From NCBI GenBank assembly GCA_011390365.1, contig JAABSM010000009.1, positions 1 through 64,000 on the forward strand: a stretch of DNA of 64,000 nt, read 5' to 3'. Source of the DNA: Gammaproteobacteria bacterium (GTDB lineage Bacteria; Pseudomonadota; Gammaproteobacteria; Chromatiales; Chromatiaceae). Shown one piece after another: positions 1 through 64,000 of this stretch. Each line of letters begins with the position of its first letter. Position 1 is the stretch's first letter. The notes beneath the pieces were generated by a model. It saw nothing but the letters and a program-made list of their open reading frames with translations, was not told the origin of the DNA and made no database searches. The position numbers were made by a program, and so were the translations under genes.

Positions 1-773
1 TCCTTGCGCACGTCCTTGGCGACGCCGGCGGCGCGCGCGGTCGGCCCGGTGACGCCGTAGGGCTCAAGCCAGGCGGGGTCGATGTAGCCGGCACCCACCG
101 CGCGGCGCTTGAAGACGGCGTTGTTGAACATCACGTCCAGCACGTCGCTCATGGTGCTCTCGATCTCGCGCAGGGTCTCCTCCATGCGCGTGGCGAAGCC
201 TTCCGGCAGGTCGTCGCGCACCCCGCCGGGGATGATGAACATGTGGTAGATGCGCGCGCCGGTCAGCTCCTCGAAGCGATCGAGCATCAGGTCCCGCACA
301 TAGGTGGTCCACTGGCCGATCACCCCCTGACCGAAGGCCCCGGCCTGGCCGCCGAGGTACATCATGTAACTGTTGATGCGGCCCATTTCTAGAATGAGCG
401 TGCGGATCCAGTTCGCCTTCTCCGGCACCTCCAGCCCCGCCAGCTCCTCGACGGCGGCGGCGTAGCAGTATTCGTTGAAGTCCGGTTCGGGGACGCAGAT
501 GCGGCAGACGATGGGAAAGCACTGGATGAAGGTGCGCCGCTCCATCAGCTTCTCGAAGCCGCGATGCAGGTAGCCGACGTGGGTCTTGCCCTCTACCACC
601 TCGTCGCCGCAAACCGTCAGCTCCACCGCCATGTTGCCGGTAATGCCCGGGTGTTGCGGTCCCTGCCACAGCTTCAGGTATTTCCCTGAAGTAAGGTCGA
701 TGTCGTAACTGCCGTCCGGCCGCCGCGCGGGGTACTGGCGGCGATCCGTCCGTTCAGGTTCAAGCAGGCTCAT
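1..773 (-). CDS. nuoD: NuoD/MbxL-like 49-kDa catalytic subunit (partial, C-terminus beyond window)
   Basis: This is the large subunit of the peripheral arm of a complex I-related oxidoreductase, where NuoD lines the quinone site and group 4 hydrogenases hold the NiFe centre. The visible 257 residues show the family's GPQHPG and GYLHRGFEKLMERR segments near the N-terminus. At residues 90-93 there is a Cys-Arg-Ile-Cys motif. By my alignment complex I has the acidic DRIE/DRID sequence there, while group 4 [NiFe] hydrogenases have their first CxxC. The start ATG overlaps the nuoC stop (ATGA) and has a GAAGG-type ribosome site. It is the last gene of the Mrp/Nuo operon visible here; the C-terminal motif that would decide hydrogenase versus oxidoreductase lies outside the window. 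Family assignment is sure; the subtype (MBX-like) is inferred. Confidence 0.9.
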   Translation of the reverse strand, partial: MSLLEPERTDRRQYPARRPDGSYDIDLTSGKYLKLWQGPQHPGITGNMAVELTVCGDEVVEGKTHVGYLHRGFEKLMERRTFIQCFPIVCRICVPEPDFNEYCYAAAVEELAGLEVPEKANWIRTLILEMGRINSYMMYLGGQAGAFGQGVIGQWTTYVRDLMLDRFEELTGARIYHMFIIPGGVRDDLPEGFATRMEETLREIESTMSDVLDVMFNNAVFKRRAVGAGYIDPAWLEPYGVTGPTARAAGVAKDVRK

Positions 774-1309
774 GAATTGCCCTTCCCATCCGGGTAGAGT
801 TGCTGTTTCATGTATTCCGCCGGGTCGCGGGTCTCCCGCCCCGGTCGGTGGACGTAGTTCTCTTCGGCATACTTGAGGGTATCGAAATCCCGTCGATAGG
901 GGGGAATGTCGTTCCACCCCTCCAGGATGAACTCCTCGTTGACGCCGGGGCTCTCGGGAAAGTCGATGCCGAACATCTCCCGCAGCTCCCGCTGATAGGT
1001 GGCGGCGGTGGGCCAGAGATCGTGGATGCTCTCCATGCTCGCCCCTTCGCGGGGGATGCGAATGCGCACTCCCAGATCCATCGCCTTGTCGCGGTTATGC
1101 AGCAGATAGGTGAGCTGAAACTCCCCCTCCTCCAGCCAGTCCACGGCGGTGAGTATCACCAGATGGGTAAAACCCTCCCGATCCCGCAAGTGCTGGAGCA
1201 ACGACCGCAGGATATCCCGCCGCACCGTGACGAAGGCGAGATTCTCTCGTCGTTCGTCCCACTCCCCCAGGGGGAAGCTTTGCCATAGTCTGTCTTGGAG
1301 TTGTTGCAT
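770..1309 (-). CDS. nuoC: NuoC/MbxK-like 30-kDa subunit
   Basis: This is a stand-alone 30-kDa subunit of the peripheral arm (179 aa), which packs against NuoB and NuoD. The family signature is clear: a WPTAATYQRELREMFGI stretch followed by FILEGW and PPYRRDFD. The reading frame is open a further 35 codons upstream, but that extension reads through intergenic repeats, so the internal ATG at 1309 (sequence MQQLQDRLW) is taken as the start, with a weak GGGA just upstream. The gene overlaps nuoD by four bases and is separated from nuoB by 126 bp holding two repeat elements. NuoC is not fused to NuoD, unlike the fused NuoCD of enterics. Confidence 0.9.
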   Translation of the reverse strand: MQQLQDRLWQSFPLGEWDERRENLAFVTVRRDILRSLLQHLRDREGFTHLVILTAVDWLEEGEFQLTYLLHNRDKAMDLGVRIRIPREGASMESIHDLWPTAATYQRELREMFGIDFPESPGVNEEFILEGWNDIPPYRRDFDTLKYAEENYVHRPGRETRDPAEYMKQQLYPDGKGNS

Positions 1310-1329
1310 GTTCCCAGATTCAGTTATTG

Positions 1330-1359
1330 CCACAGAGGCACAGAGTACACAGAGATAAT
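1330..1359. repeat. CACAGAGG-type nested repeat between nuoB and nuoC
   Basis: A run of staggered CACAGAG units (CACAGAGGCACAGAGTACAC) in the 126-bp nuoB-nuoC gap. Related copies occur at 17851, 21136, 23243, 25550 and 25652. The function is unknown. Confidence 0.7.
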
Positions 1360-1377
1360 TCTTTCGGTCTGGTCGGC

Positions 1378-1406
1378 CTGGTGCCGAGGCTCCGCCTGGA
1401 TACCAG
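1378..1406. repeat. REP-like palindrome (copy 1)
   Basis: The palindrome consists of GGTGCCGAGGC, a short loop and GCCTGGATACC. It combines the two arm types seen at the REP copies that flank the RAYT gene at 2340 and 2947, so it looks like a dispersed copy of the same element inside the operon. Confidence 0.7.
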
Positions 1407-1435
1407 AGATTCATTTAGACTTTTCGCAGAAAAGT

Positions 1436-2077
1436 CTACCAGTTATAGTCAGGCATATCCCAATCATGGATCACCGCCTTCTGGTTGGCCTTGTACCACT
1501 CGAAGTTCTCTGCGTAGTGGTTCGCCCCCTCGCCCTCGCCGGCGCGGATGATCTTCTTGAGATCCTCGAAGCCTTGCAGCAGCGCCTCGGGGCGGGGCAT
1601 GCAGCCGGCGATGTAGAGATCCACCGGCAGGTACTGATCCAGCCGCTTGATGGTGTTGTAGGAGTCCCAGTACATGCCGCCGTTAATGGTGCAGGAGCCC
1701 AGGCCTACCACGTATTTCGGGTTCTGCATCTGTTCGTAGGAGCGGATCACCCGCTTGAGGGTCTTTACCGAGAGGTAGCCCGAGATCACGAACAGATTCG
1801 CCTGGCGCGGCGTCGGTCGCCACTGGATGCCATAGCGATAGGCGTCGAAACGCGGCGTCATCAACGGCCGCATCTCGATCGCCCCGCAACCGGTGCCGAA
1901 GCCGAGAATCCACAGGGATTCCGCCCGCGCCCAGTTGAAAAACTTCTCGATGATGCCGGTGTACTCCGGCGTCTGAACCGTCGGCCCCGCCTCGCAATAG
2001 TAATCGCGCAGCGGCTCCACCTCGATCTCCTGACCGTCGGGAGTGCGAACGATGCGTTTTTCCAGTTCTTCCTTCAT
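1436..2077 (-). CDS. nuoB: NuoB/MbxJ-like subunit with single Cys in place of the tandem pair
   Basis: This is the subunit that holds the terminal [4Fe-4S] cluster (N2 in complex I) next to the catalytic site; it has 213 aa. The ligand region reads GTGCGAIEM at residues 61-69, whereas complex I NuoB has CC followed by A-V/I-E-M. By my alignment the second Cys of the tandem is therefore Gly65. The other two ligands are present (C129 in GLGSC, C159 in AGCMPRP), and an additional Cys lies at residue 28. The start at 2077 has AAGG seven bases upstream. It follows nuoH in the operon order but is separated from it by the RAYT gene. Identity as a NuoB-family protein is secure; how the cluster is ligated is not. 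Confidence 0.92.
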   Translation of the reverse strand: MKEELEKRIVRTPDGQEIEVEPLRDYYCEAGPTVQTPEYTGIIEKFFNWARAESLWILGFGTGCGAIEMRPLMTPRFDAYRYGIQWRPTPRQANLFVISGYLSVKTLKRVIRSYEQMQNPKYVVGLGSCTINGGMYWDSYNTIKRLDQYLPVDLYIAGCMPRPEALLQGFEDLKKIIRAGEGEGANHYAENFEWYKANQKAVIHDWDMPDYNW

Positions 2078-2119
2078 TGCAAAACCTTCGTATCGCTTGC
2101 TTCGCCGTTGACGAGTAAA

Positions 2120-2162
2120 GAATAGACAGGATTAACAGAATTGCTCAGGATTGACAGGATGG
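2120..2162 (+). repeat. ACAGGATTAAC nested repeat (copy 1)
   Basis: The element has staggered ACAGGAT/CAGGATT units of about 11 bp starting GAATAGACAGGATTAACAG. It forms an inverted pair with the copy at 2273-2320. Confidence 0.75.
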
Positions 2163-2272
2163 AAGAGGGATTAACCTGTCCGGCTATCTCACTGCTTCCT
2201 CCAATATCCTGCGTATGTATTGGCTGACTCAATAGCATAGTGCTCCACCAGCACGGATACGCCCAAAAAAGT

Positions 2273-2320
2273 GATCCTGTAAATCCTGCACAATCCTGTT
2301 AATCCTGTCCATTTCTTCTC
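2273..2320 (-). repeat. ACAGGATTAAC nested repeat (copy 2)
   Basis: An inverted copy reading AATCCTGTTAATCCTGTCC on the plus strand. Its flank (2291-2336) matches 3027-3073, which spans the nuoH stop codon. Confidence 0.75.
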
Positions 2321-2336
2321 TTAAACCAGCAAAATC
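2291..2336. repeat. Direct duplicate of the nuoH 3' end, left copy
   Basis: About 46 bp nearly identical to 3027-3073: an ACAGGATTAAC-type element followed by TAAACCAGCAAAATC. In the right copy this last motif is the last codons and stop of nuoH. The two copies bracket the RAYT-REP block. Confidence 0.75.
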
Positions 2337-2339
2337 AAT

Positions 2340-2395
2340 CTGGTGCCGAGGCTCTGCCTCGGCACCCTGTCTTGGCGGCTCTGCCGCCCGAACAG
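2340..2395. repeat. REP palindrome pair downstream of the RAYT gene
   Basis: Two adjacent hairpins, GGTGCCGAGGC/GCCTCGGCACC and GGCGGC/GCCGCC, lie directly after the RAYT stop codon. They mirror the pair at 2947-2998 on the other side of the gene, as expected for REP sequences served by a RAYT. Confidence 0.75.
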
Positions 2396-2396
2396 T

Positions 2397-2933
2397 TCAT
2401 GCTAGCCGAGTGATCGGCACCAAACCCTCTTGCCCCGCATAATCCCGTGCACTGGAATAGCGCCAGTGCATCGCTTCATCCACATAGCCCCGTTTGACGG
2501 GGTTATGGTGGATATATTCCAGCTTGTTGTTCAGTACCGCTTCGCTGTAAATCAACTGGGGGTGGCTCCCTTCCTGCCACACCTGGTATTGCTGTTCGGA
2601 CTTGTGCGGTGCCTTGTGAAAGGCCAACTGTTTCAGTGCCCACACTTTGTCGTGTTGCTCGAACCAGTCGATACAGCTTCGAGCGGTAAACGACTTGAAG
2701 TCGCCGATCTCCTTATCCAGATTTTTCGATGAGGCCACCATGTGGAGGTGGTTTTCCATCAATACATAGCCGTGAATCCGCAGTCGCCCATGCTCGTGCA
2801 GGAAGCGCAGGGAACCGAGCACGATTTCCGCGATGGCCGGGTTGCCGAACAGGGGTAGCCAGTTCACCACCGTACAGGTGAGAAAGTAGGGTTCTCCTCC
2901 GTCTGTGACTACCTTGTAGCGGCTTTTTCCCAT
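2397..2933 (-). CDS. REP-associated transposase (RAYT, Y1/IS200-like fold)
   Basis: A 178-residue member of the IS200-like transposase family that mobilises or maintains REP hairpins. The HUH motif is seen at residues 60-66 (ENHLHMV), and the C-terminal family signature HHNPVKRGYV is present. The segment where many family members carry the catalytic tyrosine reads DFKSFTARS (about residues 78-86), with no Tyr; whether another Tyr serves or the protein is inactive cannot be told. REP palindromes lie on both sides. The gene interrupts the Mrp/Nuo operon between nuoH and nuoB, in the same orientation as the operon. Confidence 0.85.
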   Translation of the reverse strand: MGKSRYKVVTDGGEPYFLTCTVVNWLPLFGNPAIAEIVLGSLRFLHEHGRLRIHGYVLMENHLHMVASSKNLDKEIGDFKSFTARSCIDWFEQHDKVWALKQLAFHKAPHKSEQQYQVWQEGSHPQLIYSEAVLNNKLEYIHHNPVKRGYVDEAMHWRYSSARDYAGQEGLVPITRLA

Positions 2934-2946
2934 TTAGCCTTCCAAT

Positions 2947-2998
2947 CGGGCGGCAGAGCCGCCAAGACTCGGTATCCAGGCGGAGCCTGGATACCAGT
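2947..2998. repeat. REP palindrome pair upstream of the RAYT gene
   Basis: GGCGGC/GCCGCC followed by GGTATCCAGGC/GCCTGGATACC, in mirror order to 2340-2395. Together the two pairs bracket the RAYT gene as inverted copies. Confidence 0.75.
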
Positions 2999-3006
2999 TC
3001 CGTAAA

Positions 3007-3056
3007 AAATCCTGTCAATCCTGAAAAATCCTGTTAATCCTGTCTATTTCTTCTCG
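3007..3056 (-). repeat. ACAGGATTAAC nested repeat (copy 3), abutting the nuoH stop
   Basis: The repeat begins one to two bases after the nuoH TAG codon and carries AATCCTGTTAATCCTGTC on the plus strand. The match to copy 2 extends into the nuoH coding end (3027-3073). Confidence 0.75.
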
Positions 3057-3057
3057 A

Positions 3058-3972
3058 CTAAACCAGCAAAATCGCCGCGACGCCAATCGGTACCGCCCAA
3101 ACCAGAAACCAGCGGATCGACTGCTCGACCCGAAACCTCGGAAAGACCACGCCGACGAAGACCGAGACCATGTAGATGCAGAAGACCTTGAAGAAGAACA
3201 CCGGCCAGCTTGCCGCGCCGCCGAAGAAGAGGTTCATGTAGACCACTATTTTCGCAATAGGAAAGATGGCGCGGTTGGTTTGCATTAGCGCCAAATACGA
3301 AGAATGGTATTCGGTGGGCGGGCCGATGGGGATCTCCTGGGGGGCGAGCACCACGTCGAAGGGGGGGCGCATCATGGAGCCGAGGAATCCGAGCATGGCG
3401 GCGGTTACCGCCAGCGGGTTGGTGAAGAGGGTCCAGTTGCTGACGCCCCCTTGCTGGGCGGCGACGATCTCGGTGATGGAGAGGGTCTGGTACTGGAGGG
3501 CGATGGCGAACACCGCCAGGGCGAAGGGCAGTTCGGCGGCGGTGACCTGGGAGAGGCCCCTGGTGATGCCGATGGCCGAGTAGGGGTGGCCGCTCTCCCC
3601 GGCGCCCAGCGCCATGCCCAGGGTGCCGAAGAAGACGAAGTAGAGGGCCAGGATCAGGTCGCCGGCGAAGGAGAAGTTGGCGAACATCACCGAGCCGTAG
3701 ATGGTCGGCACAAACAGCAGCAGGCCGACGCCGCCGGAGAGGCGGAAGACCGGCCCCAGGTAGAACATGACGCCATGGGTGATGGAGGTGCGCAGGGCGT
3801 AGTTCTTGATCAGGTCGGCGTAGTTCTGCCAGATGGGAATGCCGTGACGACGGCCCACCCGCGCGCCGATCTTCTGCATCAGCGCGGTGAGCAGCATGCC
3901 GAAGTTGACCACGATGAAGAGGGTCAACAGGGCGTAGGGAATCTGGATCCATTCGAAAGAAGAGGGCGTCAT
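3058..3972 (-). CDS. nuoH: NuoH/MbxM-like membrane subunit
   Basis: This is the membrane subunit that connects the peripheral arm to the antiporter module and forms part of the quinone/ion channel (304 aa, about eight membrane segments). Family landmarks include GARVGRRHGIP in the first cytoplasmic loop, the acidic GAGESGHPYSAIGITRGLSQVTAAELP segment (read here in two parts) and MRPPFDVVLAPQEIPIGPPTEYHS. The start is set at the ATG at 3972 with GAGGA upstream; the open frame beyond it runs through repeats. It lies 220 bp downstream of the fused antiporter gene and is followed by a repeat and the RAYT gene. Confidence 0.9.
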   Translation of the reverse strand: MTPSSFEWIQIPYALLTLFIVVNFGMLLTALMQKIGARVGRRHGIPIWQNYADLIKNYALRTSITHGVMFYLGPVFRLSGGVGLLLFVPTIYGSVMFANFSFAGDLILALYFVFFGTLGMALGAGESGHPYSAIGITRGLSQVTAAELPFALAVFAIALQYQTLSITEIVAAQQGGVSNWTLFTNPLAVTAAMLGFLGSMMRPPFDVVLAPQEIPIGPPTEYHSSYLALMQTNRAIFPIAKIVVYMNLFFGGAASWPVFFFKVFCIYMVSVFVGVVFPRFRVEQSIRWFLVWAVPIGVAAILLV

Positions 3973-4015
3973 GCTGCTTCGTTCCTCAACCCGGTTACGT
4001 GGAAATCGAAATATG

Positions 4016-4046
4016 AACCGCAGATTTCGCAGATTGACGCAGATTG
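4016..4046 (+). repeat. CGCAGATT repeat (left arm)
   Basis: Three staggered CGCAGATT units beginning AACCGCAGATTTCGCAGATT. They form an inverted pair with 4149-4192 in the gap between nuoH and the antiporter fusion. Confidence 0.7.
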
Positions 4047-4148
4047 TTGAATTGCGCCTTGTTCCGACTTCAGTCCATGAAAACAACCGCTAAAATACAC
4101 ACCAGGGCCAATGGTTACCGAGACACAACTATTGGAAGTTTCCGTGCA

Positions 4149-4192
4149 AGCAATCTGCGCAAATCTGCGTACATCCGCGGTTAAATATTTCT
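4149..4192 (-). repeat. CGCAGATT repeat (right arm)
   Basis: The inverted counterpart, reading CAATCTGCGCAAATCTGCG on the plus strand. It abuts the stop codon of the antiporter-fusion gene at 4193. Confidence 0.7.
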
Positions 4193-7100
4193 TCATAACC
4201 CGACCCCCAGCAGATAGACCGCCACCACGAAGGCCAGCAGGTGGATGGCGTAGGTCTGGCCGTTGCCGGTGTAGATGCGGCGGGTCAGGTCCGCGCCGCT
4301 GTGCAGCGCCTCGCTGATCGTCTCCCAGAAGCGGGTGACATAGGGCTCAGTGAGAAAGCCCAGCGCCTTGCGATAGGGGGCGAAGAAGTTCCAGGCGAAG
4401 TGGGTGGTCTCCGGGCGATGCGGGCGTTCGGCGGCGAAGACGATGTTGAACTGCTTGACCTTCTGGGCTTTTCTGTTCACGAATACCAACCACAGGAACA
4501 GCGTCGCGAAGATCGCGCCGACCACCACCATGATCGGGATCGGCGCCCAGTAGCCGTACTGGCTGGTGATGGTCAGTCCCGCCCAGTCGAGCCCGCCGCC
4601 GGGGTAGAACTGGTTGATGTAGTTGTCCACATGGCGCAGCGCCAGCCCCGGCACCAGGGCGAAGATCATCAGGCAGACCACGAAGATCATCTGCGGCAAC
4701 AGGATCCAGAAGGGGGCCTCCTTGAGCTTGCGGTGTTCATCCTTGAGCTGTCCCAGGAAGATGGTGTGGATCAGTCTGAAGAGATACAGGAAGGCGATGG
4801 GGCCGGCGAGGAACAGGATCACCAGCGGCAGCCGGGTCTCGATGTCGATAATGGCGTTGTAGGTGATCCAGCGCCCGCCAAAGCCAGAAAGCGGCGGCAC
4901 GCCGGAGACGGCGATAATGCCGATCAGCACCGCGATAAACGACAGCGGCATCAGGGTGATCAGGCCGCCCATGCGGTACATGTCGCGGGTGCCGGTGCGC
5001 TTGGCGATGCCGCCCACCGAGAGAAACAGCATCGACTTGTAGATGTAGTGGTTGATGACGAACATCAGCGCCATCAGCAGCCCAAGGTGGTTCATCATGG
5101 CGATGCCAAACAGGGCATAGCCCATCTGGCCGATGGAGGAGTAGGCGAGCAGCCGCTTGGCATCCTCCTGGAAGGCGGCGAGGAGGTTGCCGATCAGCGC
5201 CGACAGTGCGCCGATCCACAGCATCACATGGGTGAGTTCGATGCCGAAGAGCTGCTGCTTGCCCATGGTGAGGGCCAAGGTGATGAGGCCGAAGACGCCG
5301 GCCTTGAGCAATATGCCCGAGACCATGGGCGAGACATCCGTCTCCGCCTCGGCATGGGCGCCGGGTAGCCAGATGTGCAGGCCGATGGCGGCGGTCTTGG
5401 TCATGAAGCCGATCGCCAGCAGGGCGAAGATCCAGGGGGCGAGGGGTTCGGAAAGCTCGCTCAACGCCGAGACCAGGAAGATGTCGGCGCCCTGGGCCGC
5501 CAGCGAGAACCCGGCCAGGATCAGGAAGGCCCCGCCCAGGGAGAAGACCAGATAGGAGAGGGCGTGGGGTTCGGAGTGTTTGCCGCGCAGGATCAGAAAG
5601 TAGGAGCCGATGGTGAGCAGCTCCCAGGCGGCGAAGAACTGAAAGCTGGTTTCCGCGACGATAAGCATCGCCAGCCCGGCGTACATCAGCATCGCCGAGG
5701 GGTAGAAGCCGATCCGCTTGCCGTGGGCGTGATAGCTGGCGAGCAGGATCAGCGCCCCGCCCACCAGGATCACCGCGCCGAAGATGAGCTGCATCGGGTC
5801 GTAGCCGGGATAGCTGAGCCAGAACCAGGCCAGCAGGCCGGCGATGGCAACGCTGTTCTTGAGCCAGGCGGGCAGTCCCTCGATGAGCAGGAAGCCCAGC
5901 GCGAAGAGCAGCGGCAGGGCATGCAGCAGATTGGCGTGCACGGAAAGCTCACCCCACACCCAGGCCAGGCCCCAGCCGATGGCGGTGGCGCTATGTACCA
6001 CCAGGCACTTGCGCAGGGGCGGACGCGGCTGGGCGATCCCCTCGTTGGGCTCGCGCTTGATCACATAGCCGAACCAGCGGAACAGGTAGGCCGCCTCCAC
6101 CAGCGCCGCGAACAGCAGCAGGATCATGACGCCGATGCGATCGGCGTCGGCCAGCGCCCCCATCAACTCCCACTTGGCGTAGAACCCGGGGAAGGGGGGC
6201 AGGCCGGTGAGCATGGCGATGAAGGTGACGAAACCGAACAGCAACAGCGGACGTTGGCGCAATACGCTCCAGGCGCTCAGCCCCTGCTCCGGAATGAAGC
6301 CGGAGAGCCAGAAGAGTCCAGCCTTGGCGACCGCATGGGAGAGCAATATGCCGCCGGCGATGAAGAGGTAGTCGTCGCCGAGGATATCCTGCTGGCCGAT
6401 CACCACCAGGATCAGCCCCACCTGGCCAATCGACGAGTAGCCGAGCAGACGGCGGTCCTTGTCCTGGGGCAGCGCCAGCAGATTGGCGGCGACGAAGCTG
6501 GTCAGCCCCACGGCGGTGGCCACCGGCAGCCATTCGGTACCGCCGATCAGCAGCAGCTTGTCCACGGCGTAGAGGGCGGCGGCCCCGGCGATCGCCGACG
6601 ACAGGATGGCGGAGAAGGCGGGGTGGGCGGATTCGTAGAGATCCAGCGCCCAGCCGTTGGCGGGGAAGGGCTTGAGCTCCGCCAGCATGGCGATAAAGAG
6701 CAGGAAGAAGGCGAGCATGCCGCCCTGGCGGGTGATCAGGGCGGCGTCGGCCATGCCGTCGATATTCAGGGTGCCGGTGGCGTGATAAGCAAAGATCAGG
6801 CCGATCAGCATCAGGATCGACACCAGCTGCGAGATGATCAGGTACTTGAAGCCGGCCCCCAGGGCGAAGCGACTGGCCGAGAGCAGCACCAGACCGGCGG
6901 TGGCGATGACCATCAGCTCGATGAAGACGTAGAGGTTGAACAGGTCGCGGGTGAGGATGATCCCGGCCAGGGACATGGTCAGGATCAGCAGCACCGCCAT
7001 CGCCCGCCGACCCAGGCGATGCAATGTGTCCTTGAGATAGATCGCCGACAATAGGCTGGTGACGGTCACCAGCAGGGTGAGCACCGCCTCGGCCATGCCC

Positions 7101-7327
7101 AGATGCAGCGCCACCGCGAAGGGCGGCGGGGTGCCGGCGGTGTGGATCTCCAGCGCCTGGCCCCCTTCCATGGCGAAGTACCACACCCAGCCGCCGGCGA
7201 TGGCCGCCATGGCGGCGAGCGCCGCCAGGGTGATGGCATAGGCCAAGCCGCGCCATCGACTGGGCAGCAGCCCGATCAGGAACGCGGCCCCCAGGCCGAG
7301 GGCGATGAGAATCAGGGCGTTTACCAC
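4193..7327 (-). CDS. Fused double antiporter-like subunit (MbxH'-MbxH / MrpD-NuoM type)
   Basis: A 1044-residue, almost entirely membrane-spanning protein made of two proton-antiporter (NuoL/M/N, MrpA/D) domains in tandem. The first domain (about residues 1-440) shows the key glutamate in FIELM (E137), the lysine in AELKPFP, and LLGYSSIGQVG. The second (about 500-930) shows AAWELLTIGSY, FMTKTAAIGLHIWLPGAHAEA, LLAYSSIGQMG and INHYIYKSMLF. A C-terminal extension ends in a last membrane helix. Each domain would carry an ion-translocation path. The start is GTG at 7327, overlapping mnhC by seven bases. In the archaeal MBX operon the equivalents are, as I recall, two separate genes. Confidence 0.88.
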   Translation of the reverse strand: MVNALILIALGLGAAFLIGLLPSRWRGLAYAITLAALAAMAAIAGGWVWYFAMEGGQALEIHTAGTPPPFAVALHLGMAEAVLTLLVTVTSLLSAIYLKDTLHRLGRRAMAVLLILTMSLAGIILTRDLFNLYVFIELMVIATAGLVLLSASRFALGAGFKYLIISQLVSILMLIGLIFAYHATGTLNIDGMADAALITRQGGMLAFFLLFIAMLAELKPFPANGWALDLYESAHPAFSAILSSAIAGAAALYAVDKLLLIGGTEWLPVATAVGLTSFVAANLLALPQDKDRRLLGYSSIGQVGLILVVIGQQDILGDDYLFIAGGILLSHAVAKAGLFWLSGFIPEQGLSAWSVLRQRPLLLFGFVTFIAMLTGLPPFPGFYAKWELMGALADADRIGVMILLLFAALVEAAYLFRWFGYVIKREPNEGIAQPRPPLRKCLVVHSATAIGWGLAWVWGELSVHANLLHALPLLFALGFLLIEGLPAWLKNSVAIAGLLAWFWLSYPGYDPMQLIFGAVILVGGALILLASYHAHGKRIGFYPSAMLMYAGLAMLIVAETSFQFFAAWELLTIGSYFLILRGKHSEPHALSYLVFSLGGAFLILAGFSLAAQGADIFLVSALSELSEPLAPWIFALLAIGFMTKTAAIGLHIWLPGAHAEAETDVSPMVSGILLKAGVFGLITLALTMGKQQLFGIELTHVMLWIGALSALIGNLLAAFQEDAKRLLAYSSIGQMGYALFGIAMMNHLGLLMALMFVINHYIYKSMLFLSVGGIAKRTGTRDMYRMGGLITLMPLSFIAVLIGIIAVSGVPPLSGFGGRWITYNAIIDIETRLPLVILFLAGPIAFLYLFRLIHTIFLGQLKDEHRKLKEAPFWILLPQMIFVVCLMIFALVPGLALRHVDNYINQFYPGGGLDWAGLTITSQYGYWAPIPIMVVVGAIFATLFLWLVFVNRKAQKVKQFNIVFAAERPHRPETTHFAWNFFAPYRKALGFLTEPYVTRFWETISEALHSGADLTRRIYTGNGQTYAIHLLAFVVAVYLLGVGL

Positions 7328-7680
7328 TTCAGCTCCGTAAACTTGGTGATATCCAGACTACCTTTGGATTCATGTAGCTTGTAGGCGTAGGCGAGCATCA
7401 GCGTGGTCACCCCCAGGCCGATGACGATGGCGGTCAGCACCAGCGCCTGGGGCAGGGGATCGATGATGCGGGCCACTGCCTCGGCGGCCGGTACCGCCTC
7501 GTCGAGGATCGGCGCGGTGCGCCCGTGCATGTAACCCACCGCCACCATCACCAGGTTGACGCCGGTGGTGGCAAGGGTGAAGGAGACGATGATGCGCAGG
7601 ATGTTGCGGTTGGTGAGGGCGCCGTAGAGCCCGATCAGTACCAGCATGAATCCCGTCGCCATGGCGACTTCGGCCATCAT
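7321..7680 (-). CDS. mnhC: MnhC/MrpC (NuoK-like) antiporter subunit
   Basis: A 119-residue three-helix membrane protein of the MrpC/NuoK family. The diagnostic MrpC stretch DPLPQALVLTAIVIG lies at about residues 74-88. It overlaps the upstream mnhB by four bases (ATGA) and the downstream fusion gene by seven, which indicates translational coupling. In the complex it sits between the MnhB and antiporter subunits. Confidence 0.93.
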   Translation of the reverse strand: MMAEVAMATGFMLVLIGLYGALTNRNILRIIVSFTLATTGVNLVMVAVGYMHGRTAPILDEAVPAAEAVARIIDPLPQALVLTAIVIGLGVTTLMLAYAYKLHESKGSLDITKFTELKW

Positions 7681-8375
7681 TTGCCCTCCGTTTCCGAGAG
7701 ATTAACCAGCATCGAGCTGAACTCCGCCCCCACCTTCAAGCCGACGAAGGCGTAGATGATGGGGATTGCGCCGGCGGAGAAGATCGACCCGTACTCGCCC
7801 AGCGGCAGGATACGGTTGTCGAGAAAGCCGCCCGCGAACAGCAGGCCGAGCACGCCGAGCGAGATAAAGGCGAGACCGGAGACGGACTCCACCACCGTGA
7901 TCATGCGGTGGCCGAAGCGCCGCGTCGGGTAGGTGAGCAGCAGCAACAGGATCGCCGAGGCGAGGATCGCGCCCCCCTGGAAGCCGCCGCCAGGGGTCAG
8001 GTGACCATTGATGAAGACATAGGCCCCCAGCAGCAGGATCAGCGGCGCAAGCAGACGACTACCGGTCTCCAGCAGCTCGCCTGGGGGCGGCAGTTCCAGC
8101 TGCAAGGCCCGTTCCCGACGCCCCCGCGCCAGCACCATGCCGACGATGGTGGCGGTAAGAAACAGTACCGTCACCTCGCCCAATGTGTCGAGACCGCGAT
8201 AGGTAACGATGATCGCGGTGACGATATTGGCGGCGCCGATATCCTTGGCGGTATTCTCGGCGTAATAGCGACCGGTGAGGTTGAGCTCCTCATCCGGGGT
8301 GTAACCAGCCATCAGCCCGGCGAAGGCCGCACCGAGGCCGAGCAACAGCAGCAGTACCGCGAGGTGTCTAATCAT
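7677..8375 (-). CDS. mnhB: MbhE+MnhB fusion (MbxF-like) antiporter subunit
   Basis: A 232-residue membrane protein. The N-terminal part (about 1-90) resembles the C-terminal piece of MrpA/MbhE (NIVTAIIVTYRGLDTLGEV). The rest is the MnhB domain with its hallmark YVFINGHLTPGGGFQGG and IPIIYAFVGLKVGAEFSS. In stand-alone Mrp antiporters the first part belongs to MrpA; here, as in MBX-type operons, it is joined to MnhB. It overlaps its neighbours on both sides. Confidence 0.9.
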   Translation of the reverse strand: MIRHLAVLLLLLGLGAAFAGLMAGYTPDEELNLTGRYYAENTAKDIGAANIVTAIIVTYRGLDTLGEVTVLFLTATIVGMVLARGRRERALQLELPPPGELLETGSRLLAPLILLLGAYVFINGHLTPGGGFQGGAILASAILLLLLTYPTRRFGHRMITVVESVSGLAFISLGVLGLLFAGGFLDNRILPLGEYGSIFSAGAIPIIYAFVGLKVGAEFSSMLVNLSETEGK

Positions 8376-8634
8376 GCCCCTTGCCCCCCTGTTCCCGACC
8401 GCGGATGCGGCCCAGCACGAAGAAGAAGAGAAAGGTGGTCAGGCCGCTGCCGATCGCCGCCTCGGTCATCGCCACGTCCGGCGCGGCGAGAAACAGGAAC
8501 TGCACCGAGGCGAGCAGGCTCACCAATCCAGCGGCGAGGATCGCCACCGCGACTCGTTGTACATGGATCGCCAGTACCGCCGCCCCGAGCATGGCGGCGC
8601 ATACCAGCAGGCTGAGAGCGAGCATCAGGGTCAT
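8368..8634 (-). CDS. DUF4040/MbhD-like antiporter subunit
   Basis: An 88-residue protein with three hydrophobic segments matching the DUF4040 region found in the MrpA C-terminus and in MbhD/MbxD. It includes the conserved AAPDVAMTEAAIGSGL stretch. It overlaps mnhB by eight bases and mnhG by four. Its presence as a separate small gene is typical of Mbh/Mbx operons. Confidence 0.87.
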   Translation of the reverse strand: MTLMLALSLLVCAAMLGAAVLAIHVQRVAVAILAAGLVSLLASVQFLFLAAPDVAMTEAAIGSGLTTFLFFFVLGRIRGREQGGKGHD

Positions 8635-8969
8635 GACTCCCCCCCATGATCCTGCGCCAGCCGGTCCACCTTGGTCGATGCCGCCATTGGCACCTTGTTG
8701 CGATGGGCGGCGCGCGCCAGCACCTGGGACGAGAGGGGGTTGGTGAAGAGCAGAAACAGCCCGATCAGCAACAGTTTCCAGCCCCAGCTCGGTTCGATGC
8801 AGGCCACCCCGGCCAGCACCAACAAGGTGCCCAGGGTGGTGGTCTTGGTGCCCGCCTGGATGCGGTTGTAGAGGTCAGGCATGCGCACCAGGCCGATGCC
8901 GCCGAACAGCAGAAACGCCGCCCCCGCCGCCATCAGCAGGCCGCCCAGGATGTCGAGAAACTCCGCCAT
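8631..8969 (-). CDS. mnhG: MnhG/MrpG antiporter subunit
   Basis: A 112-residue small membrane subunit. The MnhG signature GIGLVRMPDLYNRIQAGTK is present, followed by TTTLGTLLVLAG and FTNPLSSQVLARAA. The start at 8969 was chosen because it makes the usual ATGA overlap with mnhF and leaves the family's normal length; the longer open frame upstream is a shadow of mnhF. Confidence 0.93.
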   Translation of the reverse strand: MAEFLDILGGLLMAAGAAFLLFGGIGLVRMPDLYNRIQAGTKTTTLGTLLVLAGVACIEPSWGWKLLLIGLFLLFTNPLSSQVLARAAHRNKVPMAASTKVDRLAQDHGGES

Positions 8970-9229
8970 CAGAAGCGCCCCTCCAGGTAGCGGGCCACGG
9001 CGATCACGCCAAGAAACGACAGCAGCGCGTAGACCAGCGCCACGTCGAGATAGATGCCCCGCCCTTCCGCCAGCGCCGCCAGCGCGATGAGGGTGATGGA
9101 GATCACCGTCAATACATCGAAGGCCACCACCCGATCGGCGGCGGTCGGTCCCTGAATGAAGCGCCACAGGGCGAGCAGAAAGCCGCCGCCGGCCAACAGC
9201 GCGGCGAGCAGGATCAGCATCTCAGCCAT
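8969..9229 (-). CDS. mnhF: MnhF/MrpF antiporter subunit
   Basis: An 86-residue, three-helix protein with the MnhF core GPTAADRVVAFDVLTVISI and DVALVYALLSFLGVIAVARYLEG. It overlaps mnhE by eight bases and its stop shares bases with the mnhG start. It is part of the MnhE-F-G submodule needed for assembly of Mrp-type antiporters. Confidence 0.94.
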   Translation of the reverse strand: MAEMLILLAALLAGGGFLLALWRFIQGPTAADRVVAFDVLTVISITLIALAALAEGRGIYLDVALVYALLSFLGVIAVARYLEGRF

Positions 9230-9725
9230 ACATCACCTCAAGGTAGGATTCGAATCCGGCGACGATGCGGGCGGTGGCCTCTTCGGTATCGGTGGTCTCG
9301 GCGTTAACCCAATGCACGTAGAGCCACTCACCTTCCATTTCGACGGTGAGGGTGCCGGGGGTCAGGGTGATGGAGTTGGCCAGCATCAGCCGCCCCATGC
9401 GGCTCTTGAGCCGGGTGCGTACCTTGACGATCGCCGGCTCGATGGGCAGCGAAGGGGAGAGAACGATGGCGGCGAGGCGAAAATTGGACCGCACCAGCTC
9501 GCGCAGGAAATAGCCATAGTAGCGAAAGCCAGTGGTGATCGCCGCCAGGGTCGGGCGCAACTCGGTGAAGAAAGAGAGGCCGTCGCGAAACAGCAGCGCG
9601 ATGGCCAGCGACACCAGCGCGCCGGTGATCAGCACATCGCTCGCCAGCGAGCCGGCCAGCATCAGCCAGAACAGCAGCAGGGTGACGAAGAGGATGCCGG
9701 TATCGCGTACCCAGGCCATCACCAA
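9222..9725 (-). CDS. mnhE: MnhE/MrpE antiporter subunit; first gene of the Mbx-like operon
   Basis: A 167-residue MnhE-family protein with two N-terminal hydrophobic helices and the family motif ANSITLTPGTLTVE. It opens the operon. AAGGA lies five bases before a TTG at 9725 and eleven before an in-frame ATG at 9719; either could be the true start. Upstream lie 330 bp without a gene, so the operon's promoter is probably there. Confidence 0.92.
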   Translation of the reverse strand: MVMAWVRDTGILFVTLLLFWLMLAGSLASDVLITGALVSLAIALLFRDGLSFFTELRPTLAAITTGFRYYGYFLRELVRSNFRLAAIVLSPSLPIEPAIVKVRTRLKSRMGRLMLANSITLTPGTLTVEMEGEWLYVHWVNAETTDTEEATARIVAGFESYLEVMYG

Positions 9726-9997
9726 GACCGTCCTTCAAGGCAAACGGCTGGCGGTTGCTCGGTTGCGGCGCGATTCCCGCTACCGAAGGGAGAAGTGTAC
9801 GAGACCAGAAAACGACTCAAAGTCCCTCCCAGGGGGTACCTGCATCAAGTTACCGTATGGTGACGAAAACGTGACCTTGCCTGCTATGTACGAGTCCCGC
9901 TCAGACCATGCCTGGACGAGAGAGCCGGCAATCAACTGGAGCACATGATAACGCGGTTTGTTTACGATTGCATGAAGGTCTTGTGACGAATCGATTT

Positions 9998-10022
9998 GTC
10001 GCGTGCCCGCAACGGGCGCGAC
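9998..10022 (-). terminator. GC-rich hairpin downstream of gspD
   Basis: Arms GTCGC plus GCCCG pair with CGGGC plus GCGAC, with a two-base bulge. There is no U-run after it, so it is either a weak terminator or an RNA-stabilising hairpin. Confidence 0.35.
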
Positions 10023-10033
10023 GGCAAACGCTC

Positions 10034-10049
10034 GAAAAGGGCTCTTTTC
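10034..10049 (-). terminator. Short GAAAAG/CTTTTC hairpin after the gspD stop
   Basis: A six-base stem with a four-base loop, six bases past the gspD stop codon. It is AT-rich and weak; with the hairpin at 9998 it may end the gsp transcript. Confidence 0.3.
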
Positions 10050-10055
10050 AAGGGC

Positions 10056-12206
10056 TTAGAAACGTCCCTCCAGGCCCTGTAGGCGGGCGCGAAAATCCTC
10101 GGTAATGCGACGCGCATCACGATTATTGGCGATCACGCGGGGGGTCAGTATCACCACCAGCTCGGTGCGCTTGGTATTGTCGACCGTCTCACCGAACAGG
10201 TGTCCCAACAAGGGGATACGGTAAAGGCCCGGAATACCCGCCTTGCTCTTGGTGTTGTCCTCGCGAATCAGGCCGCCGAGCACCACCGCCTCGCCGCTCT
10301 GCACCGCCACCGTGCTGGAGATGTTGCGGGTGGAGATGGTGGGGGAATCCAGATCCGAGGAGCTGGTGGTGGAGACCGAGCTTACCTCCTGGTCGATCTC
10401 CATGGTCACCAGACCGCCGGGGTTCACCCGCGGCTTGACGTTGAGCATGATGCCGGTGTCCCGATACTGAATCGAGTTGGTGACCACCGGGGTGTTGCCG
10501 CTGGTAATGATCTGGGATTGGGACTGGGTGGCGATGGGGACCTGATCGCCCACCTGGATCTTGGCGGTATGGTTGTCGAGCACCATCACCGAGGGGGCGG
10601 AGAGGACGTTGACCAGGGAGTCGCCGGCGAGGGCGTTGAGGACGAAGCGGATATCCGGAACGCTGTTGGTCAGCGCCCAGGAGAAGCCCGGCGTTACCGT
10701 CGCCAAGCCGCCGCCGACCCACTGGGTCTGACTGCCATAGGTGCCGTGGGTGTTGTCGAACTTCCATTGCACGCCGTACTTCAATTCGTCATTGAGGGTG
10801 ATCTCGACGATGGTGGCCTCCACATGGACCTGGAGCGGCACCACATCCAGTCGCTCCAAGACCCGGAAAACTTTCTGGTAATCCCGCGGCGTGGCCATGA
10901 TCAGCAGGGCGTTGTTGTCGGGGTCGGCGACGATGCGCAACTCCGCCTCCAGGCTGGCGCTGGACCCTTCGTCGACGTTGACGTTGGTGGATGTCGTCGG
11001 TTTTTCGGCGGCGGGCTTACCACCATCGCCGCCGTCGGTGGAGACGGTCTTGGGGGTCAGGCCAGGGGCAACCTGGGCGGTGCGGTCCTTGCTGGAGGAG
11101 GATTTCTTGTCCTTGTTGAAGAGTTCGCTGAGCAGCCCCGACAGGCTCTCCGCCTCGCCGTTGCGTACCCGGTAGACGTAGAGCTGGGGCTCCGCCTCGC
11201 CGCCGGCGCCGATCTTGTCGAGGCGTTCGATCCACTGGGAGACCTCTTCCAGGTAGTGGGGCCGCGGCGTGACCACCAGCAGGCCGTTGATGCTCTCGAT
11301 CGGCATGATGCGCAGCAGATTGCCCAGATTGGCGTCGGCCTGGGCGTTGAGGATGGTGTCGAGGTCCTTCTGGACATCCTCGACCTTGGCGTACTGCAGC
11401 TCGAAGAAGCCCACCGACATGCCGGCGATCCAGTCCACGTCGAAGGTGCGGATGGTATCCATCACGTATTGCAGGTCACGGCTGGTACCGGCCAGCACCA
11501 GCAGGTTGCGTTTGGCGTCGGTGCGCACGATGCTGCCATCCTTGACCAGCGGTTGCAGGATCTTGGTCATCTCGTCGGCGGAGATGTAGCGCAGGGGGAC
11601 GATGCGCACGCTGTAACCGCCGGGGATCGCGGTAACCGCGTCCGCCAGTTGCGGAACGGTGGTGCCCTGGGTGATCTTGTTGAGGGGGAGTACGTGGTAG
11701 ATGCCGTCGATCTTGACCACTCCCGAGCCGTTCATGCGCAGCAGGGTCTCCAGGGTCGGCAGCAGCGCGTCACGGGTCAGGGGGCGGCTGGTCTGCATGG
11801 TGACGCTGCCGCGCACGCCCGGGTCGAGGATGTAATTCTCCCCCACCAGCTCATCCAGCACTACCTTGACCACTTCCCGCAAATCGGTGTTCTCGAAGTT
11901 GAGGGTGATATCGCCGCTGTCGGTGACCGTCTCCAGTGACTGCTGAATGTTGCGCACGAAACGCCCGGTTCCGGGAAAGACCTTGATCGGTTCGCTGGCG
12001 GAAGAGCCATCGGAGACCATCTCTTCGGGGGGTGTGCCCTGCCATCCGCCCCGGGCCTCCTCTACTGGTTGCGAGGCATCGCCGACCGAGTCCTCCATGC
12101 CGGCGGTGGTGGGGCTGATGGGCGGCTGTTCGGGCTGGGTGGCGCAGCCGCCGATAATCAGCGCGGCCACCAGCGGCAAGGTGTACAGGAGGTTGAGATG
12201 GTTCAT
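10056..12206 (-). CDS. gspD: Type II secretion secretin GspD with lipoprotein signal
   Basis: The outer-membrane channel of the type II system (716 aa). An N0 domain (about residues 100-170) is followed by N1-N3 repeats with a low-complexity linker (KDKKSSSSKD region). The secretin domain then shows VMVLDNHTAKIQVGDQVPIAT, AVQSGEAVVLGGLIRED, GIPGLYRIPLLGHLFGE and a final RTELVVILTPRVI. The N-terminus has a lipobox ending IGGC, with Cys21 at +1, instead of a plain Sec signal. This suggests a self-piloting lipo-secretin like Pseudomonas HxcQ. It is the last gene of the gsp operon. Confidence 0.93.
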   Translation of the reverse strand: MNHLNLLYTLPLVAALIIGGCATQPEQPPISPTTAGMEDSVGDASQPVEEARGGWQGTPPEEMVSDGSSASEPIKVFPGTGRFVRNIQQSLETVTDSGDITLNFENTDLREVVKVVLDELVGENYILDPGVRGSVTMQTSRPLTRDALLPTLETLLRMNGSGVVKIDGIYHVLPLNKITQGTTVPQLADAVTAIPGGYSVRIVPLRYISADEMTKILQPLVKDGSIVRTDAKRNLLVLAGTSRDLQYVMDTIRTFDVDWIAGMSVGFFELQYAKVEDVQKDLDTILNAQADANLGNLLRIMPIESINGLLVVTPRPHYLEEVSQWIERLDKIGAGGEAEPQLYVYRVRNGEAESLSGLLSELFNKDKKSSSSKDRTAQVAPGLTPKTVSTDGGDGGKPAAEKPTTSTNVNVDEGSSASLEAELRIVADPDNNALLIMATPRDYQKVFRVLERLDVVPLQVHVEATIVEITLNDELKYGVQWKFDNTHGTYGSQTQWVGGGLATVTPGFSWALTNSVPDIRFVLNALAGDSLVNVLSAPSVMVLDNHTAKIQVGDQVPIATQSQSQIITSGNTPVVTNSIQYRDTGIMLNVKPRVNPGGLVTMEIDQEVSSVSTTSSSDLDSPTISTRNISSTVAVQSGEAVVLGGLIREDNTKSKAGIPGLYRIPLLGHLFGETVDNTKRTELVVILTPRVIANNRDARRITEDFRARLQGLEGRF

Positions 12207-12258
12207 GGTACGGTTTCCGTGTTCCGTGTGTTTTCAATCGAAATCAAGTTGGCCGGCT

Positions 12259-12873
12259 TCACTGTCGCTGGGGCGATCGCGCCGGAGGTGTGCCGTCATT
12301 GCGCCGATTAATCGCCCCGGGTGCGCCGGGCGGCTTGCCGGGGGCCTGCTTCGCCGCCGGGATCGCCGGCAGCGGCACGGACGAGAACTTGCGCAGCTCC
12401 ACGCTGGTGTGTTCCGCGCCGTTGGAGAGCACGATCTTTTCGTCGGTGATCTCGCTCACCGTCCAGTCCCGTATCTGATCGCCCTTGCGCAGGCGGGTGG
12501 GGCCGTCCTTCTCGACTGCTCGACCGAGCAGTGCGATGCGCTCATTGCCGATGATCATGATACCGCGCAAATCGATTGCGGGCGCCGGGGTCTTGGGCTT
12601 CGGCGGCGGCGGTGGCGGCGGTGGCGGGGCCTCTTGCTGCTCCTCTTCGATGGGGCGGCGCCCTTCGACGAAGAGCGGTCGCTCCTCGATCTTCTGGTAG
12701 TGGTCGAGCGGGGGCAGGGAGTAATCCCTCGCCTCGAAGCTGGCGGCCTCGCCCCGCGGGTCAGGCGGGGGTTGGCGCACCTCGATCACCGGGGAGTCGG
12801 GTTTCCAGAACTGCCACTCGGCGGCGACGATTGCGCCTAGCAGCAGAATGACGGCGAAAAGGATCGCTCTCAT
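12259..12873 (-). CDS. GspC/HxcP-like inner-membrane clamp protein (no PDZ domain)
   Basis: A 204-residue protein with one N-terminal membrane helix, a short spacer, a proline run (about residues 84-96) and a homology-region domain. The domain contains ERPLFVEGRRP before the linker and LRGIMIIGNERIALL after it, the pattern of the GspC HR domain. GspC would bridge the inner-membrane platform and the secretin. No PDZ or coiled-coil C-terminal domain is present; the tail is Pro/Ala-rich. It sits between gspM and gspD, where a GspC/GspN-type protein is expected. Confidence 0.75.
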   Translation of the reverse strand: MRAILFAVILLLGAIVAAEWQFWKPDSPVIEVRQPPPDPRGEAASFEARDYSLPPLDHYQKIEERPLFVEGRRPIEEEQQEAPPPPPPPPPKPKTPAPAIDLRGIMIIGNERIALLGRAVEKDGPTRLRKGDQIRDWTVSEITDEKIVLSNGAEHTSVELRKFSSVPLPAIPAAKQAPGKPPGAPGAINRRNDGTPPARSPQRQ

Positions 12874-12913
12874 GTCCGGCGCCTCCGCGGATCAGTGGCT
12901 TTGGTGAGGTTGT

Positions 12914-13495
12914 TCACTGGCCGCCTCCCCGCAAGAAGCCGATCAGGTCGAAATGGGTGTCCTGGTGAAATTCCACCTGGCGGTTGCGTCCCCTGCCGCG
13001 GTAGCGCTTGGAGGAGCGGATGGTCAGGTTGTCGATGAGCAACAGGGGTTTACCGCTCTCCAGTTCATGCAGCACTCTGGCGATACTGCTCGCATCCCCG
13101 TTCATGCGCACGCGAATCACGACCTCCACCAGCTTTTCATCCTTTGGGTCGGTCAGGTTCTGGGTGCTGACCAGTTGACCGCCGTTGCCTTCCACCGCCC
13201 GCTTGACTCGCTGCTGCAGATCCGCCGCCGCCAGCGCAGGCGTCTGGGCGCTCAAATGGTAATGGGTGCGGTTCTGCTGTTTGCGCAGTTCCTGCAACTC
13301 CCTCTCCAGGGCGGGTTTGCGCGCCAGCATCGACTCGAACTTGCCGATGCGCATCGCCATCTGGTCGATACGTTCGCCGTAAAAGGACATCTTCTGCCAC
13401 CAGGGCACGAGGATGGCGGCCAGTACCAGCGCCAGGATGACTCCCAGCAGGGCGAGGGATTTGAGGCAGCGTTGGCGGTTGCTCGTTCTGCTCAT
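12914..13495 (-). CDS. gspM: Type II secretion protein GspM (PilO-like)
   Basis: A 193-residue bitopic membrane protein. One N-terminal helix (about residues 13-32) precedes a short coiled coil and a ferredoxin-like PilO/GspM domain (LVEVVIRVRMNGDASSIARVLHELE, read in pieces). It pairs with GspL in the inner-membrane platform. It is six bases downstream of gspL. It looks closer to the GspM-b family than to the classical GspM. Confidence 0.82.
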   Translation of the reverse strand: MSRTSNRQRCLKSLALLGVILALVLAAILVPWWQKMSFYGERIDQMAMRIGKFESMLARKPALERELQELRKQQNRTHYHLSAQTPALAAADLQQRVKRAVEGNGGQLVSTQNLTDPKDEKLVEVVIRVRMNGDASSIARVLHELESGKPLLLIDNLTIRSSKRYRGRGRNRQVEFHQDTHFDLIGFLRGGGQ

Positions 13496-13501
13496 GGCCT
13501 G

Positions 13502-14575
13502 TTACTCCCCGGAACTCATCAGGTTGCTCTCCTGGGGCAGCCACTCGGCGGCAAGGTGAAATCGCTCCTCACCCCCCGCCTGCAACACCGGCGATCGAAA
13601 GGCCACATCGTGAAACTCTGGCTGGCTCTCCAGGGTCTGGATCAGGGCGGTGGCCTGGCGGGACAATCCCCGCAGCTCAAGCTTGCCCTCGCGCAGCTCC
13701 AGTTGCTGTATCCAGGTGTCGTCGGGCAGCAGCGCGGTGAGTTTATTCAGAGTATCGATGGCGGTGGGCAACTGCTCACGGCGTTGGGGGATGCGATTGA
13801 GCATCTCCCGGGTTTCGGCGATCTCGTCGCGCAAGCGGGTGACCGTTTGCACCTCAGCCTGGGACTGGTTGGCCCTTGCTTCCAGCTCAATGGCGAGTTG
13901 CCGTTTCTGCCACAACGGAATGGCCAGCGCCGTAGCTAGCAGCGCCAGAATGCCGCCCCACAATAGCAGATTGACGAGCAGCGCCAGGCCGCCTCTTTTG
14001 GGTCGTTGCCCCAGGGGCAGCAGGTTCATCTCCTCCCAGCCACCTTCACAGTCGACGCCGGCGATACGCAGGTTGCCGCGGGCGAGGTTGTGGAGGAGCG
14101 GGTCGAGGCGATTGCGCGGTACCGCGACCAGGTCGACGGCGATCTCCCCAGACCCTTCGTCGACATCAGCGACCCGGCAGTCGTAGTAGACCTGGCCGGC
14201 ATTGAAGGGGGTAAGTCGGTCCATCTCGAAACCGATCACCTGATGGAGATTCTCCGCCGCCGCCGCCGGCAGGGTGGTGCGTTTGCGCAGCACCTTTTCC
14301 GCCGGCAGGCGCAGGATCAGCACCGCGTTGGCGCTGCGCAGCGGCTTCTGGTTGGCGTTGCCCTTGAGTTTGCCGTCGTCCAGGATCAGCGTGCCGTGGC
14401 TGGTGCGCTCCTCGTCGAACTCCTGCGCCACGCGCAGCTGGTGGGCGTCGATCACCTCCAGCAGCCAGGGCGTGGTGCGGGGGTCCGCGACACGCCGCAG
14501 GGCGGGGGGCAGACACGCCAGCAGGCCCTGACGCCAGTGCCGATAGTGGATGCGCAAGCCGTCGCGAGGGTTCAT
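13502..14575 (-). CDS. gspL: Type II secretion protein GspL (PilM/PilN-like)
   Basis: A 357-residue inner-membrane platform protein. The N-terminal cytoplasmic half resembles the actin-like GspL/PilM domain. A single membrane helix (about residues 203-222) follows, and the periplasmic part is PilN-like with a coiled coil and a ferredoxin-like domain. GspL recruits the GspE ATPase and contacts GspM. There is a 132-bp gap upstream to gspK. Confidence 0.82.
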   Translation of the reverse strand: MNPRDGLRIHYRHWRQGLLACLPPALRRVADPRTTPWLLEVIDAHQLRVAQEFDEERTSHGTLILDDGKLKGNANQKPLRSANAVLILRLPAEKVLRKRTTLPAAAAENLHQVIGFEMDRLTPFNAGQVYYDCRVADVDEGSGEIAVDLVAVPRNRLDPLLHNLARGNLRIAGVDCEGGWEEMNLLPLGQRPKRGGLALLVNLLLWGGILALLATALAIPLWQKRQLAIELEARANQSQAEVQTVTRLRDEIAETREMLNRIPQRREQLPTAIDTLNKLTALLPDDTWIQQLELREGKLELRGLSRQATALIQTLESQPEFHDVAFRSPVLQAGGEERFHLAAEWLPQESNLMSSGE

Positions 14576-14707
14576 TCGAATAAGGTCCCGTCTGCTGGCG
14601 CTGAAGCGAGGCGTTGTATCGTCATCGCGGCGAAGGCTCCGCCAACCCCTGGCGCCAAGGCCGCGGATTGTCGATAAGGGGTGCGAAAAGAATAAAACAT
14701 TCCAAAA

Positions 14708-15646
14708 TCACTCTTCCACCATCGAGGTCAGCGCCCCGGAAGAGGGGCTGAAACTTCTTTCAAGCACGGTAAAGGTCGATTGCATGCCCAGGGGCCCCCG
14801 TCGCGGCATCAGCGAGATCAGTATCTCGCCGCGAACACCGCCGGCCTCGCCGCGGGTCTCCGCGTAGAGGCGATAGGTGTGCACCGCGGAACGACCGGCG
14901 TGGGCGCCGGCGATGCCCTCGGGCATGGTCGGCGGCAACCCCTGTTGCAGGGCGTCGTTGCGCTGGGCGATATAGTCATCCGCCGCCGCCCGTTCCATGC
15001 CCGGGAGGGCGTAGAGCGCCAGGGGTTGGGCAAAAATGGGGTCGACTGTACGCGCAGCGGCGTGAATCGTCAATGCCGGGCTTACCGCGCGATAGAGTTC
15101 CGGGGTCACACCCATGACCATACGCAACTCCTCGATGGTGTCGAATGGCCCATCCTTGGCCCCGTAGGGCAGGCCCGCCCCCTCGTAGTCGTCGTCTTCG
15201 GCGCCGTCGAGTCGATGGGCGTCGTCCGGGTCCTTCCAGTCGAGGATGGCGTCGCGAATGGCCACCGCCTGCTGCTCATCCGCCCCGGCTTCGACGAAAA
15301 GCTTCTCGAGCAGTTCCGGGGCGGCCTGATTGAGGTCGATGCGGCCGTTTTCCGGCATCGCCGAAATCCCCAGCTCGACATCCCCGAAGCGCCAGCTGCG
15401 CAACACCCCGTCCGCCTTCCACTCGTCCTCCGCCATTTCGGTCTGAGGGAGCTTGAGACGGTAGATCATGTAGTGATGGGCGGCCTCGACGGCGGCCCGC
15501 CCCTGGCGCTCCTTGAGCATCGCCGTGACCATCGAGACCTCGTTGCGCTGGGTGGTGGAGAGGGCGCCAGCGATCACCATCAGCAGCACCAGCACCCACA
15601 GCACCAGCACCAGGGCCACGCCGTGCTGTCTTGCGATGCCCCTCAT
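14708..15646 (-). CDS. gspK: Minor pseudopilin GspK
   Basis: A 312-residue minor pseudopilin that caps the pseudopilus tip. The N-terminus has the class III signal and a hydrophobic helix (HGVALVLVLWVLVLLMVIAG in part). It lacks the Glu at +5, as GspK normally does. The large globular domain contains NGRIDLNQA and the ILDWKDPDD helix-hairpin region. The start at 15646 overlaps gspJ by four bases. Confidence 0.9.
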   Translation of the reverse strand: MRGIARQHGVALVLVLWVLVLLMVIAGALSTTQRNEVSMVTAMLKERQGRAAVEAAHHYMIYRLKLPQTEMAEDEWKADGVLRSWRFGDVELGISAMPENGRIDLNQAAPELLEKLFVEAGADEQQAVAIRDAILDWKDPDDAHRLDGAEDDDYEGAGLPYGAKDGPFDTIEELRMVMGVTPELYRAVSPALTIHAAARTVDPIFAQPLALYALPGMERAAADDYIAQRNDALQQGLPPTMPEGIAGAHAGRSAVHTYRLYAETRGEAGGVRGEILISLMPRRGPLGMQSTFTVLERSFSPSSGALTSMVEE

Positions 15647-16299
15647 GGGCTGACTCCGACGATGATCTCCGGCCATTTGCCCTTTTGCGTATCGACTTCG
15701 ATGCGCAAAAGTTTCGGCAATTCGGGCTCCTCCCACTCGTCCCGCCAGTCGGGATCGGTCTCGCCCTCGGCGACGCCGAAGTATTCGATCCCGAAGCTTT
15801 TCACATCCTCCACCAGTACGCTCTGGCTATAGTACTCGCGCATGTCCATGGGTCCCTCACCGGGATCGCGGGAGGACTCCTTGAGGGACCGCCACTCCGG
15901 CAGCGAACCGGAATCCTCCATCAGGTCAGGATGATAGAGCCAGCGCGTCATCTTCAGCTCCTTCCCGACCTGATGGAGGCGGATGATATAGAGCCCGGAG
16001 ACGCCAAGGTGGGCGGGCATGGGGGAGATGAACTCCACCGCCTCGCCGTCGCCGTAAAAGAGCAGCTCCGAATCCCCTTCGTCCGTCTGGTACCGGACCG
16101 CCCGCGCCTGTCCCAGCCGCTCGTGGACGAAACGCCAGATCAGGCGCATCTCGGCATAACGTTCCGCCTTCTCTTCCACCGCGCTCCAGCTGCGGTTGCC
16201 CAGCCGAATGCCGCCGAACAGCAGGGTGACGATCAGGGTCACCAGGGTCAGGGCGATCAGCAATTCCAGCAGCGTGAAACCGTTCTGGCGGCCCTTCAT
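15643..16299 (-). CDS. gspJ: Minor pseudopilin GspJ
   Basis: A 218-residue pseudopilin with the prepilin peptidase site and helix NGFTLLELLIALTLVTLIV right at the N-terminus. The remainder is the GspJ beta-rich domain (NRSWSAVEEKAERYAEMR). The start at 16299 gives the ATGA overlap with gspI. Confidence 0.9.
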   Translation of the reverse strand: MKGRQNGFTLLELLIALTLVTLIVTLLFGGIRLGNRSWSAVEEKAERYAEMRLIWRFVHERLGQARAVRYQTDEGDSELLFYGDGEAVEFISPMPAHLGVSGLYIIRLHQVGKELKMTRWLYHPDLMEDSGSLPEWRSLKESSRDPGEGPMDMREYYSQSVLVEDVKSFGIEYFGVAEGETDPDWRDEWEEPELPKLLRIEVDTQKGKWPEIIVGVSP

Positions 16300-16709
16300 G
16301 GCTGCTCCTCGCGCAGGCGCAGGGTATTGAGGGCCACCGACCGGCCCTTGCCGTACTCCTTCCACTCCACCTTGACCGAGACCTCCATCAACTCCACGGC
16401 GGGCGAGCTGAAGGCGTCATCCAGTGGGTAGGGGGCGACCCGGGTCGACCACCGGAACGGCCCCGACTCGCCATTGTCGCCGCCCTCTTCGAGATCGCCG
16501 GCGGCGGTCTCGGCGAGGCGGCTCTCGGCGACGATCATCGCCTCACTGTGGCGCGCCGCGATCTGGGTATTGCGCATCCCCGAACTGAAGACCTGAAACA
16601 ACACCCCCAACGCCATGGCGAGGATGGCGAAGGCGACCAGCACCTCCAGCAGCGAAAAGCCGGATTGGCGGGGGATACGCAAAAGGCGGGCATCGTGGTT
16701 CACAGGCAT
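16296..16709 (-). CDS. gspI: Minor pseudopilin GspI
   Basis: A 137-residue pseudopilin. The prepilin motif SGFSLLEVLVAFAILAMALG starts at about residue 16 and the short GspI fold follows (AESRLAE). With GspJ and GspK it would form the initiating tip complex. A 67-bp gap with a TCTAGC repeat separates it from gspH upstream. Confidence 0.9.
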   Translation of the reverse strand: MPVNHDARLLRIPRQSGFSLLEVLVAFAILAMALGVLFQVFSSGMRNTQIAARHSEAMIVAESRLAETAAGDLEEGGDNGESGPFRWSTRVAPYPLDDAFSSPAVELMEVSVKVEWKEYGKGRSVALNTLRLREEQP

Positions 16710-16739
16710 GACTTCAGTTGGGTCGAGGGTACGGTCCTT

Positions 16740-16776
16740 CAGCCTCTAGCTTCTAGCTGCTAGACGCTCGCGGCTC
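16740..16776. repeat. CTAGCTTCTAG-type repeat abutting the gspH stop
   Basis: TCTAGCTTCTAGCTGCTAG followed by GCTCGCGGCTC ends exactly at the gspH TAA codon. This is a short nested repeat of the kind found elsewhere in this window right after stop codons. Confidence 0.55.
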
Positions 16777-17253
16777 TTACTCCAATATCCTGATCCGCCC
16801 GGTCAGCCAATCCACATCCACCCCGAACTTGCGTTCCGGGTTGTCTTTCAGGCTGAGGGTGACCCGCCCACCGGTGGCGCCGCCGTCCGGGTAAAAGCGT
16901 ATGCGGGCGATCTTCTCGCCCTCGGTCTCGGATTCAGCGGTGAGCACCTCCACCTTGACGGCGTCGGCGATCTGGTAGGGGCGGGACTGGCCCTGGGTGG
17001 TCATCTTGCGCGCCTCCAGGTCGAAGGAGATCACCATCTCCTCGCCGGCGGAGGCGGAGCGGGAGCGGGCGTAGCGCAACGCCGAGGCGACATGGCGGGT
17101 GGCGCTCTTGAGCTCCATGCCCGGCATGGCGCGGGTGATCAGCGGCGGCGCCACCGCCATCAGACTGGCGCCGATTACCAGCACGATCAGCAGCTCCAGC
17201 AGGGTGAAGCCCCGGCTGGCGCGGCGCTGGCGGATGGCGGCGCTCCCGATCAC
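16777..17253 (-). CDS. gspH: Minor pseudopilin GspH
   Basis: A 158-residue pseudopilin. The N-terminal SRGFTLLELLIVLVIGASLM segment contains the cleavage site and Glu+5, and the rest is a GspH/FimT beta domain (SALRYARSRSASAGEEMVIS). It overlaps gspG by four bases. Confidence 0.9.
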   Translation of the reverse strand: MIGSAAIRQRRASRGFTLLELLIVLVIGASLMAVAPPLITRAMPGMELKSATRHVASALRYARSRSASAGEEMVISFDLEARKMTTQGQSRPYQIADAVKVEVLTAESETEGEKIARIRFYPDGGATGGRVTLSLKDNPERKFGVDVDWLTGRIRILE

Positions 17254-17663
17254 TCCCAGTTGTTCACGTCGGCGGCATCCCCGCTGCCGCCGGCGGCATT
17301 GTCCGAACCCAGGGAGTAGATGTCGAAGGCGCCATGATCGCCAGGGCTCTTGTACTGGTAGGCGTTGCCCCAGGGGTCCAGGGGTACCTTGTTCTTGGAT
17401 AGATAGGGTCCGTTCCAGTTGGCGCCGCCGGGGTCGCTGATCAGGCCTTCCAGGCTGGAGGGGTGCTTGCCCATGTCGAGATAGTACATCTCCACCGCCG
17501 CCGACAGATCCTCGATCTGCACCTTGGCGGTACGGCTCTGAGCGCCGCCCAGCGCCTTGAATACCTGCGGCCCCACCACGCCCGCCAGCAGCGCCAGAAT
17601 CGCCAGCACCACCAGCAGTTCGATCAGGGTAAAGCCCTTTTGGGGGTTTCTTTTGCTACGCAT
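17250..17663 (-). CDS. gspG: Major pseudopilin GspG
   Basis: The major pseudopilin (137 aa). The cleavage motif KGFTLIELLVVLAILALLAG is followed by the GspG landmarks VEMYYLDMGKHPSS, LDPWGNAYQYKSPG and FDIYSLGSD. Two in-frame ATGs occur (17669 and 17663). GAGG is correctly spaced only for the second, so 17663 is chosen. Upstream is a 422-bp repeat-rich gap to gspF, unusual inside a gsp operon. Confidence 0.94.
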   Translation of the reverse strand: MRSKRNPQKGFTLIELLVVLAILALLAGVVGPQVFKALGGAQSRTAKVQIEDLSAAVEMYYLDMGKHPSSLEGLISDPGGANWNGPYLSKNKVPLDPWGNAYQYKSPGDHGAFDIYSLGSDNAAGGSGDAADVNNWE

Positions 17664-17850
17664 TGTCATCCTCTTCAAGCCTGATGTTTCGGGCCTTGGC
17701 CCGTTGTTACGTCGATAAATCTTATGGACAAGCGATTTTCCCGCTCGTTCACACTGTCCATTCCGCTGGCATCCAATCTTCAAGTTCGCGCCTTCATGCC
17801 TTGGCGGTTCCTGCTGCCCGTTAGTACCGCTGCGCCAAAACTACGATCGC

Positions 17851-17909
17851 TCACGGAGGCGCAGAGATCACAGAAGAGGCGTTCTCGGTGTGCTCCATGC
17901 CTTTGTGAG
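17851..17909. repeat. CACAGAGG-type repeat, both arms
   Basis: CACGGAGGCGCAGAGATCAC and, inverted, a CGGTGTGCTCC...CTTTGTG arm. This copy has both arms facing each other and could form an imperfect hairpin. Confidence 0.55.
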
Positions 17910-17959
17910 AGATTTTTGGGGGTTGGATAATGCATGGAAAACCTATGCCCAGCTGTACT

Positions 17960-18020
17960 AGCGAAGCGGCAAGCTGGAGCTTGCAAGACGTGCGTTCCCA
18001 AGGAGACCTTGGGAACGAGT
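17960..18020. repeat. Double-hairpin repeat (GCAAGCT and CGTTCCCAAGG)
   Basis: Two perfect hairpins lie in tandem: GCAAGCT/AGCTTGC (17969-17984), then CGTTCCCAAGG/CCTTGGGAACG with a three-base loop (17993-18017). This is a compact repeat unit with no coding potential. Confidence 0.7.
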
Positions 18021-18039
18021 GCATAACCAGTATCGAGCA

Positions 18040-18082
18040 ATCCCGTCCATCCTGAAAATCCTGTTAATCCTGTCTATTCTTC
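18040..18082 (-). repeat. ACAGGATTAAC nested repeat (copy 4), after the gspF stop
   Basis: AATCCTGTTAATCCTGTC on the plus strand. Read on the coding strand, it starts within about ten bases of the gspF TGA. Confidence 0.75.
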
Positions 18083-18085
18083 TCC

Positions 18086-19306
18086 TCAGAAGGCCAACTC
18101 ATTGGCGCTAAGCACCGCCAGCAGGATCGAGATGATGATCCCGGCGACGATGATGCCCAGGCCGACGATGAGGATCGGCTCCAGCAAGGTGAGCATCTGC
18201 TTCACCGCCACCCGCACCTCCTGGTCGTAGACATCCGCCACCTTGGCCAGGGTCTTCTCCAGGGCGCCGGACTCCTCGCCTACCTTGATCATCTGCAACG
18301 CCAGCGGCGGCAATATCTTCTGTTCGATCAGCGGGTCGGCGAAGCCCTTGCCCTTTTTCAGGTTGTCCGCCGCCTCGGCGACGCTGGCCGAGATCACCGC
18401 GTTGCTGACCACATCCTTGACCAGGGTCAGGGCGGAGAGCAGGGGCAGGCCGTTCTCCAGCAGGGTGGAGAGGGTGCGGGCGAAGCGGGCGGTCTCCACC
18501 TTGGCCACCAGGTCGCCGATCAGCGGCCAGCCCAGGATGCGTTCATCCCAGCGCGCCCGGATTTTCGGTTGCTGGAGCTGATACTGGATCCATGCAATGA
18601 GCAGAAAGATCGCCGCCAGGATCGCCCACCACCAGTTGCTGAAGGCGTCGCCGACGGCGATCACCACCCGCGTCATCAAGGGCAGGGTGGCGCCCATGTC
18701 ATCGAACATCTGCTTGAATCGGGGTACCACGAACATCAGCAGCATCGCTACTGACAGGCCGGCGACGGTGACCAGGATGGCCGGATAGACCAGCGCCGAA
18801 CGCACGCTTTCGCGCAGCTCGCCGGAGCGCTCCAGATACTCCGCCACCTTGCCAAGCACGTTCTGTAACACGCCGCCGGCCTCGCCGGCGTGGACCATGT
18901 TGATGTACAGGGGGGTGAAGACCCCGCGCTGTTCCTCCAGCGCGGTGGAGAAGGCCGCGCCGCCTTGCACCCGCTCGCGCAGACGGGTCAACAGATCCGC
19001 CATACGCGGATCGTCGGAGAGGTCGGCGAGGATCTGTAGCGAACGATCCAGGGTCAGGCCCGCCTCCAGCAGGGTCGCCAGTTCACGGGTGAAGTGGGTG
19101 ACCTGTTTCTGGGACAGGCGCTTGCTGTTGCCACCGCCTACCGAGCGGCTCAGAAAGCTACTGGCGCGACCGGTCTTGGCGGTGCGGATCGGCATCAGCC
19201 CGTCGCTCTGGAGCATCCGCACCAGCGTTCCTTCGTCCGCGGCCTCCAATTCGCCCTCGACGACCTCGCCGTTGCCGCGCACCGCCTTGTATCGATAGAG
19301 GGCCAA
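18086..19306 (-). CDS. gspF: Type II secretion platform protein GspF
   Basis: A polytopic inner-membrane protein (406 aa) with two T2SSF domains, each ending in membrane helices. Conserved pieces include FTRELATLLEAGLTLDRSL, YLERSGELRESVRSALVYP, ARTLSTLLENGLPLLSAL and a final helix (LEPILIVGLGIIVAGIIISI). It starts with TTG; the GAGGAGG eight bases upstream supports this start. It follows gspE with a one-base gap. Confidence 0.93.
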   Translation of the reverse strand: MALYRYKAVRGNGEVVEGELEAADEGTLVRMLQSDGLMPIRTAKTGRASSFLSRSVGGGNSKRLSQKQVTHFTRELATLLEAGLTLDRSLQILADLSDDPRMADLLTRLRERVQGGAAFSTALEEQRGVFTPLYINMVHAGEAGGVLQNVLGKVAEYLERSGELRESVRSALVYPAILVTVAGLSVAMLLMFVVPRFKQMFDDMGATLPLMTRVVIAVGDAFSNWWWAILAAIFLLIAWIQYQLQQPKIRARWDERILGWPLIGDLVAKVETARFARTLSTLLENGLPLLSALTLVKDVVSNAVISASVAEAADNLKKGKGFADPLIEQKILPPLALQMIKVGEESGALEKTLAKVADVYDQEVRVAVKQMLTLLEPILIVGLGIIVAGIIISILLAVLSANELAF

Positions 19307-19307
19307 C

Positions 19308-21053
19308 TTAGTCCTCCTCCGCTACCCGCAAGACCTCGCCAAGGGTGGTCAACCCCTGGGAGGCCTTGCGCAGGCCGTCCTGATACATGGTGATCATCCC
19401 CTCCTTGATGGCGGCGCGACGGATCTCGGCGGCGTTGGCGTGCTGCATCACCAGATGACGCACCCCTTCGGTCATGATCAGCACCTCGGTGAGGCTGAGG
19501 CGACCGAAGAAACCGGTGTTGGAGCACTCCGGACAGCCCCCGGGCTGGTAAAAACCGGGCTGCTCGCCGGCGGCGTAAAATCGATCCAGGGCCATGCGTT
19601 CCACCTCGTCGGGATGGGGCTGGTAGGGCTCCCGGCAATGGGGGCAGAGCCGCCTCACCAGGCGCTGACCAAGGATGCCGTTAATGGTGGAGTTGATCAG
19701 ATAATCCTCCACGCCCATGTCGAGCAGGCGGGCGACGCCGCCGGGGGCGTCGTTGGTGTGCAGGGTGGAGAGCACAAGATGGCCGGTGAGGGCGGAGCGC
19801 ACCGCGATCTGTGCCGTCTCCAGGTCACGCATCTCGCCCACCATGATCACGTCCGGGTCCTGGCGCACGATGGCGCGCAGGGCGCTGGCGAAGGTGAGGT
19901 TGATCTGGGGTTTGACCTGGATCTGGTTGACCCCTTCGAGCTGGTACTCTACCGGGTCTTCGACGGTGATGATCTTGCGATCCGGGGTGTTGAGGCGGTG
20001 CAGCGCGGTATAGAGTGTCGTACTCTTGCCGCTGCCGGTGGGGCCGGTGACGAGGATGATGCCGTGGGGCAGTTCGAGGATCTGCTTGAGCTGTTCCAGC
20101 GGTTTGCCGTCGAAACCCAGGGCCTGGAAGTCGAAACGCACGCTCTGCTTGTCGAGGAGTCGGATCACCACGCTCTCACCGAACAGGGTGGGCACGGTGG
20201 AGACGCGCAGATCCAGCTCCTTGCCTTGCACCCGCAGCGCGATGCGCCCGTCCTGGGGCAACCTGCGCTCGGCGATGTTGAGCTTGGCCATGATCTTGAT
20301 GCGGGAGATCACCGCCGCCGCCGAGTGGGAGGGGGGCGCCTCCACCTCTTGCAGCACGCCGTCGATGCGATAGCGGATCTTGAGGCGCCCCTCGAAGGGC
20401 TCAACGTGGATATCCGAGGCGCGGGACTCCACCGCCCGTTGCACCACCAGGTTGACCAGCCGGATCACCGGCGCCTCGCTGGCCATGTCCTTGAGGTGCT
20501 CGATATCCTCTTCCTCTTCACCGTCGGCGAGACCGTCGACGATCTCGCCCATGGCGCTGCGCCCCTCGCCGTAAAGTTTCTCGATGGCGGCGTCGATCTC
20601 GGATTGCAGCGCCACCAATGGCGCCACTTCCAGTCCGCAGGCGGCGCTTACCGCCTCGATGGTAAAGCGATCGGTGGGATCGGACATGGCGAGCAGTAGT
20701 TGACCCTCCTCCTCATCCCGATGAATGGGCAGGATATGCACATCCTTGATGAAGCGCAGCGAGAGTACGTCGTCATCCAGTACCGGAACGCTGGGAAAGC
20801 CCTCGCTGGAGATGCGCGCCAGCTCCAGTTCGTCGACAAAGGCGGCGGAGAGGTCCTTTTCCGAGACCAGCCCCAACTTGAGGGCCATGCGCCAGGGCGA
20901 ACCGCCGCTCTCCCGCACCAGTTTTTCGGTGCGGTTGAAGTCCTGTGGCTTCATGCCGCCGCTGTCGAAGAGACGCGCGGCGACCCGCTCGACGTCGCTC
21001 ATCGGTGGTTGCTGGGTGGCTTCGGTAATCAGTGTTTCGGCGGCTTGCGCCAT
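19308..21053 (-). CDS. gspE: Type II secretion ATPase GspE
   Basis: The hexameric cytoplasmic ATPase (581 aa) powering pseudopilus growth. An N-terminal MshEN-like domain is followed by the core with Walker A GPTGSGKSTTLY, an Asp box, the Walker B-like DPDVIMVGEMRD and the HLVLSTLHTND histidine box. A zinc tetracysteine module follows (CPHC...CPEC). It is the first gene of the gsp operon, 202 bp downstream of the CapD-like gene. Confidence 0.95.
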   Translation of the reverse strand: MAQAAETLITEATQQPPMSDVERVAARLFDSGGMKPQDFNRTEKLVRESGGSPWRMALKLGLVSEKDLSAAFVDELELARISSEGFPSVPVLDDDVLSLRFIKDVHILPIHRDEEEGQLLLAMSDPTDRFTIEAVSAACGLEVAPLVALQSEIDAAIEKLYGEGRSAMGEIVDGLADGEEEEDIEHLKDMASEAPVIRLVNLVVQRAVESRASDIHVEPFEGRLKIRYRIDGVLQEVEAPPSHSAAAVISRIKIMAKLNIAERRLPQDGRIALRVQGKELDLRVSTVPTLFGESVVIRLLDKQSVRFDFQALGFDGKPLEQLKQILELPHGIILVTGPTGSGKSTTLYTALHRLNTPDRKIITVEDPVEYQLEGVNQIQVKPQINLTFASALRAIVRQDPDVIMVGEMRDLETAQIAVRSALTGHLVLSTLHTNDAPGGVARLLDMGVEDYLINSTINGILGQRLVRRLCPHCREPYQPHPDEVERMALDRFYAAGEQPGFYQPGGCPECSNTGFFGRLSLTEVLIMTEGVRHLVMQHANAAEIRRAAIKEGMITMYQDGLRKASQGLTTLGEVLRVAEED

Positions 21054-21135
21054 GCCCCATTCTCCGTGGTAAAAATCGTATCTAACGGTAAACCCATAAC
21101 CAGAACAGCCGCGCCAAAGCCTTGTCGATATCTCT

Positions 21136-21160
21136 CACCAAGGCACGGAGACCACGGACG
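21136..21160. repeat. CACGGAG-type repeat upstream of gspE
   Basis: CACCAAGGCACGGAGACCAC, a degenerate copy of the CACAGAGG family, in the 202-bp gap between gspE and the CapD-like gene. Confidence 0.5.
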
Positions 21161-21255
21161 AGGTCTCACCGCGTGCGCGGCGCCTCGGTGAGAGCTTCTC
21201 TTGGGCTTGGCAATACCCGCGAAACGGATGCGCGGCGGGGTACCAGCCCCTCCAT

Positions 21256-23160
21256 TCAGGAGCGCAATCGCACCACTTCGCCCCGCCCCTTCTGGTCGCT
21301 GCTCGGCGCGATGCGCTCCGGGACGAAGCGGTTGAGCACCTTCCACATCGCCTCATTGTCGTAGACGGCGGAGGCCTCCTCGAATTCGCGAATCAGTCGG
21401 TTGACCAGATCCCAACCCATTTCACGATGGCGGGCCTGGCGAATCTTGTCATGGCCGGTGGCGACCAGCTCCTCCCGTTCGTGAAACAGCTCCTCGAAGA
21501 GCTTTTCACCAGGTCGCAGCCCTGTATATTCGATGCGAATATCCTCTCCGGGGGTCTTCCCCGAGAGGCGAATCATCTGCTCCGCCAGATAGCTGATGCG
21601 CACCGGCAGGCCCATGTCGAGGACGAAGATCTCGCCCCCTTCGCCAATGGCTGAGGCCTGCATGATCAGCTGGCACGCCTCGCGCACCGTCATGAAGTAG
21701 CGCTCCATCCTGGGGTGGGTTACGGTTACCGGGCCGCCGGCCTCGATCTGTTCGCGAAACCTCGGCACCACGCTGCCCGCCGAGCCCAGCACATTGCCGA
21801 AGCGCACGGTGATGTAACGGGTGGCGGAGCGCATGCCCAGATTCTGACAGTAGATCTCGGCGATGCGTTTCGTTGCCCCCATGACGTTGGCGGGATTGAC
21901 CGCCTTGTCGGTGGAGATGAGTACGAATTCGTTGCAGCCATGGCGATCGGCGGCGCGGGCGACCTCGCGGGTCCCCAGCACGTTGTTGCGTACCGCCTCA
22001 CGGATCTGCCCCTCCAGCATCGGTACATGCTTGTAGGCCGCGGCGTGAAAGACGATCTGGGGCAGGTGGATGGCGAAGGCGCGCTCCACCGCCACCGGAT
22101 CACAGACATCCCCGAGCATCGAGTGGATGGATAGACCGGGGAAGCGCTCACGAAGTTCCATGTCGATGCGGTAGAGGTTGTATTCGCTATTCTCGAACAG
22201 CACCAGCGAGGCGGGCTCCAGGCGCGCGATCTGACGACACAGCTCCGAGCCGATGGAGCCGCCGGCGCCGCTGACCATGATCACCTTGCCGGCAAGGCCG
22301 CCGCGAATACCGGCCCAGTCGAGGCGGACCGGCTCGCGTCCCAGCAGATCTTCGATATAAACATGGCGAAACTGGGTGATGCCGACCCGTCCGGAGATCA
22401 GGTCATCCAGTTGCGGTACCGTGCGAAAGGGAATGGCGCAATCCTCGGCCAGCTCCACCAGTCGGCGCATCTCGTCCCGGGAGGCGGAAGGGATCGCCAG
22501 CATGATCAGGTCGATGCCGAGGCGATCGGTCAGATCGCACATCTCATCGCAAGCGCCGGCGACGCGTATGCCGTGGATCTCCTTGCCCTGCTTGTCAGGA
22601 TCATCGTCGACGAAGGCCACCGGCAGGTAACGGCGGCGACCGTTGCGCACCAGATCCCGCACCAGCATCTCCCCCGCCAGTCCGGCGCCGACGATCAGCA
22701 CCCGCTGGTCGCCGCGCAGGCGGAAACGGTGTTCCTTGACCCAGCGATAAAAAAATCGAGGGGCGCTCAGCAACAGCACCAGCAGAATGGCGTAGATCAC
22801 CGGCACCGAGCGGGGCACCCAATCGAGACGCACCAGCAGCGAGTCGATCAATATCACCGCCAGCAGGCCCACCAGCACCGCGCGGGTGATGCGGATCAGA
22901 TCGGGCAATGAAGCGAAGCGCCAGACGCCCCGATAGAGTCCGAAATGCCAGAAGATCGCCACCTGCAGCGGAATGACGTAGAGCAGCGCGGTGACGGCGG
23001 AGCTGAGGAAGTTGTCGGGAATGCTCTCCAGATTGAAACGCAGCCAATAGGCGCCCAGCCACGCCAGCGGCACCATCAGCAGGTCGTGGAGAAAGGCGAT
23101 CCACGGGCTCAGCAGTTTCTTGAAGGGCAATGACAAGGCTCGTCGCCACCTGGAGTTCAT
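21256..23160 (-). CDS. CapD/WbpM-type UDP-sugar 4,6-dehydratase, membrane-bound
   Basis: A 634-residue polysaccharide-biosynthesis protein. Four or so N-terminal membrane helices (about residues 15-130) are followed by a CoA-binding-like Rossmann domain (VLIVGAGLAGEMLVRDL). The catalytic short-chain dehydrogenase-like domain follows, with VSGAGGSIGSELCRQ and STDKAVNPANVMGATKR, in which Met replaces the classical Tyr as in WbpM/FlaA1 long forms. It would convert UDP-GlcNAc-type sugars to 4-keto-6-deoxy sugars for O-antigen, capsule or glycan synthesis. No glycan cluster adjoins it here. Confidence 0.88.
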   Translation of the reverse strand: MNSRWRRALSLPFKKLLSPWIAFLHDLLMVPLAWLGAYWLRFNLESIPDNFLSSAVTALLYVIPLQVAIFWHFGLYRGVWRFASLPDLIRITRAVLVGLLAVILIDSLLVRLDWVPRSVPVIYAILLVLLLSAPRFFYRWVKEHRFRLRGDQRVLIVGAGLAGEMLVRDLVRNGRRRYLPVAFVDDDPDKQGKEIHGIRVAGACDEMCDLTDRLGIDLIMLAIPSASRDEMRRLVELAEDCAIPFRTVPQLDDLISGRVGITQFRHVYIEDLLGREPVRLDWAGIRGGLAGKVIMVSGAGGSIGSELCRQIARLEPASLVLFENSEYNLYRIDMELRERFPGLSIHSMLGDVCDPVAVERAFAIHLPQIVFHAAAYKHVPMLEGQIREAVRNNVLGTREVARAADRHGCNEFVLISTDKAVNPANVMGATKRIAEIYCQNLGMRSATRYITVRFGNVLGSAGSVVPRFREQIEAGGPVTVTHPRMERYFMTVREACQLIMQASAIGEGGEIFVLDMGLPVRISYLAEQMIRLSGKTPGEDIRIEYTGLRPGEKLFEELFHEREELVATGHDKIRQARHREMGWDLVNRLIREFEEASAVYDNEAMWKVLNRFVPERIAPSSDQKGRGEVVRLRS

Positions 23161-23242
23161 GTTTCGGGTATCGCGGATGAGGAGTGCCTATCCTTCAAGG
23201 ATGGGCAGTCCCGCGGCGCGCCGGGAAATCGGGCCAGGCCTG

Positions 23243-23269
23243 CTCCGTGATCTCCGTCTCTCCGTGAGG
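23243..23269. repeat. CACAGAGG-type repeat, degenerate copy
   Basis: CTCCGTGATCTCCGTCTCTC, the inverted form of the CACGGAG repeat, upstream of the CapD-like gene. Confidence 0.5.
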
Positions 23270-23332
23270 CGATCCCATCAGGGCTGGCACCGTAACCGCC
23301 CCATTGTACGGGCAAAACCGCCGTGAGTCGAA

Positions 23333-24865
23333 TCAGGCAGGCGGGCGCGAGTCGGCGTGGAGATCGTTGAGCAGGGGGCGGAGTTCCTTGAAGAGATCGC
23401 TGGCGGCCATGCCAAGTTCACCCTGCTTGCGGGCGATGGCGTCGCCCGCGGCGGCGTGCAGACAGACGCCGCTCCTCGCGGCGGCGGGCAGGTCCCGCCG
23501 CTGGGCGAGAAGTCCGCCGATGATGCCGGCGAGGACATCCCCCATGCCGCCGGAGGCCATGCCCGGGTTGCCGTGACAACACACCCAGGGTTGCGCTTCC
23601 GCGGCGCTCTGGATGAGGGTGCCGGCGCCCTTGAGCACCACCGTGCCGCCGTACTTGCGCTGCAACCGGGCCAGGGCGTGGAAACGCTCATCCTGGATCT
23701 CGGCGCTCTCCAGGCCGAGCAGGCGTCCCGCCTCGCCCGGATGGGGGGTGAGAATCCAGTCGTCCCGGTGCAGCGGGTGAGCGGCGAGCAGGTTGAGGGC
23801 ATCGGCGTCGACCACCATCGGCAGGCCCGAGTCCACCGCCGTACGCCACAGCAGGCGCGACCACTCCGAGCGCCCCAGCCCGGGGCCGATGACGATGGTG
23901 TTGGCCCGTTTCAGCAACGGCAGCAGGTCGTTTTCGTCGTTAATCCCCCGACACATCAGTTCCGGACGGTCGGCGCCCAGTATGCGCGCGTGTTCAGGAT
24001 GGGTAGCGACGGTGATCAGCCCCGCGCCGACTCGCAACGCGGCTTCGCCGGCGAGGCGCACCGCCCCGCTCATGCCAAGGTCGCCGCCGATGACCAGTAC
24101 GTGGCCGAAGGCCCCCTTGTGGCCGTTGCGCGGGCGCGGACGGCGGCGATAGGGGGCGTTTCGACCCTGATGCAATGACCGCCAACTATCGAGGACGCAG
24201 GAGGGGGCGAGCGGCTGCTCGGCCCGCGCCGCGCCGAGATCCTCGAAATGGATGTCGCCGCACATCTCCGGTCCTTCGCCGGTGAACATGCCCTGCTTGA
24301 GGCCGATAAAGCTGATGGTGCGATCCGCCTTGATCGCCACATCCATGACCCGTCCGCTGTCGGCGTGGAGGCCGGAGGGGATGTCGATGGCCAGCACCGG
24401 GGCTGGGTGGCGGTTGGCGGCCTGAATCGCCGCGGCCCAATGGCCCTGCACCTCCCGCTCCAGACCGGTGCCGAAGACGGCGTCGACGATGAGGTCCGTT
24501 TGCGGCGGGATACTGTCGTAGGGTAGGGAGCGACCGCCCAGCTCGTGCCACAGTTGTGCATTGGCGAGGGCGTCGCCGCGCAGCTTCTGGGGGTCGCCCA
24601 GTTGCAACAGGTTGACCTCCAGCTCCGCCACCAGCGCCTGGCGGGCGACCACGAATCCGTCGCCGGCGTTGTTGCCAATGCCGCAGAGAACGCAGATACG
24701 GCGGGCATCAGGCCAGTGTTCGCGCAGCAGGCGGAAGGCGGCGGCGCCGGCCCGCTCCATCAGCAGGCGACCGGGAATGGCTTGCTCTTTGATGGCGATG
24801 CGATCCAGCTCGCGGACCAAGGCGGCGCGGTAGAGCTCAGTGGGCAATGGGGTTTGATCAGGCAT
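23333..24865 (-). CDS. nnr: Bifunctional NAD(P)HX epimerase/dehydratase (Nnr)
   Basis: Repairs hydrated NAD(P)H. The N-terminal epimerase domain (about residues 1-215) has GIGNNAGDGFVVAR and IVDAVFGTGL. The C-terminal ribokinase-like dehydratase domain (about 240-510) has GAFGHVLVIGGDLGMSGA, PHPGEAGRLLG, VVLKGAGTLI and the NPGMASGGMGDVLAGIIGG anion-binding loop. The length (510 aa) is normal for the fused form. It lies seven bases downstream of scpB. Confidence 0.95.
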   Translation of the reverse strand: MPDQTPLPTELYRAALVRELDRIAIKEQAIPGRLLMERAGAAAFRLLREHWPDARRICVLCGIGNNAGDGFVVARQALVAELEVNLLQLGDPQKLRGDALANAQLWHELGGRSLPYDSIPPQTDLIVDAVFGTGLEREVQGHWAAAIQAANRHPAPVLAIDIPSGLHADSGRVMDVAIKADRTISFIGLKQGMFTGEGPEMCGDIHFEDLGAARAEQPLAPSCVLDSWRSLHQGRNAPYRRRPRPRNGHKGAFGHVLVIGGDLGMSGAVRLAGEAALRVGAGLITVATHPEHARILGADRPELMCRGINDENDLLPLLKRANTIVIGPGLGRSEWSRLLWRTAVDSGLPMVVDADALNLLAAHPLHRDDWILTPHPGEAGRLLGLESAEIQDERFHALARLQRKYGGTVVLKGAGTLIQSAAEAQPWVCCHGNPGMASGGMGDVLAGIIGGLLAQRRDLPAAARSGVCLHAAAGDAIARKQGELGMAASDLFKELRPLLNDLHADSRPPA

Positions 24866-24871
24866 GGCGAA

Positions 24872-25525
24872 TCAGTGGGGGTTAGGCGTTAACGGTGTAT
24901 CCGCGCCGGCGGTTTCGGGGGCCGCTTCGACGCCGGCCTCGGCAACCGCCGGTGTCAGGCGATCCTCCAGGTCCAGCTCGCGATTGATGGCGTCCAGGTC
25001 CCGGATCTCGCTCAGCGGCGGCAGTTGATCCAGGCTCTTGAGATTGAAGTAGTTGAGAAACTCTCGGGTGGTGGCATAGAGGGCGGGTCTCCCTGGTACG
25101 TCTCGGTGCCCGACCACCCGGATCCACTCCCGCTCCAGCAGGGTGCGCACGATATTGCTGCTTACCGCCACGCCGCGCACATCCTCGATCTCGCCTCGGG
25201 TAATGGGTTGGCGGTAGGCGATCAGGGCCAGTGTCTCCAGCAGCGCGCGGGAGTAGCGGGCCGGTTTCTCCTCCCACAGCCGACCTACCCAGGGGGCGTA
25301 GCTGGCGCGGATCTGGAAACGGTAGCCGCCGGCCACCTCTTGCAGCTCGATGGCGCGATCCCGGTAGTGGTCGGCGAGCCTCCCCAGGGCTTCCATCAAA
25401 TCACCCCGGGCGGGCTTCTCCCGCTCCTCGAACAGCCCCTCCAGCTGCACCACGGAGAGGGGCTTGCCAGCGGCGAGCAACGCCGCCTCCAGGATCAGGT
25501 CGAGTTGGGGAGAGGCGTCAGACAT
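24872..25525 (-). CDS. scpB: Segregation and condensation protein ScpB
   Basis: The winged-helix kleisin partner in the SMC-ScpAB complex (217 aa). Characteristic ALLETLALIAYRQPITRGEIEDVRGV and the REFLNYFNLKSLDQLPPL tail (given here in parts) are present. It lies downstream of scpA but is separated from it by 172 bp carrying an inverted pair of CACGGAG repeats. Confidence 0.93.
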   Translation of the reverse strand: MSDASPQLDLILEAALLAAGKPLSVVQLEGLFEEREKPARGDLMEALGRLADHYRDRAIELQEVAGGYRFQIRASYAPWVGRLWEEKPARYSRALLETLALIAYRQPITRGEIEDVRGVAVSSNIVRTLLEREWIRVVGHRDVPGRPALYATTREFLNYFNLKSLDQLPPLSEIRDLDAINRELDLEDRLTPAVAEAGVEAAPETAGADTPLTPNPH

Positions 25526-25549
25526 CGGGCCTTTCCCGAGGAGGAATTC

Positions 25550-25582
25550 GCCACGGAGACACAGAGCACACGGAGAAATTCA
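25550..25582. repeat. CACGGAG repeat, left member of an inverted pair
   Basis: CCACGGAGACACAGAGCACA in the scpA-scpB gap, facing the copy at 25652. Confidence 0.65.
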
Positions 25583-25651
25583 CATAAGCCACGACTGCAT
25601 CCGCAATGTTGTTCAGGTAAGCTGGTGGCGGGGTGCAAATCATGGTGTTAA

Positions 25652-25680
25652 CTCCGTGATCTCTGTGTTTCCGCGGCATC
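25652..25680. repeat. CACGGAG repeat, right member of an inverted pair
   Basis: CTCCGTGATCTCTGTGTTTC, complementary in sense to the 25550 copy. The scpA stop lies about 20 bases further on. Confidence 0.65.
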
Positions 25681-25697
25681 TCATGCCGAATCCAGAT

Positions 25698-26522
25698 TCA
25701 GTCGCTCTTGGCGGCGGCCTTGAGGTGAATGGGGCCCAATGGTTCGGTCTGTACGATTTCGACCAGCGATGCCTTGAGCAGTTCCAGCATCGCCAGAAAG
25801 GTGACGACCACGCCGAGTCGCCCCTCCTCCAGGGTAAAGAGCTCGACGAAGGGGGTGAAGCGCTCGCTGTTCAGGCGTTCCAGCACGATCCCCATCCGTT
25901 CGCGTACCGACAGGGGCTCCATCTCCACCTGATGGCGGGTGAACATGTCGGCGCGTCGCAACACCTCGCCCAGGGCGCTCAGCAGCTCCTTCAGATCGAC
26001 ATCCGGCGGTGGCTTGGCGCGGCCGATGGGCGGCGGCTCAGCGCGGGCGGCGAACAGCTCTCGCTCCATGCGCGGCAGTTCATCGATCTCCTCCGCCGCC
26101 TGCTTGAAGCGTTCGTACTCCTGCAAACGCCGCACCAGTTCGGCGCGAGGGTCTTCCTCATCCTCTTCCGCTTCGCTGCGGCGGGGCAGCAGCATGCGGG
26201 ATTTGATCTCCGCCAGCATCGCCGCCATCAGCAGGTACTCCGCGGCCAGTTCCAGGCGCAGATCCTTCATCAGCGCCACATACTCCATGTACTGCTCGGT
26301 GATGCGGGCGATGGGGATGTCCAGGATATCCAGGTTCTGGCGCTTGATCAGCCACAGCAACAGGTCCAGGGGCCCCTCGAAGGCCTCCAGGAACACCTCC
26401 AGCGCATCCGGCGGGATGTAGAGATCCTCCGGCAGTTCGCGCAGGGGTTCGCCGCGAATTCTGGCGTAGATGGGCGGGGCGCAAACGGCGACCGAGTCGC
26501 TTTGGGTTGCGGGTTGGTTCAT
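25698..26522 (-). CDS. scpA: Segregation and condensation protein ScpA
   Basis: The kleisin subunit of the SMC complex (274 aa). The N-terminal FEGPLDLLLWLIKRQNLDILD motif is diagnostic, followed by YLLMAAMLAEIKSRMLLP; the acidic linker and C-terminal winged helix (EGRLGVVVTFLAMLELLK) follow. The start overlaps the upstream methyltransferase-like gene by four bases. Confidence 0.94.
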   Translation of the reverse strand: MNQPATQSDSVAVCAPPIYARIRGEPLRELPEDLYIPPDALEVFLEAFEGPLDLLLWLIKRQNLDILDIPIARITEQYMEYVALMKDLRLELAAEYLLMAAMLAEIKSRMLLPRRSEAEEDEEDPRAELVRRLQEYERFKQAAEEIDELPRMERELFAARAEPPPIGRAKPPPDVDLKELLSALGEVLRRADMFTRHQVEMEPLSVRERMGIVLERLNSERFTPFVELFTLEEGRLGVVVTFLAMLELLKASLVEIVQTEPLGPIHLKAAAKSD

Positions 26523-27172
26523 TCAGGTATCCGTATGCGAAAGAACGGCTTGTCCACGCCAATCCGCTCGGCCCGGGTGTTGAGGGTCGCGGCCCAGCGC
26601 TCGGCGATCTCCCGTTCCGCGTCGCGGGCGCCGTCGTCCAGCAGGATCGTCCCGCCCGGCTGCAAGCGTTCGCCCATGACCGGGACCAAGCCATAGCGGT
26701 TGTAGGGGGCCTGGTGTGCCGCGGGGCCATCGCAGGCGACCACGCCAAAGCGTTTCGGGAGTCGCTCCAGCGGCACATCATACCACCGGTACCCGTCATA
26801 GTCCCGAATTGGCGCGTAAACCAAGGTCAGGTTGGGCAAGGCGAGCCTGTCGGCGAGCGCGGCGATGTGCTTCGCCCAGGCCTCGTTTTCCTCCAGAGTC
26901 CAGAGCTTGAGGCCATGGCGGAGCGCGTGATCGGCGATGATCAGGCTGCTAAGCCCCGCACCACACTCGAGAATGGGGCCAGTGGCGGTCTCCACTGCCT
27001 CCAGACACCCCACCAGATACTCCTTCCAGGCGGCCCAGGTGTGGTTTCCCCAGGCATCGATCAGCCCGTCCAGGGTGGTATGTCGTTCTCGCGTCGCCGC
27101 GGAGAGCTCATGAAAAGCGGCGAACCGGGTAAAAAATCGCTCGGGATCGCTGGGAAAGCTGTCGGGTGGCAT
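26519..27172 (-). CDS. Class I SAM-dependent methyltransferase-like protein, substrate unknown
   Basis: A 217-residue protein with a Rossmann motif I, GPILECGAGLSSLII (about residues 66-80), an acidic residue at the end of the next strand (LWTLEEN) and a later GGTILLDDGARD strand. This suggests a class I methyltransferase of the small O-methyltransferase-like type. No substrate motif is recognised. It overlaps scpA by four bases, so the pair is probably co-transcribed, although the functional link is unclear. Upstream is a 193-bp gap facing the TonB receptor gene. Confidence 0.6.
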   Translation of the reverse strand: MPPDSFPSDPERFFTRFAAFHELSAATRERHTTLDGLIDAWGNHTWAAWKEYLVGCLEAVETATGPILECGAGLSSLIIADHALRHGLKLWTLEENEAWAKHIAALADRLALPNLTLVYAPIRDYDGYRWYDVPLERLPKRFGVVACDGPAAHQAPYNRYGLVPVMGERLQPGGTILLDDGARDAEREIAERWAATLNTRAERIGVDKPFFRIRIPE

Positions 27173-27389
27173 GGGGAAAGGGTCGGGTTGCTGAAGTCAG
27201 GAGCGGATAATGCGACCACGAAAAATGGACGTCAAGTTTGCATGCGTCGCTGATTTGGCGTGCGTTCGTCGTGAAAACGATTAGATACGATTCAAATAGA
27301 GAGGTTTACCGTGACGGAATGTTGTATGACGGCCGCTTTGAGACTATTCTTCGAAATTCGGATTTTTGAGAACTTGTCCAGGTTCTCTC

Positions 27390-29702
27390 ATGGAGTTGCG
27401 TGGTTTCGGGATGCGTGTTGAAGTGACGGGTAATATCGGAAGGAAACAGGGTTTTGGTGCAGTCTCGCTGGAACGGCGCCCGGGCGCGCGAGCGATGCCC
27501 GGGCGGGTTGCGCTCTTCATGTTGGCCGTGTCGGGGCCATGTGCGGCGGCTTCAACGAGCGGGGAGGGGCTGGATCCCAATCGCTATATCGTCTACTCTC
27601 TTGCGGAATTGATGGCCGAGCCGGTATTCACGCCGACCAAGAGCGATAAACCCTATGCGGAGACGCCCGCGCGACTCCACCTGATAACCCGCCAACAGAT
27701 CCGCACCCGCGGCTATCGAAACCTGGTGGATCTGCTGGCGGATATCCCCGGCATCCATGTCCAGCGAGGCGGCGAGGAGAGCCGCTATAACGATATCACC
27801 ATTCGCGGCAACTTCGAGCACCGGCGCTTCGTCATCTTGCGGGACGGGGTGAGAATCGACGCACCCACCGGCGAAATGATGCAGGTCGCCGATAACTTTC
27901 CGCTCTATCACGCCGAGCAGGTCGAGGTGATGATGGGGCCGGCATCCTCGCTCTACGGTACCGACGCGTTTGGCGCGGTGATCAATATTCGCACGCGCGG
28001 CGGCGGTGAGATAGACGGCGGCGCCCTGGGCACTCGCATCGGTACCGATGGGTATCGCTATTCCCATTTCCTGGCGGGAAAGGAGATTGCCGAGAGCTGG
28101 TCGTTGGCGATGGGCGGGCATCTCCATGAAACCGGCGGCCTGCGCCTGATCGACGATTATCCCTCGTTGTTCCCCCGCACCCCAGCCATGGCCTGGGCAA
28201 CCGAGGTGATTGCGGAAAACGCGCGTGAGGATTACCAGGCGCCGACGGAGAGCGAAGGCCTGTTTGCCCGCGTCAACTACGGCGAGCTGCTGGAGTTGGG
28301 TTATCAGCACGCCGCATTCAGGTACAGCTCCTCGGTCGGCGTGCGCCCCGATTCGACCCGCTACACCGCGGATGCGGTGATCCATTCCGTGATGGACACC
28401 GTCTACCTCAAGCTGAAATACACCCTGGGCGACGACCTAGAGGCGTTGACCAGCATCGATTACTCCCTGCACAAGCTGGATCCCGAGTCCAATTTTCAGA
28501 ACAAGTACAGCAATTTCGAAAAGGGATACAAGTATTTCGAGGGCAGGCGCGCGGGTATTGAACAGCAGATCAACTGGCGCTTCGATGACGACCAGGTCAT
28601 CACCGCCGGTCTGGTGTACCAGGACTACTACTCGCTGCCGCGCACCGCCGATATGCCAGCGCCATACAATACCGCCCTCCCCCCCGACGCGCAGGGTATG
28701 TTCCACCCCAATACCGACGATACCATCCCCATTGAGTTCCTGGACTTCGACTACCGGAACTTGGCCGGCTATCTTCAGTGGCAGAGAGACTGGAGCGACC
28801 GCCTCTACACCATGGCGGGGTTACGTTATGACCGCCATTCGGAGTTCGGTCCTTCCTGGAATCCGCGCCTGGGGCTGATGTACCAGCTTGACGGAGACGA
28901 CAAGGTCAGGCTCTCCTACAGCGAGGCCTTTCGCGCCCCCTCCTTTTCCGAAAGCCATCTGATGTACGGCAACTTCAGTCGTTCGGCCGGCGCGTCGCCG
29001 CCCTACACCTCCAGTTTCTTCAGGATTCCCAACCATGACCTGGCGCCGGAGAAGTTGCGTACCCTGGAGCTGGGTTTCGAGCGACTCTTTCCCGGCGGCA
29101 GGCTCAATCTTGACCTCTACGTTACCGAGGTCAATGACATGATCTTTTCAAAGCCCCACGATACCCCGGTGCAATTTTTCGATGCCGCCTTGATGCTGGA
29201 GACCCATACGGCGGTCAACGCGGGCAACGCCCGAATGCATGGCTTGGATATCAGTGTCGAGTATCAGCGCAAGCTCAGCGCCGATCTGATGATGGAGACG
29301 TGGGGCGATTACAGCTATATCGACGGCTATCTACGCTACCCGATCGGAGGGGAGCGGGTCCATACCGACCTGCAATATGCCGCTACCCACAAGATTGGCG
29401 CGGGCATTACCCTCAACTACAACGGGCGGATCTTCCTGACTCCCAAGTTGAGGATCGTCAGCCCCACCATGACCAAGCAGGCGAGCGCGGGCTTTCCCCG
29501 TTCGCCCGGCTATGCTGTCGTCGACCTCCATGCGGGCGTGCGGAATCTGTTCGGTGTGTCGGGGCTTGCCGTCGAGCTGGACATTCTCAACCTGCTGGAC
29601 AAGCGATACTATAACGCCGGCGGCGTTGCATCCGATCACAACTTCGAGCGTAATCCACAGCCCCGCGGATCGTTTTTCCTTTCGATCTCCTACGACCTTT
29701 GA
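27390..29702 (+). CDS. TonB-dependent outer-membrane receptor
   Basis: A 22-stranded barrel with an N-terminal plug (about 770 aa). The plug shows LVDLLADIPGIHVQRGGEE, ITIRGNFEHRRFVILRDGV and VEVMMGPASSLYGTDAFGAVINI. The barrel ends with FFLSISYDL. The segment YSLAELMAEPVFTPTKS before the plug may carry the TonB box. The start is uncertain: TTG at 27366, ATG at 27390, 27411 or 27495. A signal-like helix (PGRVALFMLAVSGPCAAA) begins just after the last of these. The substrate is unknown; no transporter genes adjoin it. Confidence 0.88.
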   Translation: MELRGFGMRVEVTGNIGRKQGFGAVSLERRPGARAMPGRVALFMLAVSGPCAAASTSGEGLDPNRYIVYSLAELMAEPVFTPTKSDKPYAETPARLHLITRQQIRTRGYRNLVDLLADIPGIHVQRGGEESRYNDITIRGNFEHRRFVILRDGVRIDAPTGEMMQVADNFPLYHAEQVEVMMGPASSLYGTDAFGAVINIRTRGGGEIDGGALGTRIGTDGYRYSHFLAGKEIAESWSLAMGGHLHETGGLRLIDDYPSLFPRTPAMAWATEVIAENAREDYQAPTESEGLFARVNYGELLELGYQHAAFRYSSSVGVRPDSTRYTADAVIHSVMDTVYLKLKYTLGDDLEALTSIDYSLHKLDPESNFQNKYSNFEKGYKYFEGRRAGIEQQINWRFDDDQVITAGLVYQDYYSLPRTADMPAPYNTALPPDAQGMFHPNTDDTIPIEFLDFDYRNLAGYLQWQRDWSDRLYTMAGLRYDRHSEFGPSWNPRLGLMYQLDGDDKVRLSYSEAFRAPSFSESHLMYGNFSRSAGASPPYTSSFFRIPNHDLAPEKLRTLELGFERLFPGGRLNLDLYVTEVNDMIFSKPHDTPVQFFDAALMLETHTAVNAGNARMHGLDISVEYQRKLSADLMMETWGDYSYIDGYLRYPIGGERVHTDLQYAATHKIGAGITLNYNGRIFLTPKLRIVSPTMTKQASAGFPRSPGYAVVDLHAGVRNLFGVSGLAVELDILNLLDKRYYNAGGVASDHNFERNPQPRGSFFLSISYDL

Positions 29703-29738
29703 CTGATTCGCGATATCTCCGCTGAAATCGCCGCCGCG

Positions 29739-31421
29739 CTATTCCAGGGTAAACCACTGTACTTCGACGCGGCGGTTGGCGTCGCTATCGCCGCCGAGTG
29801 GCTCTTCCCAGCCGCGACCAACGATCTCGATGCGGCTCTCATCCAGCTTGGGGAAACGCGTCAGCAGTGCCGCGCGCACCGCCAGGGAGCGCTGTTTCGA
29901 CAGTTCTACCGCTTTCAGGCCCATGGAGCGTACCAGACCATCGCCTCCCTGACGGCGGAATTCATCGATCATCGCGTTGTCCACGTGACCACGCAACAGC
30001 ACCACCGAGCCGGGACTCACCTGCAGGAATTTCTTGATGGTATCCAGGTACTCCAGATTCTGGTTCGAGTCGCGCTCCAGCTCCGCCGAATTGGGCTGGA
30101 AGAAAAAACGGATATCCTTGCTAAGCAGCGCCTGTCCCTCCAGCGGCGCCTGACTGCCGGTGCGGATGGGGGCGATGGCGATTGTCTGCGACGCATAGCG
30201 GCGCGATTTGTCCAGCGAGTTCAGCGGGCCGAGTTCGGCGAAACGGTCGGCGTCGAGAGGGGTCCTGATCAGGTCGCCATAGACCTGTACCGCCGACTGA
30301 TAGATGCCGGAGAAGGAGCCCGCGGCGTCGATGGTGCCGGCGAAAAAGGCCAGGTTCTCCGGCAGATTGACCAGATGTACCCGACTCAGTTCATCCCGGG
30401 TATCCTGCTCGCTCCAGCCGAAGGCGGTTGCCACGGTCGCCAGGTGTTGCTCCGGTTCGTCCCGCAACAGCCGATTGCCCTCGATCACGCCATGCACGAT
30501 ACCTTGCAGCCAATCGGGATGTGCCTCGGCGAAGCCGCGGTTGACGGCGAGGACATCCGCCACGATCAGCAGATTGCGGTTAGAAGCGAGCACCTTGGCT
30601 TGGCCGTTGGAGGCGGCCACCACCTCCTCCGTACGCGGCGTCCAGCCGACACAGCCGTTGAGACGACCGCCGCCAGCCGCGATCTCCGCCGCGTAGGCGT
30701 CACAGGCGGTAAAGGCATCCTCGTAGAACACCAGCCCCATCTCAGCGCCGCCGGGGCGGGCATCCAGATCCCGCGACACCTTGACCGACACCCCCGCTTG
30801 TTGTGCCAGGTAGCGGATGAAGAACTCGCTTTCATTGAACTGGGAGGCGGCCAGCACCTTGCCCGTGAGCTGATTGATCGAGGCGATGCCCCGGTCCACC
30901 ACCAGCATGTCGGCGCCGCGGGAGTAGGCCAGTTGTACCGGCACGATCGCCTCGAAACGGCGGCCGAGCACCGCCAGGGCATCGGCGGTGGTCGCGGAAG
31001 CGGCATAGCGGCCATGGTTGAGGTTGGACCAGGCCTCCCCTTCGCTGATGGTCAGCTTGACCTGAAAATCGTACTCGCGGGCGAAGAAAGAGTCGGGATT
31101 GGGGGCCATGCCGCCGTTGGCGACGATCAGCCCCCCATAGCCGGCATACTCACTGATGTCGATCTCCACCACCTTTCCTTGCGGCACATTGGGGGCCGCG
31201 GCCAGCAACCGCGGCAAGTCGGGCAGTGGCTCGATCGGCACGGGCGCATCCGCGGGCGGCGCGGCGGTCTCCTCGGCCTGAAACGAGGTGGCGGCGGAGT
31301 CCGGCGACTGCTCCTGCTGGATCAGCCAGAAGCCCAGGGTGACCAGCGCCGCCGCCAGTACCAGGCTGATGATGACGCCCAGGGCACTGCCGCGCATGCG
31401 TCGCGCAGATGCATTATTCAT
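29739..31421 (-). CDS. Solute-binding-protein/OmpA C-terminal domain fusion
   Basis: A 560-residue protein. An N-terminal membrane anchor (about residues 13-34) is followed by a type 2 periplasmic binding domain (about 85-370: VNRGFAEAHPDWLQGIVHGV, GGAEMGLVFYEDAF). An OmpA-like peptidoglycan-binding domain follows (about 430-560: IRFFFQPNSAELERDSNQ, VVLLRGHVDNA, RIEIVGRGWEEPLGGDSDANRRVEV). It would tether a ligand sensor to the cell wall. AAGGA lies upstream of the ATG. The gene is convergent with the TonB receptor gene (36 bp between stops). No permease is nearby, so a transport role is doubtful. Confidence 0.78.
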   Translation of the reverse strand: MNNASARRMRGSALGVIISLVLAAALVTLGFWLIQQEQSPDSAATSFQAEETAAPPADAPVPIEPLPDLPRLLAAAPNVPQGKVVEIDISEYAGYGGLIVANGGMAPNPDSFFAREYDFQVKLTISEGEAWSNLNHGRYAASATTADALAVLGRRFEAIVPVQLAYSRGADMLVVDRGIASINQLTGKVLAASQFNESEFFIRYLAQQAGVSVKVSRDLDARPGGAEMGLVFYEDAFTACDAYAAEIAAGGGRLNGCVGWTPRTEEVVAASNGQAKVLASNRNLLIVADVLAVNRGFAEAHPDWLQGIVHGVIEGNRLLRDEPEQHLATVATAFGWSEQDTRDELSRVHLVNLPENLAFFAGTIDAAGSFSGIYQSAVQVYGDLIRTPLDADRFAELGPLNSLDKSRRYASQTIAIAPIRTGSQAPLEGQALLSKDIRFFFQPNSAELERDSNQNLEYLDTIKKFLQVSPGSVVLLRGHVDNAMIDEFRRQGGDGLVRSMGLKAVELSKQRSLAVRAALLTRFPKLDESRIEIVGRGWEEPLGGDSDANRRVEVQWFTLE

Positions 31422-31752
31422 GTCCTTTTCCTTAAAGTAATGGCTAAATAAATCATTTGTTTACGTGAGTAGTTGGCCAGCCTGTCGTCATGACCGGAGT
31501 ACACACCGGGCAAGGCCTTCGACCACCAGCATGCCGTTATTCTGAGGTTGTACGGCGAACCACGGCCGATCGGCACTGCCCGAAAAGGGCCAGAACCCCG
31601 GATGATGATTGGGTCATGCGGAGAAGGGGTCACCCCTCCGAAGCAGCCTCCCCTGTCGCAAACGGGCATGGGGTTACTGAACCTGCCATAAGGAATGCAA
31701 ATACCATTTACCTCTAAAACCACAAGTACTTCTTGGCGAAATGGGGAGAGGG
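31422..31752. other. 331-bp gap upstream of the SBP-OmpA gene
   Basis: No supported gene; a 101-codon minus-strand open frame here has no family features. A small TGCCC/GGGCA-type hairpin with a GAAAA loop lies near 31578. It could be a long 5' leader, but I recognise no riboswitch class. Confidence 0.4.
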
Positions 31753-32586
31753 CTAATTGTGTTCCCTCAAGTCGAACAGACTGGCATCCGGCGTCATCCG
31801 CGTCCCCCGGTTGATGCCGCCGAACAGCTCCTCCTGTTCGTCGAGCCAGCGACCGGCTTCGTTGAGAGAGGCGCTGATCACATCCACCGATTGGGCGACG
31901 CCTTCGGTATCGGCGGCCAACAAGGCGCGCTCATGCACCAGTGCCGCCTGTTGGCGGATACGGGCCAGCTCGGCCTCGACGATCTCCAGCCGGTGATGGG
32001 CATCGGCATGGGCCGTCAGCCGATCCCGAATCACCCGCAACTGCTCCTCCAGGCTTTCCCGCAACCGTGACGCAACGTCATCCCCCTCCAGCCGCTGCTC
32101 AAGCCGGCTGGCCTGTTGTTGCAACTCTCTCGCCTGGGCGCCCCCCTCATTCGCCACCTCGCCGATGCGCAGCCTTGAAGACAGCAATCGCAGATGCAGC
32201 CAGCACAGACGCGCCAGATCATCAATTTGGCTGGTGTTGCGCCCGGCCTCGGCCAGCCGCTTGGCCGCCAGGGTGCAGTAGGCCTCCAACGCCTCCTGCT
32301 CCCGCCGCTGCGCCTTGGGCAGTTGAGCCATCAACTTGTCCCGCTCCGCCCGCCAGCTTTGCTGATCAGCTTCGTTTTGGTGGTCGATGATCGCACGAAA
32401 CCGCTGGTTGGAAAGCAGCACCCCCAGATAGGCCACCTCCAGCCCGAGCCCGATCACCAACAGCCCCGGATGAACATAAAGGCCGAGCAACAAGGTTGCG
32501 GCGACACCAACCCAGTTGGGCGGCAGCGGCATGTCGAAGGGGCGGGCGTTGAACGCGGCCTTGAGATAGCGGAACCAGCGCTTCAT
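31753..32586 (-). CDS. Membrane-anchored coiled-coil protein, function unknown
   Basis: A 277-residue protein. The N-terminal part carries two close hydrophobic segments (about residues 24-58: WVGVAATLLLGLYVHPGLL and VIGLGLEVAYLGVLL). The rest is almost entirely Ala/Arg/Glu/Leu-rich helix predicted to form coiled coils. I do not recognise a domain family. It is transcribed toward the SBP-OmpA fusion 331 bp away, so the two may work together in the envelope. Confidence 0.6.
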   Translation of the reverse strand: MKRWFRYLKAAFNARPFDMPLPPNWVGVAATLLLGLYVHPGLLVIGLGLEVAYLGVLLSNQRFRAIIDHQNEADQQSWRAERDKLMAQLPKAQRREQEALEAYCTLAAKRLAEAGRNTSQIDDLARLCWLHLRLLSSRLRIGEVANEGGAQARELQQQASRLEQRLEGDDVASRLRESLEEQLRVIRDRLTAHADAHHRLEIVEAELARIRQQAALVHERALLAADTEGVAQSVDVISASLNEAGRWLDEQEELFGGINRGTRMTPDASLFDLREHN

Positions 32587-32936
32587 CGTACCCTTGCCTC
32601 GCAGCGTATCGAATCAGGCCAATCGCCGGGTTGACGGCAACACCGGCGGAACCTTGGAGTGAATGCCGAAGCCACGGTCGCGACAGGATGCGGATAGATT
32701 GTCACATTGCAATTCCCACGAGGTTGTTTGAGGCCTATCTTACCATGCACCTCTACAAATCCGGGTGGTTGCGCGCCCGGGGACGGAGGATCTCCAGTGA
32801 ACTTGACGGCGCCGCCGCTGTCAGTAATTCATAGTGGTTATAGGGCCAAGTTGGGTTTCAAGGGCCGCGGACGGATCGATACGGATCAATACACGGTTGG
32901 CGACGATACTAACCCGCAAAGAGGAAGGAGAGCCGC
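32587..32936. other. 350-bp divergent intergenic region
   Basis: It lies between the minus-strand coiled-coil gene and the plus-strand small ORF/ATPase unit, and should contain both promoters. No repeat of the families seen elsewhere and no clear promoter was found. Confidence 0.45.
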
Positions 32937-33065
32937 ATGCACTATCACGCCGAAACCGTCCAACGGGTGCTCGAAGCCCGGGACGCCACGGCCGCCGGCG
33001 GGGAGCCCCTGGGCCTGCTGAGCGTGATCGCCTCGGACAACAAATCAAATGGAGGACCATGGTGA
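32937..33065 (+). CDS. Small ORF (42 aa) coupled to the P-type ATPase gene
   Basis: It begins MHYHAETVQRVLEARD and ends with TGA at 33063, overlapping the ATPase start ATG at 33059. A strong AAGGAG lies seven bases before its ATG. The peptide is soluble and Ala/Glu-rich with no recognised domain. It could be a leader peptide coupling translation to the ATPase, a small regulator, or the relic of a longer gene. Confidence 0.5.
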   Translation: MHYHAETVQRVLEARDATAAGGEPLGLLSVIASDNKSNGGPW

Positions 33066-35794
33066 CCGACTTACCGAAGCACTATTGGCACCATCTTGCC
33101 GAAGAAGATGTATTCGAAGCCTTGAAAAGCGACCACCACGCGGGCTTGTCAGCACAAGAAGTCGAAGAAAGATTGCGTTTGTTTGGTGAAAACACCATCA
33201 GTTCCCGAAAACCCGTTTCCCCCTTCAAGCGCTTTTTGCTGCAATTCAACAACCCCCTCATCTATATTCTTCTGGTGGCGACGGCGGTCACCTTTTTTCT
33301 CCAGGAGTATGTCGATAGCGGGGTTATCTTCGGCGTCGTGATGATTAACGCCATCATCGGTTACTTGCAGGAGGCCAAGGCGGAAGAGGCCATCAACTCC
33401 CTGAAAAAGATGATGTCCTCCAGCGCCAACGTGATCCGCGACGGCACCAAAACCACCGTGCCCGCCACGCAACTGGTGCCCGGCGATATCGTCCAGCTGG
33501 CATCCGGCGACAAGGTTCCCGCTGATATGCGCCTGTTCAAAAGCCGTGATCTGCAAGTTGATGAGTCGGCCTTGACCGGTGAGTCGATCGCGGCCCGGAA
33601 GGAGAGAGCCGCTTTGGACAAGGACACGGTGCTGGCCGACCGGGTCAACATGGCTTTCGCTGGCGCCCTGGTCACCTATGGCTCCGGCATGGGGGTCGTC
33701 AGCGCGACGGGAGATGATACCGAAACCGGTAAAATCGCTCACATGATCTCAGATGCCGTCAGTCTCGATACCCCGCTGACGCAGAAAATCCATGCCTTCA
33801 GTCGAATCCTGCTGCACGTCATCATGGGGTTGGCCGCGGTTACTTTCGTTGTCGGGATGATGCACGGTCAGGGCTGGGTGGAAAACTTCATGGCCGCCGT
33901 GGCGCTGGCCGTCGCGGCCATTCCTGAAGGGCTTCCCGCGGTGATTACCATCACCCTGGCGATCGGCGTGCGACGCATGGCGCTTCGCAATGCCATCGTG
34001 CGCAAGTTGCCCGCGGTGGAAACCCTTGGCTCCACCACGATTATCTGCTCCGATAAAACCGGCACGCTGACGGAAAACCAGATGACGGTGCAAAAGGTTT
34101 TCGCCGGAGATCGGGAATATAACCTTACGGGTGGCGGCTACGATCCCGAGGGTATCCTCAAGTGCGCCGATGACGAGACACTGGAGACGCTTCCCGAAGG
34201 CTTGCGGGTCTGCCTGCTGGCCGGCTTGCTCAATAATGACTCCGAACTGATTGAAGACGAGGGCCGGTGGAAAGTCCGGGGGGATCCCACGGAAGGCGCC
34301 CTGATCGCATCGGCGTTGAAAGGCAAGCTCGACAGGGATGCCCTTTTCAAACAGCATGAACGTCTCGATGTCATCCCTTTTGAATCCGACCGTCAGTATA
34401 TGGCCACCCTGCACCAATACGACGACCAGCATAACGTCATCGTGCTGAAGGGGTCGCTGGAGCGCGTCCTGGCTCGCTGCAAGAACGCACAGGGTCCGCA
34501 TGGCGACGCGATGGAGCTTGATCCCCGCAAAATCACGGAAATGGCCGATAAATACGCCGCTCAGGGGCTGCGGGTGCTCGGCTTCGCCATGCAACTGGTG
34601 TCGGCGGATGAGCAGACCTTTGACCGCTTTCGGAATGAGGAGAGCGCCGAGCAACTGACCTTCGTCGGCTTGCAGGCGATGATGGATCCGCCCCGCAAGG
34701 AGGCCGCCAGTGCGGTGGCGACTTGCCAGAAGGCCGGCATCGCGGTCAAGATGATCACCGGCGACCATGCCTTGACGGCCCAGGCCATCGCTCGCCAGAT
34801 CGGCATAAAAACCCTTGATGGGGATGACGAGGAATATCGCGTACTCACCGGTCGCGAATTGTCCGAGATGAGCGACCACGACATTCTCAAGTCGGTGGAG
34901 ACGGTCTCGGTATTTGCCCGTGTCGCCCCAGAGCAGAAACTCAAGCTGGTCACCGCCCTGCAGGCCAAAAAGCATGTCGTGGCCATGACCGGGGATGGCG
35001 TGAATGATGCGCCGGCGCTGAAAAAGGCGGATATCGGCGTGGCCATGGGGGTTGCCGGTACCGAGGTCGCCAAGGAGGCGGCCGACATGGTGCTCACCGA
35101 TGATAACTTCGCCACCATCGAAGGCGCCGTTGAAGAGGGCCGTAACGTCTTCGATAACCTGGTAAAATTCATTACCTGGATACTCCCCACCAATCTGGGG
35201 CAGGGCATGGTCATCATGGTGGCGGTGCTGATCGGGGCGAGCCTGCCGGTTGAGCCGGTGCAGGCGCTCTGGCTGAACATGACCACGGCGGTGTTTCTGG
35301 GCTTGATGCTGGCCTTTGAACCGCGGGAGCCCGGGATCATGATGCGGATGCCCAGGCAGCCGGACGCGCCCATCCTCAACATCGAAATCATCGTGCGTAT
35401 CTTTTCCGTCAGCGCCCTGCTGCTGATCGGCGCCTTCGGGCTCTTTCAATGGGCATTGAGTCAGGGCGAAAGCCAACAGGTTGCCCGGACCCTGGCGGTC
35501 ACGCTGTTTGTTGTGGTACAAAGCCTGTTTCTGTTCAACTGCCGCTCGCTGACGGTGAGCCTCTTCCAAACCCCCGCCTTCTCCAACCTCTGGATCTGGG
35601 GCGGCGTGGGGGCCATGCTGCTGGCCCAGCTGGCCTTCATCTATACGCCCCTGATGAATCGGCTCTTCAAGAGCGCTCCGTTGGAGCTTTACCACTGGGG
35701 CATCATGCTGGCCTACGGTCTGGTGGTGCTGGTGTTGGTGGAGATTGAAAAGGGAGTCTGGCGGGCGCGCACGACCAGGCGGGCGCCCCAGTGA
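33059..35794 (+). CDS. P-type cation-transporting ATPase (P2-like)
   Basis: A 911-residue ion pump. An N-terminal cation-ATPase domain (ALKSDHHAGLSAQEVEERL) is followed by the actuator TGES loop. Then come transmembrane segment 4 with IPEGLPAVITITLAIG, the phosphorylation site CSDKTGTLTENQMT, the nucleotide domain and the GDGVNDAPALKKADIGVAMG hinge. The PEGLPA motif is as in Ca2+-type (P2A) pumps. Segment 6 reads LWLNMTTAVFLGLML, lacking the Asp of the SERCA-type N-x-x-T-D motif, so the ion is uncertain. GGAGG precedes the start. It lies upstream of a K+/H+ antiporter and a stress protein. Confidence 0.9.
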   Translation: MVTDLPKHYWHHLAEEDVFEALKSDHHAGLSAQEVEERLRLFGENTISSRKPVSPFKRFLLQFNNPLIYILLVATAVTFFLQEYVDSGVIFGVVMINAIIGYLQEAKAEEAINSLKKMMSSSANVIRDGTKTTVPATQLVPGDIVQLASGDKVPADMRLFKSRDLQVDESALTGESIAARKERAALDKDTVLADRVNMAFAGALVTYGSGMGVVSATGDDTETGKIAHMISDAVSLDTPLTQKIHAFSRILLHVIMGLAAVTFVVGMMHGQGWVENFMAAVALAVAAIPEGLPAVITITLAIGVRRMALRNAIVRKLPAVETLGSTTIICSDKTGTLTENQMTVQKVFAGDREYNLTGGGYDPEGILKCADDETLETLPEGLRVCLLAGLLNNDSELIEDEGRWKVRGDPTEGALIASALKGKLDRDALFKQHERLDVIPFESDRQYMATLHQYDDQHNVIVLKGSLERVLARCKNAQGPHGDAMELDPRKITEMADKYAAQGLRVLGFAMQLVSADEQTFDRFRNEESAEQLTFVGLQAMMDPPRKEAASAVATCQKAGIAVKMITGDHALTAQAIARQIGIKTLDGDDEEYRVLTGRELSEMSDHDILKSVETVSVFARVAPEQKLKLVTALQAKKHVVAMTGDGVNDAPALKKADIGVAMGVAGTEVAKEAADMVLTDDNFATIEGAVEEGRNVFDNLVKFITWILPTNLGQGMVIMVAVLIGASLPVEPVQALWLNMTTAVFLGLMLAFEPREPGIMMRMPRQPDAPILNIEIIVRIFSVSALLLIGAFGLFQWALSQGESQQVARTLAVTLFVVVQSLFLFNCRSLTVSLFQTPAFSNLWIWGGVGAMLLAQLAFIYTPLMNRLFKSAPLELYHWGIMLAYGLVVLVLVEIEKGVWRARTTRRAPQ

Positions 35795-35811
35795 GGGGCG
35801 TCGAACCACCC

Positions 35812-35910
35812 ATGGACGCCAAGAGCGGTAGGTGCGAGTATGGTTTATCGCCCACCGCCGCGTTTATCGGTGTTGTGGGTTCCTTGGCGTGCATTCGCGG
35901 TTCAGACGAA
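35812..35910. repeat. GGACGCCAAG / CCTTGGCGT repeat between ATPase and antiporter genes
   Basis: GGACGCCAAGAGCGG at the left and CCTTGGCGTGCATTCGCGG at the right form loosely inverted arms. This resembles the common intergenic CTTGGCGTCTTTGCGG-type repeat. Coding potential is not convincing. Confidence 0.4.
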
Positions 35911-35948
35911 AACCGAGGGCGACATCCCGGCAATAACGAGAAAATCTC

Positions 35949-37604
35949 ATGTTCGACAGCGTATTCACACAAATCGGCGTAGTGGTGGGCCTGGCGGCGG
36001 TGGGCGGGGCGCTGGCGCAGTTGCTGCGTCAGCCGCTGATCGTCGCCTTCATCGCCGTGGGCATCCTGCTCGGTCCCTCGGTCTCCGGCGTGGTCATCCA
36101 CAGCAGCGAGATCGAGCTGTTCGCCCGCCTCGGCATCGCCCTGCTGCTGTTCGTGGTCGGCCTCAAGCTCGACCTGCATGTGATCCGCACCGTGGGGCCG
36201 GTGGCGCTGGCCTCGGGCCTGGGCCAGGTCTTCTTTACCTCGGTGGTGGGTTACCTGCTGGCGCTGATGCTGGGGCTGTCCCCCGTATCGGCCCTGTATG
36301 TGGCGGTGGCGCTCACCTTCTCCAGCACCATCATCATCGTCAAGCTGCTCTCGGACAAACGCGAGGTGGACTCGCTGCACGGGCGCATCGCGGTAGGCTT
36401 TCTCATCGTCCAGGACATCGTGGTGGTGCTGGTGATGATCGGCCTGACCGCCTTCGGCCAGGGCGGCGGTGAGCTGCACCTGGGCTGGGAGGCGTTCAAG
36501 ATCCTGCTCAAGGGCGCCGCCATGCTGCTCACCGTGGCGCTGTTGATGCGCTATGTGCTGCCGCGGCTGCTGCACCACCTGGCCCGCTCCAGCGAGCTGT
36601 TGATGCTGTTCGCCATCGCCTGGGCGGTGCTTGGCGCGGCGGCCGGCGACGCCCTGGGCTTCAGCAAGGAGGTGGGGGCCTTCCTCGCCGGCATCTCCAT
36701 CGCCTCCACCCCCTTTCGCGAGCAGGTGGCGGCGCGGCTGGTGAGCCTGCGCGACTTCCTGCTGCTGTTCTTCTTCATCGAACTGGGCGCGGCCCTCGAC
36801 CTCGGCGCGCTGGGCGCGCAACTCGGGGCCTCGCTGGTCTTGTCGCTGTTCGTGCTGATCGGCAACCCGCTGATCGTAATGGCCATCATGGGCTACATGG
36901 GCTACCGCAGGCGCACCGGCTTCCTCGCCGGCCTCACCGTGGCCCAGATCAGCGAATTCTCCCTGATCCTCGCCGCCCTCGGCCTGAGCCTGGGCCACCT
37001 CGATCAACAGACGGTGGGGCTGATCACCCTGGTGGGGCTGATCACCATCAGCGTCTCCACCTACATGATCCTCTACTCCCACCAGCTCTACGAGCGCCTC
37101 GCCCCCTGGCTGACCCCCTTCGAGCGCAAGCTGCCCCACCGCGAGCTGGACAGCCCGCTGGAGGGCGAGGCCCGCGCCGACATCCTGCTCATCGGCCTCG
37201 GCCGCTACGGCGCGGCGCTCGCCGCCAACCTGCGCGAGCGCGGCTTTCGCCTGCTGGCGGTGGACTTCGACCCCGCGACCGTCTCCCGCCACACCCGCGA
37301 CGGCTATCAGGTCCACTACGGCGACGCCGAGGATCCGGAATTCGTCGCTACCCTGCCGCTGGCCGAGATGCGCTGGGTGGTGAGCACGGTGCGCGACCGC
37401 GATATCAACCACATGTTGCTGCACGCCTTGCGCGCCCAGAATTACCCGGGCAAGGTGGCCGTCTCCGCCGCCAGCGCCCGCGAGGCCGAAGACTTCAAAC
37501 AGCAGGGGGTCGATCTCACCTTCGTCCCCTACGCCGACGCCGCCCGCGACGCGGCGATGCGGCTGATGACCGAAACCGCCCACAGCAAGGAGTCGAACCC
37601 ATGA
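35949..37604 (+). CDS. CPA2-family K+/H+ antiporter with TrkA-N domain (KefB-like)
   Basis: A 551-residue membrane protein. The N-terminal Na+/H+ exchanger domain has about twelve helices (IGVVVGLAAVGGALAQLL, VALTFSSTIIIVKLLSDK, VGFLIVQDIVVV). A cytoplasmic TrkA-N nucleotide-binding domain follows (DILLIGLGRYGAALAANL, then VDFDPATV). It probably couples K+ or Na+ efflux to protons and is gated by a nucleotide. The last four bases overlap the start of the stress-protein gene. Confidence 0.9.
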   Translation: MFDSVFTQIGVVVGLAAVGGALAQLLRQPLIVAFIAVGILLGPSVSGVVIHSSEIELFARLGIALLLFVVGLKLDLHVIRTVGPVALASGLGQVFFTSVVGYLLALMLGLSPVSALYVAVALTFSSTIIIVKLLSDKREVDSLHGRIAVGFLIVQDIVVVLVMIGLTAFGQGGGELHLGWEAFKILLKGAAMLLTVALLMRYVLPRLLHHLARSSELLMLFAIAWAVLGAAAGDALGFSKEVGAFLAGISIASTPFREQVAARLVSLRDFLLLFFFIELGAALDLGALGAQLGASLVLSLFVLIGNPLIVMAIMGYMGYRRRTGFLAGLTVAQISEFSLILAALGLSLGHLDQQTVGLITLVGLITISVSTYMILYSHQLYERLAPWLTPFERKLPHRELDSPLEGEARADILLIGLGRYGAALAANLRERGFRLLAVDFDPATVSRHTRDGYQVHYGDAEDPEFVATLPLAEMRWVVSTVRDRDINHMLLHALRAQNYPGKVAVSAASAREAEDFKQQGVDLTFVPYADAARDAAMRLMTETAHSKESNP

Positions 37605-38569
37605 AACGGTTCAAGCGTGTCCTCTATGTCAACGAGCCCCAGGCCCCCCAGCAGGCCGCGCTTGCCCGCGCGGCGTCGCTGGCCCGCAACAACCAGGCCA
37701 GCCTGACCCTGCTCGAGGTACTGCCCGAGATGACCGCGGGTATCGGCATGCCTCCCGGCGGCCCCCTGTCGGAGGAGCTGATGCAACGCCTGACGCAGCA
37801 GCGGCTGGCCGAACTGGAGGCATTCGCGAGCGCCCATGTCGATGATCAAGCCGTCGCCTGCGAGGTGCGCACGGGGAAACGCTTTCTGGAGGTGATTCGC
37901 GCCGTACTGCGCGACGGCTATGACCTGGTGATCAAGCCGGCGGAGGATCCGAGCTGGATCGAGCGCCTGTTCGGTACCGACGACATGCACCTGCTACGCA
38001 AGTGTCCGGTACCGGTGTGGCTGATGCACGAGCGGGAGACGACCAACTACGGCGTCATCCTGGCCGCGGTGGGCTGCGCCCCCGGCGACTGCGAACCCCA
38101 GGAACAGGCCCTCAACCACGAGATCGCCGAACTCGCCGGCTCCCTCGCCCTCTCCGACTTCGCCGAGCTGCACCTGGTCCACGCCTGGGACGCCCCCGAG
38201 ACCATGCTCGCCGCCTGGACGTCCAATCCGGACGCGACCGAGCGGGAGCTGGAGAGCGCCGCCCGCCGACGCCATCAGGAGTTCATGGAGCGTGTGACCA
38301 AGGAGCTGCAAGCCCATTTCGGCCAGGAGGCCTGGGACTACCTCACTCCCAAGACCCACCTGGTGCACGGCGCGCCACAGCGGGAGATCCCCCGCCTCGC
38401 CCGCGACCTGGAGGCCGATCTGGTGGTGATGGGCACCGTCGCCCGCACCGGCATCGCCGGCCTGTTCATCGGCAACACCGCCGAGGGCATCCTCGACCAA
38501 CTGCAATGCTCCGTCCTCGCCATCAAGCCCGCAGGGTTCGTCTCGCCGGTTGCGCCGTCAGTCGCGTAG
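37601..38569 (+). CDS. Tandem universal stress protein (UspA/UspE-like)
   Basis: A 322-residue protein of two Usp domains (about residues 1-145 and 150-320). The second has the ATP-binding loop VMGTVARTGIAGLFIGNTAE. It is translationally coupled to the antiporter gene (ATGA) and may regulate it. The stop codon TAG falls within the GTAGCCCGGATG repeat that follows, so the natural C-terminus may have been altered. Confidence 0.9.
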   Translation: MKRFKRVLYVNEPQAPQQAALARAASLARNNQASLTLLEVLPEMTAGIGMPPGGPLSEELMQRLTQQRLAELEAFASAHVDDQAVACEVRTGKRFLEVIRAVLRDGYDLVIKPAEDPSWIERLFGTDDMHLLRKCPVPVWLMHERETTNYGVILAAVGCAPGDCEPQEQALNHEIAELAGSLALSDFAELHLVHAWDAPETMLAAWTSNPDATERELESAARRRHQEFMERVTKELQAHFGQEAWDYLTPKTHLVHGAPQREIPRLARDLEADLVVMGTVARTGIAGLFIGNTAEGILDQLQCSVLAIKPAGFVSPVAPSVA

Positions 38570-38632
38570 CCCGGATGGCGCCATGCGGAATCCGGGGGAA
38601 CGGAACCGCCCTCTCCCGGATTCGCCACCGCG
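38567..38632. repeat. TAGCCCGGAT repeat supplying the usp stop codon
   Basis: GTAGCCCGGATGGC, then GAATCCGGGGG, then an inverted CCCGGATTCGCC. GAATCCGGG and CCCGGATTC form a nine-base stem. Confidence 0.65.
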
Positions 38633-39214
38633 GCAACCGAGCGACGCGATCGGTGTTTCATCTTGTTGGGAAGTAAACCCGCCTTCCGAGCCCTTCAACC
38701 CGCCCCGCCGAGCACCGCCATCGCCAGCCAGCTGTTGTAGGCGACGAAGCCGATCAGCAGAGACATTATGGGACACCCAATATGCCGCCCCCCTCAATTC
38801 ACACGCTACAGCGCCAGCCTAACCCTCCGTAGAATAACGTTCATAAGCATCCATTAACAATGCCATGGCGCGGTGATGCGGGTGATTTATTACCACTTGC
38901 TCGCGACACCGCTGGAAAATCTGTTTCGGTTTCGTGCTAGTGCAGCACCCGCCAAGTGACTATACACAATGAATATTATATAATATTGATTTTTAGATAA
39001 ATGGTGTTATTGCTTATTTGGCGGGTGCTGCACTAGGTCCGTACGCCTGCCTTAGCAGATTCGTCGCCATCCTGAAGGAGACCGTCTGGTATTCCATCGC
39101 GGGCCGGAAATCGTCGGATGATGGGTTGCGGCCCATTCCGGCTTTCCCTCCGCCTCTTGCCGCGGATATACTTAACCAGACTCCACCTTGAATCTCCGTT
39201 TGCGAGGCGCCCCC
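38570..39214. other. 645-bp gene-poor stretch between usp and the protease gene
   Basis: Holds the TAGCCCGGAT repeat, a 100-bp MITE-like element (38937-39036) and a minus-strand 23-codon hydrophobic frame at 38695-38766 without ribosome site. No other gene is supported. Confidence 0.6.
38937..39036. mobile_element. MITE-like element with 19-bp perfect terminal inverted repeats
   Basis: Left arm CTAGTGCAGCACCCGCCAA (38937-38955) and its exact reverse complement (39018-39036) enclose 62 bp of very AT-rich DNA unlike its surroundings. The outermost CTAG could be a target-site duplication. No coding capacity. A long-stem transcription terminator is a less likely alternative because the loop is 62 bases. 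Confidence 0.65.
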
Positions 39215-42200
39215 ATGGCACGCTTTTCATATCTTTTCGCGCTGCTCCTTTCCGCTTCCCTGGCTAGCTGCCTGGCGGTTGCGGCGACACCGCCCGCCAA
39301 CCCTTCAGGCAACAACGGCGCCATGCTCAAGGCTGCGCCTCAGGCAGTGCGGCAAGCTACTCGGGCGGCGGAATTACGGGCATTCGCGGCGGAAAAACGC
39401 CAGCAAGCGGAGCGCAAGCGCGAGCAGGCTTCGGCCAAAGCAAAGCGGCTCGGCTGGCCGATTCGCCGGGACTCAGGCAGAAGCACCATGGAACTCAAAG
39501 AACTGGCATCCTCCGGCATGCCCGTTTATTACACCACGCAAAATGAAGATGCCGCGGTTTCGACGCGCGCCGACCGACTCTGGCTCTCCCCCTACAACGT
39601 CACCGGGCAAGGCTACACCATCGGGGAGTGGGATGGCGGCGGTGTGCTGACCGGCCATCAAGAGTTTGGCGGTCGAGTGACGCAAATCGACTCCCCCGAA
39701 AGCGCGAATGACCATGCCACCCATGTCGCGGGCACCCTGATTGGCGGCGGCGCATATACGAGCGCCAAGGGCATGGCGTATCGCGCCAATCTGCACGCCC
39801 ACGACTGGCATTACGACACCTCCGAGATGGCGACCGCCGCCTCTGGCGGACTTGAGATCTCGAATCACTCCTATGGCCTGATCACCGGCTGGTCTTTAAG
39901 CAGTGACGGCTACTCCTGGTATGGCGACACCTCCATCAGCAACGTCGAAGATTACAAGTTCGGCTTTTATTCCCAGGATTCCCAGGAGTGGGACCAGATC
40001 GCCTATGACGCCCCCTATTATCTGATCGTCAAGGCCGCTGGCAACGACCGTGGCGATAGTGGTCCGCCGACGGGGGAGCAGTATTGGGTTTACGATCCCG
40101 GATCCGGCGACTGGACCAAGTCAAGCCTTTCCCGAGATCTTGATGGTGGTACAAGTGGTTACGACAGCATCTCCGGCTATGCCCTAGCCAAGAATATATT
40201 GACCGTTGGCGCGGTATATGATGTCCCGAGCTACTCCTCCGCCTCGGATGTCACCATGTCCTCGTTCAGCGGCTGGGGTCCCGCGGATGATGGCAGAATC
40301 AAGCCGGACCTGGTGGGCAACGGGATAAGTGTGCTCTCCTCCCTTTCCGATGCCAGCGACAGTTATGGAAACATGAGCGGAACCTCCATGGCCAGCCCCA
40401 ACGTGACCGGGACGCTGGCGCTGGTGCAACAATACTACAAGAGCCTGCATAACGGCACTCCAATGCGAGCCGCGACCCTGAAAGGCCTGGCGATACACAC
40501 TGCGCGTGAGGCTGGCGCGTACCCCGGACCCGATTACCGGTTCGGCTGGGGATTGTTGAACGGCGAAGCCGCGGCCAGTCTGGTCAGCGACCATGCCGCC
40601 GGTACCGGCTGCCAACAGATCCATGAAATGCCCCTGAACAACGGTAGCAGTGTCTCGATTCCGCTGAACATGCTGAGCGGCGAGACCTCCCTCAAGGCGA
40701 CGCTGGCATGGCGCGACCCTCCAGGAACGCCGGTCAATGCATCCCTCGACCCATCCAACCCGATGCTGGTTAACGACCTGGATTTGCGCATCAGCAACGA
40801 CTCCACAACCTATTACCCCTGGGTGCTCAACCCCTCCTCCCCCGACAGCGGGGCATCCACCGGCGACAACAGCCTGGACAACATCGAACAGGTCGTCGTC
40901 ACCTCTCCCTCTGCTGGCAACTACACCCTGCAAGTCAGTCACAAGGGAAGCCTGCGCAACGGGCAGGCCCAACCATTCTCGCTGATCATCTCAACCGACC
41001 AGAAGGCCTGCGGCGAAGGCGGCGGTGATAGCGATGACAACTACGAGGAGAATGACACCTTGCAAGATGCATACGACCTATCAAGCCAAAACCAGACCTG
41101 GCTCAACAGCTTGAGCGGGCTTGGGGTACAGCGCGATGACGATTGGTACCGCATCCATGCCGCGGCTGGTTACGAGCGGATTCAGGTCAACCTGCAATTC
41201 ACCCATGCCAACGGCGACATCAACCTGGGATTGTATAACGCCTCGGGAACCCTGCTGGCCGCCGCTACCAGTACGACGGACAATGAAGCCCTGGATCATA
41301 CCCTGTCTTCCAGCGGAGATTACTACCTGAAGGTCTATAACGCGAACAACGGCAATAGCTATAACCTGTGGTGGGATGACCAAGCTCCCCAGTATACGGG
41401 GCCAGACGATCCCTACGAGGAGAATGACACGCTGGAAAGTGCGATGGACATCAGCGGTTACCCGCAAACCTATTTGAGTACGATCGATGGATACGGCATT
41501 CAGGGAGACGACGATTGGTATCAGATCCATGCGCCCCCTGGATCCGAGCGCATCATGATCCAATTGAACTTCCATCACTCTCTGGGTGACATTGATCTGG
41601 CGCTGTACACCGCCGCGGGGGAGCTACTCGCCACCTCGACATCGGTTACCGACTTTGAGTCCATCGATCATGTCGTCCCCTCGTCGGGCAGCTATTTCAT
41701 CAAGGTCTACTACGGAAATAATGGCAATACCTATGACCTGCAATGGGCCAGTTCAACTCCAATCACGGATGATCAGTACGAGGAAAACGATACCCAACCC
41801 TTCGCCCATGACCTGACCTATGACGAGTCCACCTGGCTGAGCGAACTCAATGGCCCGGGTATTCAGCGGGATGACGATTGGTACAAGATCTACGCGACCC
41901 CGGGATACGAGCGGATTCAGGTTGAACTCTCCTTTACTCACGCGGAAGGTGATATTGATCTGGCGCTCTATGATGAAGCCGGAAACATGCTTGCCTCCTC
42001 TGTGAGTTTTACCGATAACGAAGCGATTGATTTTACCGTCGATGCAAGCGATGCCGACTACTTTGTGAGAGTCTACGGGTACCAGAGCGAGTCCGGCAGC
42101 AGCTATGATTTGCGGTGGTTCGGCGGCGCCCCCGTTCACCACGGCCCTGATGACGCCTATGAAGAGAATGACGACTTCTCAAGCGCCCATGACCTGTCAA

Positions 42201-42736
42201 ATAGCGGCGGTGTCTGGTTAAGCGGCCTGGAAGGGGCAGGCATCCAAAGTGACAACGACTGGTACAAGATCTCCGTATCCGCGCAGAGCACCCTTCTTCA
42301 GGTCGAGCTGACCTTTACCCATGCCGAAGGTGATATCGACCTTGCGCTATACGATGCAGGCGAAAACCTGCTTGCGGACTCTACCAGCGTTAACGACAAT
42401 GAAAACATAGAGCTCTCATTACCACAGACCGCTGCAAATTACTATTTAAAAGTTTATTATGGGGACGCGGGCAACCGCTATGATCTGATGTGGACTGAAA
42501 ACGATGGCAACCAGACTGGAGATCAATGCCAGCAAGGCGCGATCACCCTCAGCGGCAGTTATGATGGTGAGCGTACGTTCTCATCCGAAAGCGAAATCAC
42601 CACATCGGGAACCGTTACTTTCGAGGCATCTTCCGCCACCACCCTGAACGCGCCAAGCATCTCCTTGAAAGCGAACACCAGGATCAAACCCGAAGCGCAG
42701 TTCCAGGCCACTGCGACGAGTGTGACTTGTCAATGA
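39215..42736 (+). CDS. Secreted subtilisin-like (S8) protease with four PPC domains
   Basis: A 1173-residue exported protease. The signal peptide (residues about 1-29) contains a possible lipobox LASC, but an AVAA cleavage site is also present. A Lys/Arg/Ala-rich propeptide follows. The catalytic triad is Asp140 (GEWDGGG), His167 (DHATHVAG) and Ser391 (SGTSMASPN). Four pre-peptidase C-terminal (PPC) domains repeat every 110-120 residues (YEENDT...DDDWY). A final all-beta segment (about 65 residues) ends the protein. GAGG lies eight bases before the ATG at 39215. Its architecture fits a substrate of the type II system encoded at 10-21 kb. Confidence 0.9.
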   Translation: MARFSYLFALLLSASLASCLAVAATPPANPSGNNGAMLKAAPQAVRQATRAAELRAFAAEKRQQAERKREQASAKAKRLGWPIRRDSGRSTMELKELASSGMPVYYTTQNEDAAVSTRADRLWLSPYNVTGQGYTIGEWDGGGVLTGHQEFGGRVTQIDSPESANDHATHVAGTLIGGGAYTSAKGMAYRANLHAHDWHYDTSEMATAASGGLEISNHSYGLITGWSLSSDGYSWYGDTSISNVEDYKFGFYSQDSQEWDQIAYDAPYYLIVKAAGNDRGDSGPPTGEQYWVYDPGSGDWTKSSLSRDLDGGTSGYDSISGYALAKNILTVGAVYDVPSYSSASDVTMSSFSGWGPADDGRIKPDLVGNGISVLSSLSDASDSYGNMSGTSMASPNVTGTLALVQQYYKSLHNGTPMRAATLKGLAIHTAREAGAYPGPDYRFGWGLLNGEAAASLVSDHAAGTGCQQIHEMPLNNGSSVSIPLNMLSGETSLKATLAWRDPPGTPVNASLDPSNPMLVNDLDLRISNDSTTYYPWVLNPSSPDSGASTGDNSLDNIEQVVVTSPSAGNYTLQVSHKGSLRNGQAQPFSLIISTDQKACGEGGGDSDDNYEENDTLQDAYDLSSQNQTWLNSLSGLGVQRDDDWYRIHAAAGYERIQVNLQFTHANGDINLGLYNASGTLLAAATSTTDNEALDHTLSSSGDYYLKVYNANNGNSYNLWWDDQAPQYTGPDDPYEENDTLESAMDISGYPQTYLSTIDGYGIQGDDDWYQIHAPPGSERIMIQLNFHHSLGDIDLALYTAAGELLATSTSVTDFESIDHVVPSSGSYFIKVYYGNNGNTYDLQWASSTPITDDQYEENDTQPFAHDLTYDESTWLSELNGPGIQRDDDWYKIYATPGYERIQVELSFTHAEGDIDLALYDEAGNMLASSVSFTDNEAIDFTVDASDADYFVRVYGYQSESGSSYDLRWFGGAPVHHGPDDAYEENDDFSSAHDLSNSGGVWLSGLEGAGIQSDNDWYKISVSAQSTLLQVELTFTHAEGDIDLALYDAGENLLADSTSVNDNENIELSLPQTAANYYLKVYYGDAGNRYDLMWTENDGNQTGDQCQQGAITLSGSYDGERTFSSESEITTSGTVTFEASSATTLNAPSISLKANTRIKPEAQFQATATSVTCQ

Positions 42737-43370
42737 TCCACCCTCGAATATGATGCAACGGTCAAATTGGCGCAGTAAACGCAGCGAATTTGTGGAGTTG
42801 GTAAAACGCTGGTTGCCGAGGTCATTGCCAGCAGGCTATCGCTTCCCTGATTTAGGTGCGGCTGGACTCGGTGATCTCATCGTTCCCCTGCCAAGATGGC
42901 ATATCCAAGGAGTGGGGCAACTTCTCTTCCGTCGATGCGCCTTGAGTCCGGTGGGGCGATGAGGCCGGGCGCGTCAGAGCGCGCTTAGTCTATGTAACCG
43001 AATGAAAAAAGCTGGATCGATGTCGAGTTCTCGTAAGGTGCACTCATCAAGCGGGTAAGTTATAAGGGGCCTGATCTGCGTGAGGTGCCTGTGGTTTGGG
43101 CTGCCAATTTGGCATATTGAAGGACTCTCTGGTGAGGATTGGCGATGCGTGCGTCACTTGATGGATGCTACGATGATTTTATTCAACTAATTGAATAATA
43201 GTGGATAAATGAAATTTCGATGAGCGGTCTTGGGCGAAATCGGGTATTTGGCCTGCATTTTGCGAATACAGATCGGCTTTGCCCATCAAGTTCGAATCAA
43301 AATATTTGCTGGTGGGATGCGCCTGATAACACCTTATTGGGCTTTCTGATGATTTTTTGGGAGTTAACCG
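42737..43370. other. 634-bp gap between protease and Met-rich protein genes
   Basis: A 70-codon open frame (42750-42962) lacks a ribosome site and domain features, and I do not accept it as a gene. A 20-bp palindrome lies at 43179-43198. The right end must contain the promoter of the Met-rich gene. Confidence 0.5.
43179..43198. promoter_or_regulatory. TTATTCAA-N4-TTGAATAA palindrome, possible operator
   Basis: A perfect 8-bp dyad with a four-base centre (CTAA) about 170 bp upstream of the Met-rich protein gene, in a locally AT-rich stretch. It could bind a dimeric regulator; no family can be named. Confidence 0.35.
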
Positions 43371-43901
43371 ATGAATAATTTTAAGCGTTTTTTCAGCATC
43401 AAAGCAGTGATGATTGCAGGTACCCTCGCGATTCTGCCGTTGTCCGCCTATAGCGGATCGCACGGTGGTATGAGTGGCATGTCTGGAATGGGCGGTATGA
43501 GCGGCATGTCCGGGATGGGTGGCATGAGCGGTATGTCCGGAATGGGCGGTATGAGCGGCATGGGCGGTATGAGCGGCATGTCCGGGATGGGTGGCATGAG
43601 CGGCATGTCCGGGATGGGTGGCATGAGCGGTATGTCCGGAATGGGCGGCATGAGTGGTATGTCCGGGATGGCCGGTATGTACGGTGCCTACAAGGTTCAC
43701 GGCAATGGCGTGGTGACCCTTCACCCCGTCGGCATGTCAGGAATGGGTGGCATGAGCGGTATGTCCGGAATGGGTGGCATGAGCGGTATGTCCGGAATGG
43801 GTGGCATGAGCGGTATGTCCGGAATGGGCGGCATGAGCGGTATGTCCGGAATGGGCGGCATGAGCGGTATGTCCGGAATGGGCGGCATGGGCGGCATGTA
43901 A
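43371..43901 (+). CDS. Exported methionine/glycine-rich repeat protein
   Basis: A 176-residue protein. A Sec signal peptide (about residues 1-28, ending LSAYS) precedes a mature region built from the nonapeptide MSGMSGMGG: eleven exact copies, one MAG variant and two shortened MSGMGG units. They form two blocks around a unique 19-residue insert (MYGAYKVHGNGVVTLHPVG). By my count 45 residues are Met and there is no Cys. Met-rich periplasmic proteins often bind Cu(I) or Ag(I), so metal binding is a reasonable guess. GGGAG precedes the start. It has its own terminator downstream. At DNA level it is a 27-bp tandem array. Confidence 0.8.
   Translation: MNNFKRFFSIKAVMIAGTLAILPLSAYSGSHGGMSGMSGMGGMSGMSGMGGMSGMSGMGGMSGMGGMSGMSGMGGMSGMSGMGGMSGMSGMGGMSGMSGMAGMYGAYKVHGNGVVTLHPVGMSGMGGMSGMSGMGGMSGMSGMGGMSGMSGMGGMSGMSGMGGMSGMSGMGGMGGM
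43470..43900 (+). repeat. 27-bp coding tandem repeats (MSGMSGMGG units)
   Basis: Two blocks of 27-bp units (ATGAGCGGTATGTCCGGAAT and GGGCGGC-type ends) inside the Met-rich gene. Synonymous differences between units show they are not all recent copies, though neighbouring units are near-identical. Confidence 0.85.
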
Positions 43902-44065
43902 TCCAGAATGGGAGCTAGCAGCAGTCGGCGTAGGCCAGGATTGGAAGGCGATATCGACGCGCCCATGATTCCAGTAGGAAAGGGCGTTGATGGACTGCCG
44001 GAATAGGCAAGGCATCGTGGACGCCATGCTGTTCCTGATTCGACGCTAGACGAGCAAGTTCACGC

Positions 44066-44106
44066 AAAAGCCTCGTTCATCTTCATGATGGACGGGGCTT
44101 TTTTCG
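44066..44106 (+). terminator. Rho-independent terminator after the Met-rich gene
   Basis: A 16-bp stem, AAAAGCCTCGTTCATC with GATGGACGGGGCTTTT (two G-T wobbles), with a five-base loop and a run of T. It lies 165 bp after the stop codon, so the transcript would have a long 3' untranslated part. Confidence 0.85.
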
Positions 44107-44168
44107 TTGGTTCCCACGCTCCAGAGGCTGTGCAAGTATTCTGGAAATCGAGCTATCGCAGGGATGGC

Positions 44169-44865
44169 TCACCGCAAAGCGCCGAGAATGACGCGATATT
44201 GGTTTGGACTTTCCACTATCCATCGAATTTTCTGCCGCGGTCGCGCCAAATGTGGTCCAGGTTTTTTAGCCCATCTTTGACACCACGCTACTACCATGGT
44301 TTTGCCTTCGCTGACGTTGCCGGAAAAGACCTCGGAGCGCCTGACAAAAACCACCGCCATCGAGCACCATGCCCAAGGTCACCAGCGGGCAGTCACTGCG
44401 TTTCTCTTTCGAACGCCCATGCCGGGCCTTGGCATTGCCTTCGGCGGCTCCCTCGAAGAAGGTATTGGTCATATCAAAGAGCGTGATGGTCGTTGACAGA
44501 CCAAACAGCGTGCTGACTCGATCGAACAGCGCCCGCTCAATCACCGCCCTCGAACTGTAGAGCCGATCCGAGACCCGATACAGCTGAGAAAGTTTCAACG
44601 CCTCATAATCCACATCCAGCAACTCGCCCAGCCCGCTGTGCTCCGCCAGCCATTGGTGTGTGGCGAGTTCGGAAGCGGGTTTAACCAGCCGACCGATAAT
44701 CGAGCCCAGGGCCGCCGACCGCTGGGGGCCGGTGAATCCCAGCCCCTTGAGCAACCCCACGAAATCGACCTGCTGCATGGCCCACAGCGCGACTTGCTCA
44801 ACGCCGACGGTACGCGGGCGGATCAAGTCCATGGAATCGAGATCCACGCTTTGCGCGTCACCCTC
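44169..44865 (-). pseudogene. IS1634-type transposase remnant
   Basis: The frame from 44847 to about 44350 encodes IS1634-family sequence (RPRTVGVEQVALWAMQQ, LGSIIGRLVKPASELATHQW, QLYRVSDRL, TTITLFDMTNTFFEG). It then shifts frame: the continuation RRSEVFSGNVSEGKTM is found in another minus-strand frame (44169-44360). The N-terminus lacks a start and meets an in-frame stop, and most of the C-terminal catalytic part is absent. No terminal inverted repeats were recognised. The element is dead. Confidence 0.8.
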
Positions 44866-45009
44866 TTGGGACTAGGTCTCAGCCGTTTTTTGGCTTTCAC
44901 GCGCTAACAGCTGCGCACCGGCGATACGCTGCGCCTGGCGCTCGACGGCACAAAAGACTGCTGGCCGGACAGCACCTCATCCACACGCGTACAGAGGCTG
45001 GGCCATTGG

Positions 45010-45720
45010 TCAAGGACTGCCACTCCTTGCTCGACTCATCGCAAAATCAACGATAAGCGGCAAATGATCCGACACAATGCGAGCCAGCCGATCTCGGGGA
45101 ATGGCTCGCTGAACCGGCTCCAGCGCCCCGCAATAGCCGACACGATCCAGCGCGAGCAGGGGCAAGCGTGCCGGAAAGGTACGCCGGGGCGGGAGGAGGC
45201 GAAAGCGTTTGCTTAAAAGCTTCAGTGCGCCGGTGCCGGGGATGGGTTCGTTGAGGTCGCCGAGCAGGATCTGCTCTGGGGGATCGTCGGGCAGCGCGGC
45301 GAGCAGGCGGCGGGCCTGTTCCATGCGTTCCCGATGCGTCAGGCCGAGGTGGGTTACGGTGACGCCGATGCGCCCTAGCCGGGTCTCCAGGGTGGCGTTG
45401 AGGGCGCCGCGGGGTTCCCGGCCGTTGAAGGGGAGTTCGATCTTGTGCACGTTGCTTGCCGGCAGGCGGGTAAGGAGGGCGTTGCCATATTCGGCATCGC
45501 CGCGCAGCATGGTGGCGCCGGGGATGGCGGTCATCTCCGTCGCCTTGGCCAGCTCGGCGAGAAAGGCGAAGCCATCCGGTCCCAGCGAGATCACCTCTTG
45601 CAGGGCGATGACGTCGGCATTCAGTGAGCGCAGCAACTCGGCGGTGCGCTGGGGCCGAAAGGCTTTGTCGCCGCCCACCCCGGCGTGGATGTTATAGGTC
45701 GCAACTCTTATCAGCCTCAA
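45010..45720 (-). CDS. Endonuclease/exonuclease/phosphatase (EEP) family hydrolase
   Basis: A 236-residue metal-dependent hydrolase with RVATYNIHAGVGGD, DVIALQEV, a central TVTHLGLTHRERMEQ, ILLGDLNEP and SDHLPLIVDF, the canonical EEP motifs. The TTG start overlaps the stop of the phospholipase D-VTT gene (TTGA), so the two are coupled. The substrate is probably a phosphodiester of a lipid or nucleic acid. The last residues (ARSGSP and the TGA stop) are encoded by the AAGGACTGCCACTCCT repeat. Confidence 0.87.
   Translation of the reverse strand: MRLIRVATYNIHAGVGGDKAFRPQRTAELLRSLNADVIALQEVISLGPDGFAFLAELAKATEMTAIPGATMLRGDAEYGNALLTRLPASNVHKIELPFNGREPRGALNATLETRLGRIGVTVTHLGLTHRERMEQARRLLAALPDDPPEQILLGDLNEPIPGTGALKLLSKRFRLLPPRRTFPARLPLLALDRVGYCGALEPVQRAIPRDRLARIVSDHLPLIVDFAMSRARSGSP
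45011..45028. repeat. AAGGACTGCCACTCCT repeat at the end of the EEP gene
   Basis: One arm of the 33-bp palindrome found at 50379-50411. Here it encodes the last residues and the stop codon of the EEP gene. Confidence 0.7.
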
Positions 45721-47894
45721 GAACCCCCTCCCCGCGCCGGGCGGTTGACCAGAAAGCGCCGAATCAACCAGCCGCCGATGAGGATCGCCGCCACCACCAC
45801 CGCCAGCCAGATCAGGTTCTCATCGGCGGGGCGGCGGAGGGTGCGCTGGATGCCGTCGGTAAAGGCGGCGAGGGCGATGATGCCGGGCAGCAGTCCGAAC
45901 AGGGTGCCGATGACGAAGTCGCGCAGGCTGATGTGGGAGGCCCCGGCCACCAGGTTGATGATGGTAAAGGGGGCGACCGGGACGATGCGCAGAAAGATGA
46001 CGGTGGCGATGCCGCGTTTGCCCATGCGTCGGCTCAGGCGATTGATGCCGGATCCCGCGAGTCGGCGCACCGTGGAGCGCCCCATGCCGCTACCGATGGC
46101 GTAGGCGGCGAGGGCGCTGAGGGTCGCCCCGACATGGGCGTAGAGGCCGCCCAGCATGGGGCCGAAGGTGACCACGCTGACCACCACCAGCAGTGTCAGG
46201 GGCACGGAGACCAGACCGGCGACCACGAACAGGGCGATCACCAGCAGCGGGGTGCCGGGCAGGCCGCTGAACTCGCCGACGAAGGCCTGGATCTGATTGA
46301 GGGTCAGCCACTCGCCCAGCGGCGTCCAGCGCCAGGCGGCGGCGAGGCCCACCATCAACAGCAGCATGCCGCCGGCGGCGATCAGCCGGCCGCTGGCGGG
46401 CTTCGCCTCCTCCCCCGGCACGAACAGGTCCACCATGCGGTCGGCGGCGATGGGGCGTTCCGGATCCACCAGACCCGCCTCCGGCACCAGCGCATCGACC
46501 TCGGGGGTGGTCTGGGGTTTGAGACGTTCCAGCCGACGCTCGCCCTGGCTCAGATGGTCGACGGTTTCGCACAGGGAGCCCGTCTCTTCGAGCGTCTCGG
46601 CGACCTTCTCCTCGCTGACCTCCATATGTTCCGCCAGCAGGCGGTTGCGCAGGCTCGCCACCGCCTTTTGGACGGCGACGTCCCGGGCCTGCTCGATGGC
46701 CAGATTGCATTCGCTGTCGAGCCCCATGGAGCGATTGGAGAGGTTGGCGGAGCCGATGGTGAGCCAGTGATCATCCACCACCATCAGCTTGCTGTGAATC
46801 TGCACGAACTGGGACTGGGTGTGGGGCAGCCTGGGATACACCACTCGCAGGCGGGCGTACTTGTCGGCGTCTTCGAGGCGGAGCAGGAGGCGATCCCGCA
46901 GGACATCCATGGTGTGCTGTTCCAGCCAACCGCCGGTGCGCAGCGGCAGCACGATGACGACCTCGGGCCCCTGCCCCTCTTTGAGGCGTTTCATCAGCGC
47001 CTCGGCGATGCCGCCGCAGGTGAGGTACTGGTTTTCGATGTAGATGAAACGCCGCGCCACGTCGATGCCGCGCAGGTAGAGGGATTCGATCTCCCGGCGC
47101 GGGGTCTGGGCGCCATGGCGAGGCAGGGTGAGGGCGATGGACAGCGGCGTGTCGCGCAGATCGGGGGAGATCGACGCCGGCCAGGGATCCGTCTCCTCTT
47201 CGGCGACCGGGGGATGCAGGGAGTGATCGGTGGCGCGCCGCCAGCGCTGGCGCACCAGATCGCCGAGGGCACGGGCCACCTTGCCAGAAACCATCATGCC
47301 AATATCATGGAAAGGGGGATAGGGTCGCCCCGCCGGATCGATGCGCCGCGGGTCATCAGCGCGATGTTCCGAGCTGTCCCAGCGCCACTTGCTGAGGTCG
47401 AAGCCGCTCACCAGGGCCACCTTGTCATCCGCCACCACCACCTTCTGATGGTGGGACGCGCCGATGGGGTGGCGATCATCCATGTAGAAATGCAGCCGGT
47501 GGTGGGTGTTCCAGCCGAGGCGGTAGATCGGCATCCACTCCCGCTCCAGGGCGTAGATCATGGCGAAGTCCCACACCAGGATATGGATGTGCAGGTGGGG
47601 CGAGCGCTCCGCCAGGGCGTTGAGAAACTCCCCCAACTCCGCCGGGTAGCCGTCGTCCACCTCGTCCCGCCGCAGGCGCATACGGCTGTCCACATCCCAG
47701 CCGAGGATCAGCAGCGAACACCGCGCCTGCTTCGCCACCTCGCGCACCGCACCGTAGTAGGCCTCGCCGTCGACGAGAAAGGCGACACGGTCGGCATGGG
47801 TTTCAGAACGGGTTTCGATCGGGATGTTTTCGTCTTCTGTCGTTGGCACGCGTACCTCCTTCTCGATAATTTGCGATGAATCGTGAGAGTTCAA
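45717..47894 (-). CDS. Phospholipase D-like protein fused to a VTT/DedA-type membrane domain
   Basis: A 725-residue protein. The N-terminal two thirds hold two HKD motifs (HHQKVVVADD near residue 150 and HSKLMVVDDHWLTIGSANLSNRSMG near 390). The C-terminal third is a membrane domain of the VTT/SNARE-associated family (FLRIVPVAPFTIINLVAGASHI). It may be a membrane-tethered phospholipase or cardiolipin synthase-like enzyme. Coupling with the EEP gene supports joint action in membrane lipid metabolism. The ATG at 47894 is the only reasonable start. Confidence 0.87.
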   Translation of the reverse strand: MNSHDSSQIIEKEVRVPTTEDENIPIETRSETHADRVAFLVDGEAYYGAVREVAKQARCSLLILGWDVDSRMRLRRDEVDDGYPAELGEFLNALAERSPHLHIHILVWDFAMIYALEREWMPIYRLGWNTHHRLHFYMDDRHPIGASHHQKVVVADDKVALVSGFDLSKWRWDSSEHRADDPRRIDPAGRPYPPFHDIGMMVSGKVARALGDLVRQRWRRATDHSLHPPVAEEETDPWPASISPDLRDTPLSIALTLPRHGAQTPRREIESLYLRGIDVARRFIYIENQYLTCGGIAEALMKRLKEGQGPEVVIVLPLRTGGWLEQHTMDVLRDRLLLRLEDADKYARLRVVYPRLPHTQSQFVQIHSKLMVVDDHWLTIGSANLSNRSMGLDSECNLAIEQARDVAVQKAVASLRNRLLAEHMEVSEEKVAETLEETGSLCETVDHLSQGERRLERLKPQTTPEVDALVPEAGLVDPERPIAADRMVDLFVPGEEAKPASGRLIAAGGMLLLMVGLAAAWRWTPLGEWLTLNQIQAFVGEFSGLPGTPLLVIALFVVAGLVSVPLTLLVVVSVVTFGPMLGGLYAHVGATLSALAAYAIGSGMGRSTVRRLAGSGINRLSRRMGKRGIATVIFLRIVPVAPFTIINLVAGASHISLRDFVIGTLFGLLPGIIALAAFTDGIQRTLRRPADENLIWLAVVVAAILIGGWLIRRFLVNRPARGGGS

Positions 47895-47922
47895 CCCTTG
47901 ACCAGTTCCGCTTCTGAGGGTC

Positions 47923-47949
47923 GAAGAATAGACAGGATGAACGGGATGG
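47923..47949 (+). repeat. ACAGGATTAAC-type repeat (short copy 5)
   Basis: GAATAGACAGGATGAACGGG in the gap between hemD and the phospholipase D-like gene. Confidence 0.55.
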
Positions 47950-48008
47950 CGTGTGGAGCCTTCAACCTATTCTATTGTGTTGCCAGTTCGTGTGTATCGA
48001 ATCCGATA

Positions 48009-48764
48009 TCAAATCGCTGGCCAAGATGCGACGACTGCGTCAAGCATGGCGTCATCATTGGCCCCGTCAGCGAGGATGACCCGTTGAAATCCTTTTTCCC
48101 TGGCTAATGCTTCGCTTTTCTTGCTGACAACGATCACGGGTTTGCCGAACACTTTGGGTAGACGTTCCGGGCCGAGCAACTGGATGAGGTTGGCGAGGAC
48201 CTCCCGGCTGGTGGTGGTGAGGATATGGATTTCGTCCCAGGGGAGATCGAGGCGGAAAGGGGGGTAGTTCGGCAGGACACGCCGGTAGACCTCGGCGTAA
48301 TCGACCCGCGCGCCGCGCTCGCGCAGGGTCTCGGCCATGAGTTCGCGACCGCCGTTGCCGCGGATGATTAGGATGCGCCTGCCGGTTACCTGATGGAACT
48401 CCGGCAGCGCCAGCAGGCCTTCGCTATCGAAGCGTTGTTCGGGGGTAAGGGCGGTGATGTCCGCCTCGGCGAGGGCCTTGGCGGTGCCGCCGCCTACCGC
48501 CGCGACTCGGGTCTGACGAATGCGGTCAAAAGCGGGCTCGGCGAAACGAACGGCGTTGCGGCTGATAAAGATGATCAGATCATAATCCGCCGCCTGGCTC
48601 AGACGTTCGGCGGTGGTTTTGTCATCAATGGCGGATTCGAGTTCGATGGTGGGGAGCAGCAGGGGCTTTCCGCCCAGCGCTTCAATTCGATTCGCCAGTG
48701 TTTCGCCCATGGGCGCGGGGCGGGTGATGAGGACGCCGATGCCGGCGAGGGGGGGAGCAGTCAT
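48009..48764 (-). CDS. hemD: Uroporphyrinogen-III synthase HemD
   Basis: Cyclises hydroxymethylbilane with inversion of ring D in haem and sirohaem synthesis (251 aa). Recognisable pieces are GVLITRPAPMGETLANRIEALG, IIFISRNAVRFAEP, AAVGGGTAKAL and FDSEGLLALPEF, with HILTTTSREVLANL in the second domain. The start ATG at 48764 removes an upstream extension that reads through repeats. It is separated from hemC by 455 bp, where many Gammaproteobacteria have the two genes overlapping. Confidence 0.9.
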   Translation of the reverse strand: MTAPPLAGIGVLITRPAPMGETLANRIEALGGKPLLLPTIELESAIDDKTTAERLSQAADYDLIIFISRNAVRFAEPAFDRIRQTRVAAVGGGTAKALAEADITALTPEQRFDSEGLLALPEFHQVTGRRILIIRGNGGRELMAETLRERGARVDYAEVYRRVLPNYPPFRLDLPWDEIHILTTTSREVLANLIQLLGPERLPKVFGKPVIVVSKKSEALAREKGFQRVILADGANDDAMLDAVVASWPAI

Positions 48765-48883
48765 GGTGGCCGAGCCTGCTTCTGATTCTGAGCCCTGGAT
48801 GAACACCGATGGTCTGGATCGGCTTGGTAGTGGCGCGGCGCGGCGGGAAGAGGTACTCACGCGGCGCGTGGGTACCAGCCAAA

Positions 48884-48915
48884 CGTAGGTTGGGTTGGCG
48901 ATAGCGTAACTCAAC
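48884..48915. repeat. CGTAGGTTGGGTT repeat (outer left)
   Basis: CGTAGGTTGGGTTGGCGATA followed by GCGTAACTCAAC, a version of the common GTAGGGTGGG...GCGTAACCC intergenic repeat. Confidence 0.65.
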
Positions 48916-48945
48916 TGTAACTATTCAGCATGACCGTGCAATAGG

Positions 48946-48989
48946 GAGAATAGACAGGATTAACAAGATTTTTCAGGATTTACAGGATG
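48946..48989 (+). repeat. ACAGGATTAAC nested repeat (copy 6)
   Basis: GAATAGACAGGATTAACAAG, then TTTTTCAGGATTTACAGGAT. Opposed by copy 7 at 49105. Confidence 0.75.
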
Positions 48990-49104
48990 CTCAGTTCGCG
49001 AACAATGTCCTGGTGCAACGAGCTGATGCCGCCATGTTCCGGGATGGGCATACATCAACTCCGCGCCCAACCCGGACAGAACTCCCAGCCGGCACCGCAA
49101 TCAC

Positions 49105-49147
49105 ATCATGTCAATCCTCAAAATCCTGTTAATCCTGTCTAATTCTC
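49105..49147 (-). repeat. ACAGGATTAAC nested repeat (copy 7)
   Basis: AATCCTCAAAATCCTGTTAA on the plus strand; the inverse of copy 6. Confidence 0.75.
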
Positions 49148-49193
49148 ATGCTGAATGGTTACACCCAACTATCAGCGAGTTACTTCACGCTCT

Positions 49194-49224
49194 GTCGGGT
49201 TACGCTACGCTAACCCGACCTACG
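49194..49224. repeat. GGGTTACGCTACGCTAACCC repeat supplying the hemC stop
   Basis: CGGGTTA and TAACCCG surround GCGTAGCG-like centre sequence; the final CTACG provides the TAG stop of hemC. Confidence 0.65.
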
Positions 49225-50149
49225 ATTGATAGAGCTCGGCAAGGATTTTCTCCGCACCTTTGCCCAGCAGCTCTTCCGCCAGGTCGGTTCCCATGGCTTC
49301 GCCATCCTTGGGATCGCCGCAGCGTTCGCCGCGAACGATCTGGCTGCCATCGGGGGTTCCAACCAGCCCGCGCAGCCAGAGTTGATCGCCTTCGAGGATG
49401 GCGTAGCCGCCGATGGGGACCTGGCAACCGCCTTCCAGGCGGCGGTTGAAGGCGCGTTCGGCCTTGACGCAGAAGCTGGTGTTTTCGTCGTGCAGCGGGG
49501 CGAGCAGGCGATTGACCCGCTCGTCATCGCTTCGGCATTCAATCCCCAAGGCGCCTTGACCGATCGCCGGCAGGCTCTCTTCCGGCGGCAGGATCTTGCG
49601 GATGCGCTCATGGAATTCGAGGCGCTTGAGGCCCGCCGAGGCGAGGATGATGGCGTGGTATTCGCCATCGTCAAGTTTGCGTAGGCGGGTGTTGACGTTG
49701 CCGCGCAGCACCTTGATCTCCAGATCGGGACGCCTTTCGGCGATCTGACACTGACGACGCAGGCTGGCGGTGCCCAGCACCGCCCGCTGGGGCAGTTCCA
49801 TGACGTCGGCGTAATCGTTGCAGACGAAGGCGTCGCGGGGATCCTCCCGTTCCATGATGATCGGCAGGTGGAGCCCCCCGGGGAACTCCACCGGTACGTC
49901 CTTCATGGAGTGGACGGCGATATCCGCCCGGCCCTCCAGCATGCCCTGCTCCAGCTCCTTGACAAAGAGGCCCTTGCCGCCGATCTTCGCCAGTGGCGTG
50001 TCGAGGATCTTGTCCCCCTTGGTACTCATGCCGAGGATCTCCGCCTTGAGGCCTGGATGGAGGGCCTCCAGGCGGGCGGCGACATGCTCGGCCTGCCACA
50101 TGGCAAGCGGCGACTTTCGGGTGGCGAGGCGTATCAGGTTTTCAGTCAT
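49220..50149 (-). CDS. hemC: Porphobilinogen deaminase HemC
   Basis: Polymerises four porphobilinogens to hydroxymethylbilane (309 aa). Clear family motifs: [41 protein letters not shown], and [15 protein letters not shown], in which the Cys holds the dipyrromethane cofactor. The normal length fits. The last residue before the stop is followed directly by the repeat at 49194-49224. Confidence 0.96.
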
Positions 50150-50511
50150 GAATCGTCCTTAGGCTGGTAGCGGCGCGGGCCGGGGCCGAAAACAGGGCCG
50201 ACACGGGGAGTCGTCCATGACGGCGCGAAACGGGGATTCTATCCCATTCGCACGGGTCATGGCTCCCATGGGCTGGTTGGGCGAAGCGGTGAAGATGGGG
50301 CACGGTCACGCTGATCAAGCCCTCCTCGCAGGGTTGGTCTCAAGGGTCGCCTCAGCATTCGGTACCCGGAACTTGCTTAGGAGTGGCAGTCCTTCAAGGA
50401 CTGCCACTCCTCGCGGCATTCACGCTGCCCCCAGCACCCAGCACTCAACACTCAGCACTCCGCACCCAGCACCCAGCACTCAACACTCAGCACTCGCACC
50501 AGCACTCCGCA
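50150..50511. other. 362-bp gap between ftsZ and hemC
   Basis: The left part probably holds the hemC promoter. The right half holds a 33-bp palindrome (50379-50411) and a heptamer repeat array (50430-50514) ending at the ftsZ stop. No gene. Confidence 0.7.
50379..50411. repeat. Perfect 33-bp palindrome
   Basis: Arms AGGAGTGGCAGTCCTT and AAGGACTGCCACTCCT around one C. Strong enough to act as a bidirectional hairpin; one arm recurs at 45011-45028. Confidence 0.85.
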
Positions 50512-50514
50512 CTA
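50430..50514. repeat. AGCACTC heptamer array next to the ftsZ stop
   Basis: Units CAGCACT/CAACACT/CAGCACC repeat every seven bases. A 31-bp block occurs twice without change (50430-50460 and 50465-50495). The array touches the TAG stop of ftsZ. Confidence 0.85.
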
Positions 50515-51711
50515 GTCTGCTTGACGCCGCAGGAACGCCGGAATATCGAGATAATCCATGTCGTTGTCGCGGGCGGCGTCGACGTAACGCTTGGCTGAGC
50601 CGGCTTCGCGGCGCAGTCCGCCGCTGGGCATGGAGGGTTCGGCTTCCCGCGCCGCTTCGGGGCGCTTTGCCTCGCCCTTGTTGGAGACCAACTTGATGGA
50701 GGGTTGTTCCACCATCTCCGGCTCCGGTTGCTCGTACGCGGCTCGGCTCTTGCCGCCGAGACCGGTGGCGACGACGGTGACCCGCAATTCGTCCTGCAGG
50801 TCCGGATCGAGGGCGGTGCCGATGACCACGGTGGCGTCGTCCGCCGCCACTTCGCGCACGGTGCTGCCCACCTCGTCGAACTCGCCGATGGTGAGATCGA
50901 GGCCAGCGGTGATGTTGACCAGGATGCCGCGGGCGCCGGAGAGCTCGATGTCTTCCAGCAGGCTGCTGTTGATCGCCTCTTCGGCGGCGACGCGGGCGCG
51001 GTTTTCGCCCTTGGCGCGACCTATGCCCATCATCGAGACGCCCATGTCGGACATCACCGTCTTGACGTCGGCGAAGTCGACGTTGATCAGGCCGGGACGG
51101 GTGATCAGCTCGGCGATGCCGGAGACCGCGTCCTGGAGCACGTTGTTGGCCTCCTTGAAGGCCCCCAGCAGGCTGACGTCCTTGCCCAGGTTGGCGAGCA
51201 GCTTCTCGTTGGGGATGGTGATCAGGGCGTCGACGTGCCGGGACAGCTCTTCGATGCCACGCACCGCGATCTCCATGCGCTTGCGACCCTCGAAGGGGAA
51301 CGGCTTGGTGACCACCGCCACGGTGAGAATACCCATCTCGCGCGCCACCTCGGCGACCACGGGGGCGGCGCCGGTGCCGGTGCCGCCGCCCATGCCGGCG
51401 GTCACGAACAGCATGTCGGTACCGTCGAGGACTTCCTGGATGCGCTCCTTGTCCTCCATCGCGGCGTCACGGCCGATCTCCGGATTGGCGCCGGCGCCCA
51501 GCCCCTTGGTGACATTGGCGCCGATCTGCAACAGGGTGCGAATCCGATTGTTCTTGAGCGCCTGGGCATCGGTGTTGGCGCAAATGAAATCCACCCCCTC
51601 GATGTTGCCGTCGAGCATGTGGCTGACCGCGTTACCGCCGCCGCCGCCGACGCCCATGACCTTGATTACCGCGTTCTGGCTAGCGGCTTCCACCAATTCA
51701 TACATTGCCAT
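50512..51711 (-). CDS. ftsZ: Cell division GTPase FtsZ
   Basis: The tubulin-like protein of the Z ring (399 aa). The N-terminal VMGVGGGGGNAVSHM, the tubulin signature GGGTGTGAAP and the C-terminal peptide DYLDIPAFLRRQ that binds FtsA/ZipA are all present. Two close ATGs exist (51711, 51705), each with a purine-rich site; the first is taken. It is the last gene of the dcw cluster, 55 bp after ftsA. The TAG stop is followed at once by the heptamer array. Confidence 0.97.
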   Translation of the reverse strand: MAMYELVEAASQNAVIKVMGVGGGGGNAVSHMLDGNIEGVDFICANTDAQALKNNRIRTLLQIGANVTKGLGAGANPEIGRDAAMEDKERIQEVLDGTDMLFVTAGMGGGTGTGAAPVVAEVAREMGILTVAVVTKPFPFEGRKRMEIAVRGIEELSRHVDALITIPNEKLLANLGKDVSLLGAFKEANNVLQDAVSGIAELITRPGLINVDFADVKTVMSDMGVSMMGIGRAKGENRARVAAEEAINSSLLEDIELSGARGILVNITAGLDLTIGEFDEVGSTVREVAADDATVVIGTALDPDLQDELRVTVVATGLGGKSRAAYEQPEPEMVEQPSIKLVSNKGEAKRPEAAREAEPSMPSGGLRREAGSAKRYVDAARDNDMDYLDIPAFLRRQAD

Positions 51712-51766
51712 TGCCTCGTCTCCTGTAAGATCCATGATCCATCCAAATTTAACCCGAAATTGTACG

Positions 51767-53002
51767 TTAAAAGTTGCCCTGAAACCAACTCTTCATACGT
51801 TCCCATACCGCCGCCACCCCAACCCTTTCCGGGAGGTCGCGAACGCTTCCATACTTGTTCGAGCCCCCGAACAGCAGCAATCCGACGCCGGTGGCGTAGA
51901 TCGGGTTGCTCACCACATCCGACAGGCCGCTGACATGCTGGGGATATCCCAGCCGCACCGGCATGTGAAAGACCTCTTCGGCCAGTTCCACCAGCCCCTC
52001 CATCTTCGAACTACCGCCGGTGAGGACCACGCCGGCGGCGATCAGGTCCTCGAAACCGCTGCGGCGCAGCTCCGCCTGCACCAGACTCAAAAGCTCCTCG
52101 TAGCGAGGCTCCACCACCTCCGCCAGGGTCTGGCGGGAGAGCCGTCGCGGCGGTCGATCACCAATGCTGGGCACCTCGATGCTCTCGTCGGTGGCGGCGA
52201 GTTGGGTCAGCGCGCAGGCGTAGCGGATCTTGATCTCCTCGGCGTGCTGGGTGGGCGTGCGCAGCGCCACCGCGATATCGTTGGTGACCTGATCACCGGC
52301 AATCGGGATCACCGCGGTATGGCGGATCGACCCCTCGGTGAATACCGCGATATCCGTGGTGCCGCCGCCGATATCCACCAGACAGACGCCAAGATCCTTT
52401 TCATCCTGCTTCAGCACCGCATAGCTGGAGGCGAGCTGCTCCAGGATCAGATCATCCACCTCCAGACCGCAGCGCTCGACGCACTTGACGATATTCTGGG
52501 CCGCGCTCACCGCGCCGGTGACCATGTGTACCTTGGCCTCCAGGCGCACCCCGGACATCCCCACCGGCTCGCGAATGCCGTCCTGGTCATCGATGATGAA
52601 CTCCTGGGGCAGGATATGCAGGATCTTCTGATCCGCCGGGATCGCCACCGCCCGCGCCGCGTCGATCACCCGATCCACGTCGTGGGGGGTCACCTCGTGA
52701 TCCTTGATCGCGACGATGCCATTGGAGTTGAGGCCGCGGATGTGGCTGCCGGCGATACCAGCGTAGACCGACTTGATCTCGCAACCCGCCATCAGCTCCG
52801 CCTCTTCGATGGCGCGCTGGATCGACTGCACGGTGGATTCGATGTTCACCACGACGCCCTTTTTCAGACCGCGAGAAATGTGGGAACCGATGCCGACGAT
52901 CTCGATGGAGCCGTCGAGCTGGATCTCGCCCACGATCGCCACCACCTTCGAGGTGCCGATGTCCAGGCCGACCACCAGTCCCATATCCGTTTTCTTGGTC
53001 AT
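51767..53002 (-). CDS. ftsA: Cell division actin-like protein FtsA
   Basis: Tethers FtsZ to the membrane (411 aa). GLDIGTSKVVAIVGEI, the SHIRGLNSNG 1C domain region, LVDIGGGTTDIAVF and VVLTGGSSKMEGL are typical. The C-terminal amphipathic helix (VWERMKSWFQGNF) serves as membrane anchor. It is located between ftsQ and ftsZ as usual. Confidence 0.97.
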   Translation of the reverse strand: MTKKTDMGLVVGLDIGTSKVVAIVGEIQLDGSIEIVGIGSHISRGLKKGVVVNIESTVQSIQRAIEEAELMAGCEIKSVYAGIAGSHIRGLNSNGIVAIKDHEVTPHDVDRVIDAARAVAIPADQKILHILPQEFIIDDQDGIREPVGMSGVRLEAKVHMVTGAVSAAQNIVKCVERCGLEVDDLILEQLASSYAVLKQDEKDLGVCLVDIGGGTTDIAVFTEGSIRHTAVIPIAGDQVTNDIAVALRTPTQHAEEIKIRYACALTQLAATDESIEVPSIGDRPPRRLSRQTLAEVVEPRYEELLSLVQAELRRSGFEDLIAAGVVLTGGSSKMEGLVELAEEVFHMPVRLGYPQHVSGLSDVVSNPIYATGVGLLLFGGSNKYGSVRDLPERVGVAAVWERMKSWFQGNF

Positions 53003-53063
53003 TCTCCGGTCTCTCCAGCCGACCTCTCGTCAGCGTTGTACAACTTCAGCCCGGATCTCCTCG

Positions 53064-53825
53064 CTATTTGCGAAAGGATCCCCGACTCCAGGTCACCGCC
53101 ACCCCGTTGGGATAGCGAAAATCCATCTTCAGCATGCGTCCGGTGCGCCGTTCGATCAGCTCCGGATAGATGCGCTGCATGCGCGCGAAGCGCCGCTCCA
53201 CCTCCCGCTGGCCCAGCTCGACCCGCAGCCCGCCGCGCATCTCGATGCTCCAGGAGCGACGGTCGTTGAGCCGCAGCGCCACCATGTCCAGCCCCAGCTT
53301 CTTCAGCTCGGGATAGATCTCCAGGTACATCGCGGTCACCCGCTGGGCATCCCCTTCCGGCCCCCACAGCCGAGGCAGCCCCAGCGGAATCTCCTCCGGC
53401 TTGGGGGTGAAGACGCTGCCGCGGGCGTCCACCAGCGAATCCTCCCGCCAGCGCGCCATCGGCTCGAACTCCTTGATCGTCACCTCCAGCTTGTCGGGCC
53501 AGACGCGGCGCACCGCCACCTCTTCGGCCCAGGGCAGCGCCAGCACCCGCTGGCGCGCGTCTTCCACATCGACCCCGAACAGGCCGCGCTGGATCAGCGG
53601 CGCGATCGCCAGCTTGAGGTCGCCTCGCTCCATGTGACGCAACTCCCCCTCCACCCCTACTACCTTCACCGGCAGCAGCGTCGGGTCGAGCAGTGCCTGG
53701 GCGGCGCTCCAGCCCAGCACCGCCAGCAGCCCCAGGATCGCCAGCACCAGCACCGCCAGGCGGGTGCGCCGCCAGCGTCCCGTGTAGGACAGTGCGCGGC
53801 CCCGCGGCATCGCCACCCCCGGCAT
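53064..53825 (-). CDS. ftsQ: Cell division protein FtsQ
   Basis: A bitopic divisome protein (253 aa). One membrane helix (about residues 24-44) is followed by the POTRA domain (VKVVGVEGELRHMERGDLKLA) and the FtsQ beta domain (PWAEEVAVRRVWPDKLEVTI, read in parts). The start at 53825 overlaps the ddl stop by one base (TGATG). The longer upstream frame is a shadow of ddl. Confidence 0.94.
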   Translation of the reverse strand: MPGVAMPRGRALSYTGRWRRTRLAVLVLAILGLLAVLGWSAAQALLDPTLLPVKVVGVEGELRHMERGDLKLAIAPLIQRGLFGVDVEDARQRVLALPWAEEVAVRRVWPDKLEVTIKEFEPMARWREDSLVDARGSVFTPKPEEIPLGLPRLWGPEGDAQRVTAMYLEIYPELKKLGLDMVALRLNDRRSWSIEMRGGLRVELGQREVERRFARMQRIYPELIERRTGRMLKMDFRYPNGVAVTWSRGSFRK

Positions 53826-54802
53826 CAGCCGGTCTCCACGCGCCCCTCGCGGCCCGTATCTTCCCCGTTCATTTCCAGGGTGGTCGCCAGGATCCGCCAC
53901 GCCAGCTCGGCAAAATCGATGCCGAGGGCCTTCGCCGCCATGGGTACCAGGCTGTGGTCGGTCATGCCCGGCACCGTGTTGACCTCGATCAGCCAGCTCT
54001 TGCCGGCGCCATCGCGCATCAGGTCAACGCGCCCCCAGGCGAAGGCGTCGATCGCCTGGAAGGCTTGCAGCGCCAATGCCTGAATCTCGGCCTCCGTCTC
54101 CTCCTGCAAGCCGCAGGGACAGTGGTAGCGGGTGGTCGCCTCACTGTACTTGGCCTGGTAGTCGTAGAATTCTCGCGGGGTTTCGAGCCGAATCAAGGGT
54201 AACGCCTGGCCACCCAGGATCGAGGCGGTGTACTCCTCGCCGACGATCCAGCGCTCCGCCAGCGCCGCGCGGTCATATCGGCGGGCGGTATTCCAGGCGG
54301 CGGCGAGCTGTTGGCGGGTCTCCACCTTGCTCATGCCGATGCTGGAGCCTTCGTGGATCGGCTTGATCATCAGCGGAAAGCCTAGCGCGGCGGCCCGTTC
54401 CAGATCCGCCTCATCCCGGATCAGCTGGAATTCCGGGGTCGCCAGACCCAACCCGCGCCAGATCAGTTTGCTGCGATACTTGTCCATACCCAGCGCCGAG
54501 CCGATCACGCCGCTGCCGGTGTAGGGCAGACCCAGCACCTCCAGCGCGCCCTGGATTACGCCATCCTCGCCGCCGCGCCCGTGCAGTACCACGAAGGCGC
54601 GGTCGAAGTCGCCATCGGCGAGACGCGAGAGGATGTCGCGATCCACATCGATACCGTGGGCGTCGACCCCCTTCGCCAGCAGGCCATTGAGCACCGCCTG
54701 GCCGCTGCGCAGGGAGACCTCCCGCTCGGCGGCCCAGCCGCCGTAGAGCACCGCGACCCGGCCGAAGCGGGCGGCGTCGAAGCGTAACCGATGGTCGTTC
54801 AT
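53825..54802 (-). CDS. ddl: D-alanine-D-alanine ligase
   Basis: Makes the D-Ala-D-Ala dipeptide for peptidoglycan (325 aa). An N-terminal VLYGGWAAEREVSLRSG (serine of the substrate loop), HGRGGEDGVIQGALE, the ATP-grasp lysine loop MIKPIHEGSSIGMSK and the C-terminal EVNTVPGMTDHS metal/ligand site are seen. It overlaps murB by four bases. Confidence 0.95.
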   Translation of the reverse strand: MNDHRLRFDAARFGRVAVLYGGWAAEREVSLRSGQAVLNGLLAKGVDAHGIDVDRDILSRLADGDFDRAFVVLHGRGGEDGVIQGALEVLGLPYTGSGVIGSALGMDKYRSKLIWRGLGLATPEFQLIRDEADLERAAALGFPLMIKPIHEGSSIGMSKVETRQQLAAAWNTARRYDRAALAERWIVGEEYTASILGGQALPLIRLETPREFYDYQAKYSEATTRYHCPCGLQEETEAEIQALALQAFQAIDAFAWGRVDLMRDGAGKSWLIEVNTVPGMTDHSLVPMAAKALGIDFAELAWRILATTLEMNGEDTGREGRVETG

Positions 54803-55704
54803 CGCGGCCTCCCTCCGTTGCCGATAATGTGAACCTCGCTCTCCAGGCGCACGCCGAAACGCCGCTCCACCTCGCTACGCACGGTTTCGATGAGGGCCTC
54901 GATCTCCGTCGCCGTGGCATCACCGGTATTGACGATGAAGTTGGCGTGTTTCGGCGACACCTGGGCCGCGCCGATGCGGCGTCCCTTGAGCCCGGCGGCC
55001 TCGATCAGACGCGCCGCGTGATCGCCTTCGGGATTGCGAAATACCGAGCCGCAGCTTGGCAGGCCGATGGGCTGGCTGGCGGCGCGGCGGTCGAGGAGGC
55101 CGCGAATGCGCCCGCTCTCCGCCTCGCCCCGGCTCAACTCCAGGGTCGCCGCCACGAACCACTCCCCAGCGGGGCGATCCACCTGACGATAGCCGATCCC
55201 GAACTCACCCGGCGCACGTCGGGTGAACGCGCCGCGGCGGTTGAGGGTGCACACCTCCCGCACCAGCGGCCAGGTCTCACCGCCGAAGGCGCCGGCATTC
55301 ATCGCCAGCGCCCCACCCATGGTGCCGGGGATGCCGGCCAGGAACTCCGCGCCGGCGAGGCCGGCGCGGGCGGCGAAGCGGGCGATGGAGGCGCAGTACG
55401 CGCCGCACTCGATGCGCAGCTGCCTTTCGTCCAGGCGCTCGATGCGATTGAGGCGACCAGTGGCATGAATCACGGTGCCGTCGAAGCCGCCATCCCGAAT
55501 CAGCAGGTTGCTGCCCTGCCCCACCCACAATAACGGCTCATCCTCTGGCAGGCCGGCGATGAAGTCGGCCAGATCCTGGAGATCCACCGGACGATAGTAG
55601 CGCCTCGCCGGGCCGCCGGCGCGCCAGGTGCAGTGGCGCGCCATCGGCTCGTCGAAACGCAGCTCGCCGCGCCATCCGGAATGCTGGTCCATGGCCGCCA
55701 TCAT
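54799..55704 (-). CDS. murB: UDP-N-acetylenolpyruvoylglucosamine reductase MurB
   Basis: An FAD enzyme that reduces enolpyruvyl-UDP-GlcNAc to UDP-MurNAc (301 aa). FAD-site pieces [14 protein letters not shown] and [15 protein letters not shown], the [22 protein letters not shown] loop, and SCGSVFRNP with the catalytic Ser are present. This is the short (type II) MurB architecture. It overlaps murC by four bases. Confidence 0.96.
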
Positions 55705-57152
55705 CGGGCTCTCTCCCCCAATTTCGCCAGCATCTCCGGCAATTGCGCCGACATCGCGCCGATGTTGCCGGCGCCCATGGTGAGCACCACGTCGCCGTCG
55801 TCGAGCATGTCGCCGAGCACCCCGGGGAGATCCTCCAGGGGATCGACGAACACCGGCGGGGTCGCGCCGCGGGCGCGTACCGCGCGACTCAGATCGCGGC
55901 CGCTGGCGCCGTTGATCGGTTTCTCCCCTGCCGCATAGACCTCGGTCAGCACCAACTGATCCACCTTGGCGAGCTCCATCACGAAGTCGTCGAACAGCTC
56001 GTGGGTACGACTGAAGCGGTGGGGCTGAAATACCACCACCAGCCGGCGATCGGGCCAGCTGCGACGCGCCGCCTCGATGGTGGAGGTCAACTCCCGCGGG
56101 TGGTGGCCGTAATCATCGACGAGGATGCAGTGGCCGGCGGGGATGGCCACCTGGTCGGTGACGTTGAAGCGCCGCCCGATACCCTGAAAGTGCTCCAGCG
56201 CGTCGCAGATGCCGTCGCAGTCCATCTCCAGCTCGCGGGCGACGGTAATCGCCGCCAGCGCGTTCAATACGTTATGCTCGCCGGGCATGTTGAGGGTCAC
56301 CGGGTGGCGGCTGCCGTCTTCGGCGTAAACCACGGTGAAGTGGGTGCGAGTGCCCTGCTGGCGCACATCCACGGCGCGCACGTCCGCCTCTTCGCGAAAG
56401 CCGTAGCTGCGAATCGGACGCGAGATGCCGGGCAACAGCGCCCGTACCTCGGGATCTTCGATACACAGCACCGCCAGCCCGTAGAAGGGCAGGTGGTGGA
56501 GGAACTCGGCGAAGGTCTCCCGCAAGCGCCCGAAATCTCCGTCGTAGGTGCTCATGTGATCGCGGTCGATATTGGTCACCACCGCGATCATGGGTTGCAG
56601 ATAGAGGAACGAGGCGTCGCTCTCGTCCGCCTCCGCTACCAGGATCTCGCTGGCGCCGAGGCGGGCGTTGCTGCCGCTGCTGAGGAGGCGCCCGCCGATC
56701 ACATAGGTCGGGTCGAGTCCGCCCTCGCTGAGCAGGCTGGCGATCAGGCTTGTCGTCGTCGTCTTGCCGTGGGTGCCGGCCACCGCGATGCCGAAACGAA
56801 AGCGCATCAACTCCGACAACATCTCGGCGCGGGGCACCACCGGGATGCGTGCCTCCCGCGCCGCCTTGACCTCCGGATTCTCTTCATTCACCGCACTGGA
56901 GATCACCACCGCGTCGGCCCCGGCAATGTTGGCCGCACCATGGCCGATGTGGACCGTCGCCCCCAGCTCCCGCAGCCACTCGACGGTGGGACTCTCCTTG
57001 AGGTCGGAGCCGCTGACCTGGTAGCCGAGGTTGAGCATCACCCCGGCGATGCCGTTCATGCCGGAGCCGCCGATGCCGACGAAGTGGATGTGCTGAATAC
57101 GCCCCATCACCTGCCCGACCCGGGTCAGCTTGCGTTCCCGTTCCATGTTCAT
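55701..57152 (-). CDS. murC: UDP-N-acetylmuramate-L-alanine ligase MurC
   Basis: The first amino-acid ligase of the pathway (483 aa). The N-terminal [15 protein letters not shown] nucleotide-binding motif, the ATP loop [15 protein letters not shown], the [10 protein letters not shown] segment and [14 protein letters not shown] in the C-terminal domain are canonical. The ATG at 57152 makes an ATGA overlap with the murG stop. Confidence 0.97.
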
Positions 57153-58219
57153 GACACGCGGCCCTCCAGAATCTCCAGGCACAGATCGGCGGCGCGGGCG
57201 GCGGCGTCCTGCATCGCCAGCTCGCGGGCGCGTTGCCCCATGCGCGGCAGTCGTTGGGGTTCACTCAGCAACTCCTTCAATGTCTCCTCCAGCAGGCCCT
57301 GGTCGAATTCACTCTGTTGTACGATGCGTGCCGCCCCGCCATCGGCGAGATAGCGGGCGTTGGCGGTCTGGTGGTCATCCACCGCATGGGGGAGTGGCAC
57401 CAGGATCGCGGCGCGTCCGGCGCAGGCCAGCTCGGATACGGTCAACGCGCCGGCGCGAGCCACCGCCAGATCGGCCCAGGTCAGCGCCTCGGCCATATCG
57501 TCGATGAACGGGGTGACGGTGGCGGCGACGCCCGCGTCACGATAGGCGGCGCGGGTCTCCTCATCCTTGTCGCGACCCGCCTGATGGCGGATCTCGGGGC
57601 GCAGCTCGGCGGGCAGTCTGGCGATCGCCGCGGGCAGCGCCTGATTGAGGGCCTGGGCCCCCAGTGAGCCGCCGAATACCAGCAGGCGGGCGGGCGTGGC
57701 AATGCCCTCCTTGGGCGGGATGCGGGTGATCTCCCGGCGCACCGGGTTGCCCACCGCGACCGCATCGGCGATGCCATCGAAGGTTCCGGGAAAAGCCTCC
57801 AGCACCCGCCGCGCGATGCGCGCCAGCAGCCGATTGGTCAAGCCGGGAATGCGATTCTGTTCGTGAATCACCAACGGCACGCCGGCAAGGCGGGCGGCGA
57901 CGCCGCCGGGCCCGGCCACATAGCCGCCCATGCCCACCACCAGCCCCGGCCTGCGTCGGCGGATGATGGCGAGGGTCCTGAGCACCGCGCGGGTAATCTT
58001 GAACGGCGCGGCCAGCTGGCGTGCCAGGCCGTTGCCGCGCAGGCCCTGAATATCCACCATCTCCAGCTCGATGCCATGCGCTGGGACAATCCGCGCCTCG
58101 AAGCCGCCGGGCACGCCGAGCCAGAAGATCTCCCGTCCCCGCGCGCGCAGCTCCTGGGCCAGCGCCAGCGCCGGGAAGACGTGTCCGCCGGTGCCGCCGG
58201 CCATGATCATCACGCTCAT
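57149..58219 (-). CDS. murG: Undecaprenyl-PP-MurNAc-pentapeptide GlcNAc transferase MurG
   Basis: Makes lipid II from lipid I at the inner membrane face (356 aa). The first glycine loop [47 protein letters not shown] and [17 protein letters not shown] are diagnostic. The UDP-GlcNAc site [20 protein letters not shown] is intact. The start at 58219 overlaps the ftsW stop by one base. Confidence 0.97.
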
Positions 58220-59400
58220 CACGCCGCCCATGTCTTGTCCTCCCGCGGGCCGTCGGGGATGTGACGCCGATTTTCGGCATCGATGCGCACCAGGATGGCG
58301 ATCGCCATGCACGCCACCACGATGCTGTTGCCGCCGTAGCTCATCAGCGGCAGGGTCAGCCCCTTGGTCGGCAACACGCCCATGTTGACGCCGATGTTGA
58401 TGATCGCCTGGATCCCCAGCCACAGCCCCAGCCCCTGGGCCAGCCAGCTGGCGAAGAAGTTGCCGTTGCTCTGGGCCACCGCCGAGATGTCGAAGGCACG
58501 CCAGACGATGTAGCCGAACAGGCCGATCACCAGCAGACTGCCGACCAGCCCCAGCTCCTCGCCGATCACCGCCATGATGAAGTCGGTGTGGGCCTCGGGC
58601 AGGTAGAACTGCTTCTGAATGCCGTTGCCCAACCCCACCCCGGTCCACTCGCCGCGACCGAAGGCGATCAAGGCCTGGGCCAGTTGGTAGCCGCTGTCGT
58701 TGACGTCGGCCCAGGGATCGGTGAAGGAGGTCATGCGCTCCATGCGGTAGGGAGAGACATAGATCAAGGCCGCCAGGGCGCCGCCGGCGATTCCCATCAG
58801 CGCGCCGAAGTGGAGCAGGGATACGCCCCCCAGAAAGAGCATGCCAAGGGTCGTGGCGACCAACACGCCAACGGTGCCGAAATCGGGCTGCCACATGATC
58901 AGCGAGCTGGCCAGGGTCAGCAACAGAATCGGCTTGATGAAGGCCCATACGCTGTCGATCACCTGTCCCTGCTGGCGCACCAGATAGCCGGCGAGATAGA
59001 TGATAAGAAACAGCTTCATGAATTCCGAGGTTTGGATACTGACCCCCGCCACGCGGATCCAGCGAGTGGCGCCGTTCACCTCCTTGCCCAGGCCAGGGAC
59101 CATCACCAGCACCAGTAGCGCCAGGCCGAGCAGGTAGAGGGCGGCCCCCAGCGGTCGCCACATCCGCACCGGGACCTGGTAGACCGCGAAGGCGGCGACC
59201 GCCCCCGCCGCCAGCGCCACGGCGTGGCGAATGACGAAGTAGAAGGGGGCCTCCTCGTAGCGATGGAGGGTGCAGGAGGCGACCATGATCAGCCCCAGCG
59301 AGAGCAGCGTTACCGCCGCGCCGATGAGACGGTAGTCGAGGGCCGGCAGCAGCGGGTCGGCGCGGCCGGGCAGGGCCTGTATGTGGAGTTCGGCGCTCAT
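58219..59400 (-). CDS. ftsW: Lipid II polymerase/division protein FtsW (SEDS family)
   Basis: A SEDS glycosyltransferase that works with FtsI at the septum (393 aa, about ten helices). SEDS landmarks: VNGATRWIRVAGVSIQTSEFMKL (in parts), MWQPDFGTVGVL, the QLAQALIAFGRGEWTGVGLG loop, EAHTDFIMAVIGEELG and LPTKGLTLPLMSYGGNS. The start at 59400 overlaps murD by four bases. Confidence 0.96.
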   Translation of the reverse strand: MSAELHIQALPGRADPLLPALDYRLIGAAVTLLSLGLIMVASCTLHRYEEAPFYFVIRHAVALAAGAVAAFAVYQVPVRMWRPLGAALYLLGLALLVLVMVPGLGKEVNGATRWIRVAGVSIQTSEFMKLFLIIYLAGYLVRQQGQVIDSVWAFIKPILLLTLASSLIMWQPDFGTVGVLVATTLGMLFLGGVSLLHFGALMGIAGGALAALIYVSPYRMERMTSFTDPWADVNDSGYQLAQALIAFGRGEWTGVGLGNGIQKQFYLPEAHTDFIMAVIGEELGLVGSLLVIGLFGYIVWRAFDISAVAQSNGNFFASWLAQGLGLWLGIQAIINIGVNMGVLPTKGLTLPLMSYGGNSIVVACMAIAILVRIDAENRRHIPDGPREDKTWAA

Positions 59401-60761
59401 GATCCCAGCCCCTCCACGGCCCGGGCGAAGACATCGCCCCGCTCCATGTAGTTGGCGAACATGTCGAAGCTGGCGCAGGCCGGCGACAGCAATACCCAAT
59501 CACCGGCCTGGGCCAGATCCGCGGCCCGCGCCACCGCCCGCTCCAGGCTGTCGGCGACATGGATCGGGATACGTCCGGCCACCGCCTCGGCGATGCGCGG
59601 GCCATCGACGCCGATAATGATCAGCTCGCCGGCATGTTTCGCGATCACATCCCCCAGCTCGTCGAACGCCGCCCCCTTGCCGTCGCCGCCGGCGATCAGC
59701 AGGGTACGCCCCGACTCCCCGGCGAAGCCCTCCAGCGCCGCCGCGCAGGCGCCGGGATTGGTGCCCTTGGAGTCGTTGTACCAGCGCACGCCCTGGTATT
59801 CGCGGACCAGCTGGGTGCGGTGGGGCAGGCCGCGATAGCCGCCAATCGCCTGCCGCATCGCCGCCAGTGGCAACCCCAGGGCGAGACCCATGGCCAGCGC
59901 GGCGAGCACGTTGGCGAGGTTATGCCGTCCCGGGATCAACAGCTCGGAGGCGGCGACCAGCCCCTCTTCGCCGCGGCACAGCCAGCTTGCGCCGTCGATC
60001 TCGCGCAGGCCGAAATCGTTGGCCCCCCGGGGTTCGCCCAGACCGAACAGGATATCGCTCTCTTTCGCTTCTCCCCGCAACGCCATGACGCGGGGGTCAT
60101 CACGATTAAACAGCCGCTGTTCGGCATTGACATAGATCTTCGCCTTGGCGGCGATATAGGCATCCAGATCGGGATAGCGGTCCATGTGATCCGGCGAGAT
60201 ATTGAGCACCGTCGCCACCTTCGCGCGCAGGCTGTGGGTCGTCTCCAACTGAAAGCTGGAGAGCTCCATCACGTACAACTCCCTGTCATCCGCCAGCAGA
60301 TCCAGCGCCGGCTCGCCGAGATTGCCGCCAATGGCGGTATCGCGCCCCGCCGCCAGCGCCATCTCGCCGAGCAGGGTGGTCACCGTGCTCTTGCCGTTGG
60401 AGCCGGTAATGGCGGCGATGGGGGCCTGAGCCTCGCGCGCCAGCAGTTCGATATCGCCGATGATCTCCGCGCCGCGCCGCGCGGCCTGGGCGATGACCGG
60501 CTCGCGCACCGCCACCCCTGGGGAGACGATGAGCCGTTGGGCGCGGGCGAACAACTCGGAATCGAAGGAGCCGCAGCGGCACTCGACCCCAGGATAGGCG
60601 GCCTTCAATGCATCCAGCCCCGGCGGCTGGGCACGGCTGTCGGCGACGGCGAAAGGGATGCCCCGCGCCGCCAGATAACGGGCGCAGGACAACCCGGTCT
60701 TGCCGAGACCGACGATCAGGGTGCTTGCCCCGCTATCCGTTGTTGTCGCCGTTGCCGCCAT
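59397..60761 (-). CDS. murD: UDP-N-acetylmuramoylalanine-D-glutamate ligase MurD
   Basis: Adds D-Glu to UDP-MurNAc-L-Ala (454 aa). The N-terminal LIVGLGKTGLSCARYLA, the ATP loop AITGSNGKSTVTTLLGEM, ELSSFQLETT, NISPDHMDRY, WYNDSKGTNPGA and LLSPACASFDMFANY are all canonical MurD motifs. The ATG at 60761 lies six bases from the mraY stop. Confidence 0.97.
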   Translation of the reverse strand: MAATATTTDSGASTLIVGLGKTGLSCARYLAARGIPFAVADSRAQPPGLDALKAAYPGVECRCGSFDSELFARAQRLIVSPGVAVREPVIAQAARRGAEIIGDIELLAREAQAPIAAITGSNGKSTVTTLLGEMALAAGRDTAIGGNLGEPALDLLADDRELYVMELSSFQLETTHSLRAKVATVLNISPDHMDRYPDLDAYIAAKAKIYVNAEQRLFNRDDPRVMALRGEAKESDILFGLGEPRGANDFGLREIDGASWLCRGEEGLVAASELLIPGRHNLANVLAALAMGLALGLPLAAMRQAIGGYRGLPHRTQLVREYQGVRWYNDSKGTNPGACAAALEGFAGESGRTLLIAGGDGKGAAFDELGDVIAKHAGELIIIGVDGPRIAEAVAGRIPIHVADSLERAVARAADLAQAGDWVLLSPACASFDMFANYMERGDVFARAVEGLGS

Positions 60762-60766
60762 TGGAT

Positions 60767-61849
60767 CTACCGTATCTTGAGGCTTGCCAGCCCCACCAGC
60801 ACCAGGATCACGGTAATGATCCAGAAGCGCACGATGACCCGAGGTTCGGGCCAGCCCTTGAGTTCGAAGTGGTGATGCAGGGGGGCCATGCGGAAGATCC
60901 GCCGCCCGGTGAGCTTGTAAGAGCCCACTTGCAGGATCACCGAGATGGTCTCCATGACGAAGATGCCCCCCATGATCACCAGCACCAGCTCCTGACGGGT
61001 GATCACCGCCACCGTGCCCAGCGCCGCGCCCAGCGCCAGCGCCCCCACGTCGCCCATGAAGACCTGAGCGGGGTAGGCGTTGAACCACAGAAAGCCCAGC
61101 CCCGCCCCCACCAGCGCGCCGCAGAAGACCACCACCTCGCCCACCCCGGGGATGCTGGGGATGAGCAGATAGTTGGCGATGGTGGCGTGGCCGGTGACAT
61201 AGGCGAAGATGCCCAGCGCCCCCGCCACCAGCACCGTCGGCATGATCGCCAGCCCGTCGAGGCCGTCGGTCAGATTGACCGCGTTGCTGGAACCGACGAT
61301 GACGAAGTAGACCCAGGGGATGAAGAGCCAGCCCATCTCGAAGGTGACATCCTTCAGGAAGGGCACCAGCAGCGTAGTCTCCGCCGGCGTCGCGGCGGTG
61401 TAGTAGAGCAGCAGCGCCGCCCCGAATCCGCCCAGCGACTGCCACAGATACTTGTAACGAGCGGCCAGCCCCTTGGGGTCCTTCATCACCAGCTTCTTGT
61501 AGTCGTCATAGAAACCGATTACGCCGAACAGGGCGGTGACGCCGAGCAGGATCCACACATAGCGGTTGCCGAGATCCGACCACAGCAGGGTCGAGACCCC
61601 CACCGCCACCAGCAGCAGCGCCCCGCCCATGGTCGGAGTGCCGGACTTGGCGAGGTGGGACTCGGGGCCGTCGTCGCGTACCGTCTGGCCGATCTGATGA
61701 TGGGTCAGACGCCGAATCATCATCGGCCCCACCAGCAGCGAGATCGCCAGCGCGGTGAGGATCCCCAGGATCGCGCGCAGGGTCAGGTACTGGAAGACGC
61801 TGAAGCCGCTGTCCAGGGTGGCGAGGTATCGGGTCAGTTCCAGCAACAT
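60767..61849 (-). CDS. mraY: Phospho-MurNAc-pentapeptide transferase MraY
   Basis: Forms lipid I on undecaprenyl phosphate (360 aa, ten helices). The signature [11 protein letters not shown], the acidic [46 protein letters not shown] and the C-terminal [17 protein letters not shown] are present. One base separates it from murF. Confidence 0.97.
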
Positions 61850-61850
61850 C

Positions 61851-63191
61851 TCAGTTCGCCCCCCCGGCTTGTTGGCAGGAGAGGCCGGCGACTACCCGCT
61901 CCATGCCGGCACGGCGGGAGCCCTTGACCAGCACCCGATCGCCCTCGCCGATGATCTCGCGGGCGGCGGTCAGCAGTTCGTCGAGGGTCGCGAAGGCGCG
62001 CCCGCCCGCGCCGAAAGAGCGGGCGGCGATCTCCGCGGGCATCACCGCCCACAGACCGTCGAGGCCGGCGGCATGGGCCTGTTCGCCCAGCTCCTCGTAG
62101 ATGGCGTCGACCCCATCGCCCAGCTCGGCCAGTTCGCCCAGCGCCAGGAACCGCCGCCCCGGCTGCGCGGCGAGATAGCGGATCGCGGCGGCCACCGAAT
62201 CCGGGTTGCCGTTGTAGCTGTCGTCGATCAGCTGGCTGCCGTTGATGCCGGCGATGGGTTGCAGACGCCCCTTCACCGGGACCACCGCTTCCAGCCCCGC
62301 GCGGATGGTCGCCTCGGGAATGCCCAGCGCCCACGCCGCCGCCGCCGCGGCGACCATGTTCATGCGATTGTGTTCGCCGTCCAGCCTGGGACGGACCTCG
62401 ATGCGCCAGTCGGCGCAATGGATGGCGAGGCGTCCTTCCGCCAGACTTTCGCCGCGCACTTCGCCCGCGCCCATGCCGAAACCGACCCTGCGCCAGGGAC
62501 CGGCGAGACCGCGCCAGTAGTCGCCCCAGACATCGTCGGCGTTGAAGATGAAGACGCCGTCGGCGCTCAGCCCTTCGACGATCTCGCCCTTCGCCCGCGC
62601 CACCCCTTCGACGCTGCCGAAGCCCTCCAGGTGGGCGCGGCCGGCGTTGTTGAGCAGCGCTACGTCGGGCTGGGCGATGCGACTCAGACGTCCGATCTCG
62701 CCGGCATGATTGGCCCCCATCTCGATCACCGCATAGGCCTCATCGCGCAGCTCCAGCAGGGTCAGGGGCATGCCGATCTCGTTGTTCAGATTACCCCGGG
62801 TCGCCAGGGTCGGGGCGCTGCGGCCAAGGATCGCCGCGATCAGCTCCTTGACCGTGGTCTTGCCGTTGCTGCCGGTGATACCGACCACCCGCCCGGGTTG
62901 ATGGCGACGATGCCAGGCCGCCAGCGCGCCGAGGCCTCGCAAGGTGTCATCCACCAGCAGTTGCGGCAGATCCGTCGCCAGCTCACGGCAGACCAGCGCC
63001 CCCGCCGCGCCCTGCTCGGCGGCGGCGGCGACGAAGTCGTGACCGTCGAAGCGCTCCCCGACCAAGGCCACGAACAGCTGATTCGGGCGCACCGCCCGGC
63101 TGTCGCTGGTGATGCCGATAAAGGGGGCGTCGGCGCCAATCAGGCGGGCGTTGAGGGGGTGCTGGAGCTGACTGAGCATCAGGTTGTCCAT
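61851..63191 (-). CDS. murF: UDP-MurNAc-tripeptide-D-alanyl-D-alanine ligase MurF
   Basis: Adds D-Ala-D-Ala to the stem peptide (446 aa). The ATP loop [59 protein letters not shown] (in parts) and [20 protein letters not shown] are present. The start overlaps the murE stop by one base. Confidence 0.97.
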
Positions 63192-64000
63192 TACGCGCCC
63201 CCTCCGAAATGGCGTTCCAGGGCGGCGCGCGCCTCCTCGACATCATCGAAGGGGTGTTTGAGATCGCCGATCTGCTGATAGCGCTCATGGCCCTTGCCGG
63301 CGATCAGCACCAGCTCGCCCGGGCGCGCCGCGGCGATGATGCGGTCGATGGCATGGCCGCGGCGGCGCTCGATCTCTACCTGTTCGGGATGCTCCAGGCC
63401 AGTACCGATCTGGGCGATGATCGCCTCGCCGGACTCCGAGCGGGGGTTGTCATCGGTAAGCATCAGGCGATCGGCGAGGCGCTCGCCGATCCGACCCATC
63501 AGCGGACGCTTGCCGGGATCCCGGTCGCCGCCGCAACCGAACAGGCAGTGGAGGCGGCCGTCGCCATGTTCGCGCAACGCCGAAAGGGCCTGCTCCAGGG
63601 CATCCGGGGTGTGGGCGTAGTCCACCACCACCGCGGGGCGATCACCGCCGCCCAGCAACTGCATGCGGCCGGGCACGCTTTGCAGGGTCGCAGTGCGTTC
63701 GGCCAGATCCTCCAGCGCATCGCCCTGGCTCAACAGCGCCCCGTAGACCGCCAGCAGGTTGGCGATGTTGAAGCGCCCCAGCAGCGGCGCGCGGATCGTC
63801 TTGCGCCCCCAATCCCCGTCGACCACGAAGGAGAGGCCCTGGCCATCCGCCCGCAACCCCTCCGCCCAGATACGTGGCTCCATGGAGCCCCTCTCCCCGA
63901 GGGAGAGGGGTTGGGGTGAGGGCTCGTTCGTTCTCAGCTCGTAGCCGACAACCTCAACCGACCCCGCCAGCTCTTCAGCCAGCTTCACGCCAAACGGATC
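63191..64000 (-). CDS. murE: UDP-MurNAc-tripeptide synthetase MurE (partial, with in-frame repeat insertion)
   Basis: The C-terminal 270 or so residues of the enzyme that adds meso-diaminopimelate. VVDYAHTPDALEQAL, CLFGCGGDRDPGKRPLMGR and the meso-DAP specificity motif DDNPRSE are present, so the peptidoglycan should be of the DAP type. The N-terminus and ATP loop lie beyond the right edge. Between GYELR and RIWAEGL about 14-17 residues (NEPSPQPLSLGERGSME) are encoded by an inserted CCCCTCTCCC palindromic repeat. The frame is kept open, so the protein probably tolerates a loop there. Confidence 0.95.
   Translation of the reverse strand, partial: DPFGVKLAEELAGSVEVVGYELRTNEPSPQPLSLGERGSMEPRIWAEGLRADGQGLSFVVDGDWGRKTIRAPLLGRFNIANLLAVYGALLSQGDALEDLAERTATLQSVPGRMQLLGGGDRPAVVVDYAHTPDALEQALSALREHGDGRLHCLFGCGGDRDPGKRPLMGRIGERLADRLMLTDDNPRSESGEAIIAQIGTGLEHPEQVEIERRRGHAIDRIIAAARPGELVLIAGKGHERYQQIGDLKHPFDDVEEARAALERHFGGGA
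63884..63925. repeat. CCCCTCTCCC palindromic repeat inside murE
   Basis: CCCCTCTCCC, a three-base loop and GGGAGAGGGG (63888-63910), followed by TTGGGGTGAGGGC. This is the widespread intergenic CTCTCCC...GAGGGTTGGGGTGAGGG type, here within coding sequence. Confidence 0.85.

Follow-up and report, generated by a model that had tools for sequence, protein, structure and literature searches.

The window analyzed here, a stretch of 64,000 nucleotides at the start of a contig from a gammaproteobacterium of the Chromatiaceae, carries eleven linked genes on the minus strand from position 9725 to 1. A preliminary description had read them as an MBX-like hybrid of Mrp antiporter and complex I. All eleven were found again in the list of open reading frames and with Pfam and NCBIfam models:

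9222..9725, minus strand: mbsA, MnhE-like, 167 aa, Na+ module (NCBIfam MrpE models, best 1.4e-29)
8969..9229, minus strand: mbsB, MnhF-like, 86 aa (NCBIfam MrpF models, best 2.3e-24)
8631..8996, minus strand: mbsC, MnhG-like, 121 aa (PF03334 9.9e-26; TIGR01300 over cut-off)
8368..8634, minus strand: mbsD, MbhD-like, 88 aa (PF13244 5.3e-15)
7677..8375, minus strand: mbsE, fusion of MbhE and MbhF/MnhB, 232 aa (PF20501 6.2e-9, PF04039 1.1e-24)
7321..7680, minus strand: mbsG, MnhC/NuoK-like, 119 aa (PF00420 2.5e-23)
4193..7327, minus strand: mbsH-mbsH' fusion, 1044 aa, two antiporter-like units (PDB 6u8y_H 2.4e-35 for the N half, 6u8y_X 1.4e-54 for the C half)
3058..3972, minus strand: mbsM, NuoH-like, start ATG at 3972 (PF00146 6.4e-44; best PDB match 6u8y_M 6.5e-38)
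2397..2933, minus strand: REP-associated tyrosine transposase, outside the complex, between mbsM and mbsJ (NF047646 over cut-off)
1436..2077, minus strand: mbsJ, NuoB-like, 213 aa, three-cysteine proximal cluster site (best PDB match 6u8y_J 7.5e-66)
770..1309, minus strand: mbsK, NuoC-like, start ATG at 1309 (PF00329 3.6e-25)
3..773, minus strand: mbsL, NuoD-like, N-terminal part only (PF00346 1.8e-25)

Pfam matches comprised Complex1_49kDa, Complex1_30kDa, Oxidored_q6, NADHdh, Oxidored_q2, MbhE plus MnhB, MbhD and MnhG, as well as two Proton_antipo_M stretches within the single 1044-residue protein, with E-values from 6.2e-9 (MbhE part) to 2.7e-81; for MnhE and MnhF the scan used NCBIfam models alone. 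The MnhC-type MbsG is a distant NuoK relative (Oxidored_q2). MBX of P. furiosus has since been renamed MBS (membrane-bound sulfane-sulfur reductase), so the two names denote one system; the preliminary description had listed Mbx and Mbs references separately. The order mbsA, B, C, D, E, G, fused H–H', M, J, K, L agrees with that of P. furiosus, A-B-C-D-E-G-H-H'-M-J-K-L. The gene described as MbhE+MnhB is indeed a fusion, but not an unusual one, as it equals the normal MbsE (MbhE+MbhF) reported for P. furiosus. Likewise, the double antiporter subunit contains two units, which the PDB matches of each half identify as MbsH fused to MbsH'. The operon is linked as described but interrupted between NuoH and NuoB by the transposase gene with its REP-like palindromes, and NuoD is present but incomplete, because the contig begins inside the gene; about 257 codons are left, of which 254 were aligned.

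NuoA, E, F, G, J and K had been noted as absent, and tblastn with E. coli queries (E <= 1e-5) upheld this with none of the six in the window. The same search recovered six of six on contig C66 of the host assembly, where a separate complex I is encoded. Related loci were collected in one scan of genome contigs, from which the best 80 of 552 relatives were fetched; this sample therefore leans to close relatives. None of NuoEFG/A/J/K was found by tblastn in the fetched stretches of these 80 loci.

In a NuoD tree, the window sequence, archaeal MbsL and the relatives formed a clade of 93 rows with support 100/100, separate from four NuoDs of complex I, one of them from the host itself, and from MbhL/HycE/HyfG. 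Branches in the NuoD trees are long, archaea are represented by a single reference, and a long-branch warning for MbsL came with the first tree; the clade was nevertheless kept in three thinned rebuilds (100/100, 100/100 and 100/99), one of them without the hydrogenases and one without clades A and C. An intact NuoD homologue in a related locus (L023) had 6u8y_L as its nearest solved relative (5.1e-93). For NuoB of the window the next PDB match after 6u8y_J was a cyanobacterial NDH/complex I chain at 1.5e-37. Neither outcome by which the first reading was to be refuted occurred: NuoD lies outside ordinary complex I in the trees, NuoB has an MBS chain as its closest solved relative, and NuoEFG/A/J/K were found neither in the window nor in the fetched stretches of the 80 loci.

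Both quinone-site residues of NuoD are replaced, His38 by Thr and Tyr87 by Val, in 81/81 clade-A rows (best 80 of 552 relatives; two loci, L077 and L025, stem from the same genome and both enter the NuoD and fusion rows). NuoD also lacks the complete NiFe cysteine pairs (two CxxC), the C-terminal pair being checkable in the relatives only because the window NuoD is cut. In NuoB, C28, C93 and C123 are kept in 71/71 clade-A rows, where C25 has become Gly (70, including the window) or Ala (1); TGCG replaces the tandem CC in 67/68 rows, one remaining unmatched by the pattern (all from the best 80 of 552 relatives). In MBS the same three cysteines hold a site-differentiated catalytic cluster, and the C25A exchange was without effect (PMC7684303). 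The sequences suggest that the proximal cluster is held by exactly three MbsJ cysteines, with a fourth ligand from NuoD being possible: in 81/81 clade-A rows (best 80 of 552 relatives) and 4/4 clade-C rows, where NuoB C25 is lost, a NuoD cysteine stands one or two residues before a conserved arginine. Clade B and MbsL have no such cysteine. If it ligated the fourth iron, the cluster would not be open and MBS chemistry would not apply.

Known systems of similar composition were excluded as follows. Ordinary complex I is ruled out by the NuoD trees, the lost His38/Tyr87, the missing tandem NuoB cysteines and the absence of NuoEFG/A/J/K; the host complex I on C66 shares homologous core subunits, but has NuoEFG/A/J/K, His38/Tyr87 and the tandem NuoB cysteines and lies on a separate tree branch. 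A group 4 [NiFe]-hydrogenase or MBH is excluded by a large subunit without the two CxxC NiFe pairs, and a stand-alone Mrp antiporter by the NuoB/C/D/H homologues in the same operon. The complex falls under the definition of energy-converting hydrogenase-related (Ehr) complexes (PMC6349859), i.e., group-4-like complexes without NiFe ligands, a broad bin that does not separate MBS from others. With the trees, 6u8y as closest solved relative and no complex I modules, the hybrid reading was supported. Membership of the operon in the MBS family, as a bacterial complex encoded beside and not instead of the host complex I, is well supported by these comparisons.

In the relatives, the gene directly after NuoD encodes a protein of about 600 residues in which a NuoI/MbsN ferredoxin domain (best NuoI-type PDB match 6u8y_N) is joined to an NfnB/GltD-type FAD–NAD(P)H oxidoreductase. 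It is present in 75 of the best 80 of 552 relatives; of the other five loci, four end too early and one has a split gene. The fusion carries an FAD domain and cysteine motifs for four [4Fe-4S] clusters, with 17 cysteines each conserved in at least 71/72 rows (best 80 of 552 relatives). With NfnB, GltD and DsrL flavoproteins (PDB 5jca; PMC7596348) it shares the FAD-NAD(P)H domain, the N-terminal two-cluster domain and the YRR rule, but differs from them by the attached NuoI/MbsN domain and its place in a complex I-like operon. In DsrL proteins, a YRR motif indicates NADP(H), a missing one NAD(H) (PMC7596348). The motif is absent from 72/80 fusions and present in 8/80 (best 80 of 552 relatives), which predicts NAD(H) and NADP(H) as coenzyme, respectively. 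The electron donor, first given as unknown, is hereby narrowed: since the fusion follows NuoD in the relatives, NAD(H) is the likely electron partner, also for the host, whose contig ends before the position of this MbsN-type subunit.

Closest solved relative of NuoH and of both antiporter halves was MBS 6u8y, and a fused H-H' reading frame of more than 950 residues occurred in 56/80 loci (best 80 of 552 relatives, truncated loci included in the count). Window NuoH keeps 3/5 charged-axis residues of MbsM. The C-half pump retains the axis Glu and both Lys in 57/57 rows, not the MbsH' H336 position, and in 57/57 a Lys, Arg or His lies within five columns of its TM8 axis site, whereas the N-half pump has none within five columns of the TM8 Lys250 axis site (0/57) and no H330 (best 80 of 552 relatives). 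This change would be in keeping with the lower energy available from an NADH donor. It is a weak argument for lost pumping, because E. coli NuoL, a working pump subunit, has Thr in the same TM8 column.

Compared with P. furiosus MBS (PDB 6u8y; PMC7684303), the window complex has the same subunit set MbsABCDEGHH'MJKL in the same order, the MbsE fusion, the three ligand cysteines, the loss of quinone residues and complete NiFe pairs, and the same NuoD clade. In contrast, it is bacterial, H and H' are fused, NuoB C25 is lost, a Cys is gained before the NuoD Arg, the N-half pump lacks Lys/Arg/His near the TM8 axis, and in relatives MbsN is replaced by the NuoI-GltD flavoprotein. We propose, at a probability of about 50%, that the operon encodes an NADH-linked, ion-pumping sulfane-sulfur or disulfide oxidoreductase of the MBS type, with substrate and direction inferred. 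Electrons would enter or leave through the one-chain NuoI-NfnB/GltD flavoprotein and pass from NADH via FAD and four [4Fe-4S] clusters to the proximal [4Fe-4S] cluster of the peripheral arm, at the site where the three MBS ligand cysteines are kept. The open iron of this cluster would reduce the S-S bond of polysulfide or another disulfide. A coupled conformational change would then drive H+ pumping through the antiporter-like units, and the Mrp module would exchange H+ for Na+.

Several points count against a sulfur reductase. By our own estimate, electron transfer from NADH to polysulfide yields about 10 kJ/mol per two electrons at standard potentials, which leaves little for pumping, and no measured activity is known for any member of the window's clade. 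The fusion gene was not found in the host assembly, the NuoD Cys precedes the Arg, and 8/80 fusions carry YRR (best 80 of 552 relatives). Moreover, several hosts (Celeribacter, Tropicimonas, Prolixibacter) are not known as sulfur reducers, and only three of five MbsM axis residues are present in NuoH.

As the redox step is close to equilibrium, the complex may also run backwards, the ion gradient pushing electrons from reduced sulfur to NAD+. That it works mainly in this direction, with the ion gradient of a sulfur oxidizer driving electrons from polysulfide or persulfide to NAD+ (or ferredoxin) for biosynthesis, appears unlikely, though not negligibly so. The host family is rich in DsrA, with a match in 30/35 genomes at E <= 1e-40, NAD+ is the predicted acceptor in DsrL-1 of sulfur oxidizers (PMC7596348), and, according to PMC11636981, 'Mrp-Mbx' genes of the Riftia symbiont share first neighbors with the rTCA and not the CBB cycle. 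The host itself has two DsrA fragments, both under the cut-off. These DsrA matches speak for the sulfur reductase as well, but they tell no more than that most members of the family carry Dsr, and a link between operon and Dsr does not follow from them. Against predominant reversal, no sequence feature fixes the direction, and the operon is found under Spirochaetota, Bacteroidota, Cloacimonadota and Rhodobacterales labels (best 80 of 552 relatives), many of which are not known as autotrophs.

The older view of MBX would make the complex an ion-pumping ferredoxin:NAD+ oxidoreductase, in which the NuoI part is the docking site of ferredoxin, NAD+ is reduced by the GltD part, and the extra NuoD Cys, as fourth ligand, leaves the proximal cluster without substrate chemistry. 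MBX was first read as a ferredoxin:NADP oxidoreductase (PMC4596419, PMC6349859), and the presence of this cysteine in clades A and C, where NuoB C25 is lost, agrees with it. However, this would place both redox sites at the distal end of the peripheral arm and give the membrane-side chamber no role, and later work on MBS showed S-S bond reduction at just this chamber (PMC7684303). We regard this function as improbable.

It is very doubtful that the operon is a decaying remnant in this strain, cut by REP and transposase insertions and making no complex. Besides the transposase between H and B, the window has spacers of about 220 bases (H-H'/M) and about 126 bases (J/K), compared with two to three bases in the relative L023, and the 983-base insert region has 141 matches in the host genome including itself, mostly of 40 to 50 bases. 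Neither the electron-input fusion gene nor the NuoD C-terminus was found in the host assembly, the rest of which was searched for both. The best matches to the fusion were GltD-type proteins with 30 to 35% identity, one of which, on contig C117 near a DsrA fragment, is probably DsrL. Nevertheless, all eleven reading frames are open up to the contig limit, the key residues are kept, the insertions are intergenic and the missing operon end coincides with the contig end. A complex I variant that reduces quinone but has another NADH input module has in its favor the complex I fold family and a probably respiring host with complete complex I; it is hardly tenable given the Thr/Val exchanges, the trees and a separate host complex I with all six tested subunits.

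Among the best 80 of 552 relatives, the operon occurs in bacteria of at least eight phylum labels, of which single ones may be binning errors, since most records are MAGs. Named carriers in this sample are Magnetovibrio blakemorei MV-1, Thiothrix caldifontis DSM 21228, Lamprobacter modestohalophilus, Thiohalocapsa marina, Celeribacter, Tropicimonas and Prolixibacter bellariivorans. Bacterial mbx operons have been published for Thermotoga maritima, where mbxA was 4.36-fold up with S0 (PMC9431562), and for Caldanaerobacter/Thermoanaerobacter (PMC4596419); by their descriptions these are MBS-type operons like that of the window. PMC11636981 names a 'putative Mrp-Mbx complex' in the Riftia symbiont Ca. 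Endoriftia, a sulfur-oxidizing tubeworm symbiont with an Mrp-Mbx gene set. This symbiont is a gammaproteobacterium. The module can hence fairly be called little-described, but not undescribed: bacterial MBX itself is already in print. The pattern of an MBS-type complex with an NADH-type front end recurs in many bacterial phyla.

More tentatively, sequences from the eight phylum labels may point to a widespread second 'complex I' that is NADH-linked, quinone-independent and ion-pumping and cleaves S-S bonds at an Fe-S cluster. The line to clades A and C would have lost the NuoB Cys and gained the NuoD Cys near the cluster, where it would serve as catalytic thiol or as fourth ligand; one of the two pumps may be downgraded to match the smaller NADH energy. 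If this were true, it could be the missing enzyme for dark reduction of stored sulfur in sulfur bacteria, or alternatively serve their reverse electron transport. Detailed knowledge of MBS comes from a single hyperthermophilic archaeon, and the complex is used as the evolutionary intermediate linking hydrogenase with complex I. With a bacterial branch in named strains whose front end is of the NAD(H) type, it would become testable how the number of pumped ions depends on the driving force, by what means a site-differentiated cluster cleaves S-S bonds, and through which enzyme sulfur bacteria connect NADH to their internal sulfur. A further caution is that NuoB/C/D/H-like genes in such bacteria can easily be mistaken for those of complex I.

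In a survey of the class, 271/369 genomes matched the fusion model at E <= 1e-60, a count swamped by ordinary GltD proteins, and 0/369 passed the curated cut-off of the family model. Matches above 600 bits occurred in 15/369 genomes, and additionally in G352, split in two pieces; of these 15, G008 and G049 had their gene neighborhood viewed, and both belong to clade B. Among 14 control genomes, one passed the family-model cut-off and seven matched at all, T. maritima being among the seven. Two kinds of neighbors follow the fusion, neither of which decides the substrate. One sequence cluster directly follows it in eight loci, all with Bacteroidota or Chlorobiota labels (best 80 of 552 relatives), and its sole scanned member, in L095, belongs to the DHO_dh family. 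Of the 65 loci whose sequence runs on for at least 800 bases past the fusion (best 80 of 552 relatives), 37 have a rubrerythrin-like protein.

The window forms the beginning of contig C169 (70,984 bases) of the host assembly (4.26 Mb in 169 contigs, 98.02% complete). Its eleven-gene operon agrees gene for gene with the preliminary description, and a transposase region lies within it:

9725 to 1, minus strand: MnhE, MnhF, MnhG, MbhD, MbhE+MnhB, MnhC, a 1044-aa double antiporter, NuoH, NuoB, NuoC and part of NuoD
2078 to 3060: REP-associated tyrosine transposase region between the NuoH and NuoB genes (NF047646 over cut-off), flanked by REP-like palindromes of about 40 bp

The operon's reading frames are open and insertions are intergenic; spacers of about 220 bases (antiporter to NuoH) and about 126 bases (NuoB to NuoC) stand where the related locus L023 has 2–3 bases. 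The 983-base transposase region has 141 matches in the host genome, itself counted, mostly of 40–50 bases. NuoD is cut by the contig start, leaving its first ~257 codons, and the remainder was not found elsewhere in the host assembly.

NuoA, E, F, G, J and K had been reported as missing, and tblastn indeed detected no copy of any of them, either in the window or in the stretches fetched for 80 related loci, while the same search found all six in the host's own complex I locus (L035) on contig C66. A NuoD phylogeny had also been proposed as a check. In our tree (100 rows, IQ-TREE, LG+C20+F+G4 PMSF), the window's NuoD did not fall inside ordinary complex I, but formed one clade (100/100) with MbsL of the Pyrococcus furiosus membrane-bound sulfane-sulfur reductase (MBS) and three bacterial clades, A (the window's), B and C. 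This clade was separate from four complex I NuoDs (host, E. coli, Thermus, Mycobacterium) and from MbhL, HycE and HyfG. The tree was flagged for long branches meeting, MbsL included; thinned rebuilds supported the clade with 100/100 (all groups), 100/100 (without hydrogenases) and 100/99 (clade B alone with MbsL and the references), support that applies to the clade as a whole and not to how MbsL, clade B and A+C branch within it.

A comparison with the whole PDB covered NuoD, NuoB, NuoH and both antiporter halves. The nearest chain was always from MBS (6u8y), i.e., for NuoD at 5.1e-93 (next Thermus complex I, 5.4e-63; query the full-length homologue from L023), for NuoB at 7.5e-66 (next 1.5e-37) and for NuoH at 6.5e-38 (next 3.1e-12). 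From the NuoD tree with its three rebuilds, the nearest PDB chains and the missing NuoA, E, F, G, J and K we reject complex I identity. That the window complex belongs to the MBS/MBX kind is well supported (probability about 0.93).

The complex is a variant of this already known kind. In published work, mbxA of Thermotoga maritima MBX is 4.36-fold up on S0 (PMC9431562), a Caldanaerobacter mbx is described (PMC4596419), a 'putative Mrp-Mbx complex' of the Riftia symbiont shares first neighbours with rTCA genes (PMC11636981), Ehr complexes are reported from lineages near Cyanobacteria (PMC6349859), and MBX is mentioned merely in passing (PMC10451490, PMC2246101). We found no description of an MBS operon with the fused protein described below in the open-access literature, covered mostly at listing level.

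MBS binds its proximal [4Fe-4S] cluster through MbsJ C28, C93 and C123, with C25 too distant; the mutants C25A and C85A/C385A retain activity, and ferricyanide strips non-cysteine iron with loss of activity, which iron brings back (PMC7684303). C28, C93 and C123 are conserved in all 71 clade-A NuoB rows (window and 70 others), where position 25 is Gly (70) or Ala (1). The tandem Cys of complex I is absent, with TGCG in 67 of 68 rows and the remaining row outside the pattern. Thermus His38 and Tyr87 are replaced by Thr and Val in 81/81 clade-A NuoD rows; the same two quinone residues are missing from MBS (PMC7684303). No NuoD row has complete NiFe cysteine pairs.

In contrast to MbsL, NuoD of clades A and C carries an extra Cys just before a conserved Arg (81/81 and 4/4 rows), one residue ahead of it in 68 clade-A and 4 clade-C rows and two residues ahead in 13 clade-A rows; four rows that fell outside the pattern were read individually. 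Clade B (7 rows) and MbsL are without this Cys and retain NuoB C25. Clades A and C are sisters in the NuoD tree (99/98), and Cys gain and C25 loss look like a single event in their ancestor; the rows are hence not independent. In complex I this conserved Arg is close to cluster N2, so the Cys could serve as a catalytic thiol or as a fourth cluster ligand. Our best guess for the substrate, tentatively and at or just short of even odds, is sulfane sulfur or another disulfide.

The host's family contains all three clades. Clade C (L029, L031, L033, L039), a third MBS-like operon type there, shares the NuoB C25 loss and NuoD Cys gain of clade A; a separate 130-aa NuoI, not a fusion, is found in three of its four loci, and none was found in the stretch examined of the fourth.

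A search for an electron-input gene beyond position 1 had been proposed. We searched genome contigs with a 14-row NuoD profile and fetched the best 80 of at least 552 relatives; downstream of NuoD, 75 of these 80 loci encode a ~600-aa fusion protein, a NuoI-type ferredoxin domain followed by an NfnB/GltD-type FAD-NAD(P)H domain. The fusion gene was not found in the host assembly. Four of the other five loci end too early, and L065 has the GltD part with no NuoI part in the same frame. The fusion matches PRK13984/NF010590 ('putative oxidoreductase') over its full length with 878 bits, under the curated cut-off of 946, and its best solved NuoI-type relative is MBS 6u8y_N. Seventeen cysteines, a number sufficient for four clusters, are each conserved in 71 or all of 72 rows.

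Sulfur bacteria have a related flavoprotein, DsrL, in which a YRR motif goes with NADP(H) and its absence with NAD(H) (PMC7596348). YRR is absent from 72 of 80 fusions of clades A and B and present in 8, which predicts NAD(H) as the partner of most members. NAD(H) input via the fusion is likely for the clade, and we infer it for this host. The eight YRR fusions (L116, L118–L122, L125, L127) branch early in clade A and are predicted to use NADP(H); judged by sequence, a coenzyme switch within clade A is possible.

Antiporter halves were aligned to MbsH/MbsH' and E. coli NuoL/M/N (57 rows), with residue roles as assigned for MBS (PMC7684303). In the C half, TM5 Glu, TM7 Lys and TM8 Lys are conserved in 57/57 rows, and TM12 is Arg (35) or Lys (22). 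The N half conserves TM5 Glu and TM12 Lys (57/57) and an acidic TM7 residue (Glu 55, Asp 2); its TM8 Lys site is Thr, Ala, Ser or Gly, with Lys, Arg or His within five columns in 0/57. The position of MbsH H330 and MbsH' H336 is not His in either half. E. coli NuoL, our control, also has Thr in the TM8 column, so the N-half change need not mean that pumping is lost. The NADH potential lies near -320 mV, and we estimate about 10 kJ/mol per 2e- from NADH to polysulfide, a yield that a weaker pump array would fit. Values given for MBS and MBH are 41 and 12 kJ/mol per 2e- (PMC7684303).

Among the matches listed, the operon occurs in records, most of them MAGs, labelled Pseudomonadota (alpha, beta, gamma), Bacteroidota, Spirochaetota, Fidelibacterota, Cloacimonadota, Chlorobiota, Myxococcota and Aminicenantes, with constant gene order in every stretch of sufficient length. 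Proteobacterial classes are intermixed in the NuoD tree, which suggests that the operon has spread by transfer. In a sample of 369 genomes from across the host's class, 15 have matches to the fusion family above 600 bits, none over the curated cut-off. DsrA matches (E <= 1e-40) occur in 30 of 35 genomes of the host's family, 28 of them over cut-off; the host's own two are both fragments.

In Bacteroidota/Chlorobiota records, one protein family lies directly 3' of the fusion (L095, L099, L109, L112, L117, L123, L124, L128), identified as DHO_dh in L095, the sole locus scanned. A regulator, Crp-type by the L095 scan only, lies upstream of the operon in L095, L109, L112 and L123. In 37 of the 65 loci with sufficient sequence beyond the fusion, a nearby gene encodes a ~167-aa rubrerythrin-like protein (L025:7801-8304 and homologues). 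In Magnetovibrio blakemorei MV-1 (L053:13540-21165), genes that read as hydrogenase-like follow the MBS-like operon.
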